Made by a program: the position numbers and the translations under genes
DNA from: Firmicutes bacterium HGW-Firmicutes-15
Lineage (GTDB): Bacteria > Bacillota > Syntrophomonadia > Syntrophomonadales > Syntrophomonadaceae
Assembly: GCA_002840245.1 (NCBI GenBank)
Contig: PHAA01000004.1
Location: forward strand, 62,001 to 126,000
Length of the DNA: 64,000 nt
Direction of reading: 5' to 3'
The notes under the pieces: generated by a model
The model's input: the letters and a program-made list of their open reading frames with translations, nothing else
Databases searched by the model: none
Told to the model about the DNA's origin: nothing
Part shown: positions 1 through 64,000 of the stretch, piece by piece
Numbering within the stretch: position 1 is the first letter of the stretch
Layout of the letters: each line of letters opens with the position of its first letter

Positions 1-100
1 TGATGGCGGGAAGTGGAAAACGTTTATTAAAATGCAGTGTATTAAATCATTATATTTTCTGGGGGTTAGGCCGGACCGGCTCTACTCCATGTATAGATAA
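1..100 (+). CDS. C-terminal fragment of family-2 glycosyltransferase (rSAM/selenodomain-associated transferase 2 type)
   Basis: The first 100 bases hold the last 32 codons of a gene that starts upstream of the window, ending in TAA at 98-100. The tail has an aromatic/basic run followed by YFLGVRPDRLYSMYR, like the LGV-P-x-L-x-x-x-Y ending of the glycosyltransferase 2 proteins that neighbour the CofC-like transferase and ArsS in arsenosugar-type clusters. The next gene follows after 18 bases, so this is probably the first visible member of that operon. The assignment rests on a short tail and on gene order. Confidence 0.55.
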   Translation, partial: DGGKWKTFIKMQCIKSLYFLGVRPDRLYSMYR

Positions 101-118
101 AAAAGGGGGGAGTATGGC

Positions 119-844
119 ATGAATACAGCTGTTGTGATTATGAGTAAAACTCCTGTGCCAGGATATACCAAAACTCGGCTGATATCCGTACTTTCTCCCC
201 AGGAATGCGTTGCTTTTCATAGGGCCTGTTTAAACGATATTGTAAAAAACATCAATGTTCTAGGGCTGCCAGTATTTCTTTACTATGCACCTGCACCTTT
301 AGAGGATAAAAGCTTGGTTGACTGGCAAGACAATAGTTGGTGGGAACTGAGCGAGGAATTATTGTCCAACGTAAGCATGTATCCGCAGCTTGGCAAAGAT
401 TTGGGGGAACGCATGTATCAAGCATCCCTGGAGCTTTTATCTAACCGGGAAGCAGTTGTGTTTCTGGGGAGTGACCTGCCAGATATACCAACGAGTGTTC
501 TTATCCAAGCCATGGAAAAATTGGATTCTAATGACGTGGTGATTGGTCCCGCTGAGGATGGGGGCTATTATCTTTTAGGAATTAAACAAGCTTATTCAGG
601 TCTGTTTGAGAATATTTCATGGGGGAGTAGTGAGGTATTAGTTGAAACATTGGATAGGATAAAAAGGAATGGTTTAAGCTTTGCCCTGCTCAAAATTCAA
701 CGTGATATTGATACTTGGGAAGATATGCAAGACTACTACTTGCGTGGACAGGAATATGTAGAAACTCAAAACCTGGATTCATACCAGGTAGTAAAAGAAG
801 TCATAGAACGATTCAATATGCTGTCGGCAGAAGACAAAGGATAA
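119..844 (+). CDS. CofC-like transferase, rSAM/selenodomain-associated transferase 1 family
   Basis: This 241-residue protein has the nucleotidyl/glycosyl-transferase fold of the CofC-like family: an N-terminal VVIMSKTPVPGYTKTRL segment (the KxPxPGxxKTRL nucleotide-binding signature), LGSDLPDIP near residue 120 (GxDxP motif) and GPAEDGGYYLLG near 142. Members of this family sit beside ArsS-type radical SAM proteins and are thought to act in arsenosugar biosynthesis; the exact sugar donor is unknown. A strong ribosome site (GGGGGGAG, 104-111) precedes ATG 119. The following gene begins a few bases downstream, so the genes are co-transcribed. Confidence 0.8.
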   Translation: MNTAVVIMSKTPVPGYTKTRLISVLSPQECVAFHRACLNDIVKNINVLGLPVFLYYAPAPLEDKSLVDWQDNSWWELSEELLSNVSMYPQLGKDLGERMYQASLELLSNREAVVFLGSDLPDIPTSVLIQAMEKLDSNDVVIGPAEDGGYYLLGIKQAYSGLFENISWGSSEVLVETLDRIKRNGLSFALLKIQRDIDTWEDMQDYYLRGQEYVETQNLDSYQVVKEVIERFNMLSAEDKG

Positions 845-859
845 CGAATGGAGGTCATC

Positions 860-1192
860 ATGGAAACGTATTACAATCCCAACGATTTATCTAAATTTGC
901 ATCGATGGGCGAGGAAGCGCCAGAACTGTGGGAACTATTTATGTCATATTACAGTTCGGTTTTTAAAGAGGGAGCTTTAAGTGCTAGAGAGAAAGCCCTA
1001 ATTGCTCTGGCTGTGGCCCATGCTGTTCAGTGCCCATACTGCATTGATTCTTATACACAGGAAGCCTTGGAAAAAGGGTCCAATAAAGCCCAGATGACGG
1101 AAGCCATTCATGTGGCTGCTGCGATTCGTGGCGGGGCTGCCCTGGTACATGGTGTACAGATGAAAAACATAGCTGATAAATTAAGTTTTTAG
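860..1192 (+). CDS. AhpD/carboxymuconolactone decarboxylase-like protein of the ArsS cluster
   Basis: A 110-residue AhpD-type protein. The CPYCIDSYTQEAL stretch carries the CxxC redox pair of the alkylhydroperoxidase D fold, and the C-terminal half (AIHVAAAIRGGAALVHG) matches the helical CMD core. An in-frame ATG exists at 848, but GGAGG at 850-854 places the ribosome before ATG 860, so the shorter start is preferred. It lies between the CofC-like transferase and ArsS, as is usual for these clusters, where it is annotated as a peroxidase-like arsenosugar-associated protein. Its substrate is not established. Confidence 0.75.
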   Translation: METYYNPNDLSKFASMGEEAPELWELFMSYYSSVFKEGALSAREKALIALAVAHAVQCPYCIDSYTQEALEKGSNKAQMTEAIHVAAAIRGGAALVHGVQMKNIADKLSF

Positions 1193-1195
1193 AGA

Positions 1196-2218
1196 ATGAG
1201 TATTATGAATTCAAATGAGAATAACATTCATTCCCAGGTTGGATATTTGAATAATATAGAGGGTATTAAACCATTTTCGGATAGAATCAAGGAAATAGGT
1301 TTTAACTCCCTTAAGAGTAATCCTACTATCACTACCTTGCAGGTCAATGTAGGTAAGGTGTGCAATTTAATGTGCAAGCACTGTCATGTTGAAGCCGGTC
1401 CACATAGAACCGAATCCATGACGAAGGATACCATGTCACAATGTCTTAGTATTCTCATGAAGAACCCCATTCCCATCCTTGATATTACCGGCGGAGCCCC
1501 GGAATTAAATCCGAACTTATCTTGGTTTATTAAAGAAGCAATCAAAGTAGGCTGCCATGTAATAGTCAGGACAAATCTAACGGTTTTAAGACAATACGAA
1601 TACACTAACATGCCTGAATTTTATGCTGATAATAATGTTGAGCTAGTTTCTTCTCTGCCTTATTACAGTGAAAAAGATACCGATCGACAACGTGGAGAAG
1701 GTGTATTTTTGAATTCTATTGCGGTACTATCGAGGCTGAATGAACTTGGATATGGTCAGAGGGATGGATCTTTAAGACTAAATCTAGTTTTTAACCCTGG
1801 AGGTGCTTTTTTACCACCATCTCAAGATACAATAGAAGGTGATTTCCGCAGGATATTATCGAAGCAATACGGAATAAGTTTTAATAATTTATACACCATT
1901 ACTAACGTTCCAGTAGGAAGGTTTCTAACCTTTCTATATGATTCGAAAAATTTGCATAGATATATGGAACGTTTAACCAGCAGCTTTAATTCATCAACAA
2001 TAAGTAGAGTTATGTGTCGTGACCAAATTTCTGTGGGATGGGATGGGCAGCTCTATGATTGTGATTTTAACCAGATGCTGGGATTGAATTGCACACCTGC
2101 TCATATTAGTGAGTTTAGTTTAGAGTCATTTAAGGAACGGGAAATCCTTTTAGGCAATCACTGCTACGCCTGCACAGCAGGTGCAGGCTCAAGCTGTGGG
2201 GGGGTAACATCAAGCTAG
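1196..2218 (+). CDS. arsS: Radical SAM protein ArsS (arsenosugar biosynthesis)
   Basis: This 340-residue radical SAM enzyme has the Cx3Cx2C cluster motif as CNLMCKHC near residue 57, followed by a TGGAPEL segment (SAM/GGE-like region) and a cysteine-rich C-terminus, CYACTAGAGSSCGG, diagnostic of the ArsS/rSAM_SeCys family. Some family members carry selenocysteine in this tail; here all positions are Cys. ArsS is proposed to join the adenosyl-derived ribose to dimethylarsenite made by ArsM, giving arsenosugar precursors. The gene starts three bases after the AhpD-like stop, with a weak ribosome site, suggesting translational coupling. Confidence 0.85.
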   Translation: MSIMNSNENNIHSQVGYLNNIEGIKPFSDRIKEIGFNSLKSNPTITTLQVNVGKVCNLMCKHCHVEAGPHRTESMTKDTMSQCLSILMKNPIPILDITGGAPELNPNLSWFIKEAIKVGCHVIVRTNLTVLRQYEYTNMPEFYADNNVELVSSLPYYSEKDTDRQRGEGVFLNSIAVLSRLNELGYGQRDGSLRLNLVFNPGGAFLPPSQDTIEGDFRRILSKQYGISFNNLYTITNVPVGRFLTFLYDSKNLHRYMERLTSSFNSSTISRVMCRDQISVGWDGQLYDCDFNQMLGLNCTPAHISEFSLESFKEREILLGNHCYACTAGAGSSCGGVTSS

Positions 2219-2299
2219 CAGCTCAACTTAGTCGAATATTATTCGTTGTATAACAATAAATTATCATAAATAGAGGACTAATAAGGAGGGGATTATTTA

Positions 2300-2875
2300 A
2301 TGAAAGTGGTAGGGATTAACGGCAGCGCTAGGAAGGATGGGAATACCGCTATTCTCATTCGAAGAGTTTTTGCAGAGCTTGAAAAGGAAGGTATTGAAAC
2401 TGAATTAATTCAACTGGCGGGCAAGAAGATCAGAGGATGTACGGCCTGCCAAAAATGTCGGGATAACCAAGATAAACTTTGCTCGGTTAAGAATGATTCA
2501 TTTAATAAGTGCTTTGAAAAGATTTTGGAGGCTGACGGGATTATTCTGGGATCACCTACCTATTTTGCCGATTTGACCCCGGAAATGAAAGCCCTTATTG
2601 ATCGGGCTGGTTATGTAGCAAGGGCCAACGGCGATTTATTAAAACGTAAAGTAGGGGCTGCTGTGTCTGCCGTGCGAAGGGCGGGAGCCATTCATACCCT
2701 TGATTCGATCAATCACCTGTTTTTAATCAGTCAAATGATCGTGCCCGGGTCGATTTACTGGAACCTGGGTATTGGTCGAGAAAAGGGAGAAGTTGAGGCT
2801 GATATTGAAGGTATGCAGACCATGCAGGTGCTGGGGGAGAATATGGCCTGGCTTCTTAAAAAGGTTAACAGTTAG
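2300..2875 (+). CDS. NADPH-dependent FMN reductase / iron-sulfur flavoprotein-like
   Basis: A 191-residue flavodoxin-fold protein. The N-terminal [12 protein letters not shown] is the phosphate-binding loop of the NADPH-dependent FMN reductase family, and [19 protein letters not shown] near residue 80 is the second flavin-contact region. [10 protein letters not shown] near residue 50 resembles the compact cysteine motif of iron-sulfur flavoproteins, so electron transfer through an Fe-S cluster is possible. AAGGAGGGG precedes ATG 2300. It lies downstream of arsS and upstream of the first TVP38 gene; a role in arsenical reduction is inferred only from position. Confidence 0.75.
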
Positions 2876-2940
2876 CAATTACTTGGTAAAGATTCCCGGA
2901 TTACAAGGAGATATTGCTTATACCATTGGAGGTAATTGCT

Positions 2941-2976
2941 GTCTATTTTTTAGGCAACACATCAAAAAATGTGATT
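2941..2976. repeat. 36-bp repeat copy A with degenerate ArsR-like half sites
   Basis: This segment (GTCTA, T-run, AGGCAACACATCA, A-run, TGTGATT) is nearly identical to 7173-7209. Copy A has one left half-site ATCAA (2961-2965) but the right half reads GTGAT instead of TTGAT and the spacing is one base short. It lies 27 bases upstream of the TVP38 start at 3003, so it may be a decayed or weak ArsR-family operator. Confidence 0.55.
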
Positions 2977-3002
2977 TATTTCCCGAGAAAGGTAGGATCC
3001 GT

Positions 3003-3716
3003 ATGGAAAAAAGATATTGGAACAGTATTTGGTTTAAGGTTGCTATTATTCTAATCCCCATCGCCCTGTATATTTTTGTCGATCCGATGCAAATTGCAGT
3101 CAAAAGAGCTATTTTTATACTGTCTATGGTTGACGTGGACGCGGCCAAAGGATACATTCTCTCCTTTGGGATCTGGGCACCGATAGTTTCGTTTCTGCTG
3201 ATGATTCTTCAATCGCTGCTCGCACCGCTGCCCGCTTTCATTATTACCTTTGCCAACGCCGGATTGTTCGGTTGGGTAAAAGGTGCCATCCTCTCCTGGT
3301 CCAGTGCTATGGTCGGTGCTGCGTTGTGTTATGCCATTGCTCGTATTTATGGAAGAACTGTTGTGGAAAAGTTTACTACCCGCGCCGCTTTGAAAGAGGT
3401 GGACAAATTTTTTGAGAGATATGGCAAATGGGCGGTTTTAGTAGCCCGCCTCCTACCATTCGTATCTTTTGATATCGTAAGCTATGCCGCTGGTCTAACT
3501 GCGATGGGCTTCTGGGAATTCTTCTGGGCAACCGGTCTGGGCCAGCTACCCGCCACTATTATCTACTCATATGTGGGCGGTATGCTAACAGGTGGCGCCA
3601 GGACTATGGTAAGGGGATTATCCATTCTTTTTGCCCTTACCATCGTAATATTTGTGTCCAAACAAGCTTGGCAGGCTCGGAGAAAGGCAACTGTGGACGA
3701 AAGTCCAATAATATAA
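3003..3716 (+). CDS. TVP38/TMEM64 (DedA-like) membrane protein, copy 1
   Basis: A 237-residue polytopic membrane protein of the TVP38/TMEM64 family. It shows an N-terminal membrane segment, the PLPAFIITFANAGLFGW region with re-entrant helix, and the RLLPFVSFDIVSYAAGLT segment that marks the family core. ATG 3003 follows GAAAGGTAGG; an upstream in-frame extension overlaps the flavoprotein gene and lacks membrane character. DedA/TVP38 proteins are implicated in lipid scrambling or ion/metalloid movement; variants neighbouring ars genes are common, but the substrate is unknown. It is closely similar to the gene at 4968. Confidence 0.85.
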   Translation: MEKRYWNSIWFKVAIILIPIALYIFVDPMQIAVKRAIFILSMVDVDAAKGYILSFGIWAPIVSFLLMILQSLLAPLPAFIITFANAGLFGWVKGAILSWSSAMVGAALCYAIARIYGRTVVEKFTTRAALKEVDKFFERYGKWAVLVARLLPFVSFDIVSYAAGLTAMGFWEFFWATGLGQLPATIIYSYVGGMLTGGARTMVRGLSILFALTIVIFVSKQAWQARRKATVDESPII

Positions 3717-3962
3717 TTACAGTATTATGCTGAATCTCAACCAAAATACAGGCGAAAGTTATGCCCGTTTATCAGGAATCATTGACAAGTATAACTATGA
3801 GTTATTGGACGATTAACAATGATATAGTTAGAATAGTATATATTTGCGATGAGGACTTGGGAAGAAGTTACTTTCATTGTTTGTAGTTTAGCACTCTCAT
3901 GGTGTAACGGGTTGTGCTAAGACACTTAATAAGGTGGTGATTAAGTAACGGGGGGCTGTTAA

Positions 3963-4661
3963 ATGAAATGTTTAAGCAAAAAGAATACGATTACGGCAGC
4001 CTTTATCCTGATTCTTGGAATTGTCTTTTACTTATCTGAAAAATCAGGAATGTTTGCAAACCCAACAGCAGAGGGATTAAAGGAATATATAGCGTCTTGT
4101 GGTGTTTTTGGACCAATTGTTTATATGACAATGTTTTCAGTAATTCCAGCAGGTTCAGTTATTGCAATTGCAGGGGGAATGGCCTTTGGAATGTTTTTTG
4201 GAACCTTGTACACAATAATTGGGGCAATGATTGGCGCAACGGTTGCCTTCTATATTTCCAGGCTTTTGGGAAGAGGTGCAGTTGAAAAGCTTGTTAAAGG
4301 TAAAATGCAAAAATTTGAGGATGGAATTGAAAAGGGTGGTTTTCTCCTCATTTTAATCTTAAGGCTTATTCCCATAATACCTTTTAATGTAATAAGCTTT
4401 GGAGCAGGACTTACCAGTATTAAATACATCGACTACATATTCTCTACAATGATTGGGATTATTCCCGGAGTTCTGGTTTTTACAAACCTAGGGGATAAGG
4501 CGTTAAATGTAAGATCCCCTGAATTTATAATTGCTGTTGGAATACTTTCTCTGATGGTTATTGTATCTATCCTCTTAAAGAAGAGATTTTCCATTGAAGA
4601 TTTGCAAGCAAAGGTTTTGCACAAACAAGTTTCAGTTGATGAAGTGAATCGCTACCAATAG
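3963..4661 (+). CDS. TVP38/TMEM64 membrane protein, copy 2 (divergent)
   Basis: A 232-residue TVP38/TMEM64 protein with about six hydrophobic segments. The family core reads SVIPAGSVIAIAGGMAFG, ISRLLGRGAVEKLVKG and LRLIPIIPFNVISFGAGLT. It is clearly more distant from copies 1 and 3 than they are from each other and lacks their shared AFFILSNVDVD-like segment after the first helix. GGGGGG (3951-3956) lies before ATG 3963. The 246 bases upstream contain no recognisable gene and may hold its promoter, since copy 2 does not overlap copy 1. Confidence 0.85.
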   Translation: MKCLSKKNTITAAFILILGIVFYLSEKSGMFANPTAEGLKEYIASCGVFGPIVYMTMFSVIPAGSVIAIAGGMAFGMFFGTLYTIIGAMIGATVAFYISRLLGRGAVEKLVKGKMQKFEDGIEKGGFLLILILRLIPIIPFNVISFGAGLTSIKYIDYIFSTMIGIIPGVLVFTNLGDKALNVRSPEFIIAVGILSLMVIVSILLKKRFSIEDLQAKVLHKQVSVDEVNRYQ

Positions 4662-4967
4662 GCATTTAAACGACTTACTAAGAAGCTGTTTTATTATAAA
4701 TATTTTACGATTTAAATAATGGACGGCGAAAAGATGAAAAAGGTATTATCCATAGTTTTAACTGAGACTTTACCTATAAACTTGCCGTTGCGGCACGCTT
4801 ATGCTTCCAAAACGGTTTGGTAAACTCAGGCTCAAATCCTCGGGATACAGTCATTGATACTGAGAAAAGCCGGGGGTTCGACCCAGTCAAATGCCGGGAG
4901 ATATTTCAAAGATGGCGAATGGCCTATCTTGGATGGCCCTTCCGAGTTTATTAGAGGTGAGCATTTT
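4662..4967. other. Intergenic stretch without a recognised gene
   Basis: About 306 bases between TVP38 copies 2 and 3. All frames contain stops and only short peptides are possible. A GGTTCGACCC string near 4872 resembles a tRNA T-loop but no paired acceptor or D-arm accompanies it. A GAGGTG ribosome site lies at its end, before ATG 4968. I see no terminator or clear promoter. Confidence 0.5.
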
Positions 4968-5681
4968 ATGAAGAACATCTTTCGCGGATATTGGGGAAAA
5001 ATATTGGTGGTGCTAATTCTAGCCTGTCTATATTTATTTGTTCCCTTCATTAAGGTTAATATAAATCAGGCCTTTTTTATTTTAAGTAATGTAGATGTTG
5101 ATCTGGCCCGGGGCTATATTTTGGGGTTTGGAATCTGGGCACCTATCGTATCTTTTCTGTTGATGGTTTTTCAATCTGTGGCAGCACCGCTGCCCGCTTT
5201 CATCATAACTTTTGCCAACGCCGGTCTGTTTGGGTGGATTTATGGAGCGATTCTTTCCTGGTCAAGTGCCATGGTAGGAGCCTTGGTCTGTTTTTACATT
5301 GCCAGGTACCTGGGAAGAGACGTAGTAGAGAAATTCACTTCTAACAAATCCCTAAACGGTATTGACACCTTCTTCAAGTATTACGGCAAATACGCTATCC
5401 TTATTGCCAGACTGCTGCCTTTCATTTCGTTTGATATTGTAAGTTACGCTGCTGGGTTGACTTCCATGGGCTTCTGGGAGTTTTTTATAGCTACTGGAAT
5501 CGGACAACTGCCTGCGACTATCATTTATTCCTACATAGGCGGAATGCTAACCGGCGGAGTAAAAACTATGGTAACGGGACTGTTAATTCTCTTTGCTCTG
5601 AGTGCATTGATTGTACTCTTGAAAAATATATGGGAGGACAAGAAAAAAAAGGGGGTAATTGTTTTTGAAGAAGGGATTTAG
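4968..5681 (+). CDS. TVP38/TMEM64 membrane protein, copy 3
   Basis: A 237-residue TVP38/TMEM64 protein that aligns almost end to end with copy 1 at 3003: both have the N-terminal helix, a SNVDVD/SMVDVD segment, FGIWAPIVSFLLM, PLPAFIITFANAGLFGW and a C-terminal SY.GGMLTGG..TMV segment. They are probably a duplication. GAGGTG at 4955-4960 supports ATG 4968; the upstream in-frame stretch is not membrane-like. The 3' end overlaps the start of the rhodanese gene, so the two are translationally coupled and may work together at the membrane. Confidence 0.85.
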   Translation: MKNIFRGYWGKILVVLILACLYLFVPFIKVNINQAFFILSNVDVDLARGYILGFGIWAPIVSFLLMVFQSVAAPLPAFIITFANAGLFGWIYGAILSWSSAMVGALVCFYIARYLGRDVVEKFTSNKSLNGIDTFFKYYGKYAILIARLLPFISFDIVSYAAGLTSMGFWEFFIATGIGQLPATIIYSYIGGMLTGGVKTMVTGLLILFALSALIVLLKNIWEDKKKKGVIVFEEGI

Positions 5682-6624
5682 GAAACGTCTCCTTAGCATT
5701 GTGCTGTGCCTAGCATTGCTTCTGGGAGTCGTGGGTTGCCAAAGTCAGCCAAAATCTTCAGGCATACCAGAAACAAAAGAATTCGACATCTCGGTCTATC
5801 AGAATAAAGATTATCTGATAACGGCAGAAAAACTTAAAGCCATGTTGGGCAGCGAAAATCTAGTCCTGGTGGACTGCAACAATCCCAGCATTTACGCGTC
5901 AGAACATATCCCCGGGGCTATCGGAGTTGGTTTCCATGCCTTTGCGGATAAGATTGGTAAACCTGGGGATCCGGGCTGGGGTATCATTAAACAAAAGGAA
6001 GATTTGCAGAAAACCCTTGAATCATTAGGGATAGACAACCAAAAGACGGTGGTCTTTTACTCCGATGTGTTTAAGGGGCCAGGTGCAGATGGAAGGGCCG
6101 TTTGGCAGTTGAAAATTGCCGGAATGAATAACGTGAAAATGCTAGTAGGAGGCTTAAGTTACTGGAAGAGTCTGGGGTACCCAATAACCGCCGAAGTTGC
6201 TCAACCTAAACCGGTAGCGGGAGTTGTGTTAAAAGATTATGACCAAAGTTACATAGCTACAAAAGATTACGTCTTCAATAATTTAGGGAAGCAGGTTATG
6301 CTGGATGTTCGGACCGAAGGAGAATTCCAGGGCTCTCAGAAGTCTGGTGAACCGCGGGGAGGTCACATTCAAGGAGCGATCAACATGCTCTGGCTGGATC
6401 TGCTCAATAAGGACGGTACCCCTAAGTCGCCTGAGGAGATAACAACGCTAATGGCTGCAAAGGGAGTAAAGCCGACTGATGAATTCATAGTCTACTGAAC
6501 CATGGGCATAAGATCTGGATATGCATCCATGATCCTCAGAGCCGTGGGCTTTGATAAAGTTAGAAATTACGAGGGTTCAATCTACGAATGGGGTGGAGAT
6601 TCCAATATGCCGATGGCAAAATAG
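5665..6624 (+). CDS. Tandem-rhodanese lipoprotein with selenocysteine (TGA) at the catalytic position
   Basis: Read through TGA 6496-6498, the frame gives 319 residues to TAG 6622. A signal peptide ends in a lipobox with lipid cysteine at residue 25 (VVGC), placing the protein outside the membrane. Domain 1 (about 50-165) has LVLVDCNNPSIYASEHIPGA but serine at its catalytic position (VVFYSD). Domain 2 (about 195-315) has MLDVRTEGEFQG, then FIVY-U-TMGIRSGYAS, where family members have VYC..G.RS; the downstream GFDKVRNYEGSIYEWGG is a normal rhodanese ending. The TGA therefore replaces the catalytic cysteine exactly, at codon 278. TTG 5665 follows GGGGG. Rhodanese selenoproteins are known, but this one needs protein evidence. 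Confidence 0.82.
6512..6534 (+). promoter_or_regulatory. SECIS-like hairpin downstream of the in-frame TGA
   Basis: Starting 13 bases after the TGA, GATCTGGAT (6512-6520) pairs with ATCCA-T-GATC (6525-6534): nine base pairs with one bulged T on the 3' side and a four-base loop ATGC. Bacterial SECIS elements are small hairpins at this distance inside the coding sequence and bind SelB. The bulge is on the opposite arm from the Escherichia coli fdhF element, so the fit is by position and stability rather than by exact consensus. Confidence 0.55.
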
Positions 6625-6626
6625 TT

Positions 6627-6675
6627 ATAAAGAAGAACGCGCCTCGAATTAAGTTCGAGGCGCGTTCTTCTTTAT
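6627..6675. terminator. Strong 22-bp hairpin, probable terminator of the rhodanese transcript
   Basis: A perfect inverted repeat pairs 6627-6648 with 6654-6675 around a 5-base loop (TTAAG), three bases after the selenoprotein stop at 6624. The 3' arm ends in TTCTTCTTTAT, a modest U-rich tail. Its location right after the extended stop, not after the TGA, supports the gene really ending at 6624. A second small hairpin (6675-6693) abuts it. Confidence 0.7.
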
Positions 6676-6761
6676 GCGCCCGTCATGGGCGCACACTAGT
6701 CGGTCTAACAGATGTAAAACAAATTTAACTCACTTTATTTCATGAATACAGGGACGTTAAG

Positions 6762-6783
6762 AAGGGGGATTGCTCACCCCCTT
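6762..6783. other. GC-rich hairpin upstream of arsR
   Basis: AAGGGGG (6762-6768) pairs with CCCCCTT (6777-6783) around an 8-base loop. It lies just upstream of the arsR promoter and could end upstream transcription or insulate arsR. No poly-T tail follows, so function is uncertain. Confidence 0.4.
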
Positions 6784-6810
6784 AAATGTAAGGTGTTTAT
6801 TAAAATCGGC

Positions 6811-6839
6811 TTGATTATATCAAAAAATATTGATATAAT
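6811..6839 (+). promoter_or_regulatory. arsR promoter with overlapping ArsR operator
   Basis: TTGATT (6811-6816) and TATAAT (6834-6839) form a sigma-A promoter with a 17-base spacer. Between and across them lies a perfect dyad, TATATCAA (6816-6823), six bases, TTGATATA (6830-6837), containing the ArsR/SmtB-type operator ATCAA-N6-TTGAT. Bound repressor would block RNA polymerase. The -10 box ends only six bases before ATG 6846, so transcription should start at or next to the start codon. Confidence 0.85.
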
Positions 6840-6845
6840 TGATAC

Positions 6846-7163
6846 ATGGATAATGTGAAGATTTCTCAAGCACTAAGTGACCCCATTCGTTATAAGATTC
6901 TGATGATGCTGGTACGCAGCGAGACTGGGTGCTGTCCGGTTATTAGTAATAGTGACGGAGATTCTCATGTGGGATTATGCAATTGTGAGATTATGAATGA
7001 ATTAAGCATGATTCAGTCGCGGGTTTCATATCACATGAAGGAACTTGTTGAGACCGGATTGGTAAATGAAGAACAGCGTGGGAAGTGGAAGTATTATTTT
7101 GCCAATAGGAAAAAATTGCTGGATTATGTTAATCAAGTGAAGCGGGATTTCAATTTAGAGTAG
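6846..7163 (+). CDS. arsR: ArsR-family arsenite-responsive repressor, probably translated from a leaderless mRNA
   Basis: A 105-residue winged-helix protein: LSDPIRYKILMMLV (helix 1-2), then CNCEIMNELSMIQSRVSYHMKELVETGLV (helix-turn-helix) and GKWKYYFAN (wing). Cysteines at GCC near residue 29 and LCNC near 47 are candidates for As(III) binding; the second pair matches the usual ELCVC-type site at the start of the DNA-binding helix. No ribosome site precedes ATG 6846, and the -10 box ends at 6839, so the transcript is likely leaderless. It probably represses itself and, through the operator at 7194-7209, the downstream nitroreductase/arsM genes. Confidence 0.88.
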   Translation: MDNVKISQALSDPIRYKILMMLVRSETGCCPVISNSDGDSHVGLCNCEIMNELSMIQSRVSYHMKELVETGLVNEEQRGKWKYYFANRKKLLDYVNQVKRDFNLE

Positions 7164-7172
7164 ATCAGCGGC

Positions 7173-7209
7173 GTCTATTTTTTTAGGCAACACATCAAAA
7201 AAAGTTGAT
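7173..7209. repeat. 36-bp repeat copy B containing an intact ArsR operator
   Basis: This segment repeats 2941-2976 with small indels in the T- and A-runs. It contains ATCAA (7194-7198), six bases, TTGAT (7205-7209), the same half-sites and spacing as the arsR operator. It begins ten bases after the arsR stop and precedes the nitroreductase-arsM genes, so it could give them separate ArsR control. I do not see a convincing -35/-10 pair at ordinary spacing around it. Confidence 0.65.
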
Positions 7210-7287
7210 TCGACATCGCTCTATATTAGCAAAGAAGCTCGGTTGGGGAAGGGATTTCAGAAATAATATATGGTTAGGGGGTTTAAG

Positions 7288-7368
7288 TTGGAGATGGAAC
7301 TGCTCCAAGAAAGTTATGAGTGGGTAATATGTGAGATCAAGGACGCTATGGGGCAATGTATTAGTTGA
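7288..7368 (+). CDS. Possible 26-residue leader peptide or small ORF
   Basis: A short frame begins at TTG 7288 (next in-frame ATG 7294) after a good ribosome site (TAGGGGG, 7275-7281) and ends at TGA 7366-7368. It encodes a peptide with EWVICEIKDAMGQCIS at the C-terminus. The stop overlaps the first base of the hairpin at 7368-7388, so it may be a leader peptide acting on the downstream genes. I recognise no family. It could be chance. Confidence 0.3.
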   Translation: MEMELLQESYEWVICEIKDAMGQCIS

Positions 7369-7388
7369 GGTTGGTCTTATACCAACCT
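7368..7388. other. Hairpin before the nitroreductase gene
   Basis: AGGTTGGT (7368-7375) and ACCAACCT (7381-7388) form a perfect 8-bp stem with a 5-base loop CTTAT. It ends about seven bases before the ribosome site (GGAGG) of the gene at 7410. No T-run follows, so it is more likely an mRNA processing or attenuation structure than a terminator. Confidence 0.45.
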
Positions 7389-7409
7389 ACGGAATGGAGG
7401 TAAGAGTAA

Positions 7410-8012
7410 ATGGAGTTAAAATCGGTTATAGAGTCTCGGCGCAGTATTCGCAAATTCCTTCCCGATCCTATCCCTGACGAGTACATTAATGAGATACTAG
7501 ATGCGGCGCGTCTGGCTCCGTCAGGTGGCAATATTCAGCCCTGGCGATTTGTAGTTATTAAAAATCCAGAAGCAAGAGAAAAGCTGAATGATTTTACCCT
7601 GGGATTTGTTGCGAATGCCCCGGTAACCATTGTGTGCTGCTCAGATCTAGACGCTAGTCGATCCTATCGGGAAAGATACAAAGAGCTGAGGAAGGCGGGG
7701 GCATTTGAAGGGGTTGTGTTGGATATGCCTAAGTCATCTATTCAGAAAACCAATGTCATGAATATTGACCAAATAAAAGGCTCTCTAAATTTAAACACAG
7801 CCATAGCGGTGGAACATATGGTTTTAAGAGCCACCGATTTAGGCTTGGGAAGCTGCTGGGTCATGATGTTTAACCGCAAGGAGCTGGCAAGCTGGCTGCA
7901 GTTAGATAATAACCTGTATCCATTTTGCTTACTTCCGATTGGTTTTGCGAATCAAAAACCACTCCCCCGGCCGCGAAAAAGCCTGGATGAAATAATCGTT
8001 AAAGTGATCTAA
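7410..8012 (+). CDS. Nitroreductase-family FMN oxidoreductase
   Basis: A 200-residue nitroreductase-family protein. ESRRSIRKFLPDPI (residues 7-20) is the N-terminal FMN-binding signature, RLAPSGGNIQPWRFVVI near 34 the second flavin contact, and ATDLGLGSCWVMMF near 142 the dimer/flavin helix, followed by LLPIGFANQKP. ATG 7410 is preceded by GGAGG. It lies between arsR and arsM; nitroreductase-type genes are frequent in organoarsenical clusters, but its substrate here is unknown. About 30 bases separate it from arsM, consistent with one operon. Confidence 0.85.
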   Translation: MELKSVIESRRSIRKFLPDPIPDEYINEILDAARLAPSGGNIQPWRFVVIKNPEAREKLNDFTLGFVANAPVTIVCCSDLDASRSYRERYKELRKAGAFEGVVLDMPKSSIQKTNVMNIDQIKGSLNLNTAIAVEHMVLRATDLGLGSCWVMMFNRKELASWLQLDNNLYPFCLLPIGFANQKPLPRPRKSLDEIIVKVI

Positions 8013-8045
8013 GGATGCAAATAATAGAAATTGGAGGGATTTATA

Positions 8046-8864
8046 ATGGCAGAAGATATTAGAGAGGTAGTCAGGCAGAGGTATGCACAAGCGATAACCC
8101 TTAAGACTGGGTGTTGTGGCGATGGGAATACAGGCAGTGGTTGTTGTTGTGGAGATCCACTAAATAAGACTGATATTATCACCAGTGATTTATACCAATT
8201 AGTTGATTTGGATGGATTGCCGGAAGATATGGTAGCTGCCTCATTTGGTTGTGGTAATCCTACCCTGTTAGCCCAGTTGAATGCCGGAGAAGTGGTACTT
8301 GACCTAGGGAGTGGAGCCGGGCTGGATGTGCTGCTGTCAGCCAAGCGGGTTGGACCACAGGGGAAAGCCTATGGCTTGGATATGACCGATGAAATGCTGG
8401 CTGTTGCTAGAGGCAACCAGGCCAGATCAGGCATTAATAATGTTGAGTTCCTAAAAGGACATATCGAGGATATCCCCCTGCCGGACAATAGTGTAGATGT
8501 GATAATATCAAACTGTGTAATCAATCTCTCGGCTGATAAAGATCAAGTCTTTAAAGAAGCTTACCGGGTACTGAAGCTGGGGGGACGGATGGCGGTATCG
8601 GATATCGTACTAACCAAACCGTTACCTTTAAAAATCCAGCAGGATCTCATGGCATGGGCCGGTTGTGTGGCAGGTGCACTCATGATGGATGAATACCGTC
8701 AGAAACTAATCTCAGCTGGTTTTAAAGATGTTGATCTGGAAATTACTAGATCTTATGACTTAGCAGGTATCAATATAGATTCATTATTGCCTGATTTAAA
8801 CCCCAGTGAATTGAAAGATTTGTCCGGATCAGTAGTGAGTGCTTTTGTTAGGGCCCAAAAATAA
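8046..8864 (+). CDS. arsM: Arsenite S-adenosylmethionine methyltransferase ArsM
   Basis: A 272-residue class I methyltransferase. [17 protein letters not shown] (84-100) is the SAM-binding motif I. Three conserved cysteines that bind As(III) are present at residues 69 (ASFGCGNP), 157 (SNCVIN) and 207 (AWAGCVAG), and a further Cys-rich stretch lies at 23-35. It methylates arsenite in successive steps, giving the substrate for ArsS-type arsenosugar synthesis. GGAGGG at 8033-8038 fixes ATG 8046; an upstream in-frame ATG at 8031 has no ribosome site. Confidence 0.93.
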
Positions 8865-8917
8865 GAAAGATATAAGCTGGGTCTGGTAACCGTATTATTA
8901 AAAAGGAGATTTACTAC

Positions 8918-9463
8918 ATGGCTAAGACTGTTGGGGTCGGTATTACCGGTGGGATTGCTGCCTATAAAATAGCCGACTTGGTGAGTAAACTGAAAAAAGA
9001 TGATCTGGATGTCGTGGTAATGATGACCGAGGGGGCGTGCCAATTTATCACTCCCTTAACTTTCAGAACTCTTACCGGCAGGGAAGTGGTAACTGACCTG
9101 TGGGCCAGACCCCGGGAATACAAAGTCCAGCATATGAGTATCGCGGAACAAATTGATTTGCTGGTAATTGCTCCTGCAACTGCCAATTTTATCGCCAAAA
9201 TGGCGCATGGATTGGCGGATGATTTTTTATCTACCTTGGTTGCAGCCAATACAGCACCTGTTCTAGTAGTACCATCCATGAATACCAACATGTATAAGAA
9301 TCAGATTGTGCAGGAAAACATGAGAAACCTGCTGAGTTGCGGATACCATGTTATGGATCCCGATAGTGGTCTTCTGGCCAACGGTGATGTTGGTAAAGGC
9401 CGGTTACCAGACATCGAAGATATATATCAAAAAATTATTAAAATCCTATCCCTTTGCAGATAA
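8918..9463 (+). CDS. Stand-alone CoaC-like flavoprotein (phosphopantothenoylcysteine decarboxylase fold)
   Basis: A 181-residue HFCD-family flavoprotein. GITGGIAAYKIADLVSKL (residues 8-25) is the flavin phosphate loop; HMSIAEQIDLLVIAPATANFIAKMAHGLADDFLST holds the catalytic His and the APATANT-like motif; PSMNTNMY matches the PxMNxxM substrate-recognition clamp. Normal bacterial CoaBC also has a CoaB synthetase domain, absent here, so this may be a separate CoaC or a cysteine-decarboxylating enzyme for another substrate. It follows arsM by 53 bases with AAAAGGAG before the ATG. Confidence 0.8.
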   Translation: MAKTVGVGITGGIAAYKIADLVSKLKKDDLDVVVMMTEGACQFITPLTFRTLTGREVVTDLWARPREYKVQHMSIAEQIDLLVIAPATANFIAKMAHGLADDFLSTLVAANTAPVLVVPSMNTNMYKNQIVQENMRNLLSCGYHVMDPDSGLLANGDVGKGRLPDIEDIYQKIIKILSLCR

Positions 9464-9485
9464 AGTGTATAGGGAAAAATAAACA

Positions 9486-9514
9486 TCGGCAGGTTCTTTA
9501 AGGAATTCTGCCGA
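9486..9514. terminator. Hairpin after the flavoprotein gene
   Basis: TCGGCAG (9486-9492) pairs with CTGCCGA (9508-9514), 22 bases past the stop. A T-run (CGTTTTTTTAG, about 9545) is too distant for a classical terminator, so the termination role is only likely. Confidence 0.4.
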
Positions 9515-9619
9515 CGAAAGCTAGTAAGCAAATTTATGAAAGTACGTTTTTTTAGAATATAAGGGGGAAGACCAGAAAGACTTCCTGATACTGATAATTA
9601 CATCCAATGATAATAGTTT

Positions 9620-10123
9620 TCACTTGTAAATAACGATTTCTTCTAAAGGTTTTCTTATCTTCTTAAAAGCCCTTTCTTGGGAATATCCTAAAGGCGTAAA
9701 GGCAATGGGTTCCAAAGTTTCGTCCAGTTCCAATATATCTTTGGCAGCTTTCAAATCAAATCCAGCAATCCAGCATGTTCCAAGATCCAGAGCGGTGGCT
9801 GCCAATATTATATGATCCATCACGATAGCAGCATCAACATCAGCGTAGTTTTTTTTGTCATTGCGAACCCAACATTTTTCTGGTATTGAGCAGACACCAA
9901 TAATAAGTGGAGCTTCGATAAACCAATCCTTGTTATATATTTTTAGTAATTCTTTTTTTCTTCCTATGGTATCAACGACGATGACTCTGTATTGCTGCTT
10001 GTTTGCGGCAGTGGGAGCTAGTCTTGCAGCTTCAAGTATACGGTGTAGTTTATCAGGTTCGACCGGGTCAGGTTTATAAGAACGTGCACTGTGCCTTTTC
10101 TCAACAACTTCGAAATATTCCAT
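9620..10123 (-). CDS. Nitroreductase-family FMN oxidoreductase
   Basis: A 167-residue minus-strand nitroreductase-family protein with KRHSARSYKPDPV (FMN phosphate contact), RLAPTAANKQQYRVIVVD near residue 35 and ATALDLGTCWIAGFDLKAAKDIL near 110, then AFTPLGYSQE. It is shorter than the protein at 7410 and only distantly related to it. GGGAGG precedes the start. It is transcribed divergently from metY, sharing the regulatory region 10124-10441; a link to sulfur metabolism is not shown. Confidence 0.85.
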   Translation of the reverse strand: MEYFEVVEKRHSARSYKPDPVEPDKLHRILEAARLAPTAANKQQYRVIVVDTIGRKKELLKIYNKDWFIEAPLIIGVCSIPEKCWVRNDKKNYADVDAAIVMDHIILAATALDLGTCWIAGFDLKAAKDILELDETLEPIAFTPLGYSQERAFKKIRKPLEEIVIYK

Positions 10124-10190
10124 AGAATTAACCTCCCTTAGTTAATTATAATGTGGGTACTTCTCAATACATGGTACCATAATTTTCTAT

Positions 10191-10265
10191 TTCGAAGTTG
10201 ACAAGAAGTTTCGAATTTATTAATATATTATAATGCCGATTGAATTACTTGGCATTATAATATAT
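10191..10265 (+). promoter_or_regulatory. metY promoter with flanking TTCGAA boxes and a 15-bp perfect dyad
   Basis: TTGACA (10198-10203), a 17-base spacer and TAATAT (10221-10226) form a sigma-A promoter. TTCGAA boxes at 10191-10196 and 10210-10215 flank the -35. A perfect 15-bp inverted repeat pairs 10223-10237 with 10251-10265 around 13 bases, covering the -10 and expected start site. This layout suggests a repressor operator or a hairpin at the 5' end of the mRNA. The long leader to 10441 shows neither an S-box (SAM riboswitch) nor a T-box core. Confidence 0.6.
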
Positions 10266-10375
10266 CTTGTATAAGAGAAGATAAATGTTAGTATATGTAG
10301 AATCGTTGATTTCATAACCCTTGGAGATTTAATTGTAAAACAAACAGTTGCTTATCAACAGTGTTTAATATCTAA

Positions 10376-11734
<1,359 letters not shown>

Positions 11735-11773
11735 TGCTTATGGAACTGTATAAAGGAAACTGGAGGAAATGAA

Positions 11774-12709
11774 ATGAGTAAAATAGCTAAAAGTCTGCCT
11801 GACTTAATAGGTAATACCCCCTTGTTGGAACTGTCCAACTACAATAAGGCCAATAAACTGGAAGCTAGGCTAATTGCCAAACTGGAGTATTTCAACCCGG
11901 CTGGAAGTGTAAAAGACAGAATAGGTTACGCTATGATTAAGGATGCCGAAGAAAAAGGATTATTGAACAAAGACTCCATTATTATTGAGCCTACCAGCGG
12001 AAATACCGGTATTGCGTTGGCATTTGTGGCTGCAGCTCGGGGATACAAGTTGATACTGACCATGCCTGATACTATGACTATAGAAAGAAGAAGCCTGTTA
12101 AAGGCCTTGGGAGCTGAGTTAGTCTTAACCCCCGGCGCAGACGGTATGCCAGGGGCCATAAGAAAGTCAGAAGAACTGGCTGCTAAGACCCCGAATTCCT
12201 TTATTCCCAACCAGTTTGAAAACCCGGCCAATCCAGAGATTCATCGATTAACAACCGGCGAAGAGATATGGAGAGACACAGACGGTGCTGTGGATATATT
12301 TATTGCTGGTGTTGGAACCGGTGGGACGGTAACTGGTGTTGGCCAAGCTTTGAAAGCAAAGAAGCCGGGCGTTCAAATCATAGCTGTAGAGCCTTTTGAT
12401 TCACCGGTTCTTTCCGGAGGATCCCCCGGACCACATAAAATTCAAGGCATAGGTGCGGGTTTTATTCCTGGTGTTTTTAGCAGCCAAATTGTTGACGAGA
12501 TATATAAGGTTAAGAACGAGGATGCATTTGATGTTTCACTAAGCCTGTCCAAAAACGAGGGTTTGCTGGTGGGTATTTCTTCAGGTGCAGCAGCTTTTGC
12601 TGCAACCCAAATTGCGAAAAGACCTGAAAATAAAGGGAAAACAATTGTGGTTCTGCTTCCGGATACCGGGGAAAGATATCTGTCTCACCCAGTTTTCCAG
12701 GAGGCATAA
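11774..12709 (+). CDS. cysK: Cysteine synthase (O-acetylserine sulfhydrylase)
   Basis: A 311-residue PLP enzyme. The lysine lies in [11 protein letters not shown] near residue 45, the substrate loop is [11 protein letters not shown], and [12 protein letters not shown] near 180 binds the PLP phosphate; [10 protein letters not shown] and [11 protein letters not shown] complete the CysK signature. It condenses O-acetylserine with sulfide. It is 39 bases after metY with TGGAGG before the ATG, so both sulfide-fixing steps are in one operon. Confidence 0.93.
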
Positions 12710-12765
12710 GAATAGTGCACCGGACTTTTCACCGCCAAAAGATTATTTAAAAAAGAGGGATAATT

Positions 12766-13683
12766 ATGCCTATAAAAATACCGGATAATCTTCCGGCTAC
12801 CGAGATATTAACTAATGAAAACATTTTTGTTATGGATGAGAGGCGCGCCTACACGCAGGATATACGGCCGCTCAGGATAGCTATATTAAACCTGATGCCT
12901 TTAAAAAGCGTTACCGAAACTCAACTGCTGCGTTTGCTGGGTAATTCTCCGCTGCAGGTGGACATCGTTCTTTTATATCCTGATTCTCATATTTCCAAGA
13001 ATACCTCCCACGAACACCTGGCAAACTTCTATAATACTTTCGAAGATATAAAGGATCAAAAATTTGACGGTATGATTATAACCGGGGCGCCGGTGGAACT
13101 ACTGGAATTTGAAGACCTGAGTTATTGGAAAGAATTACAGGAAATTATGGACTGGTCGCTTCACAATGTGTTTTCAACCCTGCATATTTGTGTAGGGGCG
13201 CAGGCAGGACTTTATCATCACTATGGGGTTCCCAAATACCCGCTTGATGCTAAAATGTTTGGCGTTTTCGCGCATACAATTAACAAGAGAAATGTGCCCC
13301 TTTTACGTGGTTTTGATGATGAGTTCTTTGTGCCTCACTCCCGGCATACTGAAGTAAGGCGAGAGGATATTGAAAAAGTTGAGGAAATTGAAATCCTATC
13401 CGAGTCTAAGGAGGCAGGAGTATACATTGTATCTTCCAAAGACGGACGCCTAATTTTTGTAACCGGACATTCCGAGTATGATGACAATAGTCTAAAGTCA
13501 GAGTACGACCGCGATGTGGGAAAAGGGCTGGATATAGCCGTTCCCAGGAATTATTATCCCAATGATGACCCCGACCAAACTCCCTTGGTAAAATGGCGAG
13601 GTCATGCTAACCTGTTATTCACGAACTGGTTGAATTATCACGTATACCAGGAGACACCTTACGACCTGGATGAACTAAAATAG
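12766..13683 (+). CDS. metA: Homoserine O-acyltransferase MetA, predicted acetyl-specific
   Basis: A 305-residue MetA-family enzyme with [18 protein letters not shown], catalytic Cys in [18 protein letters not shown], and HSRHTEV and GHSEYD motifs. The [13 protein letters not shown] segment carries Glu where the family uses Gly or Glu to choose the acyl donor; Glu is the form seen in acetyl-CoA-using enzymes such as Bacillus cereus MetA, fitting the upstream O-acetylhomoserine sulfhydrylase. The usual Trp after the catalytic Cys is Val here (HICVGAQ), a minor oddity. It is the last gene of the metY-cysK-metA operon. Confidence 0.92.
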
Positions 13684-13685
13684 GG

Positions 13686-13703
13686 AATGCGCCTTGGCGC
13701 ATT
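13686..13703. terminator. Hairpin between metA and convergent nifU
   Basis: AATGCGCC (13686-13693) and GGCGCATT (13696-13703) pair to form a tight stem three bases after the metA stop. It lies between convergent genes and could stop transcripts from both sides, though neither side has a good T-run. Confidence 0.5.
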
Positions 13704-13763
13704 ACACTAGTCTTGAATTCCTCTCGGAAGTTAAACACGTAGTGAGGAACCTTCTTGCTCAAT

Positions 13764-14201
13764 CTATTCTTCAGCTTTATCACAGCAGGAGTGGACTTCT
13801 TGCCTGCAGTAACCTTTTGAAATGGAGGCAGAAGAACCATCCCCTTGCCGGTAATTTTTGATTGCTTCATGCAGAGCATCGGCAGCCAGATTAGAGCAGT
13901 GCATTTTGAGCGGCGGCAATCCATCCAGAGCTTCGGCTACTGTTCTATTGGTAATTCTCTTGGCATCCTCAAGGGATTTGCCTTTTACCATTTCTGTTAC
14001 CATGCTGCTGGTGGCAATGGCAGCAGCACAGCCAAATGTTCTGAATTTAATATCCTTTATAAGGTCGTCCTGCACCTCGATTTCGATGTGCATAATATCA
14101 CCGCAGGTAGGATTGCCCACCTCTCCAATCCCATTGGCCAGGTCAATTTTACCAACATTGCGGGGGTTCATAAAATGATCCATTACCTTTTGCGAATACA
14201 T
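13764..14201 (-). CDS. nifU: Fe-S cluster assembly scaffold NifU/IscU
   Basis: A 145-residue IscU-type scaffold: YSQKVMDHFMNPRNVG at the N-terminus, then GNPTCGD (first cluster Cys), FRTFGCAAAIATSSM (second) and LKMHCSNLAADAL (third). It assembles a transient 2Fe-2S or 4Fe-4S cluster using sulfur from NifS. A 20-residue Cys/Ser-rich tail (YCRQEVHSCC) extends beyond the normal end. GGAGG precedes its ATG. It lies 15 bases downstream of nifS in an iscR-nifS-nifU order. Confidence 0.92.
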   Translation of the reverse strand: MYSQKVMDHFMNPRNVGKIDLANGIGEVGNPTCGDIMHIEIEVQDDLIKDIKFRTFGCAAAIATSSMVTEMVKGKSLEDAKRITNRTVAEALDGLPPLKMHCSNLAADALHEAIKNYRQGDGSSASISKGYCRQEVHSCCDKAEE

Positions 14202-14216
14202 AATTTTTGACCTCCT

Positions 14217-15374
14217 TTATTGCCCTAGGGGGGACATTAAGCGTAGATTTTTAATGATCGGGGGAAGGACTTCCAGAACTTTATCAACATCCTCCTGGGT
14301 ATTGTCCTTGCCCATCGTCAGGCGCAGTGAGCCATGGGCGATCTCGTGAGACAAGCCAAGAGCCAGCAGAACATGAGAGGGTTCCAGAGAACCGGCTGTA
14401 CAGGCTGACCCACTGGAGGCCATGATTCCATAGCTATCCAACATTAAAAGGATTGATTCTCCTTCTACATACTGAAAGCACACGCTCACACTGCCTGGCA
14501 GGCGGTTCACCGGGTGACCGGTAAGCCTGGTATTAGGAATAGCATCTAAAATACCCTGGGTTAATCGTTGTCCTAAAACCTTTAAAGCCGCTTCATTCTG
14601 AGGCAGTCTCTGTTGGGCTAATTCAGCTGCTTTTCCGAATCCAACCACACCCGGTACATTTACTGTCCCGGCTCTCATATTGCGTTCATGGCCTCCACCG
14701 TGGAGATAACTGCCAATGTGGACCCCTTTCTTGGCAAACAAACATCCGATTCCGTTGGGGCCATATAACTTATGGCTGGATGCTGAGAGCAGGTCTATAC
14801 CTAGTTCTTTTACATTTACCGGGATCTTCCCAACCGTTTGCACTGCATCGGTATGAAAAGCTGCTCCAGCTTCATGGCTAATGGCTGCCAGTTGTTGAAT
14901 ATCTTGAACGGTACCTATCTCGTTATTGGCATGCATAATGGAAACCAGCGCAGTATCAGCCCGCAGCGCAGCCCGAAGGGTATCTGGTTCCACCACCCCC
15001 TCCGGGTTTACCGGTAGGACAGTTATTTCAAATCCCTGTTTAGATAGGTACTCGCAGGTGTGCAGGATCGCATGATGTTCAATGGCCGAGGTGATAATAT
15101 GCTTACCCTTGTGAGGATTGGCGGCCATAAAGGTGATGATGGACTGGTTGTCGGCTTCCGTACCACCACTGGTGAAAATTATTTCTCCCGGCGAGGCGCC
15201 TATCAATAGGGCTACTTGCTCCCGGGCTTGCTCAACCGCGCGGGCAGCTTTCTGACCCTGGGAGTGAACACTGGAAGCATTACCATAAATATCGGTATAG
15301 TAGGGTATCATGGCGTTAAAAACCTCTGGGTCAACCGGAGTGGTAGCACTGTGATCCATATATATGGATTTCAT
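14217..15374 (-). CDS. nifS: Cysteine desulfurase NifS/IscS
   Basis: A 385-residue class V aminotransferase-fold enzyme. YMDHSATTPVDPEV opens it, HHAILHTCEYL holds the cofactor-stacking His, and SASSHKLYGPNGIG carries the PLP lysine near residue 200. The mobile catalytic Cys is in SSGSACTAGSLEPSHVL near 325, the short-loop type I form. It converts cysteine to alanine and supplies persulfide sulfur to NifU, and in a selenoprotein-using host possibly selenium. GGAGG fixes the start at 15374, five codons inside the longest frame. Confidence 0.93.
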   Translation of the reverse strand: MKSIYMDHSATTPVDPEVFNAMIPYYTDIYGNASSVHSQGQKAARAVEQAREQVALLIGASPGEIIFTSGGTEADNQSIITFMAANPHKGKHIITSAIEHHAILHTCEYLSKQGFEITVLPVNPEGVVEPDTLRAALRADTALVSIMHANNEIGTVQDIQQLAAISHEAGAAFHTDAVQTVGKIPVNVKELGIDLLSASSHKLYGPNGIGCLFAKKGVHIGSYLHGGGHERNMRAGTVNVPGVVGFGKAAELAQQRLPQNEAALKVLGQRLTQGILDAIPNTRLTGHPVNRLPGSVSVCFQYVEGESILLMLDSYGIMASSGSACTAGSLEPSHVLLALGLSHEIAHGSLRLTMGKDNTQEDVDKVLEVLPPIIKNLRLMSPLGQ

Positions 15375-15399
15375 CTTTATTACCTCCAAATTATTAAAT

Positions 15400-15445
15400 A
15401 GATACCAGCGTAACAGGTAACGCTAAGAACCGTCCTCCTGTCACG
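15400..15445. repeat. Fragment of the GGGGACGGTTCTC-type repeat
   Basis: AGAACCGTCCTCCTGTCA in this interval resembles one arm of the perfect inverted repeat at 15937-16008 (AGAACCGTCCCCCTGTCT). It lies between nifS and iscR and has no partner arm, so it looks like a decayed copy of a dispersed palindromic element. Confidence 0.45.
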
Positions 15446-15460
15446 CCTTCGCTCAATCAA

Positions 15461-15910
15461 CTATATCCTATATACAAAAGAATCCTTTCCGGGCAGCTTT
15501 TGCGACTCTCGGGCCAGATCAACCAAGGTATACGAATCTAGGACTTCTGCAATAGAATCCCTTACTTTAGACCATATCACGCGGGTTACACAATAGTCAG
15601 CCCGCGAACATTCTTCGGGATTGGTTTCGTTAACGCATTCCACAGGTGCAATCGGACCTTCCAATACGCGAATGATATCTCCGGCGGTAATATTTTGGGG
15701 GTTTTTACCCAGGGTATAGCCGCCTTGGGAACCCCGAACGCTTTTTATCAGTCCGGCTCTTTTTAAGGGCACCATAAGCTGTTCCAGGTATCGCTCCGAT
15801 ATGCCTTGGCGTTCAGCAATGGTACGGGTAGCAATTGGCCCTTTTTCATCGCTCTGAGCCATATCAATCATGGCCCGGAGTCCATATCTACCTCTAGTGG
15901 ATAATTTCAT
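15461..15910 (-). CDS. iscR: Rrf2-family Fe-S sensing regulator IscR
   Basis: A 149-residue Rrf2 winged-helix regulator: MKLSTRGRYGLRAMIDMA, helix-turn-helix ISERYLEQLMVPLKRAGLI and wing SVRGSQGGYTLGK. Three cysteines in ECVNETNPEECSRADYC (near residue 95-111) match the cluster ligands of IscR and distinguish it from CymR-type Rrf2 proteins that lack them. AGGTG supports ATG 15910 rather than the ATG two codons earlier. Being first in iscR-nifS-nifU it probably senses Fe-S status and controls its own operon. Confidence 0.88.
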   Translation of the reverse strand: MKLSTRGRYGLRAMIDMAQSDEKGPIATRTIAERQGISERYLEQLMVPLKRAGLIKSVRGSQGGYTLGKNPQNITAGDIIRVLEGPIAPVECVNETNPEECSRADYCVTRVIWSKVRDSIAEVLDSYTLVDLARESQKLPGKDSFVYRI

Positions 15911-15936
15911 ATGCACCTACCCCTTTTAAAGTTTTC

Positions 15937-16008
15937 GCAGACAGGGGGACGGTTCTCTTGTCTGTTTCCGGATGATGAGGCAGACAAGAGAACCGTCCCC
16001 CTGTCTGC
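15937..16008. repeat. Perfect 28-bp inverted repeat (dispersed palindromic element)
   Basis: The arm 15937-15964 (GCAGACAGGGGGACGGTTCT...) is exactly complementary to 15981-16008, separated by 16 bases. It lies between the nadA stop (16017) and iscR start. As RNA it forms a very stable hairpin that could terminate the nadA transcript, but its sequence and the partial copy at 15400-15445 mark it as a repetitive element rather than a dedicated terminator. Confidence 0.85.
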
Positions 16009-16016
16009 TTTGTTAA

Positions 16017-16952
16017 TTATGAAGAATATGTAATCATTTTCTCTAATGCCACAGCGGCTTTCACCCGGATATCTTCTGGAACTGTTATTATGGTTTGCAG
16101 GTTTTCTAAAGAGTAGCGAATCTTCTCCAGTGTGATACTCTTCATATTCGAGCAAATCAGTTCTTCCTTAGCCAGAATTAACTTCTTGTCTGGGTTTGAT
16201 TGCTTGATTTCATGCATGATGCCGCATTCGGTGGCAATAATAAAAGCATTCGCAGTGGACTTAGCAGCATAAGCAACCATTCCAGCGGTACTGCCTACGA
16301 AATCCGCGCTAGCGACAACTTCCGGGTCGCATTCGGGGTGAACTAAAACTTCGGCATCGGGGTATTCTGCTCTGCGTTGTAAAATGTCATCTTTGCTTAC
16401 TGCAGCGTGAATGGGACAACTTGAGGGATAAAAATCCAAGGGCCTATCTAACTTGCTGGCTACATAGCTCCCCAGGTTTTCATCAGGTATAAAAAAGATC
16501 CGGGCATCTGGCGGTAACTTCTCAATAATCTTGACCGCATTGGAGGAGGTACAACAAATATCGCTGACAGCTTTGATAGCTGCCGGAGTGTTAACATAGC
16601 TGACAATGAGTCCGTCCGGGTGTTCCTGCTTATACTTCAAGACATCGCTGACTTCTATGCTGTTTGCCATCGGGCAGGTTGCTGCCGGTTCAGGAGATAG
16701 AACTGTTTTAGCAGGGCACAGAATAGCCGCAGACTCTGCCATGAAGTCAACCCCGGCTACCAGGATGGTATCACAGGGGGAATTCTTGGCAGCTACTGCC
16801 ATGGCATATGAGTCTCCTACAAAATCTGCAATATCTTGTATTTCATCACGCTGATAATAATGAGCGATAATGTATACGGATTTTTCATTCTTAATTCGTT
16901 TAATTTCTTCCATTAATAGCTTATCTTCTGGTGTACTCAACCCTAGCACCAC
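16017..16952 (-). CDS. nadA: Quinolinate synthase NadA
   Basis: A 311-residue NadA. YIIAHYYQRDEIQDIADFVGDS matches the N-terminal repeat of the family; cluster cysteines appear in AAILCPAKTVL, SDICCTSSNAV and ATECGIMHEI; LVHPECDPEVV is also conserved. It condenses iminoaspartate with dihydroxyacetone phosphate using an oxygen-labile 4Fe-4S cluster. It starts at GTG 16952, directly after the fdhD stop; TTG five codons inside is an alternative. nadB and nadC do not follow, which is unusual. Confidence 0.92.
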   Translation of the reverse strand: MVLGLSTPEDKLLMEEIKRIKNEKSVYIIAHYYQRDEIQDIADFVGDSYAMAVAAKNSPCDTILVAGVDFMAESAAILCPAKTVLSPEPAATCPMANSIEVSDVLKYKQEHPDGLIVSYVNTPAAIKAVSDICCTSSNAVKIIEKLPPDARIFFIPDENLGSYVASKLDRPLDFYPSSCPIHAAVSKDDILQRRAEYPDAEVLVHPECDPEVVASADFVGSTAGMVAYAAKSTANAFIIATECGIMHEIKQSNPDKKLILAKEELICSNMKSITLEKIRYSLENLQTIITVPEDIRVKAAVALEKMITYSS

Positions 16953-17744
16953 CTACATAATTATTTTTTCTAAATGGCTGTAGACGCTGAATCGCTGGCC
17001 TCGGGCAAAACCGACCACAGCGATATCCATCTCATCAGCTAATTCAATTGTTAGTCCGGTAGGCGCAGAACGCGACAGCACCAGTGGAATATTGCCTCGG
17101 GCGGCCTTGATAAGAATTTCTGAGGCGATGCGCCCGCTAAGCAGCAGGCATTTATCATCGGTTGAAATATTATTTCTAAAAGCGTAACCGAGAACCTTGT
17201 CCACTGCATTATGCCGACCGATGTCTTCGTACATACACAGCAATCCTGAATCATCGGCCAGTGCGGCGCTGTGTACCCCGCCAGTTCGGTGAAATGTATC
17301 TGATTTTTCTTCTAATAGATTTATAATACTTAGCAGGTGAGCGGCCGTAAATGTCGCATCGGACTGTACCGGCTTAAGCTGGCGGGCGTCATTAATAAAG
17401 TACAGCCCGGCTCGGCTCTTACCACAGCAGCTGGCTATATGACGGCGTAAGAAATTACTGGTTTGGGGTACCGGAGAACTAGTTTCTATCCACAGTAAAC
17501 CCTCTTCTGCGCGACAGGAGATTTCTAGAATATCGGAAGGCTTTTGCACCAAACCTTCACTGAGCAGAAAACCCACGCCCAGTTCTTCATACCCTCCGGG
17601 AGAACAGACCATAGTGGCCAGCTCCACATGATTAAGAAAAAGAGTTAAGGGAGTCTCCTGGACAATCGAATCCTCAATATGCTCTATTGTACCATGGTTG
17701 TATACGGTGATTTCTCGATTCTGGCTGATTGCTGGTTCGGGCAT
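16953..17744 (-). CDS. fdhD: Formate dehydrogenase accessory sulfurtransferase FdhD
   Basis: FdhD passes sulfur from cysteine desulfurase to the molybdenum cofactor of formate dehydrogenases. The 263-residue protein shows ETPLTLFLNHVELATMVCSPGGYEELGVGFLLSEGLV, the active Cys pair in SCCGKSRAG, the GGVHSAAL and YEDIGRHNAVDKVLG motifs, and SRSAPTGL near the end. AAAGGAG sits ten bases before ATG 17744, and a promoter lies further upstream inside the longer frame, so this start is preferred over 17822. Formate dehydrogenases of anaerobes are often selenoproteins, consistent with UGA decoding in this host. Confidence 0.9.
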   Translation of the reverse strand: MPEPAISQNREITVYNHGTIEHIEDSIVQETPLTLFLNHVELATMVCSPGGYEELGVGFLLSEGLVQKPSDILEISCRAEEGLLWIETSSPVPQTSNFLRRHIASCCGKSRAGLYFINDARQLKPVQSDATFTAAHLLSIINLLEEKSDTFHRTGGVHSAALADDSGLLCMYEDIGRHNAVDKVLGYAFRNNISTDDKCLLLSGRIASEILIKAARGNIPLVLSRSAPTGLTIELADEMDIAVVGFARGQRFSVYSHLEKIIM

Positions 17745-17792
17745 TTTAAGACCCACTCCTTTACCTAGGATCGCGCTATTAAGTTCAAAATC

Positions 17793-17822
17793 AATATACA
17801 CAAATCCCATAGGGAATGTCAA
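17793..17822 (-). promoter_or_regulatory. Sigma-A promoter of fdhD-nadA
   Basis: On the minus strand TTGACA (17817-17822) and TATATT (17793-17798) are separated by 18 bases, 49 bases upstream of the fdhD ATG at 17744. It overlaps the longer fdhD reading frame, which supports the shorter start. Confidence 0.6.
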
Positions 17823-17828
17823 GTATAT

Positions 17829-18281
17829 TTATTTGTCTCCTATAACTTCCACGTTATCACCAGTTCTAACCCATCCGGAAGTAAGTGTCTTAGCAAAGAT
17901 TCCTTCAATGGGCATTACACAGGTTCCGACCTGCTTTTTTATAGCGCAGGCTTTGTTATGGCATTCTTTACCAATCTGAGTTACTTCCATCTGCACTTCT
18001 CCTATCTGAAGGCGGGTACCTATTGGCAGGGCAGCTACATCAATGCCTGCCACTGTCAGATTTTCCGCGAAATCTCCATAGTCAATGACCGCTCCTAAAG
18101 CGCGCATTTTTTCTACGCTGGAAAGTGACAAAAGGCTTACCTGGCGGTGCCAGTCTCCGCTGTGTGCATCCACCTCGATGCCCCAGTCAGACTTAATATA
18201 AGCTTCATTAATATTATGCTTCTTTTCTCCCCGTTTTTCGGAGATGTTCACGGCCAGAACCTGCCCTGTTTTCATATTCAT
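17829..18281 (-). CDS. MOSC-domain protein
   Basis: A 150-residue MOSC-domain protein with GIEVDAHSGDWHRQVSLLS near residue 35, YGDFAENLTVAGIDVAALPIGTRLQIG, and the conserved Cys in IGKECHNKACAIKKQVG near 115. MOSC proteins bind or transfer sulfurated molybdenum cofactor or act on related sulfur carriers. It is upstream of and on the same strand as fdhD, a sensible pairing. AAAGG precedes ATG 18281 by about 11 bases; an alternative start is two codons further in. Confidence 0.82.
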   Translation of the reverse strand: MNMKTGQVLAVNISEKRGEKKHNINEAYIKSDWGIEVDAHSGDWHRQVSLLSLSSVEKMRALGAVIDYGDFAENLTVAGIDVAALPIGTRLQIGEVQMEVTQIGKECHNKACAIKKQVGTCVMPIEGIFAKTLTSGWVRTGDNVEVIGDK

Positions 18282-18458
18282 TAGAACAACGACCTTTCTT
18301 GTTTGCAAATACGACTATTTACCTAAGAATTATAGAATACAGCTAAAGAAATGACAAGGTACAAAACAAAGTGCTTGTTGCTGTGGAAATAGTTTCATTC
18401 TGCATACCGATTCCTATGCGGGGAAAGATATAGAAAATTACGCAGGAGATTTGTAAGA

Positions 18459-20033
18459 ATGAAAAAAATTTCTAGAAAGCCACTAGCAGATGATCAAGCC
18501 TGGAAAGAAGCGAAGCAGAAGATACCGGATACCCAACTTCCAGCAGCTTTAAACGACAAAATGCAGATGTTGCAGCCTTACCTACAAAAGGGTGCTGATA
18601 TTATCACGCGGCCTTTTTATCTGGAGGGGGAACCTCCGCTCTCGGCGGTATCTATTCATTTGAACAAAGTAATTGATGATGAAGCCCTTAACCAGCATAT
18701 TCTTCGGCCTTTAATGCTGAATTGCAGGAGGGAGAGTATTCAGGATTTGGGTGCCCAAAACTTGATAGATGCTATTTATAAGACTTCTATAACCGCGAGC
18801 CAGATAAGAAAGATAAATACTTTTGCAGCGCTGGTACAGACCATTTTTGATGGATTTACAGTTTTGCTGTTTGACGGCATAGAGGAAGTTTTAGTAATAG
18901 ATATTCACGGTGGTGAATTCAGGGCTATTGATGCACCCCCGGCTGAGCAAACTATGCGTGGCTCCCGGGAAGGTTTTATTGAAATACTAGATGTCAATAT
19001 TGCACTTGTTCGCCGCAGGTTGAGAGATCCCAATCTGGTAGTGGAAAAAACCCTGGTTGGTACTAGGACCCGCACCCAGGCAGCTATTCTATATATTGCA
19101 GACATTGCTGATCCTAAAATTGTTAGCGAAGTTAAGAGTAGAATTGACCAGATGAACTTAGACGGTATAGTAGCGTCCGGGTATGTTGAACAATTCATTG
19201 AGGACAACCCGTACAGTATTTTCCCTCAGACTTTTACTACCGAGCGGCCCGATAGGATGGTACCGTTATTGTTAGAAGGGCGAATAGGAATAATAGTTAA
19301 TAATACCCCGCTAGCGCTTGTTGTTCCGGCTTTGTTTGTACAGTTTATACAGGCATCGGAAGATTATTATGAGAGATCTATATTTTCCAGCTATATTAGA
19401 ATCCTGAGATATTTAGCATTATTAGTCGCCATATCCTTTCCAGCATTGTATATAGCGCTCCTGAGTTTTCAGCCTGAGCTTATTCCTTATGATTTGGTGA
19501 TAAGCTTCTCCCGGGCGCGCTCCAGCGTTCCCTTTCCAGTAATAGTAGAAGCCTTGGTTATGGAAATTATTATTCAACTGGTTATCGAGGCAGGCTTGCG
19601 TCTTCCCCAACAAATCGGGCAGACCGTGGGCGTAGTTTCAGGTATTATTTTGGGTCAGGCGGCCATAAGTGCTAAGCTGGCCAGTCCCATTGTAATTCTA
19701 ATAATATCTGTTTCAATTATATGCACTTATGCCCTTCCCTCAGCCAGCATGGTACTAACTACCAGGCTGCTCAGGCTTCCCATAATGTTACTGGCTGCCA
19801 CATTTGGTATATTCGGTATATCTTTCGGGTGGATGATTGTTCAGACTCATCTTATAGGCCTGGAGAGTATCGGCGTTCCCTATTTTTCTCCTCTGGCCCC
19901 TATGCGCTATCCAGACCTGAAGGACTCGTTTATACGTGTTTTTCTTAAGAAGATGAACCGAAGGCCTGTTTCCATACCTATGCAGGATAGGAAAAGACAG
20001 GGCAATGATGGGAAGGGGCCAGAACAGCAATGA
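18459..20033 (+). CDS. gerAA: Spore germinant receptor subunit A (GerAA family)
   Basis: A 524-residue GerA-family A subunit. The hydrophilic N-terminal half (about 1-290) includes DGFTVLLFDGIEEVLVIDIHGGEFRAIDAPPAEQTMRGSREGF (family RSVEEP/PxxExxxRGPREGF region) and the C-terminal half has about five membrane helices with PFPVIVEALVMEIIIQLVIEAGLRLP and QTVGVVSGIILGQAAISA. It forms a receptor in the inner spore membrane with the next two gene products. GCAGGAG precedes the ATG; the 3' end overlaps gerAB by four bases. Confidence 0.93.
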   Translation: MKKISRKPLADDQAWKEAKQKIPDTQLPAALNDKMQMLQPYLQKGADIITRPFYLEGEPPLSAVSIHLNKVIDDEALNQHILRPLMLNCRRESIQDLGAQNLIDAIYKTSITASQIRKINTFAALVQTIFDGFTVLLFDGIEEVLVIDIHGGEFRAIDAPPAEQTMRGSREGFIEILDVNIALVRRRLRDPNLVVEKTLVGTRTRTQAAILYIADIADPKIVSEVKSRIDQMNLDGIVASGYVEQFIEDNPYSIFPQTFTTERPDRMVPLLLEGRIGIIVNNTPLALVVPALFVQFIQASEDYYERSIFSSYIRILRYLALLVAISFPALYIALLSFQPELIPYDLVISFSRARSSVPFPVIVEALVMEIIIQLVIEAGLRLPQQIGQTVGVVSGIILGQAAISAKLASPIVILIISVSIICTYALPSASMVLTTRLLRLPIMLLAATFGIFGISFGWMIVQTHLIGLESIGVPYFSPLAPMRYPDLKDSFIRVFLKKMNRRPVSIPMQDRKRQGNDGKGPEQQ

Positions 20034-21133
20034 AGGATAAAGCAGGCTCAACTATTAGCAGTAAGCAGTTAATCTTCCTTATTATCGGTTCACAGATTGG
20101 TATAAGATTATTATATTTGCCTCGAGAAATTACCGGCATTGCCCAGGAGGATGCATGGCTGGCCATGCTTATCGCCACCATAGTGCCAATTGTTTCGTTA
20201 TTTCTGATTGACCGTTTAGGTAAGCGTATGCCGGAAATGGGTTTTACTCAAATGAGTCAGGCACTTTTTGGCAGGTTTTTCGGGTCAATTCTAATTATCC
20301 TTTTTATTGTCTATGTTATTGGGTTTGAATCGGTAGTTGTCCGCATCTTTTCCGAAGTTACGAAGCTGTATCTTCTGCCCAGAACTCCCCTGGTAGTAAT
20401 AGTCTTTATGTTCATCTTTACAGTTGTATATGCCGGGAGTAAAGGGGCCAGAGTAATTGGGAGGTTAAATGAGCTGCTGTTCTATCTTCTTCTAGTTAAC
20501 TTCTTGGTTTTGATGATACCCATTGGGGAAGCAGACTATACCAATCTCTTACCGGTAGGAGAAGCGGGATGGGATGGAATCGGCAGGGGTGTCCTAATAG
20601 CGGCCCAATATTATGCCGGTATTGAAATACTCCTGGTGTTCTATTCACTGGTTAATAGGAAGGATGAGATCTTAAAAGCAGGGATTATAGCTACAGGCAT
20701 AACCGCAGTATTATATGTTGTAATTGTATTAATATGTGAATCGGTATTTGGTGTAGCAGGTATGCAACACCAGTTATTCCCAGGCTTGGTTTTGCTCAAG
20801 GTTGTTCAAATACCGGTTATCGAGCGTTTGGAATTCATATTCCTGTTTTTCTGGATGGGCATGGGAGCTAGGCCGGCGATTAACATGGGCTTTGCTGCTT
20901 CGTTGTCTCTTACCCAGCTGCTAAAATTAGATGAGAAGAAATACCTGCCCTATCTACTAATGGTGATTGGATTAGCGATGTACATTCTAGCGCTTCTTCC
21001 CCCAAATCTTCTAACAGTGTTCGATATGGCGAGATATGCCGGATACGGTTTTTATGTGATTGGAATTGTTTACCCCTTAATTTACCTCATCATGGCATTT
21101 GCGCGCGGGGGGAAGGTGAAACAGAGTGCTTAG
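20030..21133 (+). CDS. gerAB: Spore germinant receptor subunit B (GerAB family transporter)
   Basis: A 367-residue endospore germination permease of the APC superfamily with about ten hydrophobic helices, beginning ISSKQLIFLIIGSQIGIRLLYLPREI. GerAB proteins bind the germinant. ATG 20030 overlaps the gerAA stop (ATGA), so translation is coupled, and its end overlaps gerAC by eight bases. The germinant cannot be inferred from sequence. Confidence 0.92.
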   Translation: MKDKAGSTISSKQLIFLIIGSQIGIRLLYLPREITGIAQEDAWLAMLIATIVPIVSLFLIDRLGKRMPEMGFTQMSQALFGRFFGSILIILFIVYVIGFESVVVRIFSEVTKLYLLPRTPLVVIVFMFIFTVVYAGSKGARVIGRLNELLFYLLLVNFLVLMIPIGEADYTNLLPVGEAGWDGIGRGVLIAAQYYAGIEILLVFYSLVNRKDEILKAGIIATGITAVLYVVIVLICESVFGVAGMQHQLFPGLVLLKVVQIPVIERLEFIFLFFWMGMGARPAINMGFAASLSLTQLLKLDEKKYLPYLLMVIGLAMYILALLPPNLLTVFDMARYAGYGFYVIGIVYPLIYLIMAFARGGKVKQSA

Positions 21134-22274
21134 AAGAGTATCTAGAAAAATGTTGTTAGTTTTCATTATGGCGATACAGATTATTACTCTATCAGGTTGC
21201 TGGGATTATCGGGATATCAACAGTGTTGCTTTGCCACAACTCGGTGCTTATGATATACACGAAGAAAGTAGGAGTGGTACCAGTGATCTTCCCCAGGAAG
21301 AAAAGCTGGTTGATTTAACCGTGGTGATACCTAATCTTTCCGAGGAGGTCAAAGCTAAATTTAGAATTGAGAAAACACCAGGATTGCTGATTGGCAATTC
21401 TAGAGGTCAAAAGCCCTATTCGTCGCCCGGAGATTATTCCCCGGCTGTCGCCAGTATAATAGTGTTTGGAGAAGATGAAGCGGCTACTGGATTAAACAAG
21501 CTTAACGAAGCCTTATCCAGGGGAGCCAAGAACCCCCATACCGTAAATTATTCAGTAGCAGAAGGCAGAGGAGAAAATATTCTGCGCGTCCCCACCGATG
21601 ATTACTCTACTATGGGAGATTATCTCAGACTGTTACTGAGGTCATCGGAGAAAAGAGGTTTTATTCCTTCCTCTACCCTGCATCAGTTTGAGGTTGATCA
21701 GAATCCGGGAAAAAATCCCGTTATGCCATTATTAATTATTAAGGACGAGAAAGTAATGGTTAATGGTGCGGCAATTTTTAATAAAGATAAAATGATCGGC
21801 AAGGTGGGTTTAAAAGAAACCCAATACCTAATGATGCTAAGAGGGATTGAGTCTAATGGTAACTTACCATATATCCTAAATAAAGATGGCAAGATTTACG
21901 ATTATGGTTCGCTTTCTATTACCAACAACAGAAAAGTAACGATGGAGCGCAACGGTAATGAATTCACCTTTAACATAAGCATAATTTTGGAGGGGGGTCT
22001 GAACGAACATTCCAGCAATGTCTTGTTTACTCAGAACAAAGATTTGCGCAAGGAAATTGAGGATCAGGTTACCTCTGATATTACCGAAGGCTGCAATAAG
22101 TTCATCAAGAGAATGCAGGAAGAATATAAAGTCGACTGTATTGATATTAGCAAATATGCCCTGGCTAAATGGCGAAAAGAATTGCAGCCCACAATTGATC
22201 AAGGTTTTATCGAAAATGTTGCTATCAAGGTTGATGTAAAAATGAAGCTAAAAAGCATAGGGGAATTGAATTAG
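21126..22274 (+). CDS. gerAC: Spore germinant receptor subunit C (GerAC lipoprotein)
   Basis: A 382-residue Ger(x)C lipoprotein. The signal peptide ends at LSGCWDYRDINS, the typical GerAC lipobox followed by C-W-D-x-R-x-I. The rest has the domain order of GerAC proteins, with PVMPLLIIKDEKVMVNGAAIFNKDKMIGK near 200. It starts at GTG 21126 after GGGGGAAGGTG and overlaps gerAB. It completes a gerA-B-C tricistron. Confidence 0.92.
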   Translation: MLRRVSRKMLLVFIMAIQIITLSGCWDYRDINSVALPQLGAYDIHEESRSGTSDLPQEEKLVDLTVVIPNLSEEVKAKFRIEKTPGLLIGNSRGQKPYSSPGDYSPAVASIIVFGEDEAATGLNKLNEALSRGAKNPHTVNYSVAEGRGENILRVPTDDYSTMGDYLRLLLRSSEKRGFIPSSTLHQFEVDQNPGKNPVMPLLIIKDEKVMVNGAAIFNKDKMIGKVGLKETQYLMMLRGIESNGNLPYILNKDGKIYDYGSLSITNNRKVTMERNGNEFTFNISIILEGGLNEHSSNVLFTQNKDLRKEIEDQVTSDITEGCNKFIKRMQEEYKVDCIDISKYALAKWRKELQPTIDQGFIENVAIKVDVKMKLKSIGELN

Positions 22275-22334
22275 CGCATAGCACGGACTACATTAGAGCA
22301 TTCTGGATATAATAGGATTAACAGGAAAGGAGTA

Positions 22335-22496
22335 ATGAGCAAGGTTGTCGGAGAAGATGGTTTCGTATGAGATGTAATTACAGTAAAAAGAGAATTGCAA
22401 CGTTTATCTCTGGAGCATTGGCTACAGGATGATATACACAAATGGACCTGGTGGCTAAACTTAGTTTTGACTATCGCGCCAAATGTAAGGATTTAA
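22335..22496 (+). pseudogene. Remnant of a small membrane-protein gene (CBO0543-like) with in-frame TGA
   Basis: From ATG 22335, with a good ribosome site (GGAAAGGAG), the frame runs 11 codons, meets TGA at 22368-22370, and continues in frame as RELQRLSLEHWLQDDI and KWTWWLNLVLTIAPN to TAA 22494. That second part looks like the N-terminus of small Firmicute membrane proteins of the CBO0543 type, which continue for over 100 more residues. The rest is missing, so it is best read as a decayed gene. The remainder of the 328-base gap holds nothing I recognise. Confidence 0.5.
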
Positions 22497-22602
22497 ATAC
22501 TTTGCCAGTCTATGAAAATTGAGATGCAGATGATGTTTGCCCATCAGATAAAATGACGAACCATTAACAGTTATTAATACCAGAACGAGGGTGTAATTAA
22601 CA

Positions 22603-23373
22603 ATGCAAGAAGTTCAGATTCCAATAGTACGCAGACCTAAATCTGCAATAACAGGACACTCAATCAATACCTTTCATTTGCGAAATCCCTTGGTTGTTGC
22701 TTGGTGGTCGTTAACATATCCAGGATTTGGACATTTAAGATTAGTAAGTGTGGGTAAGGGTGTGTTTTTATTTTCCGGCGAATTACTAATAAATACCTAC
22801 TCACATCTCAATCTTGCCATTCTATACAGCTTTACCGGCAATTTTGTGATGGCCAAACAGGTCTTGGATACCAATTTATTGCTGCTTTACTGTGGAATAC
22901 TGGTATTTTCAGTGTGGGATAGTTACCGTGCAACGATAGAGATAAACAAGTTCTCCGTCCTGGCCGATCATGAAAATGCTCCTATGGTTCCAATGGTGAT
23001 AGGGTCTGCAGGACTTAATGCGATGGAAAAACGCAATCCCTGGGTAGCCATGGCCTGGGCCATATTAATACCGGGAGCAGGCCACCTTTATTGCATGTCA
23101 CTTATTCCAGCTCTGTTTATGATGGTAGGTGGAGCATCAATTATGTATTTTTCACATTTACTGCCAGCCATTCACTATACCGCAATGGGCCAATTTGCCC
23201 AAGCAAAAGCGGTACTTGATTGGCAGTGGCTCTTGAACGTACCGTCTTTTTATTGTTTTAGTATTTATGATTCTTATGTGAAATCAGTAGAGATAAATAA
23301 GATATTTGATCAGGAACAGGCCCAGTTCTTTAAGAATAAATACCAAAGTGCGCTGTTCAAAATGCCAATATAA
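22603..23373 (+). CDS. Membrane protein with internal duplication, family not recognised
   Basis: A 256-residue protein with roughly six hydrophobic segments in two homologous halves. Each begins RNP.V...W....PG.GHL (residues about 26-45 and 144-164), continues with a hydrophobic stretch and an A.QVLD/A.AVLDWQWLL helix, and ends with a WDSYRATIEINK or YDSYVKSVEINK motif (about 110-122 and 226-238). The second half ends in a charged tail. The duplicated PG-x-GH-L element suggests a repeated membrane hairpin. I do not know a function. AGGGTG lies upstream of ATG 22603, and the next gene follows after 21 bases. Confidence 0.75.
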   Translation: MQEVQIPIVRRPKSAITGHSINTFHLRNPLVVAWWSLTYPGFGHLRLVSVGKGVFLFSGELLINTYSHLNLAILYSFTGNFVMAKQVLDTNLLLLYCGILVFSVWDSYRATIEINKFSVLADHENAPMVPMVIGSAGLNAMEKRNPWVAMAWAILIPGAGHLYCMSLIPALFMMVGGASIMYFSHLLPAIHYTAMGQFAQAKAVLDWQWLLNVPSFYCFSIYDSYVKSVEINKIFDQEQAQFFKNKYQSALFKMPI

Positions 23374-23394
23374 TCTGTATAAGGAGGAACACAA

Positions 23395-23856
23395 ATGTAC
23401 CTGGTAGCATCGTTTCATTATTGTCTGCATACCGAAATAGCTATCGCCAAGGTGGAAGAACTGGGTATTAAGAAGGAGCAGATATTCGCTGTTCCCCTTG
23501 AAATAAAGGGAGAGACCCGAAACATTTTCGATACCATTCATCATGCCGACGGGGTTAGCATGTTTGATGGGGGGGCTATCCTGGGTACCGCATGCATGGT
23601 TCTAGGTGTCATCTATGGTTTTGTTTGGGCATGGGGGCCGATTATATGCGGATTATTAGGGCTAGGAGGAGGGTTCCTGGTGGGTTTCCTGCTCGACATT
23701 TCATTCAGTAAATTTAAGCATTCCAAGGCAAGGCGCAATGAAAAGGACGGGGAGCTATTTCTCATTGTGAACTGTGATCCGCATCAAGTTGAACAGGTGA
23801 AAAAAACTCTTTGGGACCATCTGGCTTTAGGGGTAGCTGTTTTGCCCGGTAATTAA
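23395..23856 (+). CDS. Small membrane protein, unknown function
   Basis: A 153-residue protein: an N-terminal alpha/beta part (YLVASFHYCLHTEIAIAKVEELGIKKEQIFAVPLE), a glycine-rich pair of membrane segments (about 60-105), and a C-terminal beta/alpha part (ELFLIVNCDPHQVEQVKKTLWDH). This resembles small proteins with a ferredoxin-like fold interrupted by a Gly-rich membrane hairpin, as in general-stress/DUF1269-like proteins, but I cannot assign it. AAGGAGG precedes the ATG. Probably cotranscribed with the preceding gene. Confidence 0.7.
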   Translation: MYLVASFHYCLHTEIAIAKVEELGIKKEQIFAVPLEIKGETRNIFDTIHHADGVSMFDGGAILGTACMVLGVIYGFVWAWGPIICGLLGLGGGFLVGFLLDISFSKFKHSKARRNEKDGELFLIVNCDPHQVEQVKKTLWDHLALGVAVLPGN

Positions 23857-23917
23857 AATCAGGGTCAATCCTGAGCCCACCCTAAGACGCGTTAATATTT
23901 CGTTATTAGCGATGCAC

Positions 23918-24394
23918 TCAACTCTGCCGCATTATTGTGCTGGAAGTCAAAATCGGGATAAAGCGGTTTCGGCGTTTTATTCCCAGAGTTGCATAATATG
24001 CTTTTTGTGGCTGCAGGCGAAACCGACATTGACCAGCTATAGTTTTGACCCACATATCAGAGAACTGCAACTGTTCACCCGCTTCGTTAACACGCAGGAC
24101 GATATGCCGCATATCCGGGCTTACCCCGCAGTCTGAACAAATTTCCTCCCATTTGGCCCGGCTCAAGTTCCAGTATACCAGACCATATTCATCATCATTA
24201 CGCTGAATTTTAATAGTGTTCCGGGCTAGATAAAACTCAGCGGCGGTATTTAACGCTAGTTCAGGTGCAGCTTCAAAATCAAAGCGAATGGGTCTCGTTA
24301 TTCTTTTTTCGTCAGCTTCAAGGGTGTTTAATACCCAATAGACCAGCATAGTCAAAACCACGGCCACGATAGAGATAAAAAGCAAAGGGGTCAT
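23918..24394 (-). CDS. Membrane-anchored DUF4912-like protein
   Basis: A 158-residue minus-strand protein with one N-terminal helix (LLFISIVAVVLTMLVYWVL) and a soluble domain containing DEYGLVYWNLSRAKWEEIC and a C-terminal YYATLGIKRRNRFIPIL-like stretch. The YxYWxLS core and later strand resemble DUF4912, a fold found in some Firmicute envelope or spore proteins. No enzyme motif is seen. An AGGAGGT-like site (in TAATAACGGAGGTATATTAT) precedes the start. Confidence 0.65.
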   Translation of the reverse strand: MTPLLFISIVAVVLTMLVYWVLNTLEADEKRITRPIRFDFEAAPELALNTAAEFYLARNTIKIQRNDDEYGLVYWNLSRAKWEEICSDCGVSPDMRHIVLRVNEAGEQLQFSDMWVKTIAGQCRFRLQPQKAYYATLGIKRRNRFIPILTSSTIMRQS

Positions 24395-24539
24395 ATAATA
24401 TACCTCCGTTATTAAGGGAATATTTTAGGATAGTATTCCCAATCCGGCAGATTTAATAAGCACTTTTATTCCTAAATAAATATGCCAGACGAAAACGGGG
24501 TATATAGAGTATAATGGGTTAGATTAGGAGGGAACTGCT

Positions 24540-25238
24540 TTGACGGAAAGACCACGTTGGGGTTTTATGGATATTATAGTGGTTTATGTAGGGGTTATGG
24601 CCGTTAGTATTTTGACGAGCATGCTGGGCAAAAACATACCCGGTTTGCTGCCTGGCGAACTGGGCCATTTCCTGACTGGATTCCTGGTGCAATTTCTAGC
24701 TACAGTAGGCTTCGTATATCTATTTGCGGTATTTTTACCGCGGGGCCAGTGGAAAGACCTTGGTTTTAGCAAAGCCCGGCCCGGTTCTTATTTCCGTTAC
24801 GGGTTCATGGGTGGGATATTACTAATCATTATGGTACTGGCCCTAGGCTATGTGTTAAAATATTTGCAGCCTGATCTGCAACCACAGTATTATGAGGAAA
24901 TGTTGAGGTCAGCCACGAGACTATCAGATTTCTCGGTTATTTTAATGGTGGGGGCGATTCTCGCGCCGCTGTCCGAGGAACTTTTTTATCGGGGCATGAT
25001 TTATCCGGTATTTCGAAAGTACCTAGGACCAATGTGGGGAGCTATTTTGGCCGGTTTGGTTTTCGGTCTGGCCCATTGGGATTTGTGGCGCACGATACCT
25101 CTGGCATTAGGGGGTATAGGGCTTTGTTATATCTACGAGAAGAGCGGCAGTATACTAGTCTCTGTTGTTGCCCACGGGGTATGGAATGGAGTTATGTCCA
25201 TCCTTATTTATCTGACTATATCTCGGGGAATGTTATAA
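24540..25238 (+). CDS. CPBP-family intramembrane metalloprotease
   Basis: A 232-residue polytopic protein of the Rce1/CPBP (Abi) family. [27 protein letters not shown] holds the EExxxR motif, FGLAHW the first His motif, and VVAHGVWN the last, which together form the membrane-embedded metalloprotease site. It starts at TTG 24540 after AGGAGGG. Substrate unknown. Confidence 0.88.
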
Positions 25239-25284
25239 TGACTGTAAAGATTGTATTTTTATAATTTTAGGAGAGGTGACATTA

Positions 25285-25587
25285 ATGCCTATTTATGATT
25301 ACAAATGTGAAAACTGCGGGCGTTTTGAAAAGGTGCAGAGGATAACAGAGGAAGTACTGCAGGATTGTCCGAAATGTGGGGGACAGGTACAAAGGTTAAT
25401 AAGTAAGAATGTTGGTATTGTTCTCAAGGGTGGAGGTTTCTATAGTACTGACAACAAAATATTAAAAGACCGGGTACGCAATCTTAACAAAGACCGTCAA
25501 ACGGATAATCAGGCCCTTCTGGATGGCGATGTTAAGTCCTATGTTGAGCAGTCTGAAACTACTACGCAAAAAGCTGTTGAAGCATAA
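25285..25587 (+). CDS. FmdB-family zinc-ribbon protein
   Basis: A 100-residue FmdB-type regulator-like protein. [20 protein letters not shown] and CPKCGG give a CxxC...CxxC zinc ribbon within the first 35 residues; [10 protein letters not shown] is also typical. The C-terminus is charged and low in complexity. ATG 25285 lies after AGGAGAGGTG. It is 46 bases after the protease gene. Confidence 0.82.
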
Positions 25588-25798
25588 GGGACTATCACCC
25601 TGCGGGTACCACTGGTGTTCGCTAGCGCTTACTAATAATGTTGCAAGGAATAAATAAGGCAGAATACTCCGAGGATTTTTTGCGCTAGACAAGGCGTCAA
25701 AGCGTGGTAATACTGGAGGTATTGGCGCGTTTTGATAACGAAGTATAGAGCGGAAAAGACCGGAGTAAATGACTAGTTTATTTCTTGTTAGTCCCTAG
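25588..25798 (+). repeat. MITE-like element, copy 1
   Basis: The segment starts AGGGACTATC right after the FmdB stop and ends TTAGTCCCTAG, forming terminal inverted repeats. Its internal 154 bases (about 25644-25797) match 30117-30270 in reverse complement, including the runs GGAATAAATAAG, AATACTCCGAGGA, GATAACGAAGTATAG and CCGGAGTAAATGACT. It has no reading frame, so it would depend on a transposase elsewhere. Confidence 0.75.
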
Positions 25799-25891
25799 GT
25801 TCCCTGGACGGGGATTTTTTCACGATAGGAAGGATAATTGTATTCTTTTAGCGTATTAATAAATTTAAGGGAAGTAATAGGAGTGAACGAT

Positions 25892-26602
25892 TTGCTTAAA
25901 GCAATCACCTTCGATTTTTGGGATACTCTTTATAAAATTCCCGAAGGGTTAATCATTTCCGGTAAACGCGTAGCTGCCTTTAACCAGATTATAAGGGCTA
26001 TGGGTTGCGAGGTAGAGGATGAAGCGGTGCGGGAGGCTTTCCAGGACTGCTGGCAATATGCTCATGAGTATCAGGTTGATTATGGCATGGATATTACTCC
26101 CACTGGCCATGTTAATTACATTCTGGGTCAATTGAAGCTTAAGCTGGAGTCGGAAGATTGGGACAGGGTATATAGGGTATATACGTCGGTACTTATTGAC
26201 TTTCCACCCCGATTAAATGAGGGTGTTCTGGAGACTCTGCCCTTTTTGGCTCAAAAATATAAGCTGGCGGTCATTTGTAATACCGGGGTAACCCCAGGTT
26301 CAATTCTTAGAGAAATCATGAAGGTTGATGATATTTATCGTTTTTTCAACGTTCTGGTGTTTTCAGACGAAGTCCATTGGGCCAAACCTAATGTTAAAAT
26401 CTTCGATTATACTCTTCAGAATCTGCAGGTAAAAAATATCGAAGCGGCTCATATAGGCGATGATAGCAGTACTGATGTAACCGGAGCTAAAAGGGCTGGG
26501 ATGACTGCCGTCTGGTTAGCACCCGAAGCACGTGAAAAGACACCCTGCTGTGATTATCATGTTCGTAACATAAAAGAACTATGTACTTTATTCCCCGAGT
26601 AG
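25892..26602 (+). CDS. HAD-superfamily hydrolase
   Basis: A 236-residue HAD hydrolase. AITFDFWDTLY holds the nucleophile Asp motif (here DFWDT, an Asp followed by Phe-Trp-Asp), VICNTG motif II, KPNVKIF motif III Lys, and HIGDDSSTDVTGAKRAGM motif IV. The start is uncertain: TTG 25892 has AGGAG seven bases upstream; GTG 25883 and earlier codons are alternatives. Likely a small-molecule phosphatase. It begins just past the MITE-like repeat. Confidence 0.82.
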   Translation: MLKAITFDFWDTLYKIPEGLIISGKRVAAFNQIIRAMGCEVEDEAVREAFQDCWQYAHEYQVDYGMDITPTGHVNYILGQLKLKLESEDWDRVYRVYTSVLIDFPPRLNEGVLETLPFLAQKYKLAVICNTGVTPGSILREIMKVDDIYRFFNVLVFSDEVHWAKPNVKIFDYTLQNLQVKNIEAAHIGDDSSTDVTGAKRAGMTAVWLAPEAREKTPCCDYHVRNIKELCTLFPE

Positions 26603-26627
26603 ATGGCTTTAGGGTAGGAGGATGCTA

Positions 26628-26900
26628 ATGCCAATAGTTAATATTGTAGAAAAAATAATCTGGGACAATATGGACAGTGTATTTGATCAGAAACCAGGGA
26701 TGTGCCGCTGCGAGATTTGTAAGATGGATATAGCTGCCTATGCTTTAAATAAGCTGAAACCACACTATGCAGTTACTGACAAAGGGGCAGCCATAACCCG
26801 GGCTCATTTCATAGAAACCCAGTTTTATCTTGATTTGATCATAGTTCTCACTGAGGCGGTGGAGAAGGTTAGCGCCAATCCACGCCATGGGTCGGTGTAG
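26628..26900 (+). CDS. ComFB-family protein
   Basis: A 90-residue protein of the late-competence ComFB family: IVEKIIWDNMDSVF at the N-terminus, then CRCEICKMDIAAYALNKLKPHY with clustered cysteines likely binding zinc. ComFB domains are linked to competence or c-di-nucleotide control in other bacteria; a function here is not shown. GGAGG at 26617-26621 supports ATG 26628 over the ATG that touches it. rnhA follows after three bases. Confidence 0.8.
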   Translation: MPIVNIVEKIIWDNMDSVFDQKPGMCRCEICKMDIAAYALNKLKPHYAVTDKGAAITRAHFIETQFYLDLIIVLTEAVEKVSANPRHGSV

Positions 26901-26903
26901 GCG

Positions 26904-27341
26904 ATGAAAGCAATAACCATTTATACCGATGGTGCCTGTTCCGGCAATCCTGGTCCTGGGGGGTGGGGCGCAGTTCTGCTTTTCAATGATCAGAAAAAGG
27001 AAATTTACGGGGGAGAAAGCCAAACTACCAATCAGCGTATGGAATTGCAGGCGGTGATTGGTGCTTTGGGTTCATTGAAGGTGACTGATTGGGATGTCAC
27101 TGTTTATTCGGACAGTGCTTACGTGGTCAATGCCTTTAAACAGAAGTGGATTGAAAATTGGCAGAAAAACGGTTGGAAAAACAGTAAAAAGGAAGCGGTG
27201 GCTAATCAGGATCTCTGGAAGGAGTTGCTCATTCTAACCGGCAAAAATCGGGTGATGATGGAGAAGGTTAAGGGGCATTCCGGGGATATGTATAATGAGC
27301 GCTGTGATGAATTGGCCCGACAGGCTATTAAAGAGTTGTAA
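26904..27341 (+). CDS. rnhA: Ribonuclease HI
   Basis: A 145-residue RNase HI. Catalytic acidic residues are in IYTDGACSGNPGPGGWG (first Asp), NQRMELQAVIGAL (Glu), VYSDSAYVV (second Asp) and KGHSGDMYNERCDELAR (His and last Asp). It degrades RNA in RNA-DNA hybrids. The start ATG overlaps no other gene and is three bases after comFB, so expression is probably coupled. Confidence 0.94.
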   Translation: MKAITIYTDGACSGNPGPGGWGAVLLFNDQKKEIYGGESQTTNQRMELQAVIGALGSLKVTDWDVTVYSDSAYVVNAFKQKWIENWQKNGWKNSKKEAVANQDLWKELLILTGKNRVMMEKVKGHSGDMYNERCDELARQAIKEL

Positions 27342-27357
27342 AGGGTGAGCCCAGGGC

Positions 27358-28074
27358 ATGAATAATATTGAGGTATATAATGCCGTTGAAAACGGCACAT
27401 TAGGGATAGGAATTCGGGTTAATGGTCAAGCTACGGTGCAGGATTTGTTGGATGTCTGGCAGCCATTTTGTGATGATCAGTCCCTCTATAAACAATATGC
27501 AGAGGGTAATCATGCCTTGTGCAAGGGATGCCAGCTTAATTGCTGCAGCACTGCTTATGTAATACCAGATTTAATATCCTTCAAGAAGATGGCATCTAGT
27601 TTGGAATTAGACTATGCGGCTTTTATTGCCGGCTATTTTCACCAGGAAAAGCTGGGTCTGGGTCTCTTGCGTTTGCAGCCGAATCCTTGTGTGTTTCTAC
27701 ACAATAATATTTGCTCTATATATACGGTGCGGTCGCTTATCTGCCGTTTTTATCTTTGCAGTCATCTGCTGGGGGATACAGAGGAACTGATTTACAAAAT
27801 TGCTTGGACGGGAGCAGCCGCAACTCTGGTCTTTGCGGAAGAAAAGGGATTGATACCAGGAGTTGTAGCAGGAGGTCTCAGCAGTTTCGACCGCCTTTTC
27901 GTTCGTTTGCTGGAAGAATACCGGAGCAGCGAAGGAGTGAAGAGTTTTATGCAGGCGCAGGATTATCGGGATGTACCTCTTCATTATTTTCTCCCGACTG
28001 GAAAGGAAGTATCTTCATATGCTAATTATTCGGATCAAAACTCGGGATCTTCTCCGGGTAAGCAGGAAGTTTGA
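27358..28074 (+). CDS. YkgJ-family cysteine-cluster protein
   Basis: A 238-residue protein with the zinc/Fe-S cysteine cluster CKGCQLNCCS near residue 57 and a second set, PCVFLHNNICSIYTVRSLICRFYLC, near 110, together the CxxCxxxCC...C...C pattern of the YkgJ/UPF0153 family. The metal and role are unknown. ATG 27358 follows AAAGGGTGAG. Confidence 0.82.
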   Translation: MNNIEVYNAVENGTLGIGIRVNGQATVQDLLDVWQPFCDDQSLYKQYAEGNHALCKGCQLNCCSTAYVIPDLISFKKMASSLELDYAAFIAGYFHQEKLGLGLLRLQPNPCVFLHNNICSIYTVRSLICRFYLCSHLLGDTEELIYKIAWTGAAATLVFAEEKGLIPGVVAGGLSSFDRLFVRLLEEYRSSEGVKSFMQAQDYRDVPLHYFLPTGKEVSSYANYSDQNSGSSPGKQEV

Positions 28075-28165
28075 AACCAAAAGGGCACGTCTTCTGGCTA
28101 TCACCAGCGAAGACCAGAACTTCGATATGTTGTACGCAGTGGATGAATATCAGGAAAGAGATTGA
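28019..28165 (+). CDS. Possible small protein overlapping the end of the YkgJ gene
   Basis: A 48-codon frame (MLIIRIKTRDLLRVSRKFET...YQERD) starting inside the last codons of the YkgJ gene, 56 bases before its end, in another frame. GGAAAGGAAG lies about nine bases upstream of ATG 28019, and the frame fills the space to the terminator at 28171. The composition is protein-like, but I know no homologous family. Confidence 0.4.
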   Translation: MLIIRIKTRDLLRVSRKFETKRARLLAITSEDQNFDMLYAVDEYQERD

Positions 28166-28170
28166 GGATT

Positions 28171-28211
28171 ATTAAGGGAAACACGAGGCTTTTCTTCGTG
28201 TTTCCCTTAAT
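28171..28211. terminator. Bidirectional terminator between convergent genes
   Basis: ATTAAGGGAAACACGA (28171-28186) pairs perfectly with 28196-28211, with a 9-base loop and TGTTTTT following on the plus strand. It separates the plus-strand rnhA/YkgJ operon from the convergent SpoIID gene. Confidence 0.8.
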
Positions 28212-28222
28212 TGTTTTTGCTG

Positions 28223-29218
28223 CTATTTATACAGTTGGGTCCACATGGTTCCGGGGTAGTAGTGTTCCACTATCTCTTTAGCCATTTTACCTTCCTGGGC
28301 CATTGTGAAGGCACCCCACTGTTCCATACCGCAGCCATGTCCCCAGCCCTTACCTTTGAATACCACATTATTTCCTTCCACAGTTATACTGGTAAAATAG
28401 GTGGAGAAGAGCTTATCAAAGCCAACTTTCTCACGTAAATCTACCCCAGCAATAGAAGCGGAACCGGCGGTTACGGTTAGAGCACGACCTGAAGGCCCCT
28501 TTTGCCCAACCTTAATATCAGCCAAAGAACCTGCCTTTGGCCCCATTATATTTTTTATGGTTGAAACAGGGACTTTTACGGTCCAGTCACGGTACTTTTC
28601 AGGGGCATTTTTCAGCCCATCAGTGGAAACGGGCACAATATAGGCAGAAGCCTTATCTTTCAGCTTGGGAAAACCTTCATCTATACTGGCAGTCATCGCC
28701 GGGGATGCAGAGTGGAACTCAGCGTAGACGAATTTACCGTTATAGGTTAAAATCTGTCCCCTGGTTTCATCTACCGCTTTGGCGATAACATCTGGAATCT
28801 TGGTGTTATTGTATGCTTGAAATTCAGTATGGTCGTCGCTGGCGTCAGTACCATGTTTGCCAGCGCCATGTTCATAATTAATTAAGGCCAGGGTCATGGT
28901 TCGGGCAGCGATGGCTTGGGCTTTCAGAGCTTCCAGGGGGAAATTCGGTCCGATTTCAGCGGCAACCACCCCTTTAAGGTAGTCTTCTAGTTTAAGCTGC
29001 TCCTTATTACCAGTGGCGCTACGATATAGCGAAATTGTGGGCTCCTGGCTGTATTTGGTTACCTCGGGAGCCAGTGGTACATTTTGTTGGGGCACATTTT
29101 GCTGGGGTGTCGTGGGTGGTTTTTTAGCTGCTTTCTGGCATCCTGCCACACATAGTAGGGATAGGATGAGGGTGAACAGAAGTAATATCACAGGTTTTCT
29201 TAATGGGATATTTTTCAA
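28223..29218 (-). CDS. SpoIID/LytB-domain lipoprotein
   Basis: A 331-residue minus-strand protein. The signal peptide ends in a lipobox at LCVAGCQKAAKK. The SpoIID domain shows LEDYLKGVVAAEIGPNFPLEALKAQAIAARTM near residue 80, DASDDHTEFQAY, and GWGHGCGMEQWGAFTMAQEG near the end, including the conserved Glu and HGxGMxQWGA motif. SpoIID enzymes are lytic transglycosylases trimming peptidoglycan during engulfment; this version could be SpoIID itself or a paralogue, since neighbouring spoIIR-type genes are absent. Confidence 0.85.
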   Translation of the reverse strand: MKNIPLRKPVILLLFTLILSLLCVAGCQKAAKKPPTTPQQNVPQQNVPLAPEVTKYSQEPTISLYRSATGNKEQLKLEDYLKGVVAAEIGPNFPLEALKAQAIAARTMTLALINYEHGAGKHGTDASDDHTEFQAYNNTKIPDVIAKAVDETRGQILTYNGKFVYAEFHSASPAMTASIDEGFPKLKDKASAYIVPVSTDGLKNAPEKYRDWTVKVPVSTIKNIMGPKAGSLADIKVGQKGPSGRALTVTAGSASIAGVDLREKVGFDKLFSTYFTSITVEGNNVVFKGKGWGHGCGMEQWGAFTMAQEGKMAKEIVEHYYPGTMWTQLYK

Positions 29219-29276
29219 TTAAATCTCTCCTTTTTTATATTATCAAGCTTGAATTTAGTCTTTGTTAAAGAGCAAA

Positions 29277-29305
29277 TTGTTATAACTGGCAAACTCAGGT
29301 ATAAT
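29277..29305 (+). promoter_or_regulatory. Sigma-A promoter of trmL
   Basis: TTGTTA (29277-29282), a 17-base spacer and TATAAT (29300-29305), 41 bases upstream of ATG 29347. Confidence 0.7.
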
Positions 29306-29346
29306 TTCTATCATTAAAAAAAATATGACACAGGGGGACGATTTGT

Positions 29347-29805
29347 ATGCACATTGTCCTGGTGGAGCCGGAAATACCACAGAACACAGGTAATATAGCT
29401 CGCACTTGCGCATTGACAGGAAGTACCTTGCACCTGGTTAAGCCCTTGGGGTTTTCGATAGAAGATCGCTATTTGAAAAGAGCGGGCCTAGATTACTGGG
29501 ATAAGGTGGAAGTGAAAATATGGGAGAGCTTCGAGGACTTAGTTCAAAAATACAAAAAAAACAGGTTCTATCTGGCTACTACTCACGCTGCTCGGGGTTA
29601 TCACGAATATTCTTATGAAGAGGACGACCTGTTCGTATTTGGGCGGGAGACCAGGGGACTATCGTCTGAAATATTGGAAGCTTACCCGGACACCCAGATT
29701 CGTATTCCGATGGTGGATTTCGGGCGCTCCTTAAACCTGGCTAATTCGGCAGCGATCATCCTTTTTGAGGCTCTGCGACAGAACAGCTACCCTGGTTTAA
29801 AATGA
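29347..29805 (+). CDS. trmL: tRNA (cytidine/uridine-34-2'-O)-methyltransferase TrmL
   Basis: A 152-residue SPOUT methyltransferase. It starts MHIVLVEPEIPQNTGNIARTCALTGSTLHLVKPLGF, has LFVFGRETRGLSSEIL near residue 97 and RIPMVDFGRSLNLANSAAIILFEALRQ at the knot, all standard for TrmL. It methylates the ribose at the wobble position of leucine tRNAs. Confidence 0.94.
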   Translation: MHIVLVEPEIPQNTGNIARTCALTGSTLHLVKPLGFSIEDRYLKRAGLDYWDKVEVKIWESFEDLVQKYKKNRFYLATTHAARGYHEYSYEEDDLFVFGRETRGLSSEILEAYPDTQIRIPMVDFGRSLNLANSAAIILFEALRQNSYPGLK

Positions 29806-29816
29806 AAAATAAAAAC

Positions 29817-29845
29817 AAAAAAAGCCCCCTCAAAGGAGCTTTTTT
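29817..29845. terminator. Bidirectional terminator between trmL and ferredoxin
   Basis: An A-rich 5' arm with GCCCCCT pairs imperfectly with AGGAGCTTTTTT, giving a U-rich tail on both strands between convergent genes. Confidence 0.75.
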
Positions 29846-29874
29846 AAAGAGATATGACTTATATGTGCAATTAA

Positions 29875-30051
29875 TTATTCCTCAACCGGTATAGGAGCCT
29901 CTACCGGACAGACATCGGCACAGGAGCCGCAATCGGTGCATAATTCCGGGTTGATTACATATTTGTCATCGCCTTCAGTGATTGCCTCAACTGGGCATTC
30001 ATCTGGGCAAAGTCCGCAGGAAATACATTCGTCTGTAATTATATAGGCCAT
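29875..30051 (-). CDS. 2[4Fe-4S] ferredoxin
   Basis: A 58-residue ferredoxin with two cluster motifs, CISCGLCPDECPVEAI and CTDCGSCADVCPVEAPI, each giving the CxxCxxCxxxCP ligand set. AAAGGAGGCG before ATG 30051 fixes the start; the longer frame adds eight residues without a ribosome site. It carries low-potential electrons, as expected in a strict anaerobe. Confidence 0.93.
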   Translation of the reverse strand: MAYIITDECISCGLCPDECPVEAITEGDDKYVINPELCTDCGSCADVCPVEAPIPVEE

Positions 30052-30116
30052 TTTATTCGCCTCCTTTGAAATCAATTAATAGCATTATAGTTAACACCTT
30101 TTTTTTTGTCAATTTA

Positions 30117-30350
30117 ATAGGGACTATCAAAAAATAAACCAGTCATTTACTCCGGTTTTTTTCACGCTATACTTCGTTATCAAAGCTAGAAATACGTCCA
30201 GTATGACTGCGCTTTGAAGCCTTGTCTAGCGCGAAAAATCCTCGGAGTATTCTGTCTTATTTATTCCTTGATAGCCCCTAGATGAAAATAGTTTGGGTAT
30301 GACACTATCATGGAATAACAACTAGTTTATTTCTTAATAGTCCCTATAAT
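30117..30350 (-). repeat. MITE-like element, copy 2 (inverted relative to copy 1)
   Basis: The region begins ATAGGGACTAT and ends ATAGTCCCTATA. Bases 30117-30270 are the reverse complement of 25644-25797 with scattered differences, and the last part (about 30317-30350) repeats the outer end of copy 1 in direct orientation. This suggests a composite or partly nested copy. It fills the gap between the ferredoxin and thiamine pyrophosphokinase genes. Confidence 0.75.
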
Positions 30351-30429
30351 AAGAATTGGAAAATGCAACAGGACTGAATTATGTTATTATACAGGGAACA
30401 TGAGTTTTACCTGATTGGAGATTGATTCA

Positions 30430-31095
30430 ATGCGGTGTATCATTTTAGCCAATGGAGAATACGGTGATATGGAAGCCTACCAAAGTTTATTTCAGGATGA
30501 CGATACCGTATTATGTGCCGACGGAGGAGCAAACTATGCATATATGCTGGGAGTGATGCCAGATAGTATAATAGGGGATATGGATTCCATTCTGCCGGAA
30601 GTCAGGGAGTTTTTTGAAGCCAGAAATGTAGAAATCCAAAAATTCCCCCGGCACAAAGATTTCACTGATACCCAATTAGCCTTGGATATCGCTCAGGAAT
30701 GGGGAGCTACGGAAATATTGATGCTCGGTACCTTAGGGAGAAGATTGGACCATACCCTTTCAAACCTATATTGTGGGATAGAACTGGTGCAAAGAGGTAT
30801 TAAACTAACTCATTTTACTCCTGAATATTGGGTTTATATTATTAATCAGGATATTGAAATAGAGGGCAAGCAAGGAGATACTGTCTCAGTTCTGGCACTG
30901 ACTCAGGAAGCTCGCGGGGTGAGTGAAATCGGTTTTGAGTATCCATTGGAAAATACAGTATTGGAGAAGAGCAACCCTTATGCTATTTCCAATAGGCTGG
31001 CTTCAAGCAAGGGCAAAATACGCGTGCAGGAAGGCATACTGGCGGTTATTCATTATCTTCAGAAGCTAGAAGGAGACTCCCAAAATCTCGCCTAA
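30430..31095 (+). CDS. Thiamine pyrophosphokinase
   Basis: A 221-residue enzyme. VLCADGGANYAYMLGVMPDSIIGDMDSI carries the DGGAN and GDxDS motifs, FPRHKDFTDTQLALDIA the KDxTD metal/ATP site, and LGTLGRRLDHTLSNL the GxxGxRxDH motif; the C-terminal SNRLASSKGKIRVQEGILAVI binds thiamine. It makes thiamine pyrophosphate from thiamine and ATP. TTGGAG ends nine bases before ATG 30430, which is preferred over the upstream TTG. Confidence 0.92.
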   Translation: MRCIILANGEYGDMEAYQSLFQDDDTVLCADGGANYAYMLGVMPDSIIGDMDSILPEVREFFEARNVEIQKFPRHKDFTDTQLALDIAQEWGATEILMLGTLGRRLDHTLSNLYCGIELVQRGIKLTHFTPEYWVYIINQDIEIEGKQGDTVSVLALTQEARGVSEIGFEYPLENTVLEKSNPYAISNRLASSKGKIRVQEGILAVIHYLQKLEGDSQNLA

Positions 31096-31161
31096 TCTGC
31101 TATGCTTAATGATATGTGCAAATAATGTCTTAACGTATTTGTGAACAAGGGGGAGTAAAAA

Positions 31162-32028
31162 TTGGACTTGGGTTTATTATCCGGGGTATTTGCTAGCCCC
31201 TGGAACATTTTTCGCAGCCTCTTGGACATAGCCATTGTTGCCTATATATTTTATCGTCTCCTGGGATTGATTAAAGGAACGCGGGCAGAACAACTGCTCA
31301 AGGGTCTTATAATACTGCTGGCGTTTTCGGTAGTAGTCAGCTATTTGCAATTGGATATGGTTAACTGGTTACTGGAGAAACTATGGATCATTTTCGCCAT
31401 TACACTGCCCATTGTCTTTCAGCCTGAATTAAGGCGCATACTGGAACAACTAGGACGCGGCAAGTTTTTTGTCAGTTCTAGTTCTGGGGAAAAAATGGGT
31501 ATATATGATGTTGTTGTCAAAGAGATTTCGGAGGCTGTAAGGGTACTGGCGCGTAATCGGGTAGGCGCACTGATTGTCATTGGGCGTGAGACCGGGATAG
31601 AAGAATTTATGGATAGTGGAACTACGCTGGATTCTTTGGTTTCCTCGGGAATTTTGATCAATATATTCGTTCCCAATACTCCTCTGCATGATGGGGCAGT
31701 GATAATTAAAGAAGGCCGGATTCAAAAGGCGGCCTGTTTTTTACCTTTAAGCAATAACCCTGGTATTGATGGACAATTGGGCACCCGGCACCGAGCTGGG
31801 CTGGGAATTACCGAGGTGTCAGACGCCCTTTCGATTATTGTATCCGAAGAGACTGGAGCGGTATCTGTGGCCCGTGAGGGCAGTTTAGTCCGCTTTCTGG
31901 ATGCCCAGAGTCTGAAAGATCTGCTGGAAGAAGAACTGGTAGTCCGGGAAAGCCGCAGGGACAGCTTTTGGAGGAGGTGGGCAGCAGATGGTCGAAAAGA
32001 ACCAGAGAAGAAAAAAGATATGGCTTAA
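31162..32028 (+). CDS. cdaA: Diadenylate cyclase CdaA
   Basis: A 288-residue c-di-AMP synthase with three N-terminal membrane helices (about 10-90) and the DAC domain: LHDGAVIIKEGRI (DGA motif) near 178 and LGTRHRAGLGITEVSDALSIIVSEETG (RHR motif) near 208. c-di-AMP controls potassium and wall homeostasis. TTG 31162 follows AAGGGGGAG. Its 3' end overlaps cdaR by 41 bases in another frame, and the order cdaA-cdaR-glmM-glmS matches other Firmicutes. Confidence 0.94.
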   Translation: MDLGLLSGVFASPWNIFRSLLDIAIVAYIFYRLLGLIKGTRAEQLLKGLIILLAFSVVVSYLQLDMVNWLLEKLWIIFAITLPIVFQPELRRILEQLGRGKFFVSSSSGEKMGIYDVVVKEISEAVRVLARNRVGALIVIGRETGIEEFMDSGTTLDSLVSSGILINIFVPNTPLHDGAVIIKEGRIQKAACFLPLSNNPGIDGQLGTRHRAGLGITEVSDALSIIVSEETGAVSVAREGSLVRFLDAQSLKDLLEEELVVRESRRDSFWRRWAADGRKEPEKKKDMA

Positions 32029-32917
32029 GCTTGCTTCGGTTATCATGGCTATCCTACTGTGGTTCTATGTGGTTAATCAGGGTGATGTATTGACAGGGAG
32101 TAATTTGGTGGACGTAGAATTAAAATATCGCAACCCACCTACTGACCTTACTGTTGTCGGACCGGAAAAGGTATCTGTGAAATTATGGGGGTCACTTCAT
32201 GGATCGGGTAATATCGTAGCATATGTGGATTTGGCAGGGCTAGGTAAAGGTGCACACAAAGTTCCGGTTAAGCTGGAACCTGTCACAGGAGCTATGGTTA
32301 CCTCAGTGCAGCCGGATAAAGTAGATATTACATTGGAGGAACTCAGTGAAAAGGTGTTTCAGGTTAAACATGAAGTGAAACAGAACCCCCAGGCGGGCTA
32401 TCAGTTGACTGAGGTTTTGTTAGCTTCTGATAGTTGCATGGTAAAAGGTGAGGCAGATGCAGTAGGGCGAGTGGCTAGAGTTGTAGCACCGATAGATATG
32501 GGAAATATAAAGGACGTTACTGCGGTCAAGGTCATACTGCAGGCTCGCGACGTGAACGGGAAAAACATTAGCGAAGGTATAAAGTTGATACCCTCTACGA
32601 TTGATGCTTATATAGTTTTGGAAAAAAAACAGGTTAGTAAACTTGTTGCTGTAAAACCTCAGCTTATCGGTAAAGCCGCTGAAGGTTTCAGCCAGGGGGA
32701 AGTAAAAAGCGATCCTGCCCAAATTACGGTGTTGGGTGATCAGATGCGGGTGGATGCCTTGAACGAAATAGTCACCCAGCCTATAGATATTGGCGGTAAA
32801 CAGGAAGATTTTGTCCAGGTCGTGGAAATGGTTCAGCCTGAAGGGATCATTTTCTCTCCTACCCGAATTACTATCAATGTCAAGATCAGCAAAAATGGGG
32901 TAAAAGGGGTTCAGTGA
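31988..32917 (+). CDS. cdaR: CdaA regulator CdaR (YbbR-domain protein)
   Basis: A 309-residue membrane-anchored protein: a basic N-terminus and helix (LKLASVIMAILLWFYVVNQGD), then about three YbbR repeats of roughly 80 residues. The LWFYV motif is typical at the membrane exit. It binds CdaA and tunes diadenylate cyclase activity. It overlaps cdaA and its stop overlaps the next start (ATGA-type), so translation is coupled. Confidence 0.9.
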   Translation: MVEKNQRRKKIWLKLASVIMAILLWFYVVNQGDVLTGSNLVDVELKYRNPPTDLTVVGPEKVSVKLWGSLHGSGNIVAYVDLAGLGKGAHKVPVKLEPVTGAMVTSVQPDKVDITLEELSEKVFQVKHEVKQNPQAGYQLTEVLLASDSCMVKGEADAVGRVARVVAPIDMGNIKDVTAVKVILQARDVNGKNISEGIKLIPSTIDAYIVLEKKQVSKLVAVKPQLIGKAAEGFSQGEVKSDPAQITVLGDQMRVDALNEIVTQPIDIGGKQEDFVQVVEMVQPEGIIFSPTRITINVKISKNGVKGVQ

Positions 32918-34566
32918 TGAAAGTTCGAATACATGGATTACGATTAGGTTTGGATTCTCAAGAAAGCGATTTAATGAATTTAGCGGCACAGAGATTAGGA
33001 ATAGATGTCCAAAATATAAATTCTATAAAACTGGTTAAGAAAGCGGTGGATGCGCGACGCTCTACGGTATATTTTATCTGCTCAGTTGATGTGGAGCTGG
33101 CCCCGGCCGTCACTATAACTGCTGGAATGCTGGAAGCGCCCGATTTATCTCTGGTAGAAGATAAGATCATAGCTCAGCCTATAGCGGGAACCAATTTGCT
33201 GAATCAGTCTCCTTTGATAGTTGGTTCTGGCCCGGCTGGGCTCTTTTGTGCCCTGCTCCTGGCTCGCAACGGTTACAAGCCGGTGATAATAGAACAAGGG
33301 CAGGACATGGATAGCCGGATTCAGCAGGTAGAACAATTCTGGCAGGCGGGGGATCTAAATGAGCGCTCTAATGTACAGTTTGGTGAAGGTGGGGCTGGGA
33401 CTTTTTCCGACGGTAAGCTGACCACCCGCATTGGTGATGACAGGGTGGATTATGTACTGAAAACCTTTGTGGAATTCGGAGCCAATGAAGATATAATGTA
33501 CCTAAAGAAACCACATTTAGGAACTGATAAGATTCGCGCCATAGTCAAGAGAATACGGCAGGAGATCATCCGGTTGGGGGGAGAGTTTTACTTCGAGACT
33601 TGCCTCACAGATATTAATATGAACAATGGGTTGCTGCAAAGCATAATAATAAATAATGATGAGGAATTACCTTGCTCGTTATTGGTTTTGGCTATAGGCA
33701 ATAGTGCTCGCGATGTTTATCGCATGCTGCACCGTAAAGGGGTAAGGATTATTCCCAAGGCTTTTGCTGTGGGACTGCGCATCGAACATCCCCAGTCGGT
33801 GATTGATCAGATACAGTATGGTAATTTTGCAGGTCATCCTCGGTTACCATCAGCTGATTATCATTTTACTATGCAGGATCGCAATACTGGCAGATCGCTT
33901 TATACTTTCTGCATGTGTCCCGGCGGCTCGGTCATTGCTGCTTCATCTGCCCCAGGAAAGCTGGTTATCAACGGAATGAGTTATTCCAAACGGGATAGCG
34001 GCATTGCCAACAGCGCATTAGTAGTGACTGTATCTCCAGTGGACTGGGAAAATGAAGCTCTAGCTGGTATTAAGTTTCAGGAGGAACTGGAAGAACGTGC
34101 CTTTATTATGGGGGGGGAAAACTATCATGCTCCCGCCCAGTATCTGCAGGACTTTATAGATTCTCGACCTAGTCTTTCCCTGGAGGGCTCTATTGCCAGT
34201 TATGCGCCTGGACTCACACCCTCTAACCTATGGAACTTATTGCCCCGCGAAATTGCTGAGCTAATGAAGAGGGGGATAAAGGCATGGAATGTACGCGCGC
34301 CTGGTTTCATAAATGCTGAGGCTGTTATGACCGGGGTGGAGACTCGTACCTCCGCACCAGTAAGAATAGAACGGGATGCGAGTTTTTGCTCTGTAAATAC
34401 ACCGGGTCTATATCCCTGTGGTGAAGGAGCTGGCTATGCTGGAGGCATCATGAGTGCAGCTGTGGATGGATTAAGAGTGGCTGAGAGCATTATTTCTCAT
34501 TACCGGGGGCCTGTCACCCAGGTGGAGATAAAAAAGAGCCAAGTGATCAGAGGGAGTGCCCTCTAA
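32917..34566 (+). CDS. NAD(P)/FAD-dependent oxidoreductase (COG2509-type)
   Basis: A 549-residue flavoprotein with an N-terminal extension domain of about 100 residues, then PLIVGSGPAGLFCALLLARNGYKPVIIEQG (FAD Rossmann), FGEGGAGTFSDGKLTTRI near 160, and GLYPCGEGAGYAGGIMSAAVDGLRVAE near the C-terminus. This architecture matches uncharacterised FAD-dependent dehydrogenases that often sit in the cdaR-glmM interval of Clostridia. The enzyme reaction is unknown. ATG 32917 uses the A of the cdaR stop. Confidence 0.85.
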   Translation: MKVRIHGLRLGLDSQESDLMNLAAQRLGIDVQNINSIKLVKKAVDARRSTVYFICSVDVELAPAVTITAGMLEAPDLSLVEDKIIAQPIAGTNLLNQSPLIVGSGPAGLFCALLLARNGYKPVIIEQGQDMDSRIQQVEQFWQAGDLNERSNVQFGEGGAGTFSDGKLTTRIGDDRVDYVLKTFVEFGANEDIMYLKKPHLGTDKIRAIVKRIRQEIIRLGGEFYFETCLTDINMNNGLLQSIIINNDEELPCSLLVLAIGNSARDVYRMLHRKGVRIIPKAFAVGLRIEHPQSVIDQIQYGNFAGHPRLPSADYHFTMQDRNTGRSLYTFCMCPGGSVIAASSAPGKLVINGMSYSKRDSGIANSALVVTVSPVDWENEALAGIKFQEELEERAFIMGGENYHAPAQYLQDFIDSRPSLSLEGSIASYAPGLTPSNLWNLLPREIAELMKRGIKAWNVRAPGFINAEAVMTGVETRTSAPVRIERDASFCSVNTPGLYPCGEGAGYAGGIMSAAVDGLRVAESIISHYRGPVTQVEIKKSQVIRGSAL

Positions 34567-34591
34567 AAATTGACTATTGGAGGTAAATAGA

Positions 34592-35947
34592 GTGGGGACA
34601 TTGTTTGGAACAGACGGCGTAAGAGGTATAGCTAATGTGGAACTTACGCCCGAAATGGCGTTTAATTTGGGCAGAGCAGGCAGCTATGTTTTAGCGAATC
34701 AGGACACTAGCTCACGACCCCGAATCATGGTAGGGAAAGATACCCGGGTATCTGGAGATATGCTGGAGGCGGCCCTGATAGCTGGAATATGTTCGACCGG
34801 TGCCGATGTTTTGACCGTAGGGGTAATACCAACCCCTGCCGTAGCTTACTTAACCGAAAAATACGAGGCATCATGCGGGATTGTCATATCTGCTTCCCAT
34901 AATCCGGTTCAAGACAATGGAATCAAATTCTTCGGACCCAATGGGTATAAACTGCCGGATGAGATTGAAGCCGAGATAGAGAAGTTGGTAGTAGAAGGAA
35001 CCAGGGACTTGAGTCGCCCCATAGGTGAAGAAATAGGTCGAGTTTACGATGTGGAAGAGGCTCTGAACCGTTACCTTGATTTCCTGGTTTCCTGTTATAC
35101 TGGACAGGAGAAATTGAATGATATTACCATTGTGATTGATTGTGCCAACGGGGCAGCCTATAAAGCAGGCCCCAAGCTATGGAGCCGCCTGGGGGCAAGG
35201 GTTATTGCCCTTAACAATCAGCCCAATGGAGTGAATATAAATGACCGCTGCGGCTCCACCTATACTGAGGGGCTGAAAAGGGCAGTATTGCATTTTAAAG
35301 CTGATATCGGCATTGCTTATGACGGTGATGCTGATCGTTGTATCGCCATTGACGAATTCGGCAACGAAACTGATGGAGATCACCTTATGGCGATTTGTGC
35401 ACTAGATATGCAGCGCCAAGGTAAACTCAAGCTTTCTAAAGTCGTAGCTACTGTTATGAGTAATGTCGGTCTCAATATTGCATTGCGCAGAGAAAACGTA
35501 CACGTAGAAAGCTGCAAAGTGGGCGATCGTTACGTGCTGGAAAAGATGAAAGAAACCGGAGCTGCTCTAGGGGGCGAGCAATCAGGGCATATCATATTTA
35601 TGGAGCATGCTACCACCGGTGACGGACTTCTGACCTCCCTGAAACTGGTGGAGGTTATGAAGAGAACTGGCCTGCCCTTATCGCAGCTGGCCCGGGAGAT
35701 GGAGAAGCAACCCCAGATACTGGTGAATATCACCATGGAAGATAAAGACACTATTCTATCCCATGCTCTGGTGACTGCTGCCATGAGCCGGGCGGAAGTA
35801 AAACTGGGAGAATGGGGAAAACTTGTGGTAAGGCCCTCTGGAACAGAACCCATGGTTAGAATCATGGCGCAGGGACCACAGCAGTATTTACTTGAGGAGG
35901 TGATAGCGGACATAAGCAATTCAATTAAGCAGGCCCAGGAGAGTTAA
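34592..35947 (+). CDS. glmM: Phosphoglucosamine mutase GlmM
   Basis: A 451-residue phosphohexomutase: LFGTDGVRGIAN at the start, ISASHNPVQDNGIKFFG with the phosphoserine near 100, YDGDADRCIAID metal loop near 242, GGEQSGHI near 325 and RPSGTEPMVRIM phosphate site near 415. It converts glucosamine-6-P to glucosamine-1-P for wall synthesis. GGAGG at 34578-34582 sets GTG 34592 as start. It precedes the ribozyme-controlled glmS, which supplies its substrate. Confidence 0.94.
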   Translation: MGTLFGTDGVRGIANVELTPEMAFNLGRAGSYVLANQDTSSRPRIMVGKDTRVSGDMLEAALIAGICSTGADVLTVGVIPTPAVAYLTEKYEASCGIVISASHNPVQDNGIKFFGPNGYKLPDEIEAEIEKLVVEGTRDLSRPIGEEIGRVYDVEEALNRYLDFLVSCYTGQEKLNDITIVIDCANGAAYKAGPKLWSRLGARVIALNNQPNGVNINDRCGSTYTEGLKRAVLHFKADIGIAYDGDADRCIAIDEFGNETDGDHLMAICALDMQRQGKLKLSKVVATVMSNVGLNIALRRENVHVESCKVGDRYVLEKMKETGAALGGEQSGHIIFMEHATTGDGLLTSLKLVEVMKRTGLPLSQLAREMEKQPQILVNITMEDKDTILSHALVTAAMSRAEVKLGEWGKLVVRPSGTEPMVRIMAQGPQQYLLEEVIADISNSIKQAQES

Positions 35948-35998
35948 GGGTAAGACAAAAAACATAGTGAAGGAGGAATTTAGAATCAATACTATCAA

Positions 35999-36144
35999 GC
36001 GCCTGACCCGGTATAACCGTTAGTTAAAGGCCGGGTGACGAGGAGGGGGTTTATCGAATGATTCGGCGGGTGCCCCCCGGTTGTCACGACCGTTAGTATA
36101 GCTACAAAGGCGAATAGTAATATGCGTTAGTAAAGGGCTATACA
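35999..36144 (+). ncRNA. glmS ribozyme/riboswitch
   Basis: The leader between glmM and glmS carries the glmS ribozyme core: AGCGCC at the cleavage site (cut between A35998 and G35999), GACGAGGAGGGGGTTTATCG near 36038-36057, ATTCGGCGGGTGCC at 36061-36074, and GACCGTTAGTATAGC with a later GGGCTATA closing the P3/P4 part. It self-cleaves when glucosamine-6-phosphate binds, lowering glmS mRNA. Confidence 0.93.
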
Positions 36145-36223
36145 TGTGGATGAATAATATAATAATTGGCTAATAATCCTTATTGGAAAATAGGAATGCA
36201 AATATTGAACCGGAGGTTTTCAT

Positions 36224-38128
36224 ATGTGTGGAATTATGGGTTATATAGGCAACGGTAATGCCGTGCCGGTAATAATAGATGGTCTTAGTAAACTGGAATA
36301 CCGAGGATACGATTCTGCGGGTATTGCGATATATAAACCTTCCCAGGAGAAGAAACAGCAGCCTCTGCTGGTGGACCAAAAAGGGGAACCAGAAACCAGC
36401 GGCTCAGCAATAATCGAATATGAGGATGCCTACATCGAGATCATTAAGAAAAAAGGCCGCCTCACTGAAATGATCGAGGTACTGGGGGAATTTCCGACCA
36501 CTAGTCTCGCCATTGGGCATACTCGCTGGGCTACCCATGGCGTACCCAGCGATGCTAACGCTCACCCCCACACCGATTGCAGTGGGCGAATTGCCCTGGT
36601 GCACAATGGGATTATAGAAAACTACGCGGGCTTACGTAAACAACTCATATTAGAGGGTCATGATTTTGTTTCTGAAACCGATACCGAAGTAATGGTTCAT
36701 CTAATTGAGAAGTATTATAATGGCTCGCTGGAGGAAGCCGTCCGTAAAGCCTTAACTTATGTGCATGGTTCCTTTGCCATAGTAGTAATATGTGCCGATG
36801 AACCCGACAAAATAATTGCCGCCAAAAAAGCCAGCCCTATGATAGTAGGACTGGGTGAAGGTGAAACTTTTCTGGCCTCAGACATTCCAGCGATTATAGG
36901 GAAAACTAAAAGGGTATACATTATTGAGGATGACGAGTTTGTAGTAATAAAAAGTGATTCCGTGGTAATTACCGACTTTGAAGGTAACCCGATTGCCAAA
37001 GAGATATTTGAAGTCACCTGGGATGTGGAAGCAGCAGAAAAAGGCGGCTATGAACATTTTATGCTTAAAGAAATTCATGAGCAGCCCACCGCCTTGAGGG
37101 AGACACTGCGGGGAAATATAAAAAATAATATGATTGACTTGAGCGACCTGGGGATAGACGATATTTTTACCGATGTAGAAAAGATATATATTGTAGCTTG
37201 CGGAACTGCCTATCATGCTGGGTTGGTAGGCCGCACTGTCCTGGAAAAACTGGCCCGCATTTCGGTGGAGACGGACATAGCCTCGGAATTCCGTTATAGG
37301 GATATTCTTTGGAATCCCCATTCAGTAATGATGGTTATTAGCCAGTCAGGGGAGACCGCCGATACTCTGGCAGTTTTGCGCGAAGCCAAACGCAATGGCA
37401 TTAAAGTGCTGGCAGTTACGAATGTAGTGGGGAGCTCTGTGGCTCGCGAAGCTGACCGAGTCATCTACACCCATGCCGGTCCAGAAATAGCCGTCGCTTC
37501 CACCAAGGCATACTCCACCCAACTGCTTGTAATGTATCTCCTGGGGCTTCACCTGGCCAGGGTCAGAGGAACCTGCAGTCCGCAAGAGTTGGCCGAACTA
37601 GCCGAGGAAATTACGCATATTGATGAACTGGTGGAGCAGGTTTTGACTGAAGAGGACAAAATTAAGAAACTAGCTGAAAAATACCAGGGTGTTCAGGATA
37701 CCTTTTTCCTGGGGAGAGGTCTGGATTATGCTGTAGCCATGGAAGGAGCCCTAAAGTTAAAGGAAATATCCTATATCCATGCCGAGGCTTATGCCGCCGG
37801 AGAGTTAAAACATGGTCCCCTGGCCCTTATTGATGAGGGCGTACCAGTGCTGGCCCTGATTACTCAAGATAACCTGGTCGAAAAGACCATGTCCAATATC
37901 AAAGAAGTAAAAGCCCGTGGAGCCGTAGTAGTGGCGATATGTAAGGAAAACCTGCAAGAAGCTTGTCAGGAATGCGATGAGCAGATACTCTTGCCAAATG
38001 TAAACCCTATCCTGGCCCCGATGGTATCAGTAGTACCTCTGCAAATATTCTCCTATTATATGGCCATATTCAGAGGAGCCGATGTCGATAAACCGCGCAA
38101 TTTGGCGAAAAGCGTAACAGTGGAATAG
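36224..38128 (+). CDS. glmS: Glutamine-fructose-6-phosphate aminotransferase GlmS
   Basis: A 634-residue GlmS: MCGIMGYIG with catalytic Cys2, YRGYDSAGIA, GHTRWATHG, then SIS domains with ACGTAYHAGL and SQSGETADTLA, and the C-terminal DKPRNLAKSVTVE. The protein is about 25 residues longer than common GlmS because of an insertion around residues 45-75, in the glutaminase domain. The 3' end is the Tn7 attachment region: TnsD-type proteins bind its last coding bases, and the element begins 24 bases past the stop codon. Confidence 0.95.
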   Translation: MCGIMGYIGNGNAVPVIIDGLSKLEYRGYDSAGIAIYKPSQEKKQQPLLVDQKGEPETSGSAIIEYEDAYIEIIKKKGRLTEMIEVLGEFPTTSLAIGHTRWATHGVPSDANAHPHTDCSGRIALVHNGIIENYAGLRKQLILEGHDFVSETDTEVMVHLIEKYYNGSLEEAVRKALTYVHGSFAIVVICADEPDKIIAAKKASPMIVGLGEGETFLASDIPAIIGKTKRVYIIEDDEFVVIKSDSVVITDFEGNPIAKEIFEVTWDVEAAEKGGYEHFMLKEIHEQPTALRETLRGNIKNNMIDLSDLGIDDIFTDVEKIYIVACGTAYHAGLVGRTVLEKLARISVETDIASEFRYRDILWNPHSVMMVISQSGETADTLAVLREAKRNGIKVLAVTNVVGSSVAREADRVIYTHAGPEIAVASTKAYSTQLLVMYLLGLHLARVRGTCSPQELAELAEEITHIDELVEQVLTEEDKIKKLAEKYQGVQDTFFLGRGLDYAVAMEGALKLKEISYIHAEAYAAGELKHGPLALIDEGVPVLALITQDNLVEKTMSNIKEVKARGAVVVAICKENLQEACQECDEQILLPNVNPILAPMVSVVPLQIFSYYMAIFRGADVDKPRNLAKSVTVE

Positions 38129-38147
38129 ACTAATTCTAGTTGTTGTA

Positions 38148-38152
38148 GGTGT
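38148..38152. other. Target-site duplication, glmS side (GGTGT)
   Basis: GGTGT lies directly outside the glmS-proximal transposon end (TGTGG at 38153) and recurs at 60704-60708 directly outside the distal end. A five-base duplication is the Tn7 standard. Its centre is 22 bases past the glmS stop, close to the classical attTn7 position. Confidence 0.88.
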
Positions 38153-38235
38153 TGTGGTTTTATAATAATGTTTGTTTTTTTATAATATAGTTTGTAAACT
38201 TATAATATAGTTTGTAATTTTATAATATAGATCGT
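38153..38235 (+). repeat. Right end of Tn7-like element 1: four TnsB-type sites
   Basis: After the terminal TGTGGTTT, four 15-base repeats follow at exactly 20-base spacing: 38161 (TATAATAATGTTTGT), 38181 and 38201 (TATAATATAGTTTGT) and 38221 (TATAATATAGATCGT). Four closely packed direct sites match the Tn7 right end. Confidence 0.9.
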
Positions 38236-38380
38236 ATATATTAGCTTGAGAGCTGCTTAAAGTATTGAATATGTACATGAACGCTTTAGAATGATTAAAA
38301 TTATGCACTGATTCCTTTAACTACAGATTTTAACGCTAAATAATATTATAAACAAGATAACCCCTTGTAGGTTTGTAATA

Positions 38381-38518
38381 TGTTCCCCCTAAAGTAGACA
38401 GTGAAAAAAATAGCTGTCATTGGGAGGTGATATGTTTTCTCATTCACCTAAGGTGAGTGAGGAAACATTATTTTATTTTGAGATGTTCCGGTATAGAAAA
38501 CACATCGCAAAGCCTTGA
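38381..38518 (+). pseudogene. Possible insertion-sequence remnant with a short frame
   Basis: TGTTCCCCCTAAAGTAGACA (38381-38400) resembles the terminus of IS3-type elements. It is followed by GGGAGGTGAT and a 28-codon frame from ATG 38432 to TGA 38516, which looks like a truncated N-terminus. The frame ends inside a terminator hairpin. The link to an IS family is by end sequence only. Confidence 0.35.
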
Positions 38519-38540
38519 GAAATCAGGGCTTTTTCTCTTT
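38509..38540 (+). terminator. Intrinsic terminator near the right end
   Basis: AAAGCCTTGA (38509-38518) pairs with TCAGGGCTTT (38523-38532) over a GAAA tetraloop with one G-U pair, followed by TTCTCTTTT. It would stop read-through from glmS into the transposon. Confidence 0.75.
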
Positions 38541-38693
38541 TGGGGATATGTTTCTAGGTTTAAACAAGGTTGTATGAGGAAATATGTTCAGATGATATAA
38601 CCTAAACGATTATTTTTTTAATATAGATTATACAAATAAAACATATTAATGCATGCTTAAACACATTAAAATCGTATATGTTACGTAAATATT

Positions 38694-38702
38694 TGATATA
38701 AT
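38694..38702 (+). promoter_or_regulatory. Extended -10 promoter before the HTH gene
   Basis: TGATATAAT at 38694-38702 is an extended -10 element 33 bases upstream of ATG 38735; no good -35 is present. The gene has the strong ribosome site GGAGGAGG. Confidence 0.5.
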
Positions 38703-38734
38703 GCAATTATTAATATATCGGAGGAGGTTTTTAG

Positions 38735-38926
38735 ATGTCAGAACCGATAACTGAAAAATGGTCAAAATTAGATGAGGTGGCTGAGCACTTAGGAGTTAGC
38801 AAAGATACTGTCTATAGATGGATAGCCAAAAAGCAAATGCCTGCGCATAAGATAGGTAGACATTGGAAGTTTAAAATTAGTGAAATTGACGAGTGGGTTA
38901 TGAAGGGTGGATCTATAGAAAAATAG
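38735..38926 (+). CDS. Small excisionase-family helix-turn-helix protein
   Basis: A 63-residue MerR-like/excisionase-type DNA-binding protein: LDEVAEHLGVSKDTVYRWIAKKQMPAHKIGRHWKFKISEIDEWV, a single winged helix. It is the first gene of the cargo operon and lies 69 bases before the likely start of the DruA-like gene. Such proteins often regulate or mark defence modules; here it may control the operon or recognise transposon DNA. Confidence 0.85.
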   Translation: MSEPITEKWSKLDEVAEHLGVSKDTVYRWIAKKQMPAHKIGRHWKFKISEIDEWVMKGGSIEK

Positions 38927-38995
38927 ATATGAAGATATTGATCTGAAAAGAGCTCAAATGTGGTTATTTCACAAACAAGGAAGGCGTGCGTTTTT

Positions 38996-41014
38996 TTGGA
39001 AAATATTGAACTATCAGATGAGGGGTTAATCGCAAGAGAGACCTTTAACCCCAAATTAAGTAGTGAATACGAGATTAAATTTAGGCAGCTTTTAGCCAAG
39101 GTGAAAAGTGCTTATTTTGAAAATAGAGCAGATGTAATAGGTTCGGAAATTTTAAAGTATGAGAGAGTTGATGAAAAGGATTTAAACCTTATAAAATACA
39201 TAACAGCATGTAGCATATTAAAGGATCTTCTCCAGCAAGGCTGGTCCATAAGTTTTAATGATGAGAAGATAGAACTTTTCCTTAAGCAGGATAAAATGAG
39301 TGACAAGGATAGAATAAGATATCGCATGAATGCTGAGCGATGTGCCCAGTTTAATACGAATGCTGCAAAAGAATTTATTAATAGGCTTGAGAAAAAGAAA
39401 AAATATAATGGAGAACTTCTATCCATCCAGAATTTAATTGGCGATCCTAATTTATTATTTGAAAGAATAAACAATCCAAAGCAGGGTCAAAGAATTGTTG
39501 AACCCTATATTCAATTGGTTAGTCAAGCTCGTGATGAACATACAGGTTATAAAATAAACGATATATGGAAGTATTTTAGATATACCTGGTCTATACCGTA
39601 TAAAAGTATGCCTGGAAGGAATATCTTCTATTTAGTAAGGGATAAGGCACAGAAATTTCATCCCGTAATTGGCATTTTTGCATTAGGAAATTCTGTTTTA
39701 AACTTAACGGTAAGAGATAATGACATTGGATGGACAGTTACAGCAATAAAAAATCAAATGCAAAGAAAAACCAAAGTCAATAATTACAAACAAATTATTA
39801 GTGAGACCAATGGTAAGGATGTAAAGGTATCAAACACAATTTTTACGGAAAGTGAAGATGACTATAATAACCGAATTATTAATGATTCTTCAAAAATTAT
39901 TGGAGCACTTATAGGCAATATCAATAATGCAATAAAGGATATTTATGTAATGGACTTGCCATATCGCAAGCAAACTAAAATACCGAGGTGGGAAACAATC
40001 CGTGAATTACGTGCCATTTCGGACGCTCTTAGAGATAGTCTTTTGGATAATAAAAAAACAGTTAATGTAAAAGACTGGAAGGCAGAAGCTAGAAGTGGTT
40101 TATTTAGAAAGAAAAGAGCCCAGGAACTCGCTAATCTTTTGAGTGCGAAGATTGCTATCATGGAAGCAAAAAAGCCTTCTTGTGTAGATTGGTTAAATGA
40201 GCTATTAAAGAATGATCAAGGAAAGACAGCTATTCATACAGCTTTAATTGCAAATCGAAAAAATAAAATTGGCTCTAATATGATGGAGATTATCGTTTGT
40301 GGTGCTGTTCCACCATATAATGATCTTTTGGGCGGAAAACTTGTAAGTATTCTTGCTTGTAGCCCCCAGGTTATTGCAGATTATACTGAAAAATATAACA
40401 AGCAAATAAGTGAAATTGCTTCAAGAATGAAAGGCTCTAAGGTTGTGAGAGATTCACATCTTGTTTTTCTAGGAACTACAAGCTTGTATTCTGTCGGGAG
40501 CAGTCAATATAACAGAATCAAAATCCCCAACAGTAAAGGCGAAGGTACTAGACTAGAGTTTAAACGCATGGGTATTACCGAAGGCTATGGTACGGTTTAT
40601 TTTTCAAAGGAAACGACTCATTATATGGGTAAAATGCTAGAAATAATTCAGGGCGGCAAGAAGATCAATAATGTATTTGGCGAAGGTACAAGCCCTAGGT
40701 TTAGAATGATAAGCAAAGGCTTGTCTGCACTTGAAATTAAGGCTGACGCATTTCTAAGACACCATTCTCCACGGATAGTATACTCCATTGAGTTAGCTTC
40801 TAATACAAAGGAAATTTTATTAAATTTAACAGATAAAGCTATATATCCTTTTGATATTAATAGTGATGAAAGTATAAATAAAGAGACAGAAAGCCTAATA
40901 AATTATTGGTATGAGCGTTGGTTAACAAAAAGAATCACTACTATTGATATTAATAAGCGATTAAGAGAGTTTAATCCAGAGAGTATACTACTAAGCAACA
41001 CGAAAGGAGTGTAA
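38996..41014 (+). CDS. DUF4338/DruA-like protein, predicted defence factor
   Basis: A roughly 672-residue protein. The C-terminal two thirds resemble DUF4338 (Druantia DruA family): VIGIFALGNSVLNLTVRDNDIGW, later VCGAVPPYNDLLGGKLVSILACSP near residue 430, RMKGSKVVRDSHLVFLGTTSLYSVGSSQYNRIKIP near 480. Typical DruA is about 400 residues, so the first 180 residues are extra. The molecular role of DUF4338 is not established. TTG 38996 follows GGAAGG; the longer frame starts at GTG 38960. It ends one base before the DndF-like gene, so the operon is continuous. Confidence 0.75.
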   Translation: MENIELSDEGLIARETFNPKLSSEYEIKFRQLLAKVKSAYFENRADVIGSEILKYERVDEKDLNLIKYITACSILKDLLQQGWSISFNDEKIELFLKQDKMSDKDRIRYRMNAERCAQFNTNAAKEFINRLEKKKKYNGELLSIQNLIGDPNLLFERINNPKQGQRIVEPYIQLVSQARDEHTGYKINDIWKYFRYTWSIPYKSMPGRNIFYLVRDKAQKFHPVIGIFALGNSVLNLTVRDNDIGWTVTAIKNQMQRKTKVNNYKQIISETNGKDVKVSNTIFTESEDDYNNRIINDSSKIIGALIGNINNAIKDIYVMDLPYRKQTKIPRWETIRELRAISDALRDSLLDNKKTVNVKDWKAEARSGLFRKKRAQELANLLSAKIAIMEAKKPSCVDWLNELLKNDQGKTAIHTALIANRKNKIGSNMMEIIVCGAVPPYNDLLGGKLVSILACSPQVIADYTEKYNKQISEIASRMKGSKVVRDSHLVFLGTTSLYSVGSSQYNRIKIPNSKGEGTRLEFKRMGITEGYGTVYFSKETTHYMGKMLEIIQGGKKINNVFGEGTSPRFRMISKGLSALEIKADAFLRHHSPRIVYSIELASNTKEILLNLTDKAIYPFDINSDESINKETESLINYWYERWLTKRITTIDINKRLREFNPESILLSNTKGV

Positions 41015-41015
41015 T

Positions 41016-42557
41016 ATGAATAACTTGGAATTTATTAAGAAACTATATAATGGAAAGAATTGCTATTCAGATCCTATGACACAAGAGGAACTTGACCTGC
41101 TTCATATTGAGTCTGCAACTGAGCAACTCATTGAAAGCTTCATTGTAAATATGAAGGTTGTATTTTTGACCGGTAATCCTGGTGATGGCAAGACATATAT
41201 TATTAAGACTTTAAAAAAAGTTATTGAAGAAAATAATGCATATGTAGTAACTGACATTAATAGTGAACCAGAAATGAATAGAATTGCCGTGGATATTGTT
41301 GAATGTTATATGACCAAAAGAGCTTGCATAATTGCAGTTAATGAATATCCGTTTTTACTGCTACTTAAGGAGATTAAGCATGTTTCCAAGGATTTATATG
41401 ATGAAATTCAAGCTCTAAAAAAGTTTAGTGTTATTTATAATACCGCCAGGACGAACTTGAACGGAGTTGTCATAGTTGATTTAAATAATAGGAGTCTTTT
41501 GGATACAGACCGTGAGTTGCCAGTTACTATATTAAATAGGCTATTAGAACTTGCAAAGAGTAGTAGCGGCCTATACAAGGAGTTAGATTCAACAATCACT
41601 TCCTTGAGCGATGAATACATACAGAAGCAATTATCTCAAATTATTAGTCTTGTTGATTTATCTGGAGAGCATTTTGCAATGAGAGATATACTGGGTGCAA
41701 TGGCATTTATGCTAACCTCATGTATAAATACTGATGAAGATATTAGGTTCAAATATTATGATGCAATGTTTAATGGTAATAATGAATTGCTTGAATTTTT
41801 TAGGAACTTTGATCCGTTGTATCTATCATCTCCTGAACAGGATGAAAAGCTCTGGAACGGGGAGTGTTTAGAAGGATGGAGACAGGGACTACCTCTAAAA
41901 TGGCCATATGAACTTGAGGATCAAGATGAAGCTATGGCATGCTTTAGATCTATAAAAAGAAGATTCTACTTTGAAAATATAAATTCAATCTATTTGAATG
42001 AACTGGTGCCGATTGAGATTCAAAAGACAAACGATGTATTTCATAGTCTTGATAATAAGAAAGAAAAAATTAAAAAGGATATAATTGAAAGTCTAAATAA
42101 ACTTTATTTACCCTCTGACGAGACAAGGGACAAGCTTAGAATATGGACCATACACAGCTATGATTTAAGTAGAGATGCGAGCGCAACAGTTTCAAGCCGG
42201 TTTATTGATAGTTCATTGCTGGAATTAAGTATCCCTTCACAGCCTGATTGGCTGAAGAGGATGGAATATACACCAACACATTTAGTTCTTAAACCAAAAA
42301 ACAAAACTTTCCCCAAGCTTATAATTGATATTGACTTTATGCGGGCATTGTTTATTGTGAAGGATGGATATCCTATCGAGCTTTTATCACCTCGTTACGA
42401 ACAAGCAGCGACTGTTTTTATTAATAGTCTTGATGATATTGGGTATACAGAGGCTAATGATAATGGAGAAATAATTATTGCTGATAGAAGAAAAAGTCAT
42501 AAAAAAGTTATCTCTATATTAGAAGGGAAATATGCCTTTGAGGAGGTCGATAGTTAA
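41016..42557 (+). CDS. DndF/DptF-like P-loop ATPase
   Basis: A 513-residue protein with a Walker A motif VVFLTGNPGDGKT at about residues 47-60, followed by a conserved acidic/hydrophobic region. The short N-terminal lead, the GxxGDGK(S/T) loop and a later HFAMRDILGAMAFML helix resemble DptF of phosphorothioation-dependent restriction (DndFGH), in which DndF is an ATPase subunit. Position as first of three genes followed by DndG- and DndH-sized proteins supports the assignment. AAGGAG precedes the ATG. Confidence 0.6.
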   Translation: MNNLEFIKKLYNGKNCYSDPMTQEELDLLHIESATEQLIESFIVNMKVVFLTGNPGDGKTYIIKTLKKVIEENNAYVVTDINSEPEMNRIAVDIVECYMTKRACIIAVNEYPFLLLLKEIKHVSKDLYDEIQALKKFSVIYNTARTNLNGVVIVDLNNRSLLDTDRELPVTILNRLLELAKSSSGLYKELDSTITSLSDEYIQKQLSQIISLVDLSGEHFAMRDILGAMAFMLTSCINTDEDIRFKYYDAMFNGNNELLEFFRNFDPLYLSSPEQDEKLWNGECLEGWRQGLPLKWPYELEDQDEAMACFRSIKRRFYFENINSIYLNELVPIEIQKTNDVFHSLDNKKEKIKKDIIESLNKLYLPSDETRDKLRIWTIHSYDLSRDASATVSSRFIDSSLLELSIPSQPDWLKRMEYTPTHLVLKPKNKTFPKLIIDIDFMRALFIVKDGYPIELLSPRYEQAATVFINSLDDIGYTEANDNGEIIIADRRKSHKKVISILEGKYAFEEVDS

Positions 42558-44051
42558 ATGGTAGCGATAAAAGATAAGGTTAGATTAATTGGAGAAACAG
42601 TATGTAAAAATGCCATTGGATTTCTTCCAACCTCAAATTCGACTAAACCGATACATATAGCTAACGGTTTGTTTAGAAGATGCCGTGGAGAAGTATGCGA
42701 TATTACTGCGGTACATGAATGGGTGACCTCAGAACGGAGGAAATCGGATACTATTACTTCTTCGGAGGAAATTAGAGAAAAATATGCTGATATATTAATT
42801 AATGGTAGAAATGAAGGAGTAGATAATATAGCCAATATGCGATTTGTTCTGGAAGAGATTTTTAATCAAGATAAAGCATCTTATCCATCCCTAAACGATT
42901 CAGTACTGAATATTAGTTCACATTGGTTAATAAAAAATCCTGTTAAATCAGAGGCACTTATCGATAAATTTATCTTTGATATTTTAGTTCAAGAAATTGA
43001 TGGGAAAAAATCTGAGGCAATAGATTTGATAAATGATGCTCTTAAAGACGATATAGATGACTTAACTAGGCTTATCAAGCCGATTATCGTATATAGTGAC
43101 AATAATAATCAGGATGGAATTAGTGCAAGAAAAGAAGTTGAAACAGAAAAGAAAGACTTAGATGCTTGTAAGCTTACTATAAGAATGGCATTTGATAATT
43201 TGGCGAAAAACATGAAAGCATTTGGTCAAAGCAAGACTTCTTTACTTGTTCTTCAAAGGATGGTCAATCTAGCTAGTTTTTCAGCCGTATACTATTTAAT
43301 AACGGTTAATAGTACTAAGTATTCTGGAAACGCTGTCCCTTTACTATTAGATGCAGGTGTAGGACTCTCCTCAATAGAGTATGCAAGTGGAGAATGCCTT
43401 ATTGCTGCGAAAAAGGCTGTTGAAGACATGTTTGTTAATAGCATTGAAGCAATGCTATTAGAGGAAATTGCAAGGAATGATTCAAATGAAGAATGTCTTA
43501 AATATATTGCACAAATGATGCTTGATGAAAAAAATGAAAAGTCAAAGGTGCGAGAAGGCTTGGTAAGCTTTTATTCAAGCTTTTATACAGATGGGAATCC
43601 GCCAATTCATGCGTTAGCAAGAGCTCTTCAATTAATTGTTTATACATTTATTTATCCGAATAATACACCTTCTGACTTTTGTCGAGCATTAGGAGCAAGA
43701 GTTGGACTTGTAGGTCCAAGTGGAAATGCAATAAAGAAAAAGAGGTTTCTAGCAAATCGATTCTTAATAGAAACTCTTACCTTAAGCGCACTTGATGCAA
43801 ATGAGTTGCGAGAGGGATTAGAACTGCGTGAGCTAGGAAATATTCTTAGAGATATGTATGGAATTGTATTCGGTACAGACGTTGAGAAGGATTATGCTCT
43901 TTTAGAAAAAAGCAATATTTCACAAAATACACCTGGCGATTTAAGAGGCGATTTAACAATAAATGCACGCGCTATTGCAGAAATGTACATATCTTTTAGA
44001 ATGGCTAAAAAATATGCTGATGGTGTAACAATAATTGAAATGGAGGGATAG
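42558..44051 (+). CDS. DndG/DptG-like protein (position-based)
   Basis: A 497-residue protein with no motif I recognise. It is largely helical, with VCDITAVHEWVTSERRKSD near the N-terminus and a C-terminal RALGARVGLVGPSGNAIKKKRFLANRFLIETL segment. It sits between the DndF-like ATPase and the DndH-like translocase, the place of dndG, and its length is similar. The DndG assignment rests on gene order only. It begins at the base after the preceding stop, with GAGGAGG upstream. Confidence 0.5.
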   Translation: MVAIKDKVRLIGETVCKNAIGFLPTSNSTKPIHIANGLFRRCRGEVCDITAVHEWVTSERRKSDTITSSEEIREKYADILINGRNEGVDNIANMRFVLEEIFNQDKASYPSLNDSVLNISSHWLIKNPVKSEALIDKFIFDILVQEIDGKKSEAIDLINDALKDDIDDLTRLIKPIIVYSDNNNQDGISARKEVETEKKDLDACKLTIRMAFDNLAKNMKAFGQSKTSLLVLQRMVNLASFSAVYYLITVNSTKYSGNAVPLLLDAGVGLSSIEYASGECLIAAKKAVEDMFVNSIEAMLLEEIARNDSNEECLKYIAQMMLDEKNEKSKVREGLVSFYSSFYTDGNPPIHALARALQLIVYTFIYPNNTPSDFCRALGARVGLVGPSGNAIKKKRFLANRFLIETLTLSALDANELREGLELRELGNILRDMYGIVFGTDVEKDYALLEKSNISQNTPGDLRGDLTINARAIAEMYISFRMAKKYADGVTIIEMEG

Positions 44052-44053
44052 GG

Positions 44054-47000
44054 ATGAGCAATGCATTGCTTACAAATATATTAGTAGAACTAGTAAAAGA
44101 GCAAAATGACAATGGACAATATGGAGTCAATATTATTAACCTTCCCAGTTTTGATTATAAACAATTTCTTGATGGAGTTGAAAAGTCGTTGCAGAGAAGA
44201 CTTGAGGTTTTTTTCTTAGGTTTTCAACCAAATGAAGAATACGAGATTCTTAAAGATCAAATACCCACAGAAGCACTGAAGTTATGTTTTTCTGTAGAAG
44301 AGGCTGAAAAGTCTAGAAATAGTGGGGATGAAAGTATTTTTAGAATTATGGTGATAAAAAGAAAGGAAATAGAAAAGCTATCCTCACTGCTCTGGTTCCC
44401 GGAAGTTGACTTAAATACCATTTATAAAAGAAGCTGTAAACAGGTTGAAAAAAGTTTGTCGCATAACAATTCAACAATTAAAGCTTTATTAAAAGCACTT
44501 GGGCGACAAGACATTAGAGCCATACTTAACCTAGAAAGATTATTAGAGTACTTAGAGGCTTTATTAGATACAGAAGCTTCAAATCTCCCGGTGGCTATTA
44601 AGGATAACCTTTATAAGCTTGGATTATGTATTGACTCAACACTTGATACTGGGAACCCAGATATTGATGAGATAAAAAAAAGGATAAAAAGGAACAGAGA
44701 GATAGTAAATAGAATTGGAGCCTTAGAACAAGCAGAGCGAAAGAGTATAAGCCAGTATGCTGCGAAAAATACAAATAATGCTACAGTTAAGGCTATCCTT
44801 GAATATTATAAAACAAAGGATATTGAGGTCTTAAAGAAACTGGAATTGCTTGACGTTGAAGAGTGCTTAAAGAATGTTAAGCGTGAACCAGGCAAAAAAA
44901 CACCTTTACCCGTTAAGGGAACAATAAATCCGACTGCTCTTGCAGCACAGTTAGCCTTTGAAGATGATAAGGAGGAAATCGAGAGCATATTGGAGCAACT
45001 AACAAAGGATATTAATGAGAGGGAGAATGTTGAAAAGCCTACTACTGTAATTATTAATTCAAATGGTGTAAAGCTAACTATTAAAACAGAGCCGGTTACA
45101 GAGAAAATTGCTCATGATTTTATTGATGAAAGTAATTTCGGCGGAATAATATATGCAGATGTTTCGAACCCAAAGGATGCTATTGAGGCTTTATCAAAGT
45201 ATACATTTGTTCCTTTTGACAACCAATATTTAGCAAAGGCTAGGGATTATTTGAGAAATTTTGAGAACCATTTAAAAATGGTTCAATGCTCTCAGTTAAT
45301 GGAACCAAAAAAAAATATACTTCATTATATGGAGAACTTTTTGCATTTAAGAGAGGGAATTGTTGGAGATGCAATACGCTTGCAAGATTCACCAATGCTT
45401 CAGGTCATTGCTCAGAAGATAAAATATGTAGCGTATTTAAATGCATATGCTGATTTGTTATGTGTTGTACGTGAAAGCTTTCCACTTATGTGGCAGTTAG
45501 ATCCATCGGCATCTAAGGATATAATAAATGCAATTATATCTCTAGACGTTGTTTATATAATTGGGAATAATGATTGCCATGCTATACCAACCCCTTTGAA
45601 TCCATTGTACTTATGGAAATATATTAAGCTTGCAGAGGAAATAATAAATAGTAAAAGTGTTGATGGAGTTCTTGATGCAGAAGCGGTTTTATCCGAAGAC
45701 GACAAAGAATTTATTATAAGGAAGGCAGAGGATATTCCGGATCCACTAGCTGTTATTCTTCTTTCTAACAATGTTAGAGAACAAGGTGCAATTTTTCTGC
45801 CACTATCAGGACGAATTGGCTGTTTACCTATTTATTCTTCTATACAGCAAATAAATCAGGTTGAAAGCGGAATTGATTCATTAAATCAAGCCATTGTAAG
45901 ATATCTAATGCTCTACCCCCATGCAGGATTAATGCTCAGACTTTGTCTAATTAACCCTCCATCTGTCGGTCTAGTGGTTGATATGTTAAAACGACTTAAT
46001 AAGGATAAGGAATTTAACATTGATGGAATACAACTTGTTGTGTATCGTACTAAGGAAGCATCACGCGATTGGGTGGAAATTAACGATAAATCTATTAATG
46101 AAGGCTTTCTTAGCAGGATAAAGGGTGCAGACTCTGGTAGATTTAAAATTTCAATTATTAACAAGGTTTATTCATATGACAAAATTCTAAGGGAGATTAA
46201 GAGAGAGCAACATCTAATAGTTATATTTGACCCAAACGAAAAAAAGATTGATAACGCAAAAAATAATCCTCTAATACACGTTCACCCTCTATGCATTCCT
46301 AAGGTTTACGAATGTAGCCCTCTTTCAGCAGAAATTACTATACGCCCCGCTAATGAGGGGGGGATATTTTCTGACTACATAAATATTGTTGAAAAGTTAA
46401 ATGAAAGACCATCTTCATTTAGTAGTACTGGGTTATTTTATAATACACCAATAAAAGAGAGCACGTACAAAGAACTGCTGAGTAAAACAGATTGGCTTGT
46501 AATATTGGATCAAAATCTAAAAGCATGGGATTTATCATTGTCCTCAACAAGTGAAAAGCTTTATTATAAGGCTCACGAATATAGGGAAATGGGAATCTAT
46601 TCTTTGCATAGTAAAAAGTTTCTAAAAGGCTTCACGAAATTGATATCTGATATGGGTAATTATATGCCGCAAGAAAGCGGGGTGCAAAATATTATTGATG
46701 CAATTCGATCCATAAATGATGATGGTTTGTTAAGCATAGTTTCACATGCGACAAATTATATTTTTGATGAAAAGCATGGGAAAGGTAGTGCTGGCTTGGC
46801 AATTGCAGCTATTGAGTACAAAGCCCAAAAGCCAGGTTCATTATTGGTAGGGTTAGATACTCAACTTGCAAGGGAATGGCTTGCAGACAGAGAAAATGGA
46901 AAGTTACCAGATCTTATTGGAATAACTCTGGATGATTCAAATAATGCTTTAATAGATGTCATTGAAGTCAAAACTCATTCAGGAGATTATTCAATAAATG

Positions 47001-48682
47001 AGGATATTATTTCTGGACGTGCAGTTGATCAGGTTATGGTTATTGAAGGTCTTATACATGAAATGATGGGTTCAAATGAAAAAATTACTACAACCTCTAG
47101 AAAGGAAATACTCAGAGCACAGGTTTTTGAGAGTCTTTTACAAAAGGACGTTTCAGCAGAGTATAAGCATATAAGTAGTCAGAAGCTTAACGAGCTTTTT
47201 GCTGGCAAATGTAGAATTTCAATAAATCGTGAGATTGTCTATGTTGCTTTTAGTGATAGTGAAAGCTCCAAAAAGAAATATAAAACAGTAGCGGAATTGG
47301 GAGAAAAGCAAATTCAATTAAGTATAATTGGCAGCAATATTATCCAAAAAATTGTAGCTGGGAGTCAAATACTATCTTCAATAGTAGCAGAAGTAGGGGA
47401 TAATAATGAACCCGGAGATTTTCATGAAGACAATACATCAGAGCAAGATCTAAATAAATATGTTAAGGAAGAAAACTCGAAAAATACTGAACATAAAAAG
47501 CAAGTCTCCGTTTCCGATAACTTTGAAGAAAAACCAAAGGATATTGTATCAAAAAAACTGCACGAAGATACAGATAAAGAGAGCGAAATAAAAGAAAAGC
47601 AAGCTGAAAAATGTATTAGACTAACAAGGGTTCTTAGGGATTTTGGAATTCAGGCTGCTCCTGTGGATTCTGATCTCGTTCAGCAGGCGGCTCGCTTTAT
47701 GCGCTTCAAGCTGGAATTACGTTCTGGAGAAACTATTGCGAAGCTAGAAAAGTATAAAGTAGATATTTCTCGTGAGCTTGAGGCATATGGCGAAATTCTG
47801 TTAAGTAATTTGAAAGGAACTAGATATGTAAGTATGGATGTTCCGTTTAATGATGGAGGTAAGCCTCTACTACTTACAGAGCATTTAGCAATGCTCCCTC
47901 GTGAAAATGGAAAGCTTGGCGCTTTAGCTGGCCAAATGCCTGATGGTGAGATCGAATATTTTGATGTTGCCCAAGCACCGCATATTTTAATAGCAGGTAC
48001 CACTGGATCAGGTAAAACAATATTCTTATATTCCTTGATTGTTAGTTTGATTTATCAATATGATGCTGATGAGTTGGAATTGCTTATTGTTGACCCAAAA
48101 CAAACAGATTTCATATTCTTTAATACTCTTCCTCACTTAAGGTATAATGAGGTGCTGACAGACTCAGAACAAGCACTTAAAGCATTAGATGACATAATTA
48201 ATATCGATCTTGAGGAGAGAACAAGTCGACTCAAAGAAAGCATGAGTAGAGATATCTTGAGTTATAATGAAAAAAATCCTCTGAATAAAATGAGAAGATT
48301 GGTTGTTGTTATCGATGAATATGCAGATTTGGTCCAGGTCGCAGAAATTCTGGGTATTCGTAAAGATTTTGAAGGTAAAATATGTAGATTAGCTCAGCGA
48401 GTTAGAAACCTTGGTATACATTTAGTTATAGCAACTCAGAGACCTAATGCTGCCACAGTTACATCGGCATTAAAGGCCAATATCCCTTTTAGAATTTCGT
48501 TTAGATTACCGGCACATCAAGACTCAATGACCATATTAGACAGGTCGGGTGCTGAGGATTTGTTAGGCAAAGGAGATATGTTAATGGTTACAGAAAGTGA
48601 TATAAAACGAGTTCAAGGTCTGTTTATATCAGAGGATGAATTGACTGATTTTATATCTAAGTATCCAGGAACTAAAAGATAA
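44054..48682 (+). CDS. Large DndH/DptH-like protein: PD-(D/E)XK nuclease plus FtsK/HerA-type translocase
   Basis: A 1542-residue protein. The C-terminus is a DNA translocase: AGTTGSGKT at 1314-1322 (Walker A), LVVVIDEYADL with Asp1421 (Walker B), and VRNLGIHLVIATQRPNAATVTSALKANIPFRISFRLP. The region around residue 940-980 has a nuclease signature, LPDLIG (Asp953) then DVIEVKT (Glu971, Lys973), a PD-(D/E)XK pattern. The N-terminal half is helical and unassigned; a charged, low-complexity linker lies near 1115-1195. A single polypeptide combining nuclease and translocase fits a DNA-degrading defence effector. GGAGGG precedes the ATG. The end overlaps the convergent SfsA-like gene by 11 bases. 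Confidence 0.72.
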   Translation: MSNALLTNILVELVKEQNDNGQYGVNIINLPSFDYKQFLDGVEKSLQRRLEVFFLGFQPNEEYEILKDQIPTEALKLCFSVEEAEKSRNSGDESIFRIMVIKRKEIEKLSSLLWFPEVDLNTIYKRSCKQVEKSLSHNNSTIKALLKALGRQDIRAILNLERLLEYLEALLDTEASNLPVAIKDNLYKLGLCIDSTLDTGNPDIDEIKKRIKRNREIVNRIGALEQAERKSISQYAAKNTNNATVKAILEYYKTKDIEVLKKLELLDVEECLKNVKREPGKKTPLPVKGTINPTALAAQLAFEDDKEEIESILEQLTKDINERENVEKPTTVIINSNGVKLTIKTEPVTEKIAHDFIDESNFGGIIYADVSNPKDAIEALSKYTFVPFDNQYLAKARDYLRNFENHLKMVQCSQLMEPKKNILHYMENFLHLREGIVGDAIRLQDSPMLQVIAQKIKYVAYLNAYADLLCVVRESFPLMWQLDPSASKDIINAIISLDVVYIIGNNDCHAIPTPLNPLYLWKYIKLAEEIINSKSVDGVLDAEAVLSEDDKEFIIRKAEDIPDPLAVILLSNNVREQGAIFLPLSGRIGCLPIYSSIQQINQVESGIDSLNQAIVRYLMLYPHAGLMLRLCLINPPSVGLVVDMLKRLNKDKEFNIDGIQLVVYRTKEASRDWVEINDKSINEGFLSRIKGADSGRFKISIINKVYSYDKILREIKREQHLIVIFDPNEKKIDNAKNNPLIHVHPLCIPKVYECSPLSAEITIRPANEGGIFSDYINIVEKLNERPSSFSSTGLFYNTPIKESTYKELLSKTDWLVILDQNLKAWDLSLSSTSEKLYYKAHEYREMGIYSLHSKKFLKGFTKLISDMGNYMPQESGVQNIIDAIRSINDDGLLSIVSHATNYIFDEKHGKGSAGLAIAAIEYKAQKPGSLLVGLDTQLAREWLADRENGKLPDLIGITLDDSNNALIDVIEVKTHSGDYSINEDIISGRAVDQVMVIEGLIHEMMGSNEKITTTSRKEILRAQVFESLLQKDVSAEYKHISSQKLNELFAGKCRISINREIVYVAFSDSESSKKKYKTVAELGEKQIQLSIIGSNIIQKIVAGSQILSSIVAEVGDNNEPGDFHEDNTSEQDLNKYVKEENSKNTEHKKQVSVSDNFEEKPKDIVSKKLHEDTDKESEIKEKQAEKCIRLTRVLRDFGIQAAPVDSDLVQQAARFMRFKLELRSGETIAKLEKYKVDISRELEAYGEILLSNLKGTRYVSMDVPFNDGGKPLLLTEHLAMLPRENGKLGALAGQMPDGEIEYFDVAQAPHILIAGTTGSGKTIFLYSLIVSLIYQYDADELELLIVDPKQTDFIFFNTLPHLRYNEVLTDSEQALKALDDIINIDLEERTSRLKESMSRDILSYNEKNPLNKMRRLVVVIDEYADLVQVAEILGIRKDFEGKICRLAQRVRNLGIHLVIATQRPNAATVTSALKANIPFRISFRLPAHQDSMTILDRSGAEDLLGKGDMLMVTESDIKRVQGLFISEDELTDFISKYPGTKR

Positions 48683-49352
48683 TAGGAATTTCTTTTGAAA
48701 TTTTCAAACCATTATCATTAAGCTTACAATTGTAGCCTTTTAATACCATTCCCTGCTTTATGCATTCATTAAGAAGTGCATGGTATTTGATTATATCTGA
48801 ATTTATTTTAATATTCCTAACAAATGGATTTAAAGATACATAAAAATAGCATGCTTTATATCCATCAATCATTAGATTTCTAATTTGCATTAATTGATCA
48901 ATGGCTCGCTGTGAAAACACACTGGGAAACACTGCTTCATAATGTTGCGATATAATGCTTTTAATTTCAATTATAGTATTATAATCATCTTGAATTAATA
49001 TATCTGCTTTGTAGCTTCCTAATTTTTGCTCCCTAATTACATTTGTCCGCGGGCCAATAAAAGAAAAACGGCTAGAATTAATGTTATTAAATATAAGCCT
49101 ATTTGAAATTGATGTATTTAGAAGTATATAGCTATTTTTATGACGTATAGCAGCTACACTATATTCAGTTCTACTGGTTGCTGATTTGTTTCTAGATAAT
49201 AGAACTTCCTTTCCAGGAAGTTCTAAAAAATTATCTAACCTACAGGATGATGGTATATAGCATTCTACCATACGACCTTCAATTATAACCTCGCATAAAA
49301 AACGATTTTTACTTTCTTTAAAAAATATTCCGACATTATCAAAAATAACCAA
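48672..49352 (-). CDS. SfsA-like PD-(D/E)XK nuclease
   Basis: A 226-residue minus-strand protein. RFLCEVIIEGRMVECYIPSSCRLDNFLELPGKEVLLS matches the OB-like start of SfsA; YKADILI (Asp117) and NTIIEIKSI (Glu129, Lys131) form the nuclease core; VFPSVFSQRAIDQLMQIRNL matches the SfsA helix with its FPDAxxxRxxxHL-like motif. SfsA binds DNA or RNA and is a predicted nuclease. It starts at TTG with GGGAG upstream. Convergent placement against the DndH-like gene suggests a helper or a regulator of the system. Confidence 0.75.
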   Translation of the reverse strand: MVIFDNVGIFFKESKNRFLCEVIIEGRMVECYIPSSCRLDNFLELPGKEVLLSRNKSATSRTEYSVAAIRHKNSYILLNTSISNRLIFNNINSSRFSFIGPRTNVIREQKLGSYKADILIQDDYNTIIEIKSIISQHYEAVFPSVFSQRAIDQLMQIRNLMIDGYKACYFYVSLNPFVRNIKINSDIIKYHALLNECIKQGMVLKGYNCKLNDNGLKISKEIPIIF

Positions 49353-49720
49353 ATGTGATTCTCCCTTATTTACTTATTATTGATTAGGCTGTTTTCAATT
49401 TGATTTGCTGCTCATTCTGATAAGCAATCCCGAACCAAAAAGAGCGATAGTCACAGATCGATATATTTGCCCTTAAAGCATTTCTTTTATGATAGACTTT
49501 ATTATTAAATTCTGATAGATTATGAGCGGGTATTTACAAATTAGGTGTTAAAACCTGAAAACATTAAATTGTTAAAATAGCTTAAAAAATAGAATAGCAT
49601 TTACTTATCTGATTATATAGCAAATTTATAAATTTATAATAAAGTTTGCATTTTAATAATAAAGTATGTATAAAGTTGCTCCTTCTTGACGACGATAAAC
49701 CTCAAAAGGAGCGATTTTTT
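49353..49720. other. Intergenic region between cargo operon and tnsA
   Basis: About 368 AT-rich bases upstream of both tnsA (plus) and the SfsA-like gene (minus). It contains two TnsB-type repeats at 49635-49669. A GGTGT string at 49544 lies near ACAAATTA but lacks TGT/ACA transposon termini on either side, so I do not call an element end there. No gene is seen. Confidence 0.55.
49635..49669 (+). repeat. Two TnsB-like sites upstream of tnsA
   Basis: TATAATAAAGTTTGC (49635-49649) and AATAATAAAGTATGT (49655-49669) are 20 bases apart and in the same orientation as the right-end sites at 38161-38235. In Tn7 the tnsA promoter sits within the right end and is repressed by TnsB. Here the sites are 11.5 kb from the right end, either as separate autoregulatory sites or as a relic of an earlier right end. 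Confidence 0.6.
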
Positions 49721-50566
49721 ATGGCAAAGTATAAGTACGGTGAAACTCCAGAAAAACAGAAAAAGTGGCGAAAAGAAGGGCGTGGACTTGGTAGGGGGTC
49801 CGAATACCATCCCTGGTTGACCGTTCATGATGTAGCTTCGAAAGGCAATATTCACAGAGTGAAAGGGATAAAGATTCCGCGAGATCACCATTTATTATCA
49901 GATCCCGAAAGAGATTATTTCTACATACTTGAGTTTAGCGATTCTGTTATTGATATTCGTGAACAATTTCCCCTGTTTGAACTTGAAGAAACCCAAGCCA
50001 TCGCTCAGGATCTTGGGGTAGAGCATCCTATTGATACTCATACTAATTGCCCCAAAATGATTACTACGGACTTTTTAGTGACAATAAAAAAGGATGGAAT
50101 CTTAAAAGATTTGGCGAGAACCGTCAAAAAATATGACGACATTATGGACCAACGGGAAATGGAGAAATTCGAAATTGAGAGAAGATATTGGAAGCAGAAA
50201 GACGTAGATTGGGGAATCGTAACTGAAAGGGAAATTGATAGCACGATGGCTATTAATTTAGGCCATATTCGTGCGTCCTATGATCTCTCTAAACTTGAGG
50301 GCTATAAAGAGCTTTCTGAAAAGAGCAAAAAAACCGTCATGGCCAAATTCACGGAGGTCATATGTGGGAGCGATATCGTGATCCGGGATACTGCTTTTGA
50401 TTTTGATCAAAAATTGTCCCTGCCAATTGGAACCGCACTATCTCTTTTTAAACATCTGGCGTTTAATAAGGTGATACTTATAGATTTAGAGAAAGAGTTG
50501 GATTTTGACTCACCGCAAAATATCTGTATTCAGCAAGCTACTGCTCATGGGGGGTTAGTTGGATGA
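49721..50566 (+). CDS. tnsA: Tn7 transposase subunit TnsA (endonuclease)
   Basis: A 281-residue restriction-enzyme-fold endonuclease that cuts the 5' strands at transposon ends. The catalytic triad is visible as Glu71 (YFYILEF), Asp117 (ITTDFLV) and Lys136 (ARTVKK), matching Glu63, Asp114 and Lys132 of E. coli TnsA. AAAAGGAG before ATG 49721 fixes the start, 25 codons inside the longest frame. TnsA with TnsB gives cut-and-paste transposition. It overlaps tnsB by four bases. Confidence 0.93.
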   Translation: MAKYKYGETPEKQKKWRKEGRGLGRGSEYHPWLTVHDVASKGNIHRVKGIKIPRDHHLLSDPERDYFYILEFSDSVIDIREQFPLFELEETQAIAQDLGVEHPIDTHTNCPKMITTDFLVTIKKDGILKDLARTVKKYDDIMDQREMEKFEIERRYWKQKDVDWGIVTEREIDSTMAINLGHIRASYDLSKLEGYKELSEKSKKTVMAKFTEVICGSDIVIRDTAFDFDQKLSLPIGTALSLFKHLAFNKVILIDLEKELDFDSPQNICIQQATAHGGLVG

Positions 50567-52758
50567 TCAATATTAATGCAGTTATACAAAATGTTCCAAC
50601 GGAAGAAAAGGAGCCCATCCAAATGAAGAGAATTATTTGGATTATCCCAGATAGTGAGTTTGTTTTCGCCGTTACTCTAAAGGGGGAGGGTATGTTTCCC
50701 TTTATAGCCTCAATGGATGAAATCGAAATCGGAATTGCAACCGGGACGATACTTCTAATTAAAGACCCATATGCAAGGGTAATCAATGACAAAGATATTT
50801 CTCCTCAATTAAAAGAGGCGAGGGACAAAAAATGGGAAATCGTTCAATTTCTTTGGCATGATAACAAGGAACTTGTGCTTAACCGAAAGACTAGGAAATC
50901 TATTATTAGGGAAGCAGCAACAAAGTTCTACTTACCAAAATATGAAATCGATAGGATAATAAAAAGGTTTTGGCAACGTGGAATGAATAAAAATGCTTTA
51001 CTAGCCGATTATATCAACTGTGGTAAAAAAGTGGAAAAAAATTATTCCGGCAAAAAGCTAGGACGTTCTCGTAAATATAGTGAACCAAGAGCAGGTATCA
51101 ACATTGATGAAAATATAAAAAGGATATTTAGACAGGTTATTGATAATCACTATAGACCGATGAAAAAACCGAATCTAAGTGCTACATATAAATATATGCT
51201 TGAAAAACACTTTTCCGATCATTATAAAGACCAAAACGGTGAAATCAGGGCTAAAATTTGGAGCAAAGACAGGTTACCATCTGATAATCAGTTCCGCTAC
51301 TGGCACAAAAAAGAGTTTGATTTTAAAAAAGACTACATTGGTCACTATGGAGAAAACGCGTTCAATCTTCACTATAGGGAATTATTAGGCAATTCAATGG
51401 CAGAGACTTTAGGACCTGGTTCAATATATCAGATTGATGCAACAGTAGCTGATGTATACCTGGTAAACCCTATAAACCCTTTAAAAGTCATCGGTCGACC
51501 GGTTGTATATATAGTTATAGACGTATTTTCCCGAATGGTTACCGGATTATATGTTGGCTTAGAAGGACCGTCATGGTTAGGAGCAATGATGGTATTAGAC
51601 AATGTTGTAGAACCTAAAGCTCAATTTTGCCTTGAGCATGGGTTCGAAATTGCTGAAGAAGAATGGCCATGTAAATATTTACCCGAGCGGCTTGTAGCTG
51701 ATCGGGGTGAGTTAGAAGGTTACAATGCAGATAGGCTTGAAAGCAATCTGAATATTAATATGGATAACACACCTCCATATCGTGGGGACCTAAAAGCCAT
51801 CGTTGAACGTCATTTTAAAACTGTAAACGACCGTATTAAGTATACTTCGCCGGGTGCGGTTCAACGAGAATATAGGACGCGTAGTGATGAAGACCCCCGC
51901 CTAAAAGCTGAATATACGCTTGATGATTTCATTAAGTTTATGATTATCGATGTTATGTGGCATAACAAGCACATTAATCCTACTTACACCCTATCCAGGG
52001 GAATGCTGGCTGATGGCATTCTACCTAAACCAATCGATATGTGGAACTGGGGGGTGAAGAATCGAAAAGGGAGATTTAATGTTTACTCCCGAGATTTTGT
52101 TAGGTTGACCCTACTTCCTATTGTAAAGGCCAATATTACAAGGGCAGGAATTAAAATTTCAGATCGCTATTATAGCTTTGATAAAGCAATTTCTGAAGGA
52201 TGGTTTACAACAGGTAAAAATAAGCGTACAGATTTTTCCTATGACCCTCGTGATGTAAATCGAATTTATTTGCCACATGAAACCGGAGAAGGATTTGATG
52301 TAGCAAATCTGCTGGAGAAAAGTAATGCATATAAAGATTTAACATGGGAAGAAGCTCGCTTCATACATGACTCAGTAAGTGAAGATATAGATAATGCTAA
52401 GCGAGATGATTTACAGAACGATATTGATAGAGATATGGCAACTCAAAAAATTAATACGGAAGCAAAAAAACGGATGCAAAAAGCTAAAAAGAGTCAACCC
52501 CAACTAAGCAAAAATCAAAGAATTAAAGGCATTGGTGAGAATAGAAATGAGGAAAAGGAAAGAATAAGGGAGAATGAAAAATTCATTCTGGGCGATTCTG
52601 AGCAAAAAGAAGGGCAAATATTACCTTTTAAATCTATGGATACGGAACTTGAAGATACTTCGGAAACCGAATCGTTAGGTATGAATAAGGCGAACAACCA
52701 ATTATTAGATAAGTTGACTAAACACAGAGATCAGATATTCGGAAAGGACGAAGAATAA
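50563..52758 (+). CDS. tnsB: Tn7 transposase subunit TnsB (DDE)
   Basis: A 731-residue DDE transposase that cuts and joins 3' ends. The triad is Asp292 (YQIDATVADVYLV), Asp380 (LVADRGELEG) and Glu415 (AIVERHF), with spacings of 88 and 35, identical to E. coli TnsB (273, 361, 396). N-terminal helix-turn-helix regions (about 105-150) bind the 15-base end repeats, and the charged C-terminal tail would contact TnsC. ATG 50563 overlaps the tnsA stop. Confidence 0.94.
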   Translation: MININAVIQNVPTEEKEPIQMKRIIWIIPDSEFVFAVTLKGEGMFPFIASMDEIEIGIATGTILLIKDPYARVINDKDISPQLKEARDKKWEIVQFLWHDNKELVLNRKTRKSIIREAATKFYLPKYEIDRIIKRFWQRGMNKNALLADYINCGKKVEKNYSGKKLGRSRKYSEPRAGINIDENIKRIFRQVIDNHYRPMKKPNLSATYKYMLEKHFSDHYKDQNGEIRAKIWSKDRLPSDNQFRYWHKKEFDFKKDYIGHYGENAFNLHYRELLGNSMAETLGPGSIYQIDATVADVYLVNPINPLKVIGRPVVYIVIDVFSRMVTGLYVGLEGPSWLGAMMVLDNVVEPKAQFCLEHGFEIAEEEWPCKYLPERLVADRGELEGYNADRLESNLNINMDNTPPYRGDLKAIVERHFKTVNDRIKYTSPGAVQREYRTRSDEDPRLKAEYTLDDFIKFMIIDVMWHNKHINPTYTLSRGMLADGILPKPIDMWNWGVKNRKGRFNVYSRDFVRLTLLPIVKANITRAGIKISDRYYSFDKAISEGWFTTGKNKRTDFSYDPRDVNRIYLPHETGEGFDVANLLEKSNAYKDLTWEEARFIHDSVSEDIDNAKRDDLQNDIDRDMATQKINTEAKKRMQKAKKSQPQLSKNQRIKGIGENRNEEKERIRENEKFILGDSEQKEGQILPFKSMDTELEDTSETESLGMNKANNQLLDKLTKHRDQIFGKDEE

Positions 52759-52762
52759 ATTT

Positions 52763-54430
52763 ATGAAATATGCACATACGTATGGTGGATTAGTAAATGC
52801 AATTTATACGCCCCAAGAGCTCGAGGAATATAATGATAATCCTTTGATAGAGGCTTTACCTGATATATTTTCACAGGATTCAATAATCGATAGGCTGTTC
52901 ATATTACCTGTTGTTTCTGCAAAGGATCGGGAGCAGCCATCTGATACTCGTCGGCACAAGATGCAAAGACTGAAGCGGTGTATAATTCCTTGGGGTGTAC
53001 ACATAGAATTAGAACAAAACTTGTCCATTATGTTAAGACAGGGGTATATTGCGAGAAATCTATTGGACGGCAGGTCTTTTCAGAATCTTTTGCATTTAAT
53101 TAGTCAACAAGACGAAACTGACACGCCAGCAATTGTTGCTCCTTCTTGTTTTAAAGATATTGAATCGAGCGCTTTAACACTGAGCTTAATTGGTATTAGT
53201 GGGATAGGCAAGACAACGGCAATAAATAAACTTTTGAAAATGTACCCTCAGGTTATACGACATGACAAATATAATGGCATTGAATTAAATAGGCAACAGA
53301 TAGTCTGGCTTAAGATGGATTGTCCATTTGATGGTTCATTGAAAACTTTTTGCCAAAGTTTTTTTGAAGCTGTAGATGCTGTGCTTGAAACTAGGTATTA
53401 CGAAAAATATGGTAACGCTAGAAATTCAAGAGGCAAGATGATGATTGATATGGAACGTATTGCTACTCTCCATTCGATTGGCGTAATTGCCATAGATGAA
53501 ATGCAACATTTAATGAAGGATAAAAATACTGATTATACAGAACTTCTCAATTTCTTAGTTACTCTTGAGAACCAAATCGGAGTTCCTATAATAATGATAG
53601 GCACGTTTAAGATACTTGAAATATTAAAGAAGGAACTACGGCAGAGTCGCCGTGCTACCAGCCAAGCAGGTATTATATGGGACCGATTGAGTGAAGGAGC
53701 TGAATGGGAACTATTTATAAGCAGTTTGTGGGAACTTCAGTGGTTACAGAAGCCCACTCCTTTTAGCGAAGAGTTTGCCAAGCTTATGTATGAAGAGTCC
53801 CAAGGAATAACAGCAATTGCAGTCTTGTTATTTCTAAAGGCTCAAATGAGGGCTTTAGATAATGAAGAAACAATAACTAAACGTATTATTAGGGATACTG
53901 CCAAGAAAGATTTGTTTATGGTTAGGCCCATAATCAGCGCCCTAAAGAATAATGATATAAAGGCTATAGAGAAATATCAAGATGTAGCTGCTAACCTTGC
54001 CACTTTAATTGAAAATCATGAGGCAAATCTCGCATTAAATAATAAAATTAGTGAACATAGTAGAAGTCTGGCCACTCTTAAAAAGGCCGAGGCTAGAAGT
54101 AAGGTAGAGTTCTTAACAATCGACCTTATTGAGGCAGGTATGTTTCCTCACCTCCTGCAAAGAGATCTTGAAGAAATAGCTACTAGTACAGTAAATAAAC
54201 TTGGGGTTCAGGCAGATGAAACAAAACTCAAGCAGGAAGCTTATACGGTTGCTCTTAAAAAAGAGGGTGAGAAGAGCGAATCGAAAAATAGAAAAGATAA
54301 TTCAATGAAACAGAAGGTAGAAAAGGATGGACTTATATACCTATATCAAAAAGCAGTGAAGGATAAAAGACATATTTACGAACTGCTGTCTGAAGTAGGA
54401 TTAATTAAAAACGCAAAGGAGTTTTGTTAA
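52763..54430 (+). CDS. tnsC: Tn7 regulator ATPase TnsC
   Basis: A 555-residue AAA+ ATPase, the same length as E. coli TnsC. Walker A is GISGIGKT at 144-151 and Walker B is IGVIAIDEMQHL near 240. The N-terminal EEYNDNPLIEALPDIFS is shared with the start of the second element's TnsC. It links TnsA/TnsB to the target selectors TnsD and TnsE and provides target immunity. It overlaps the start of tnsD. Confidence 0.93.
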   Translation: MKYAHTYGGLVNAIYTPQELEEYNDNPLIEALPDIFSQDSIIDRLFILPVVSAKDREQPSDTRRHKMQRLKRCIIPWGVHIELEQNLSIMLRQGYIARNLLDGRSFQNLLHLISQQDETDTPAIVAPSCFKDIESSALTLSLIGISGIGKTTAINKLLKMYPQVIRHDKYNGIELNRQQIVWLKMDCPFDGSLKTFCQSFFEAVDAVLETRYYEKYGNARNSRGKMMIDMERIATLHSIGVIAIDEMQHLMKDKNTDYTELLNFLVTLENQIGVPIIMIGTFKILEILKKELRQSRRATSQAGIIWDRLSEGAEWELFISSLWELQWLQKPTPFSEEFAKLMYEESQGITAIAVLLFLKAQMRALDNEETITKRIIRDTAKKDLFMVRPIISALKNNDIKAIEKYQDVAANLATLIENHEANLALNNKISEHSRSLATLKKAEARSKVEFLTIDLIEAGMFPHLLQRDLEEIATSTVNKLGVQADETKLKQEAYTVALKKEGEKSESKNRKDNSMKQKVEKDGLIYLYQKAVKDKRHIYELLSEVGLIKNAKEFC

Positions 54431-56385
54431 TCACTAATATGCTTGCTTATTTTCCAAATCCATACAAGGATGAGTTGCTATATCACGTTATTGCGAGATA
54501 TCATTTTGCATTGGGGAATACTGATCTGCGCGATACTATTAGGGAAATATTTGGGGTGGAGGACACAATACCGTCTATTAGTTTCCCAACCGGGTTAGCT
54601 GCTATTTCTGCTCAATTGCCCAAGCAAACTGAATTTACTCCTGAATACTTAATATTTAATCACACTCTTTTCCCGCTGTATAAACCATTTCTTCCTAATA
54701 AACGAGCTATCCAAATTTTTAATCAAATGATAAATGGAAAAGGGACAGGCATCTATGCGGCAATTGGTATGATGGCAGGAAGTATTTGTGCCAGAGAAGC
54801 ACTTGTCTATTGTCCACAATGCGTTAGTGAAGACATTGAATACCTAGGGGAACCCTACTTTCATAGAAGTCATAATGCCCAGGGAGTGATGGTTTGTTAC
54901 ATTCATGGATGTTTATTGAAATCTTATGATTTGTCATATAGAACCAGCAGCCGACTGGAATTCATTAGACTTAATCACAAGAAAGCCAACCTGAAATCAG
55001 AATACTTGCCACATGATATGACCAGCAAATTGCACAAGGTAGCGTGTTCAGTCAATTATTTACTTACTCATCCATTGATTGAAACAAACCAGCAATCTAT
55101 CCATAAAAAATATATGAACCTTTTAGACGGAAAAGGGTATTTAACCTGTCAAATGCGTGTGAAACAGCAAGAGCTTGCGCAGGCTTTTACAGCTTTTAAT
55201 GACCATAATTTCTTATCTCATTTGCAATCTACAATAAACGGTGATGACGAGAGCAATTGGTTGAAAGCAATAACAAGAAAACCACGTAAAACAATTCATC
55301 CCATAAGACATATTCTTTTTATTAATTTTCTTTGCGAAAGTATAGAGGAATTCTTTAGTACCACGCAATTAAGAAGTACCGCTTTTGGTGAGCCGCCTTG
55401 GTATTGCCTTAATCCTGCTGCTGATCATTACCTTGAACCAGTTGTAAATAGCTGCATCGTGACTCCCGATTATAAGACTCGCGAGCCAGTTGGTACATTC
55501 TCTTGCCAATGCGGATTCATCTATTCAAGGAAGGGACCCGATAATAATATTGATGATTCGTATAGAATTGGAAGGATAAAACAGTATGGATCTATCTGGG
55601 AGGAGAAACTTAAATCGCTTCTCATTGAAGGAAACCGCACTCTGCGAGAGTTGGGAAGGCAAATGCATTGCGATCCTAAAACCATAGTGAAATATGCGAA
55701 TAAGTTGGGGTTGGATTCCTGCATAAACAGTACCATGGATGTAAAGTATACGGTCCCCATTGTAACAAATAATTATGATCAGTATTTCCCTAGATATAGC
55801 TTAGATGTTTTAGAGTTTATAAAGGCTAACCCGAATTATTCCAGAACCGAGGTACACAAAGCGTTAAATAAACAATGCATATGGTTGTACCGTAACTGTC
55901 GGGAATGGTATGAAGAGAACCTGCCAAATCCCAATCGGGCCACTAAGAAGGATAATCCTCCAAGGATTGATTGGGCTGCCAGAGATACATCGATAATGTT
56001 CCAGCTTAAGTCAGCTTTCAGAGATCTGTTACAGGTATCAAAACCTGTGAGGATTACACGCTTGCGTTTAGCAAGATTTATAAATCAGCGCGCCGTTATT
56101 CAAAGGCACATTGATAAGTTACCAAGGACAGAACTCTTCTTAACAAACGTAACTGAATCATTAGAGGATTTTCAAAGGCGAAGGATAGACATAGTATCAG
56201 ATGATCTTTTCAGAGAAAAAAAAGATGTCAAAGCATGGGAAGTAATAAGAAAAGCTGGCATTCGGCCGGAGTATGTCAGTGACCTTATGCCAAGAATTGA
56301 AGATAATATTGAACTCCTTCAATCATTAGTAGTTCATGATAACAGTTGTATAGATATTCCGCCTGATAATAGCTTACTTCATTAA
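54424..56385 (+). CDS. tnsD: Tn7 target selector TnsD (TniQ family)
   Basis: A TniQ-family protein of up to 653 residues (E. coli TnsD is 508). It opens LAYFPNPYKDELLYHVIARYHFALGN, and has the zinc site Cys130-Cys133 and Cys158-His161 (CPQC...CYIHGC). C-terminal helix-turn-helix repeats include WEEKLKSLLIEGNRTLRELGRQMHCDPKTIVKYANKLGL. It recognises the 3' end of glmS and directs insertion downstream, matching the observed location. Start uncertain: TTG 54424 in the overlap with tnsC or ATG 54439. Confidence 0.9.
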   Translation: MLITNMLAYFPNPYKDELLYHVIARYHFALGNTDLRDTIREIFGVEDTIPSISFPTGLAAISAQLPKQTEFTPEYLIFNHTLFPLYKPFLPNKRAIQIFNQMINGKGTGIYAAIGMMAGSICAREALVYCPQCVSEDIEYLGEPYFHRSHNAQGVMVCYIHGCLLKSYDLSYRTSSRLEFIRLNHKKANLKSEYLPHDMTSKLHKVACSVNYLLTHPLIETNQQSIHKKYMNLLDGKGYLTCQMRVKQQELAQAFTAFNDHNFLSHLQSTINGDDESNWLKAITRKPRKTIHPIRHILFINFLCESIEEFFSTTQLRSTAFGEPPWYCLNPAADHYLEPVVNSCIVTPDYKTREPVGTFSCQCGFIYSRKGPDNNIDDSYRIGRIKQYGSIWEEKLKSLLIEGNRTLRELGRQMHCDPKTIVKYANKLGLDSCINSTMDVKYTVPIVTNNYDQYFPRYSLDVLEFIKANPNYSRTEVHKALNKQCIWLYRNCREWYEENLPNPNRATKKDNPPRIDWAARDTSIMFQLKSAFRDLLQVSKPVRITRLRLARFINQRAVIQRHIDKLPRTELFLTNVTESLEDFQRRRIDIVSDDLFREKKDVKAWEVIRKAGIRPEYVSDLMPRIEDNIELLQSLVVHDNSCIDIPPDNSLLH

Positions 56386-56420
56386 GAAGAAGGAAATTAG
56401 TAGTGGGAGAGAGGTTTGAT

Positions 56421-58124
56421 ATGATTAATCTATGGCCTTTTGATCCAAAAGAATATGTGCAATTACTCTGGATAAAATCGCCTTACAGAGATCGAAAAAG
56501 GGAATGGATGGTTCCACTTTTCTTACAGGGTGGTGGAGGCCAAACTAAAGAATTCCAGATCCCCTGGGGTCTACTCCCTAATTTCAGGTTGGGTCAATAC
56601 TATGTTAACGGTATTCCTGTTGAGAGCTACAAAAATGGCAATGTAATGAGGTTTGATATAGAAGATCCCAATAGAGGGAGTATATGTACTGTTGATGATT
56701 TGCCCAAAGGGCTTACCAACAAGAAGTATTCCGATATCAAAGATGAATGTTTATGGAAGTGTGATACCGGAAAGACGACATTGTATATTCCTTGTATTGA
56801 GGTGGTTCGAAGTCTTCTTGCACCCAACTCGACCCTAGCCCACGCGATATTAGAACTAGAAGGCATAAATCTTATAGCCAGCTGCAGAACCTATGTATCG
56901 ACAATGGATCTGATTATTAATCAAGCTGTGCCAAGAGGTCTTATAACGGAAGAATTTATTCTCCATCTAGCTTGGTTGAATACCGACCCTTTAGCAAAGA
57001 AAATATGGAATTCCGTATTACAAGGCATCAGGCCTAGGGGTGATGTCCAACCGCCTTTAGGTCTATTTGAAGGGATTATAAGCGATGAGGATATAAAGCC
57101 GAAAAAGCTAAGAGCCATGTTACCACTAAGCGGGCAAAGTATAGTGGAGGTGCGTGGTATTAAAAAAGGGCAAAATGTTCTGGTGTTCGAAATAATTTCG
57201 GCGGGTAAGCTTTCATTACGCTTCAATGATATTACCTATATTCAAAATCCCAAGGCTCAAAGAAGGTCGCCAGATGATACCCGACCAATATTCAAACATA
57301 TTAGACGAAAGAAAGAAATCCGATCCGTGAGCGTTACTGATAACCCAAGCAGAATTTCCAAAACTATGATATCAAAGAATAGTTCCAATATCCTTTTATT
57401 TGAGAATCTGCCACAGATCAGAAAACGTATGATCATAAGCGAAGAAAAAAAAGACGGCGTGAGGAAGAAGCGGCACAAGGTAAATGCAATGGGAGAAGAC
57501 AATGATGTCAGAAAGAACCGAGAGGGGTTAGCAAAATCAGAGAATCAATCATCAGACAATATACAAGCTGAGATAAGGCTATTTTCTGGAGCGGAGGTGT
57601 TATATGAAGGAAATCCAGAAGTGCATCCCATTGAATTCCGTGCACCTTCTGTTTTAGATATTACTCCTGGATATGGATTAAAGCCATTTTTAGATGCAAT
57701 AAATAAACTTGACATACTTGATCAAAGTTTGAAAATCCTTGAATGCAAAGTGGATTTGCTCCCTGCCGGAAGATCATTTTCACATAATGATGATGGGGGC
57801 TCCAGAAAATATGCTTTCATAACAGTAAAGTGTGATCATGGGAAAAGGTATATCGTTGAAGTCGAGAGATTGAAAAAGAAATATCTTTCAAGCCTAATAA
57901 TTGAACCTAAAAATGAACAAGAAATAGATGAACCTGGGATATATGAAATCCTTGGGAAAATATTAGTGGGTTTAGTGAATAAGGGCGGAAGATGGAATGC
58001 CAGTCAACTTGAGAATCATCCTAAAGTACGGATTCACCATGTTAAACATCTTGACAAATGGTCGGCTCTTGACTGGGCTATCGTTATATATAACAGACTA
58101 GGGATTCCTGTAGAGGAAATCTAA
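56421..58124 (+). CDS. tnsE: Tn7 target selector TnsE
   Basis: A 567-residue TnsE-like protein (E. coli 538). It starts MINLWPFDPKEYVQLLWIKSPY, and its C-terminal domain contains RKYAFITVKCDHGKRYIVEVE, resembling the TnsE DNA-binding domain. TnsE steers transposition to lagging-strand synthesis and conjugating plasmids through the sliding clamp. GGGAGAGAGG supports ATG 56421; GTG 56403 is the longer option. Presence of both TnsD and TnsE gives the element both classical pathways. Confidence 0.88.
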   Translation: MINLWPFDPKEYVQLLWIKSPYRDRKREWMVPLFLQGGGGQTKEFQIPWGLLPNFRLGQYYVNGIPVESYKNGNVMRFDIEDPNRGSICTVDDLPKGLTNKKYSDIKDECLWKCDTGKTTLYIPCIEVVRSLLAPNSTLAHAILELEGINLIASCRTYVSTMDLIINQAVPRGLITEEFILHLAWLNTDPLAKKIWNSVLQGIRPRGDVQPPLGLFEGIISDEDIKPKKLRAMLPLSGQSIVEVRGIKKGQNVLVFEIISAGKLSLRFNDITYIQNPKAQRRSPDDTRPIFKHIRRKKEIRSVSVTDNPSRISKTMISKNSSNILLFENLPQIRKRMIISEEKKDGVRKKRHKVNAMGEDNDVRKNREGLAKSENQSSDNIQAEIRLFSGAEVLYEGNPEVHPIEFRAPSVLDITPGYGLKPFLDAINKLDILDQSLKILECKVDLLPAGRSFSHNDDGGSRKYAFITVKCDHGKRYIVEVERLKKKYLSSLIIEPKNEQEIDEPGIYEILGKILVGLVNKGGRWNASQLENHPKVRIHHVKHLDKWSALDWAIVIYNRLGIPVEEI

Positions 58125-58240
58125 GTGTATTAATATATATTAGCAAATATTCATTTTGAAAATTTAGGTAAATAAAGGAATGTGGCTATATTTAGTTGAA
58201 CTTATAATATATTAAATAATTCACTTGAAAGGCTTTTAAT

Positions 58241-59428
58241 TTGAAAAAACAAACCAGAAGGCAATTAGAATTTTATAGAATCAAGGAGTATAAAGCTAGA
58301 AAAATACAAATAAAATCTGCTAAAAAAGCCAGAAGAAAACAAAAAAAACTATGCCCTAAAGTTAAAAATACAAGTACAAGAGATAGTATCAGATCTAAAC
58401 GTCGTGAAATAAGGATGAACTTATATAAAAAGTTTAGATATAAAAATAAACCTTTAACTGTAGAGATTAAGGATGAATTAGGTATAGAAAAGAAAGAAAA
58501 TGTGAGTGCATTTTTTGATTTGGCAGAAGAAATAATAGATTTTGACTCAAAAGAACTTAAATTAGATCTTCGCCATTGTACTAGAATGTGGCCAAGTGGA
58601 GTTACTATGCTATGTTCCTTTGTGGAATGGCTAACTCTTGCAAATAAAGAATCTCGTCATCCAATAGTACTGTCAAACACACCATATAGTAGCGATGTGG
58701 CAACATATCTAAGCGAATGTGGTTTCTATGAATTTGTTGGAAGAACGAATGGGATAATTGAAAAGAAATCTAAAATAGATACTAAAGTAAAAATTAGGTT
58801 AGAGTCAGATACTTCAAAAATTGATGAAAGGGAAGATGAAATTCAAGATTTAATAATTAATTACAGTATGCTAAACAAAGAACAAATAGAATTATTTATC
58901 AATAAGGTACTCATAGAGATATTTTCAAATGTTACTGAACACGGTATAGCTTCTAATAGAAACATGGGGTACTGGGTTCTAGGGCAATATCATGGGAGAA
59001 CTGGCATAATTTCTCTTTGTATCGCAGACAATGGTATTGGAATAAGAAATTCTTTAATGACTGGTCCGCAACGAGTAGAATTAGCATCTAAAATACAACG
59101 GATAGGGATAGAAAATAATGAAAACTATGATGGTGAATTTATTAGAATGGCTCTAGAGGAAAGTGTTAGTGGAGCATTAAGTGCTTTTCCAAAAACAGAA
59201 GGTTTGATCTTGAAACAATACGAAAAAGGTTCACGGAGGGGAAATGGTTTATCGAGAATTAGGGATACTTGCAGAAAGTTAGGTATAAATTTATCAATAC
59301 TATCACAGAATGGATATGCACTTCTTGATTCATCTGGGAATATTTATAGCAAAGGATCTAGACTAAAAAGAATATTTGCTGGAACAATGTATCATATGAG
59401 TATCCCAGCTCAAAGGATGGAGGGATAA
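58241..59428 (+). CDS. STAS-like plus GHKL ATPase protein of a three-gene cargo
   Basis: A 395-residue protein. The first 70 residues are strongly basic. Residues about 100-165 (LKLDLRHCTRMWPSGVTMLCSFVEWL) resemble a STAS/MlaB-like domain. The C-terminal part has GHKL ATPase motifs: NKVLIEIFSNVTEHG (N box), ISLCIADNGIGIRNSL (G1 box) and GSRRGNGLSRIRDTC (G2 box). This is like an anti-sigma or sensor ATPase without a phospho-accepting His domain. TTG 58241 follows GAAAGG. The three genes are contiguous, between tnsE and the distal end. Confidence 0.75.
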   Translation: MKKQTRRQLEFYRIKEYKARKIQIKSAKKARRKQKKLCPKVKNTSTRDSIRSKRREIRMNLYKKFRYKNKPLTVEIKDELGIEKKENVSAFFDLAEEIIDFDSKELKLDLRHCTRMWPSGVTMLCSFVEWLTLANKESRHPIVLSNTPYSSDVATYLSECGFYEFVGRTNGIIEKKSKIDTKVKIRLESDTSKIDEREDEIQDLIINYSMLNKEQIELFINKVLIEIFSNVTEHGIASNRNMGYWVLGQYHGRTGIISLCIADNGIGIRNSLMTGPQRVELASKIQRIGIENNENYDGEFIRMALEESVSGALSAFPKTEGLILKQYEKGSRRGNGLSRIRDTCRKLGINLSILSQNGYALLDSSGNIYSKGSRLKRIFAGTMYHMSIPAQRMEG

Positions 59429-59430
59429 AA

Positions 59431-59775
59431 TTGTTAATCGATGTTGGAAAAGAATTTTATCACAGATTAGCAAATAGAAATGAACATCAAGGAGATGGTA
59501 AAAATAATGCTCAAGAGTTTAGACAGAAATACCTTGATGAATTTGACGATGAAAAAGTTTGGAGAGAAGCTCAGAAAACAATAACTCTTGATTTTTCGAA
59601 TGTAAAAAAAATTGGACCATCATTTGCAAATGAAGCATTTGCATACTTTGTTCGTTATGCAAAGCCAAAACAGATTTTGAACCAAATTCAATTCATAAAT
59701 ATCTCGAAAATCCAATTATTAATTATTGAAGAAGAGTTGGATTCTGCAGCAGATATTCATCGGGAATTACGCTAA
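59431..59775 (+). CDS. STAS-like DUF4325 protein
   Basis: A 114-residue protein. Its core TITLDFSNVKKIGPSFANEAFAYFVRYA is the DUF4325 pattern (strand, DFxxVxxxxxSFxxEx), an anti-anti-sigma-like fold. A GHKL ATPase with a DUF4325 partner is a recurrent pair in mobile and defence islands. TTG 59431 follows GGAGGGA, two bases after the ATPase stop, and its stop touches the next ATG. Confidence 0.75.
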   Translation: MLIDVGKEFYHRLANRNEHQGDGKNNAQEFRQKYLDEFDDEKVWREAQKTITLDFSNVKKIGPSFANEAFAYFVRYAKPKQILNQIQFINISKIQLLIIEEELDSAADIHRELR

Positions 59776-60389
59776 TGAATAATAATCGTAGGATATTTCT
59801 GGGTATTCTAGCTATCACATTTGCCGCAGTTTTGTATTTTATCTTCATGCCAATATCTCCATGGAAAATAATAAATGGCTTATCATTTACTTCGATAAAT
59901 GATTGGGCCAATTATTACACTGCAATTTCCTCAATAGTAACTGCAATTTCTGCCATTATTGCAGTGGGGCTTGGCTATTTCTATTATGTAAATAGAAATG
60001 ACTTTGAAAACGATACCAATAGCAAAGAAAGGATTCGACAGCGACTAAACCTAATTATTTTTGAATTAGACTGGTATGATGAGTGTGTTTCAAGAATATT
60101 ATGTATGGATATTTCGGAGGATGACTTGGAGAAGATACGATATAAATTGACCCGAAGCTTTGAAACTATAGTAGCATTGCTCGATAACAATGCAAAACTG
60201 TTGTCATTAAAAGATGAAGATATTTCAACAATCCTAAAAATCAACTCATTTGTCGACAAAAGTGACCCGATAATGATATTTGGTTTCGGAAAACTAATGG
60301 AAAATAAAGAGCAATTGGCAAAAGAGAAAGAAATTTACATAGAACTTTTTCAAACTGCTAAAATGATCTGTTTTAATAACACCGAATAA
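59775..60389 (+). CDS. Two-helix membrane protein, probable effector of the trio
   Basis: A 204-residue protein with two N-terminal helices (IFLGILAITFAAVLYFIFM and TAISSIVTAISAIIAVGLGYFYY) and a cytoplasmic helical domain of about 130 residues with no known motif. Small membrane proteins paired with signalling ATPases in mobile islands are often membrane-disrupting effectors; that role is inferred only. ATG 59775 overlaps the preceding stop by one base. Confidence 0.65.
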   Translation: MNNNRRIFLGILAITFAAVLYFIFMPISPWKIINGLSFTSINDWANYYTAISSIVTAISAIIAVGLGYFYYVNRNDFENDTNSKERIRQRLNLIIFELDWYDECVSRILCMDISEDDLEKIRYKLTRSFETIVALLDNNAKLLSLKDEDISTILKINSFVDKSDPIMIFGFGKLMENKEQLAKEKEIYIELFQTAKMICFNNTE

Positions 60390-60580
60390 ATGTAGTGATT
60401 CAATTGTGAAATTGGACAATATTTTAGGACATCATAAAACTTTGCATCTACAACATAATGTTACTTATTATAAATAAAGAGTGGGTGGAGGATGTTGGGA
60501 TATTTAAGTATTTTAGATTCCATGAGAGTAGGATCTCATCCACCGGATATTATAGTGAGTAATTAACCTTAAGATATTAA

Positions 60581-60703
60581 ACAAACTATATTATAAATTA
60601 ATTATTGCGTAGTTAATCGAAGATGGGTCAATTAGTACAAACTTAATTATAAAAAACGCCCGATTTTTGCCCCAAACGATACAAACTATATTATAAAACT
60701 ACA
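60581..60703 (-). repeat. Left end of Tn7-like element 1: three TnsB-type sites
   Basis: Three inverted 15-base sites lie at 60581-60595, 60637-60651 (one variant, ACAAACTTAATTATA) and 60681-60695; the last is followed by AAACTACA to the terminus at 60703. The eight-base gap from site to end equals that of the right end. Three dispersed sites match the Tn7 left end. The rest of the 440-base gap from 60390 holds no gene. Confidence 0.9.
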
Positions 60704-60708
60704 GGTGT
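60704..60708. other. Target-site duplication, distal copy (GGTGT)
   Basis: The second copy of GGTGT lies directly between the last base of element 1 (60703) and TGTAG, the presumed first bases of element 2. Confidence 0.88.
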
Positions 60709-60765
60709 TGTAGAAAAGTAATAAAGATATATATTGGGTAAAAATGTACTATATTGTGTAAAAAA
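60709..60765 (+). repeat. Right end of element 2: TGTAG terminus and 20-bp spaced repeats
   Basis: From TGTAG at 60709, repeats ATATTGGGTAAAAA (60731) and ATATTGTGTAAAAA (60751) lie 20 bases apart, the site spacing of element 1 but with a different sequence (TATTGkGTAAAA instead of TATAATATAGTTTGT). They are the likely TnsB2 binding sites and overlap the tnsA2 promoter region. Confidence 0.6.
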
Positions 60766-60829
60766 ATTATATACTAAGCCGCATCCTATGTTATACTAAA
60801 AATATTAGTTGACGGGGGGCGGCTTTCTT

Positions 60830-61687
60830 ATGTCTAAATATAGATTAAATTGGGATGAAGAAAGAGTGCAAAAATACATAAAAAAAGGTCGCGGGCAAGG
60901 TGAAGGGAGAAAGTATAAACCCTGGTTAACGGTGCGAGATGTTCCCTCTAGAGGAAGGTCGACTCGCGCTTTTGGTTGGAAAACACGTAGAGTACATCAC
61001 ATGTTATCAGACCATGAAACAAGATATTTCTATTTATCAGAGTGGTCTAATAACGTGATTGATATTAGGGAACAATATCCAATTTTAGATCGAGACGAAA
61101 CAATGAAAATAGCAAAAGATCTTAAATTTAGATATCCACATTATATTGGATCAAAAACTCCTTTAGTCTTGACAACCGATTTTGTCCTTACATTAATTGA
61201 AGATGGGCATAAGAAGATAATCGCGAGAACAATAAAACCTATTAAAGAACTCAAGAAGCAAAGAGTAAGGGAACTATTTAAGATTGAAGAGAAATATTGG
61301 GCTGAACAAGGAATAGACTGGGGAATTGTAACCGATCTGGATATACCCAAAGTTTTAGCGAGAAATATTGAAGAGCTTCATTCAGCGGCGAAGCTTGAAA
61401 ACATAGAAGGATGTTCAATCGACGAATTAATGTTTATGAGAGAACCTTTGCTAGATCGTCTATTAAGCTTCCCGAATATGCAAATTAGGAAGATTTTGAA
61501 CAAAACAGATCTTGAAACGAACAAACTACCAGGTACAGCATTATACTTATTTTGGCATCTATTGGCAACAAAAAGGATGACAATGGAACTTAATAAACCT
61601 TTTGATATTAGAAAACCTGCTAGCATCCTTGACAAGGGCGTAAATTTCGAAGGCAGGGGGTTATATAATTATGAACTTCTCGGTTAA
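60830..61687 (+). CDS. tnsA: TnsA of Tn7-like element 2
   Basis: A 285-residue TnsA. Glu71 (YFYLSEW), Asp117 (LTTDFVL) and Lys136 (ARTIKP) occupy the same positions as in the first TnsA. It shares the GRGxGxGxxYxPWLTVxDVxSxG N-terminal pattern. A GGGGGG site sits before ATG 60830, seven codons inside the longest frame. It overlaps tnsB2 by 17 bases. Confidence 0.92.
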   Translation: MSKYRLNWDEERVQKYIKKGRGQGEGRKYKPWLTVRDVPSRGRSTRAFGWKTRRVHHMLSDHETRYFYLSEWSNNVIDIREQYPILDRDETMKIAKDLKFRYPHYIGSKTPLVLTTDFVLTLIEDGHKKIIARTIKPIKELKKQRVRELFKIEEKYWAEQGIDWGIVTDLDIPKVLARNIEELHSAAKLENIEGCSIDELMFMREPLLDRLLSFPNMQIRKILNKTDLETNKLPGTALYLFWHLLATKRMTMELNKPFDIRKPASILDKGVNFEGRGLYNYELLG

Positions 61688-63794
61688 CGAACTTATTGAA
61701 TGGAAACAAGATGACGTCAATAAAATGATTGATAGAATCCTATGGATAGATGAAGGTTACGTTATTTGCTATACCATCGATATTAATGACGGAAAAACTT
61801 TACCGGTAGCAAAACGTATAAGTGATCTTAAAGATGCCATTGATAACGGGGCTGCGTATAAATTAGACAAAGATCCTTGGGTACGTGTAATAAATGAAGA
61901 TAACATAAGACTAAAGGATAAAGAATACCGTGAAAAAGGTTGGAATACCATATCTTCAATAGTGTACATGGAACCTGACATTTTCATCAGAGCTTTACGG
62001 GGACCAATAATTCAAAAGATAGTAATAGAAAAGCAAGTTACAGCTGTAACTGTTTATAAATACCTTAGAAAATACTGGCAAAGGGGTAAAACCCCTAACG
62101 CCCTTCTCCCTGATTTTAATAATTGTGGAGGCAAGGGGAACCCAAAAAGCGCTGGGAAGGTAAAGAGAGGCAGACACCGGATATATAAACATAAAGATGA
62201 TTTTGGGTTAGACAAAAATGTGGATAAAGAGACAAAAGAAATCTTTGATAAATCCCTAACCAAATTTTATAATACATCAGCTAGAAATAGTTTAAATAAG
62301 GTTCATGAATTAATGATAGGAAAATACTATAAGGATGTCGAACCCCGTCTGCTGCCTACATTGGATCAATTAAAGTACCATCATAGAAAAAATAGAAATA
62401 TTAAAAAGGAAACAGATGCGAGGATAGGCCCTAATGTTTTTGAACAGACCAAACGACCGGTATTAGGGTCAGCAACATCTGAAGCCACTAAACCGGGCTC
62501 TTTATATCAAATTGACGCAACTGTTGGTGATGTCTATTTGGTATCAAGGTTTAATAGGCGTTGGATCATCGGAAGGCCTGTTATTTATATAGTTGTTGAT
62601 GTTTTTAGCAGAATGGTAACTGGCCTTTATGTAGGTTTGGAAGGACCATCTTGGATCGGAGCTATGATGGCTTTGGCAAATTCCATGGCGAACAAAGTTA
62701 ATTTTTGTGCAGATTACGATATTATAATTAGTCCTAAAGATTGGCCAGCGCACCATGCTCCCCGTAACATTATTGGAGACCGGGGAGAAATGATTGGGCA
62801 TGACGTAGAAACAATGATTGAATTTTTAGATATTAAGGTTAAAAATACACCACCATTCAGACCTGACTGGAAACCGGTAGTTGAACGAAAATTTAGAACA
62901 ATTAATGAACAGGTCAAACCATTTGTGCCTGGCATTGTGATTCCCAAGAGACGTGGTGGTCGCGATTACCGCTTGGATGCTAAACTTGATATTAAGGAGT
63001 TCACTAAAATATTAATACTGCAAATAATCAGTTATAACAACAAACATCACGTGGACGGCTATGAGATGGATACAGCGTTAATTGATGAAGAGATTAAACC
63101 TATTCCAAGAGATTTATGGAATTGGGGCAATCTTAATCGAGCCGGTCAATTAAGGGTGTTTGACGAGGACATAGTAAAATTAAATTTAATGCCAAGGGGG
63201 GATGCAAGAGTAACCCATATGGGAATTAATTTTAAGAATATTAAATATAGCTGTGTATCAGCTATTCAAGAACATTGGTTCACAAAAGCTCGTAAATCAA
63301 CCTGGCTTTTGGATATATCCTATGATCCTAGGAATATGGGTAGTATTTATATTCGTGAAGCTGATGGTCGTGGTTATGAACCCTGTTTTATACTTGAGCA
63401 ACATGCAAAATATGATGATAGAACTCTAGAAGAAATTGAATATTTACAGAAATACGAACGATTACAACAGAAGATAGATCAAGAAGACGAGCTTATGGGA
63501 AATTTAGATCTGAATGATCAGATAGAAAATATTGTTAAAGAAGCAGTCGAAAAAACTGAGGCGGCTCAAGATCCTTATGAAAGTAAGAGCAGCAAGGTAT
63601 CAGGAATCAAACATCATAGAGGTAAGGAAAAAAAAGCGAATCGAGAAGACGAAGCTTTTAAATTGGGAACCCAAATGCAAACTGATGGAAAGCCAACTCC
63701 GCAAACCACAACTCAAGGAGAAGAAAATCCAGCATATAACCGCAGGTTGAAGCTATTGCAGAAAAAATCGGAGGAAGCTCAAGATGAAAAATGA
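61671..63794 (+). CDS. tnsB: TnsB of Tn7-like element 2
   Basis: A 707-residue DDE transposase. The triad Asp282 (YQIDATVGDVYLV), Asp370 (IGDRGEM) and Glu405 (PVVERKF) has the same 88- and 35-residue spacing as TnsB1. The segment VDVFSRMVTGLYVGLEGPSW is shared with TnsB1. The tail is charged and repetitive. It starts inside the end of tnsA2 and overlaps tnsC2 by 11 bases. Confidence 0.93.
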   Translation: MNFSVNELIEWKQDDVNKMIDRILWIDEGYVICYTIDINDGKTLPVAKRISDLKDAIDNGAAYKLDKDPWVRVINEDNIRLKDKEYREKGWNTISSIVYMEPDIFIRALRGPIIQKIVIEKQVTAVTVYKYLRKYWQRGKTPNALLPDFNNCGGKGNPKSAGKVKRGRHRIYKHKDDFGLDKNVDKETKEIFDKSLTKFYNTSARNSLNKVHELMIGKYYKDVEPRLLPTLDQLKYHHRKNRNIKKETDARIGPNVFEQTKRPVLGSATSEATKPGSLYQIDATVGDVYLVSRFNRRWIIGRPVIYIVVDVFSRMVTGLYVGLEGPSWIGAMMALANSMANKVNFCADYDIIISPKDWPAHHAPRNIIGDRGEMIGHDVETMIEFLDIKVKNTPPFRPDWKPVVERKFRTINEQVKPFVPGIVIPKRRGGRDYRLDAKLDIKEFTKILILQIISYNNKHHVDGYEMDTALIDEEIKPIPRDLWNWGNLNRAGQLRVFDEDIVKLNLMPRGDARVTHMGINFKNIKYSCVSAIQEHWFTKARKSTWLLDISYDPRNMGSIYIREADGRGYEPCFILEQHAKYDDRTLEEIEYLQKYERLQQKIDQEDELMGNLDLNDQIENIVKEAVEKTEAAQDPYESKSSKVSGIKHHRGKEKKANREDEAFKLGTQMQTDGKPTPQTTTQGEENPAYNRRLKLLQKKSEEAQDEK

Positions 63795-64000
63795 TCGGAT
63801 TTACAATAACGATTCAGCTTTCGACGCAAAATATATCGATCAGAAGGTCTCTGAGTATAAGAATAATCCACTGATAGAAGCCTTACCTCCTATATGGTCG
63901 GAGGAAAAAGTAATAGATATGCTACGGACGTATGCGCCTTATGATCCCGGCGAAAGATTATTGGAGCCTGAGATTAGAGGGCATTGCGTAGAAAAGCTGT
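63784..64000 (+). CDS. tnsC: TnsC of Tn7-like element 2 (N-terminal part; cut by window end)
   Basis: Only the first 72 codons are visible, from ATG 63784. VSEYKNNPLIEALPPIWSEEKVIDML matches the TnsC1 N-terminus (EEYNDNPLIEALPDIFS). The AAA+ core lies beyond the window. Confidence 0.88.
   Translation, partial: MKNDRIYNNDSAFDAKYIDQKVSEYKNNPLIEALPPIWSEEKVIDMLRTYAPYDPGERLLEPEIRGHCVEKL

Follow-up and report, generated by a model that had tools for sequence, protein, structure and literature searches.

A TGA codon at the catalytic position of a rhodanese gene

In the 64,000-nucleotide stretch of the Firmicutes bacterium HGW-Firmicutes-15 genome analyzed here (the window), a plus-strand rhodanese open reading frame stops at TGA 6496–6498, and the same frame then stays open for 41 more codons to TAG 6622–6624. 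Does the TGA end the protein, or is it read as selenocysteine (Sec), and what might the full-length protein do? An initial annotation, made from the letters alone, had reported the in-frame TGA, the readthrough and the rhodanese C-terminus beyond it, and had warned that standard gene callers would truncate the gene; all of this is borne out, including a standard ORF call that ends at the TGA. When the codon is read as a residue, the gene (5665–6624, starting at TTG 5665 or TTG 5659) encodes a product of 319 residues in which a lipoprotein signal precedes two rhodanese domains. Alignment and conservation place the putative Sec, residue 278, at the catalytic position. It aligns with the catalytic cysteine of the Azotobacter rhodanese 1e0c, and comparison with Cys-containing tandem rhodaneses, a check suggested in the initial annotation, finds Cys at this codon in 18/18 distant homologues. 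The proposed lipoprotein nature likewise holds: a lipobox cysteine and predicted lipid anchor, Cys25 (VVGC, 5737–5739, plus strand), is present in 15/15 aligned Sec proteins. The stop codon is followed by a 20-bp inverted repeat (6628–6674, no strand assigned) that resembles a terminator. The ‘strong terminator’ of the initial annotation thus survives as a stem, but a terminator-like T-run was called on the minus strand only.

The TGA is retained among relatives. We found 16 further loci in Bacillota and Actinomycetota, whose proteins share 64–76% identity, and the catalytic codon is TGA at 17/17 distinct loci, window included. The TGA-to-stop spacing is exactly 41 residues at all 16 intact loci; the remaining locus, L072, is frameshifted upstream in its assembly yet keeps the TGA and the residues around it. 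Homologues ending before this position had been named as evidence that would count against Sec; none of the 17 loci ends there. Searches at the family, class and phylum levels yielded three other genomes with 70–75% identical proteins, each with one internal TGA, and all other full-length homologues from these searches were at most 40% identical and had no internal stop. Among 84,980 species genomes scanned, 15 loci came up, two of which had already been found. No member of the Sec clade (17 loci) has Cys at the catalytic codon, and Cys homologues occur only at identities of 40% or less. In a phylogenetic tree, the 15 Sec proteins included fall on one side of a single branch with support of 100/99.

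Among the carriers are Pelotomaculum, Sporotomaculum, Desulfoscipio, Tepidibacter, one Clostridium MAG, Syntrophomonadaceae and three members of the Actinomycetota. Two Sec-rhodanese loci (L058 and L071), each with a VTT gene upstream, are present in Pelotomaculum sp. PtaB.Bin104, and genome G171 encodes a three-domain rhodanese lipoprotein near its Sec rhodanese (L052:3792–5156, minus strand). Horizontal transfer of the window’s gene appears likely, because in the tree its protein clusters with those of Desulfotomaculaceae and Desulfallaceae, and the searches turned up no close homologue among the organism’s genus-mates.

The genome could supply the means of decoding. SelA, SelB, SelD and tRNA-Sec, for which the initial annotation had advised a search, are all present; selA, selB and selC (tRNA-Sec) adjoin one another on one contig, and the tRNA-Sec, which scores 73 bits, is likewise identified by ARAGORN (anticodon TCA). 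Presence of SelB does not discriminate Sec from Cys carriers, because SelB also occurs in genomes with Cys homologues only. The SelD of this genome (L033, G000 C79:30910–31833, minus strand) likewise has a TGA in frame (motif AAGUAAK) and is probably itself a selenoprotein. In the window, TGA terminates 9 of 56 ORFs (greedy list, rhodanese ORF included), and a general reassignment of the codon can be rejected because TGA ends other genes there. One minus-strand ORF (9620–10123) ends in TGA and is followed by a further 32-codon open stretch. Readthrough of the UGA by another route, either a general code change or near-cognate insertion of Trp or Cys, is very improbable: nothing specific favors it, and against it stand the complete Sec machinery, the use of TGA to end other window genes and the Cys found at this codon in all 18 aligned distant homologues, Sec being the usual replacement for Cys.

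A conserved RNA element directly 3′ of the TGA

Synonymous codon conservation among the Sec genes is concentrated immediately after the TGA. Of 315 segments of 14 codons, the top twelve all start 0–11 codons downstream of it, and at the peak the fraction of identical synonymous codons is 0.83, compared with 0.33 expected (the median excess is 0.045). In the Cys homologues, a more divergent set than the Sec genes for which the synonymous comparison was likewise made within each gene, the same place is unremarkable, ranking 124–249 of 305 segments. On this comparative evidence, the conserved stretch directly 3′ of the TGA is a recoding element. A true stop, whether from a recent nonsense mutation, a pseudogene, an error in sequencing or a shortened protein that still functions, agrees with the standard ORF call but has a negligible probability given the presence of this TGA at 17 loci across two phyla, the open and protein-conserved 41-codon extension at 16/16 intact loci, the RNA-level constraint after the TGA and the loss of the catalytic residue that it would entail; chance, pseudogene, truncation and sequencing error are ruled out by the conservation of the TGA together with the synonymous-conservation peak. 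Gene callers for which TGA always means a stop would cut this enzyme just before its catalytic residue, and its function would be missed.

An RNAalifold consensus contains two hairpins. Hairpin 1 (6512–6534, plus strand; 9 bp with a bulged U) is the SECIS candidate of the initial annotation, which had correctly placed it 13 nucleotides after the TGA. Hairpin 2 (6536–6554, plus strand; 7 bp in the consensus) had been missed but is equally conserved, and its NGUNG loop is found in nearly all sequences. Pairing is maintained in 97% and 100% of alignment cells for hairpins 1 and 2, respectively. The sole two-sided change is one A-U to U-A exchange in two sequences; the region varies so little that true covariation is scarce, and with only two doubly changed cells covariation is weak as proof of the hairpins. 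Thermodynamic stability was also rejected as proof of a SECIS, as hairpin 1 on its own shows no exceptional stability (z ≈ −0.6 over 50 nucleotides) and single-sequence folding is not significant. Hairpin 1 lies at a SECIS-like distance from the UGA, but its loop lacks a G in the opening positions. In hairpin 2 such a G is present, but the loop lies ~45 nucleotides from the UGA, farther than is usual for bacterial SECIS elements. An Rfam scan of the window gave no SECIS-type match. We suggest that the RNA element helping Sec insertion spans about codons +5 to +18 after the UGA. These comparisons strongly favor Sec as the catalytic residue, because the sel genes are present, the TGA is kept, no homologue ends there and the RNA signal is conserved.

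Fold, genomic partners and proposed chemistry

Both domains of the protein match PF00581, and the catalytic residue lies in the second. An AlphaFold model (mean pLDDT 91.5) resembles thiosulfate sulfurtransferases over its whole length, with TM-scores to target of 0.81–0.88 for the best ten matches. The active-site loop, U278-T-M-G-I-R283, has the CX4R length, and R283 is invariant. Sulfurtransferases have a CX4R loop, whereas Cdc25/Acr2-type arsenate reductases of the same fold use CX5R. Sec278 is the catalytic candidate. The initial annotation had also observed that the first domain lacks its Cys; that domain does appear inactive, but a special loss can be set aside, as an inactive first domain is the ordinary state among tandem rhodaneses.

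Immediately upstream lies a gene for a VTT/DedA (TVP38-like) membrane protein (4968–5681, plus strand; PF09335), which extends into the beginning of the rhodanese gene. A VTT/DedA gene occupies this position at 16/16 testable Sec loci, in keeping with the coupling to TVP38 proteins proposed earlier. Several Cys homologues also adjoin a VTT gene, but on the downstream side. Recurrent neighbors at many Bacillota loci are glycosyltransferases, a radical SAM protein, a C_GCAxxG_C_C protein and an LPG-synthase-like membrane protein; in Tepidibacter and the actinomycetes, little other than the VTT–rhodanese pair was recognized. The surroundings had been described as an arsenic region, and in the window ArsM, ArsS, ArsR and arsenosugar-type glycosyltransferase genes do lie near the Sec rhodanese, but ArsM, ArsS and ArsR were not recognized at most other Sec loci. 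The ArsS of the window (1196–2218, plus strand) has Cys in its terminal SSCGG motif; the family is named ‘(seleno)protein’, which indicates that Sec forms exist. Farther along the window, a glmS ribozyme (35987–36153, plus strand; 99 bits, over the gathering score) sits just upstream of an ORF at 36224–38128.

We consider it highly probable that the product is a tandem rhodanese anchored to the membrane outside the cytoplasm, with Sec278 at UGA 6496–6498, most likely a sulfurtransferase and a putative partner of the VTT/DedA protein. In such a mechanism, the SelA/SelB/SelD/tRNA-Sec machinery would insert Sec278 at the UGA with the help of the downstream RNA element, and the protein, judging from its lipobox, would be exported as a lipoprotein. 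The selenolate could then take sulfane sulfur, or selenium, from thiosulfate, polysulfide or a similar donor, hold the atom on Sec within the UX4R loop and deliver it to an acceptor such as a thiol. The rhodanese may act jointly with the membrane protein encoded just upstream, a function suggested by the observed association of the two genes. Transfer of sulfane sulfur or selenium in this manner, perhaps aided by Cys71, is the chemistry that we moderately favor, as the fold and the loop point to it.

Cys71 (D-C-N; codon 5875–5877, plus strand) is present in 14/15 Sec proteins and 0/18 Cys-type homologues, and a partnership between Cys71 and Sec278 is possible. This co-occurrence also fits a different enzyme, in which Sec278 and Cys71 carry out thiol-disulfide or peroxide chemistry on a rhodanese fold. 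That Cys71 sits in the first domain and that one Sec protein does without it make such a Sec-Cys redox function quite unlikely. Detoxification of arsenic, selenite or tellurite by reductase-like chemistry, instead of sulfur transfer, is an unlikely function as well, although it deserves somewhat more weight. The arsenic-related genes near the Sec rhodanese speak for it; the CX4R loop, which has the sulfurtransferase rather than the Cdc25/Acr2 length, and the failure to recognize arsenic genes proper at most other Sec loci speak against it. Also in its favor are a weak similarity to the selenite/tellurite-operon protein ExtH, although this misses the cut-off for that family, and a cited link between DedA proteins and selenite resistance (PMC10127716).

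Sulfur or selenium transfer remains our preferred function. A more specific but unlikely proposal is that the DedA/VTT protein and the surface Sec rhodanese form a dedicated two-gene module. Such a module would transfer sulfane sulfur or selenium at the face of the membrane, perhaps to a lipid-linked substrate that the VTT protein moves, with an obligate requirement for selenium and a two-hairpin recoding signal. Fusions of rhodanese and DedA domains are known, and their link has been called unclear (PMC10127716).

Comparison with known rhodaneses

No NCBIfam model reaches its cut-off on the Sec rhodanese. The 3-mercaptopyruvate sulfurtransferase model SseA (NF008557) scores 88 bits against a curated cut-off of 250. 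ExtH (NF040901; 44.3 bits against 200) and TsoB (NF045694; 27.9 bits against 805) are also rhodanese-domain proteins of selenium-related contexts, but these weak matches differ in architecture and the Sec rhodanese belongs to neither family. The structurally solved thiosulfate sulfurtransferases 3aax (Rv3117), 1uar and 1e0c share the whole-length fold and the catalytic residue in the second domain. By contrast, they are ~30% identical and are Cys enzymes that lack a lipoprotein signal. Cys lipoprotein tandem rhodaneses of the same phylum (for example L015, L016, L019 and L039) have a similar length, a lipobox, two domains and a CTxGIRS loop. These proteins nevertheless use Cys instead of Sec, are at most 40% identical to the Sec proteins, show no RNA constraint after the catalytic codon and have D-[A/V]-R or similar in place of the D-C-N at Cys71.

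Rhodanese selenoproteins as such were already known, as the initial annotation recognized. Sec was predicted in COG2897/cd01449 rhodaneses of the Sargasso Sea (three sequences) and GOS metagenomes, and these reports of 2005–2008 describe Sec tandem rhodaneses from ocean metagenomes (PMC1088965, PMC2398784); a 2026 review distinguishes five Sec rhodanese forms, of which ‘form 4’ is UxxG (PMC13188914). As far as the available portions of these sources go, the marine proteins resemble ours in being rhodanese-related with an SseA/TST-repeat assignment, and UxxG fits U-T-M-G (PMC1088965, PMC2398784, PMC13188914). Those same portions, with the proteins compared by description, mention no lipoprotein nature, DedA/VTT partner or clade of anaerobic Bacillota and Actinomycetota. 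Relative to these known forms, again by description, what is apparently new is a Sec rhodanese that is a lipoprotein, apparently always contains Sec, is paired with DedA and has the extra Cys71. Our analysis adds a well-supported selenoprotein clade, so far Sec-only and predicted to be extracytoplasmic, in anaerobic syntrophs and clostridia, and this clade connects the chemistry of Sec with a membrane protein of the DedA/VTT type.
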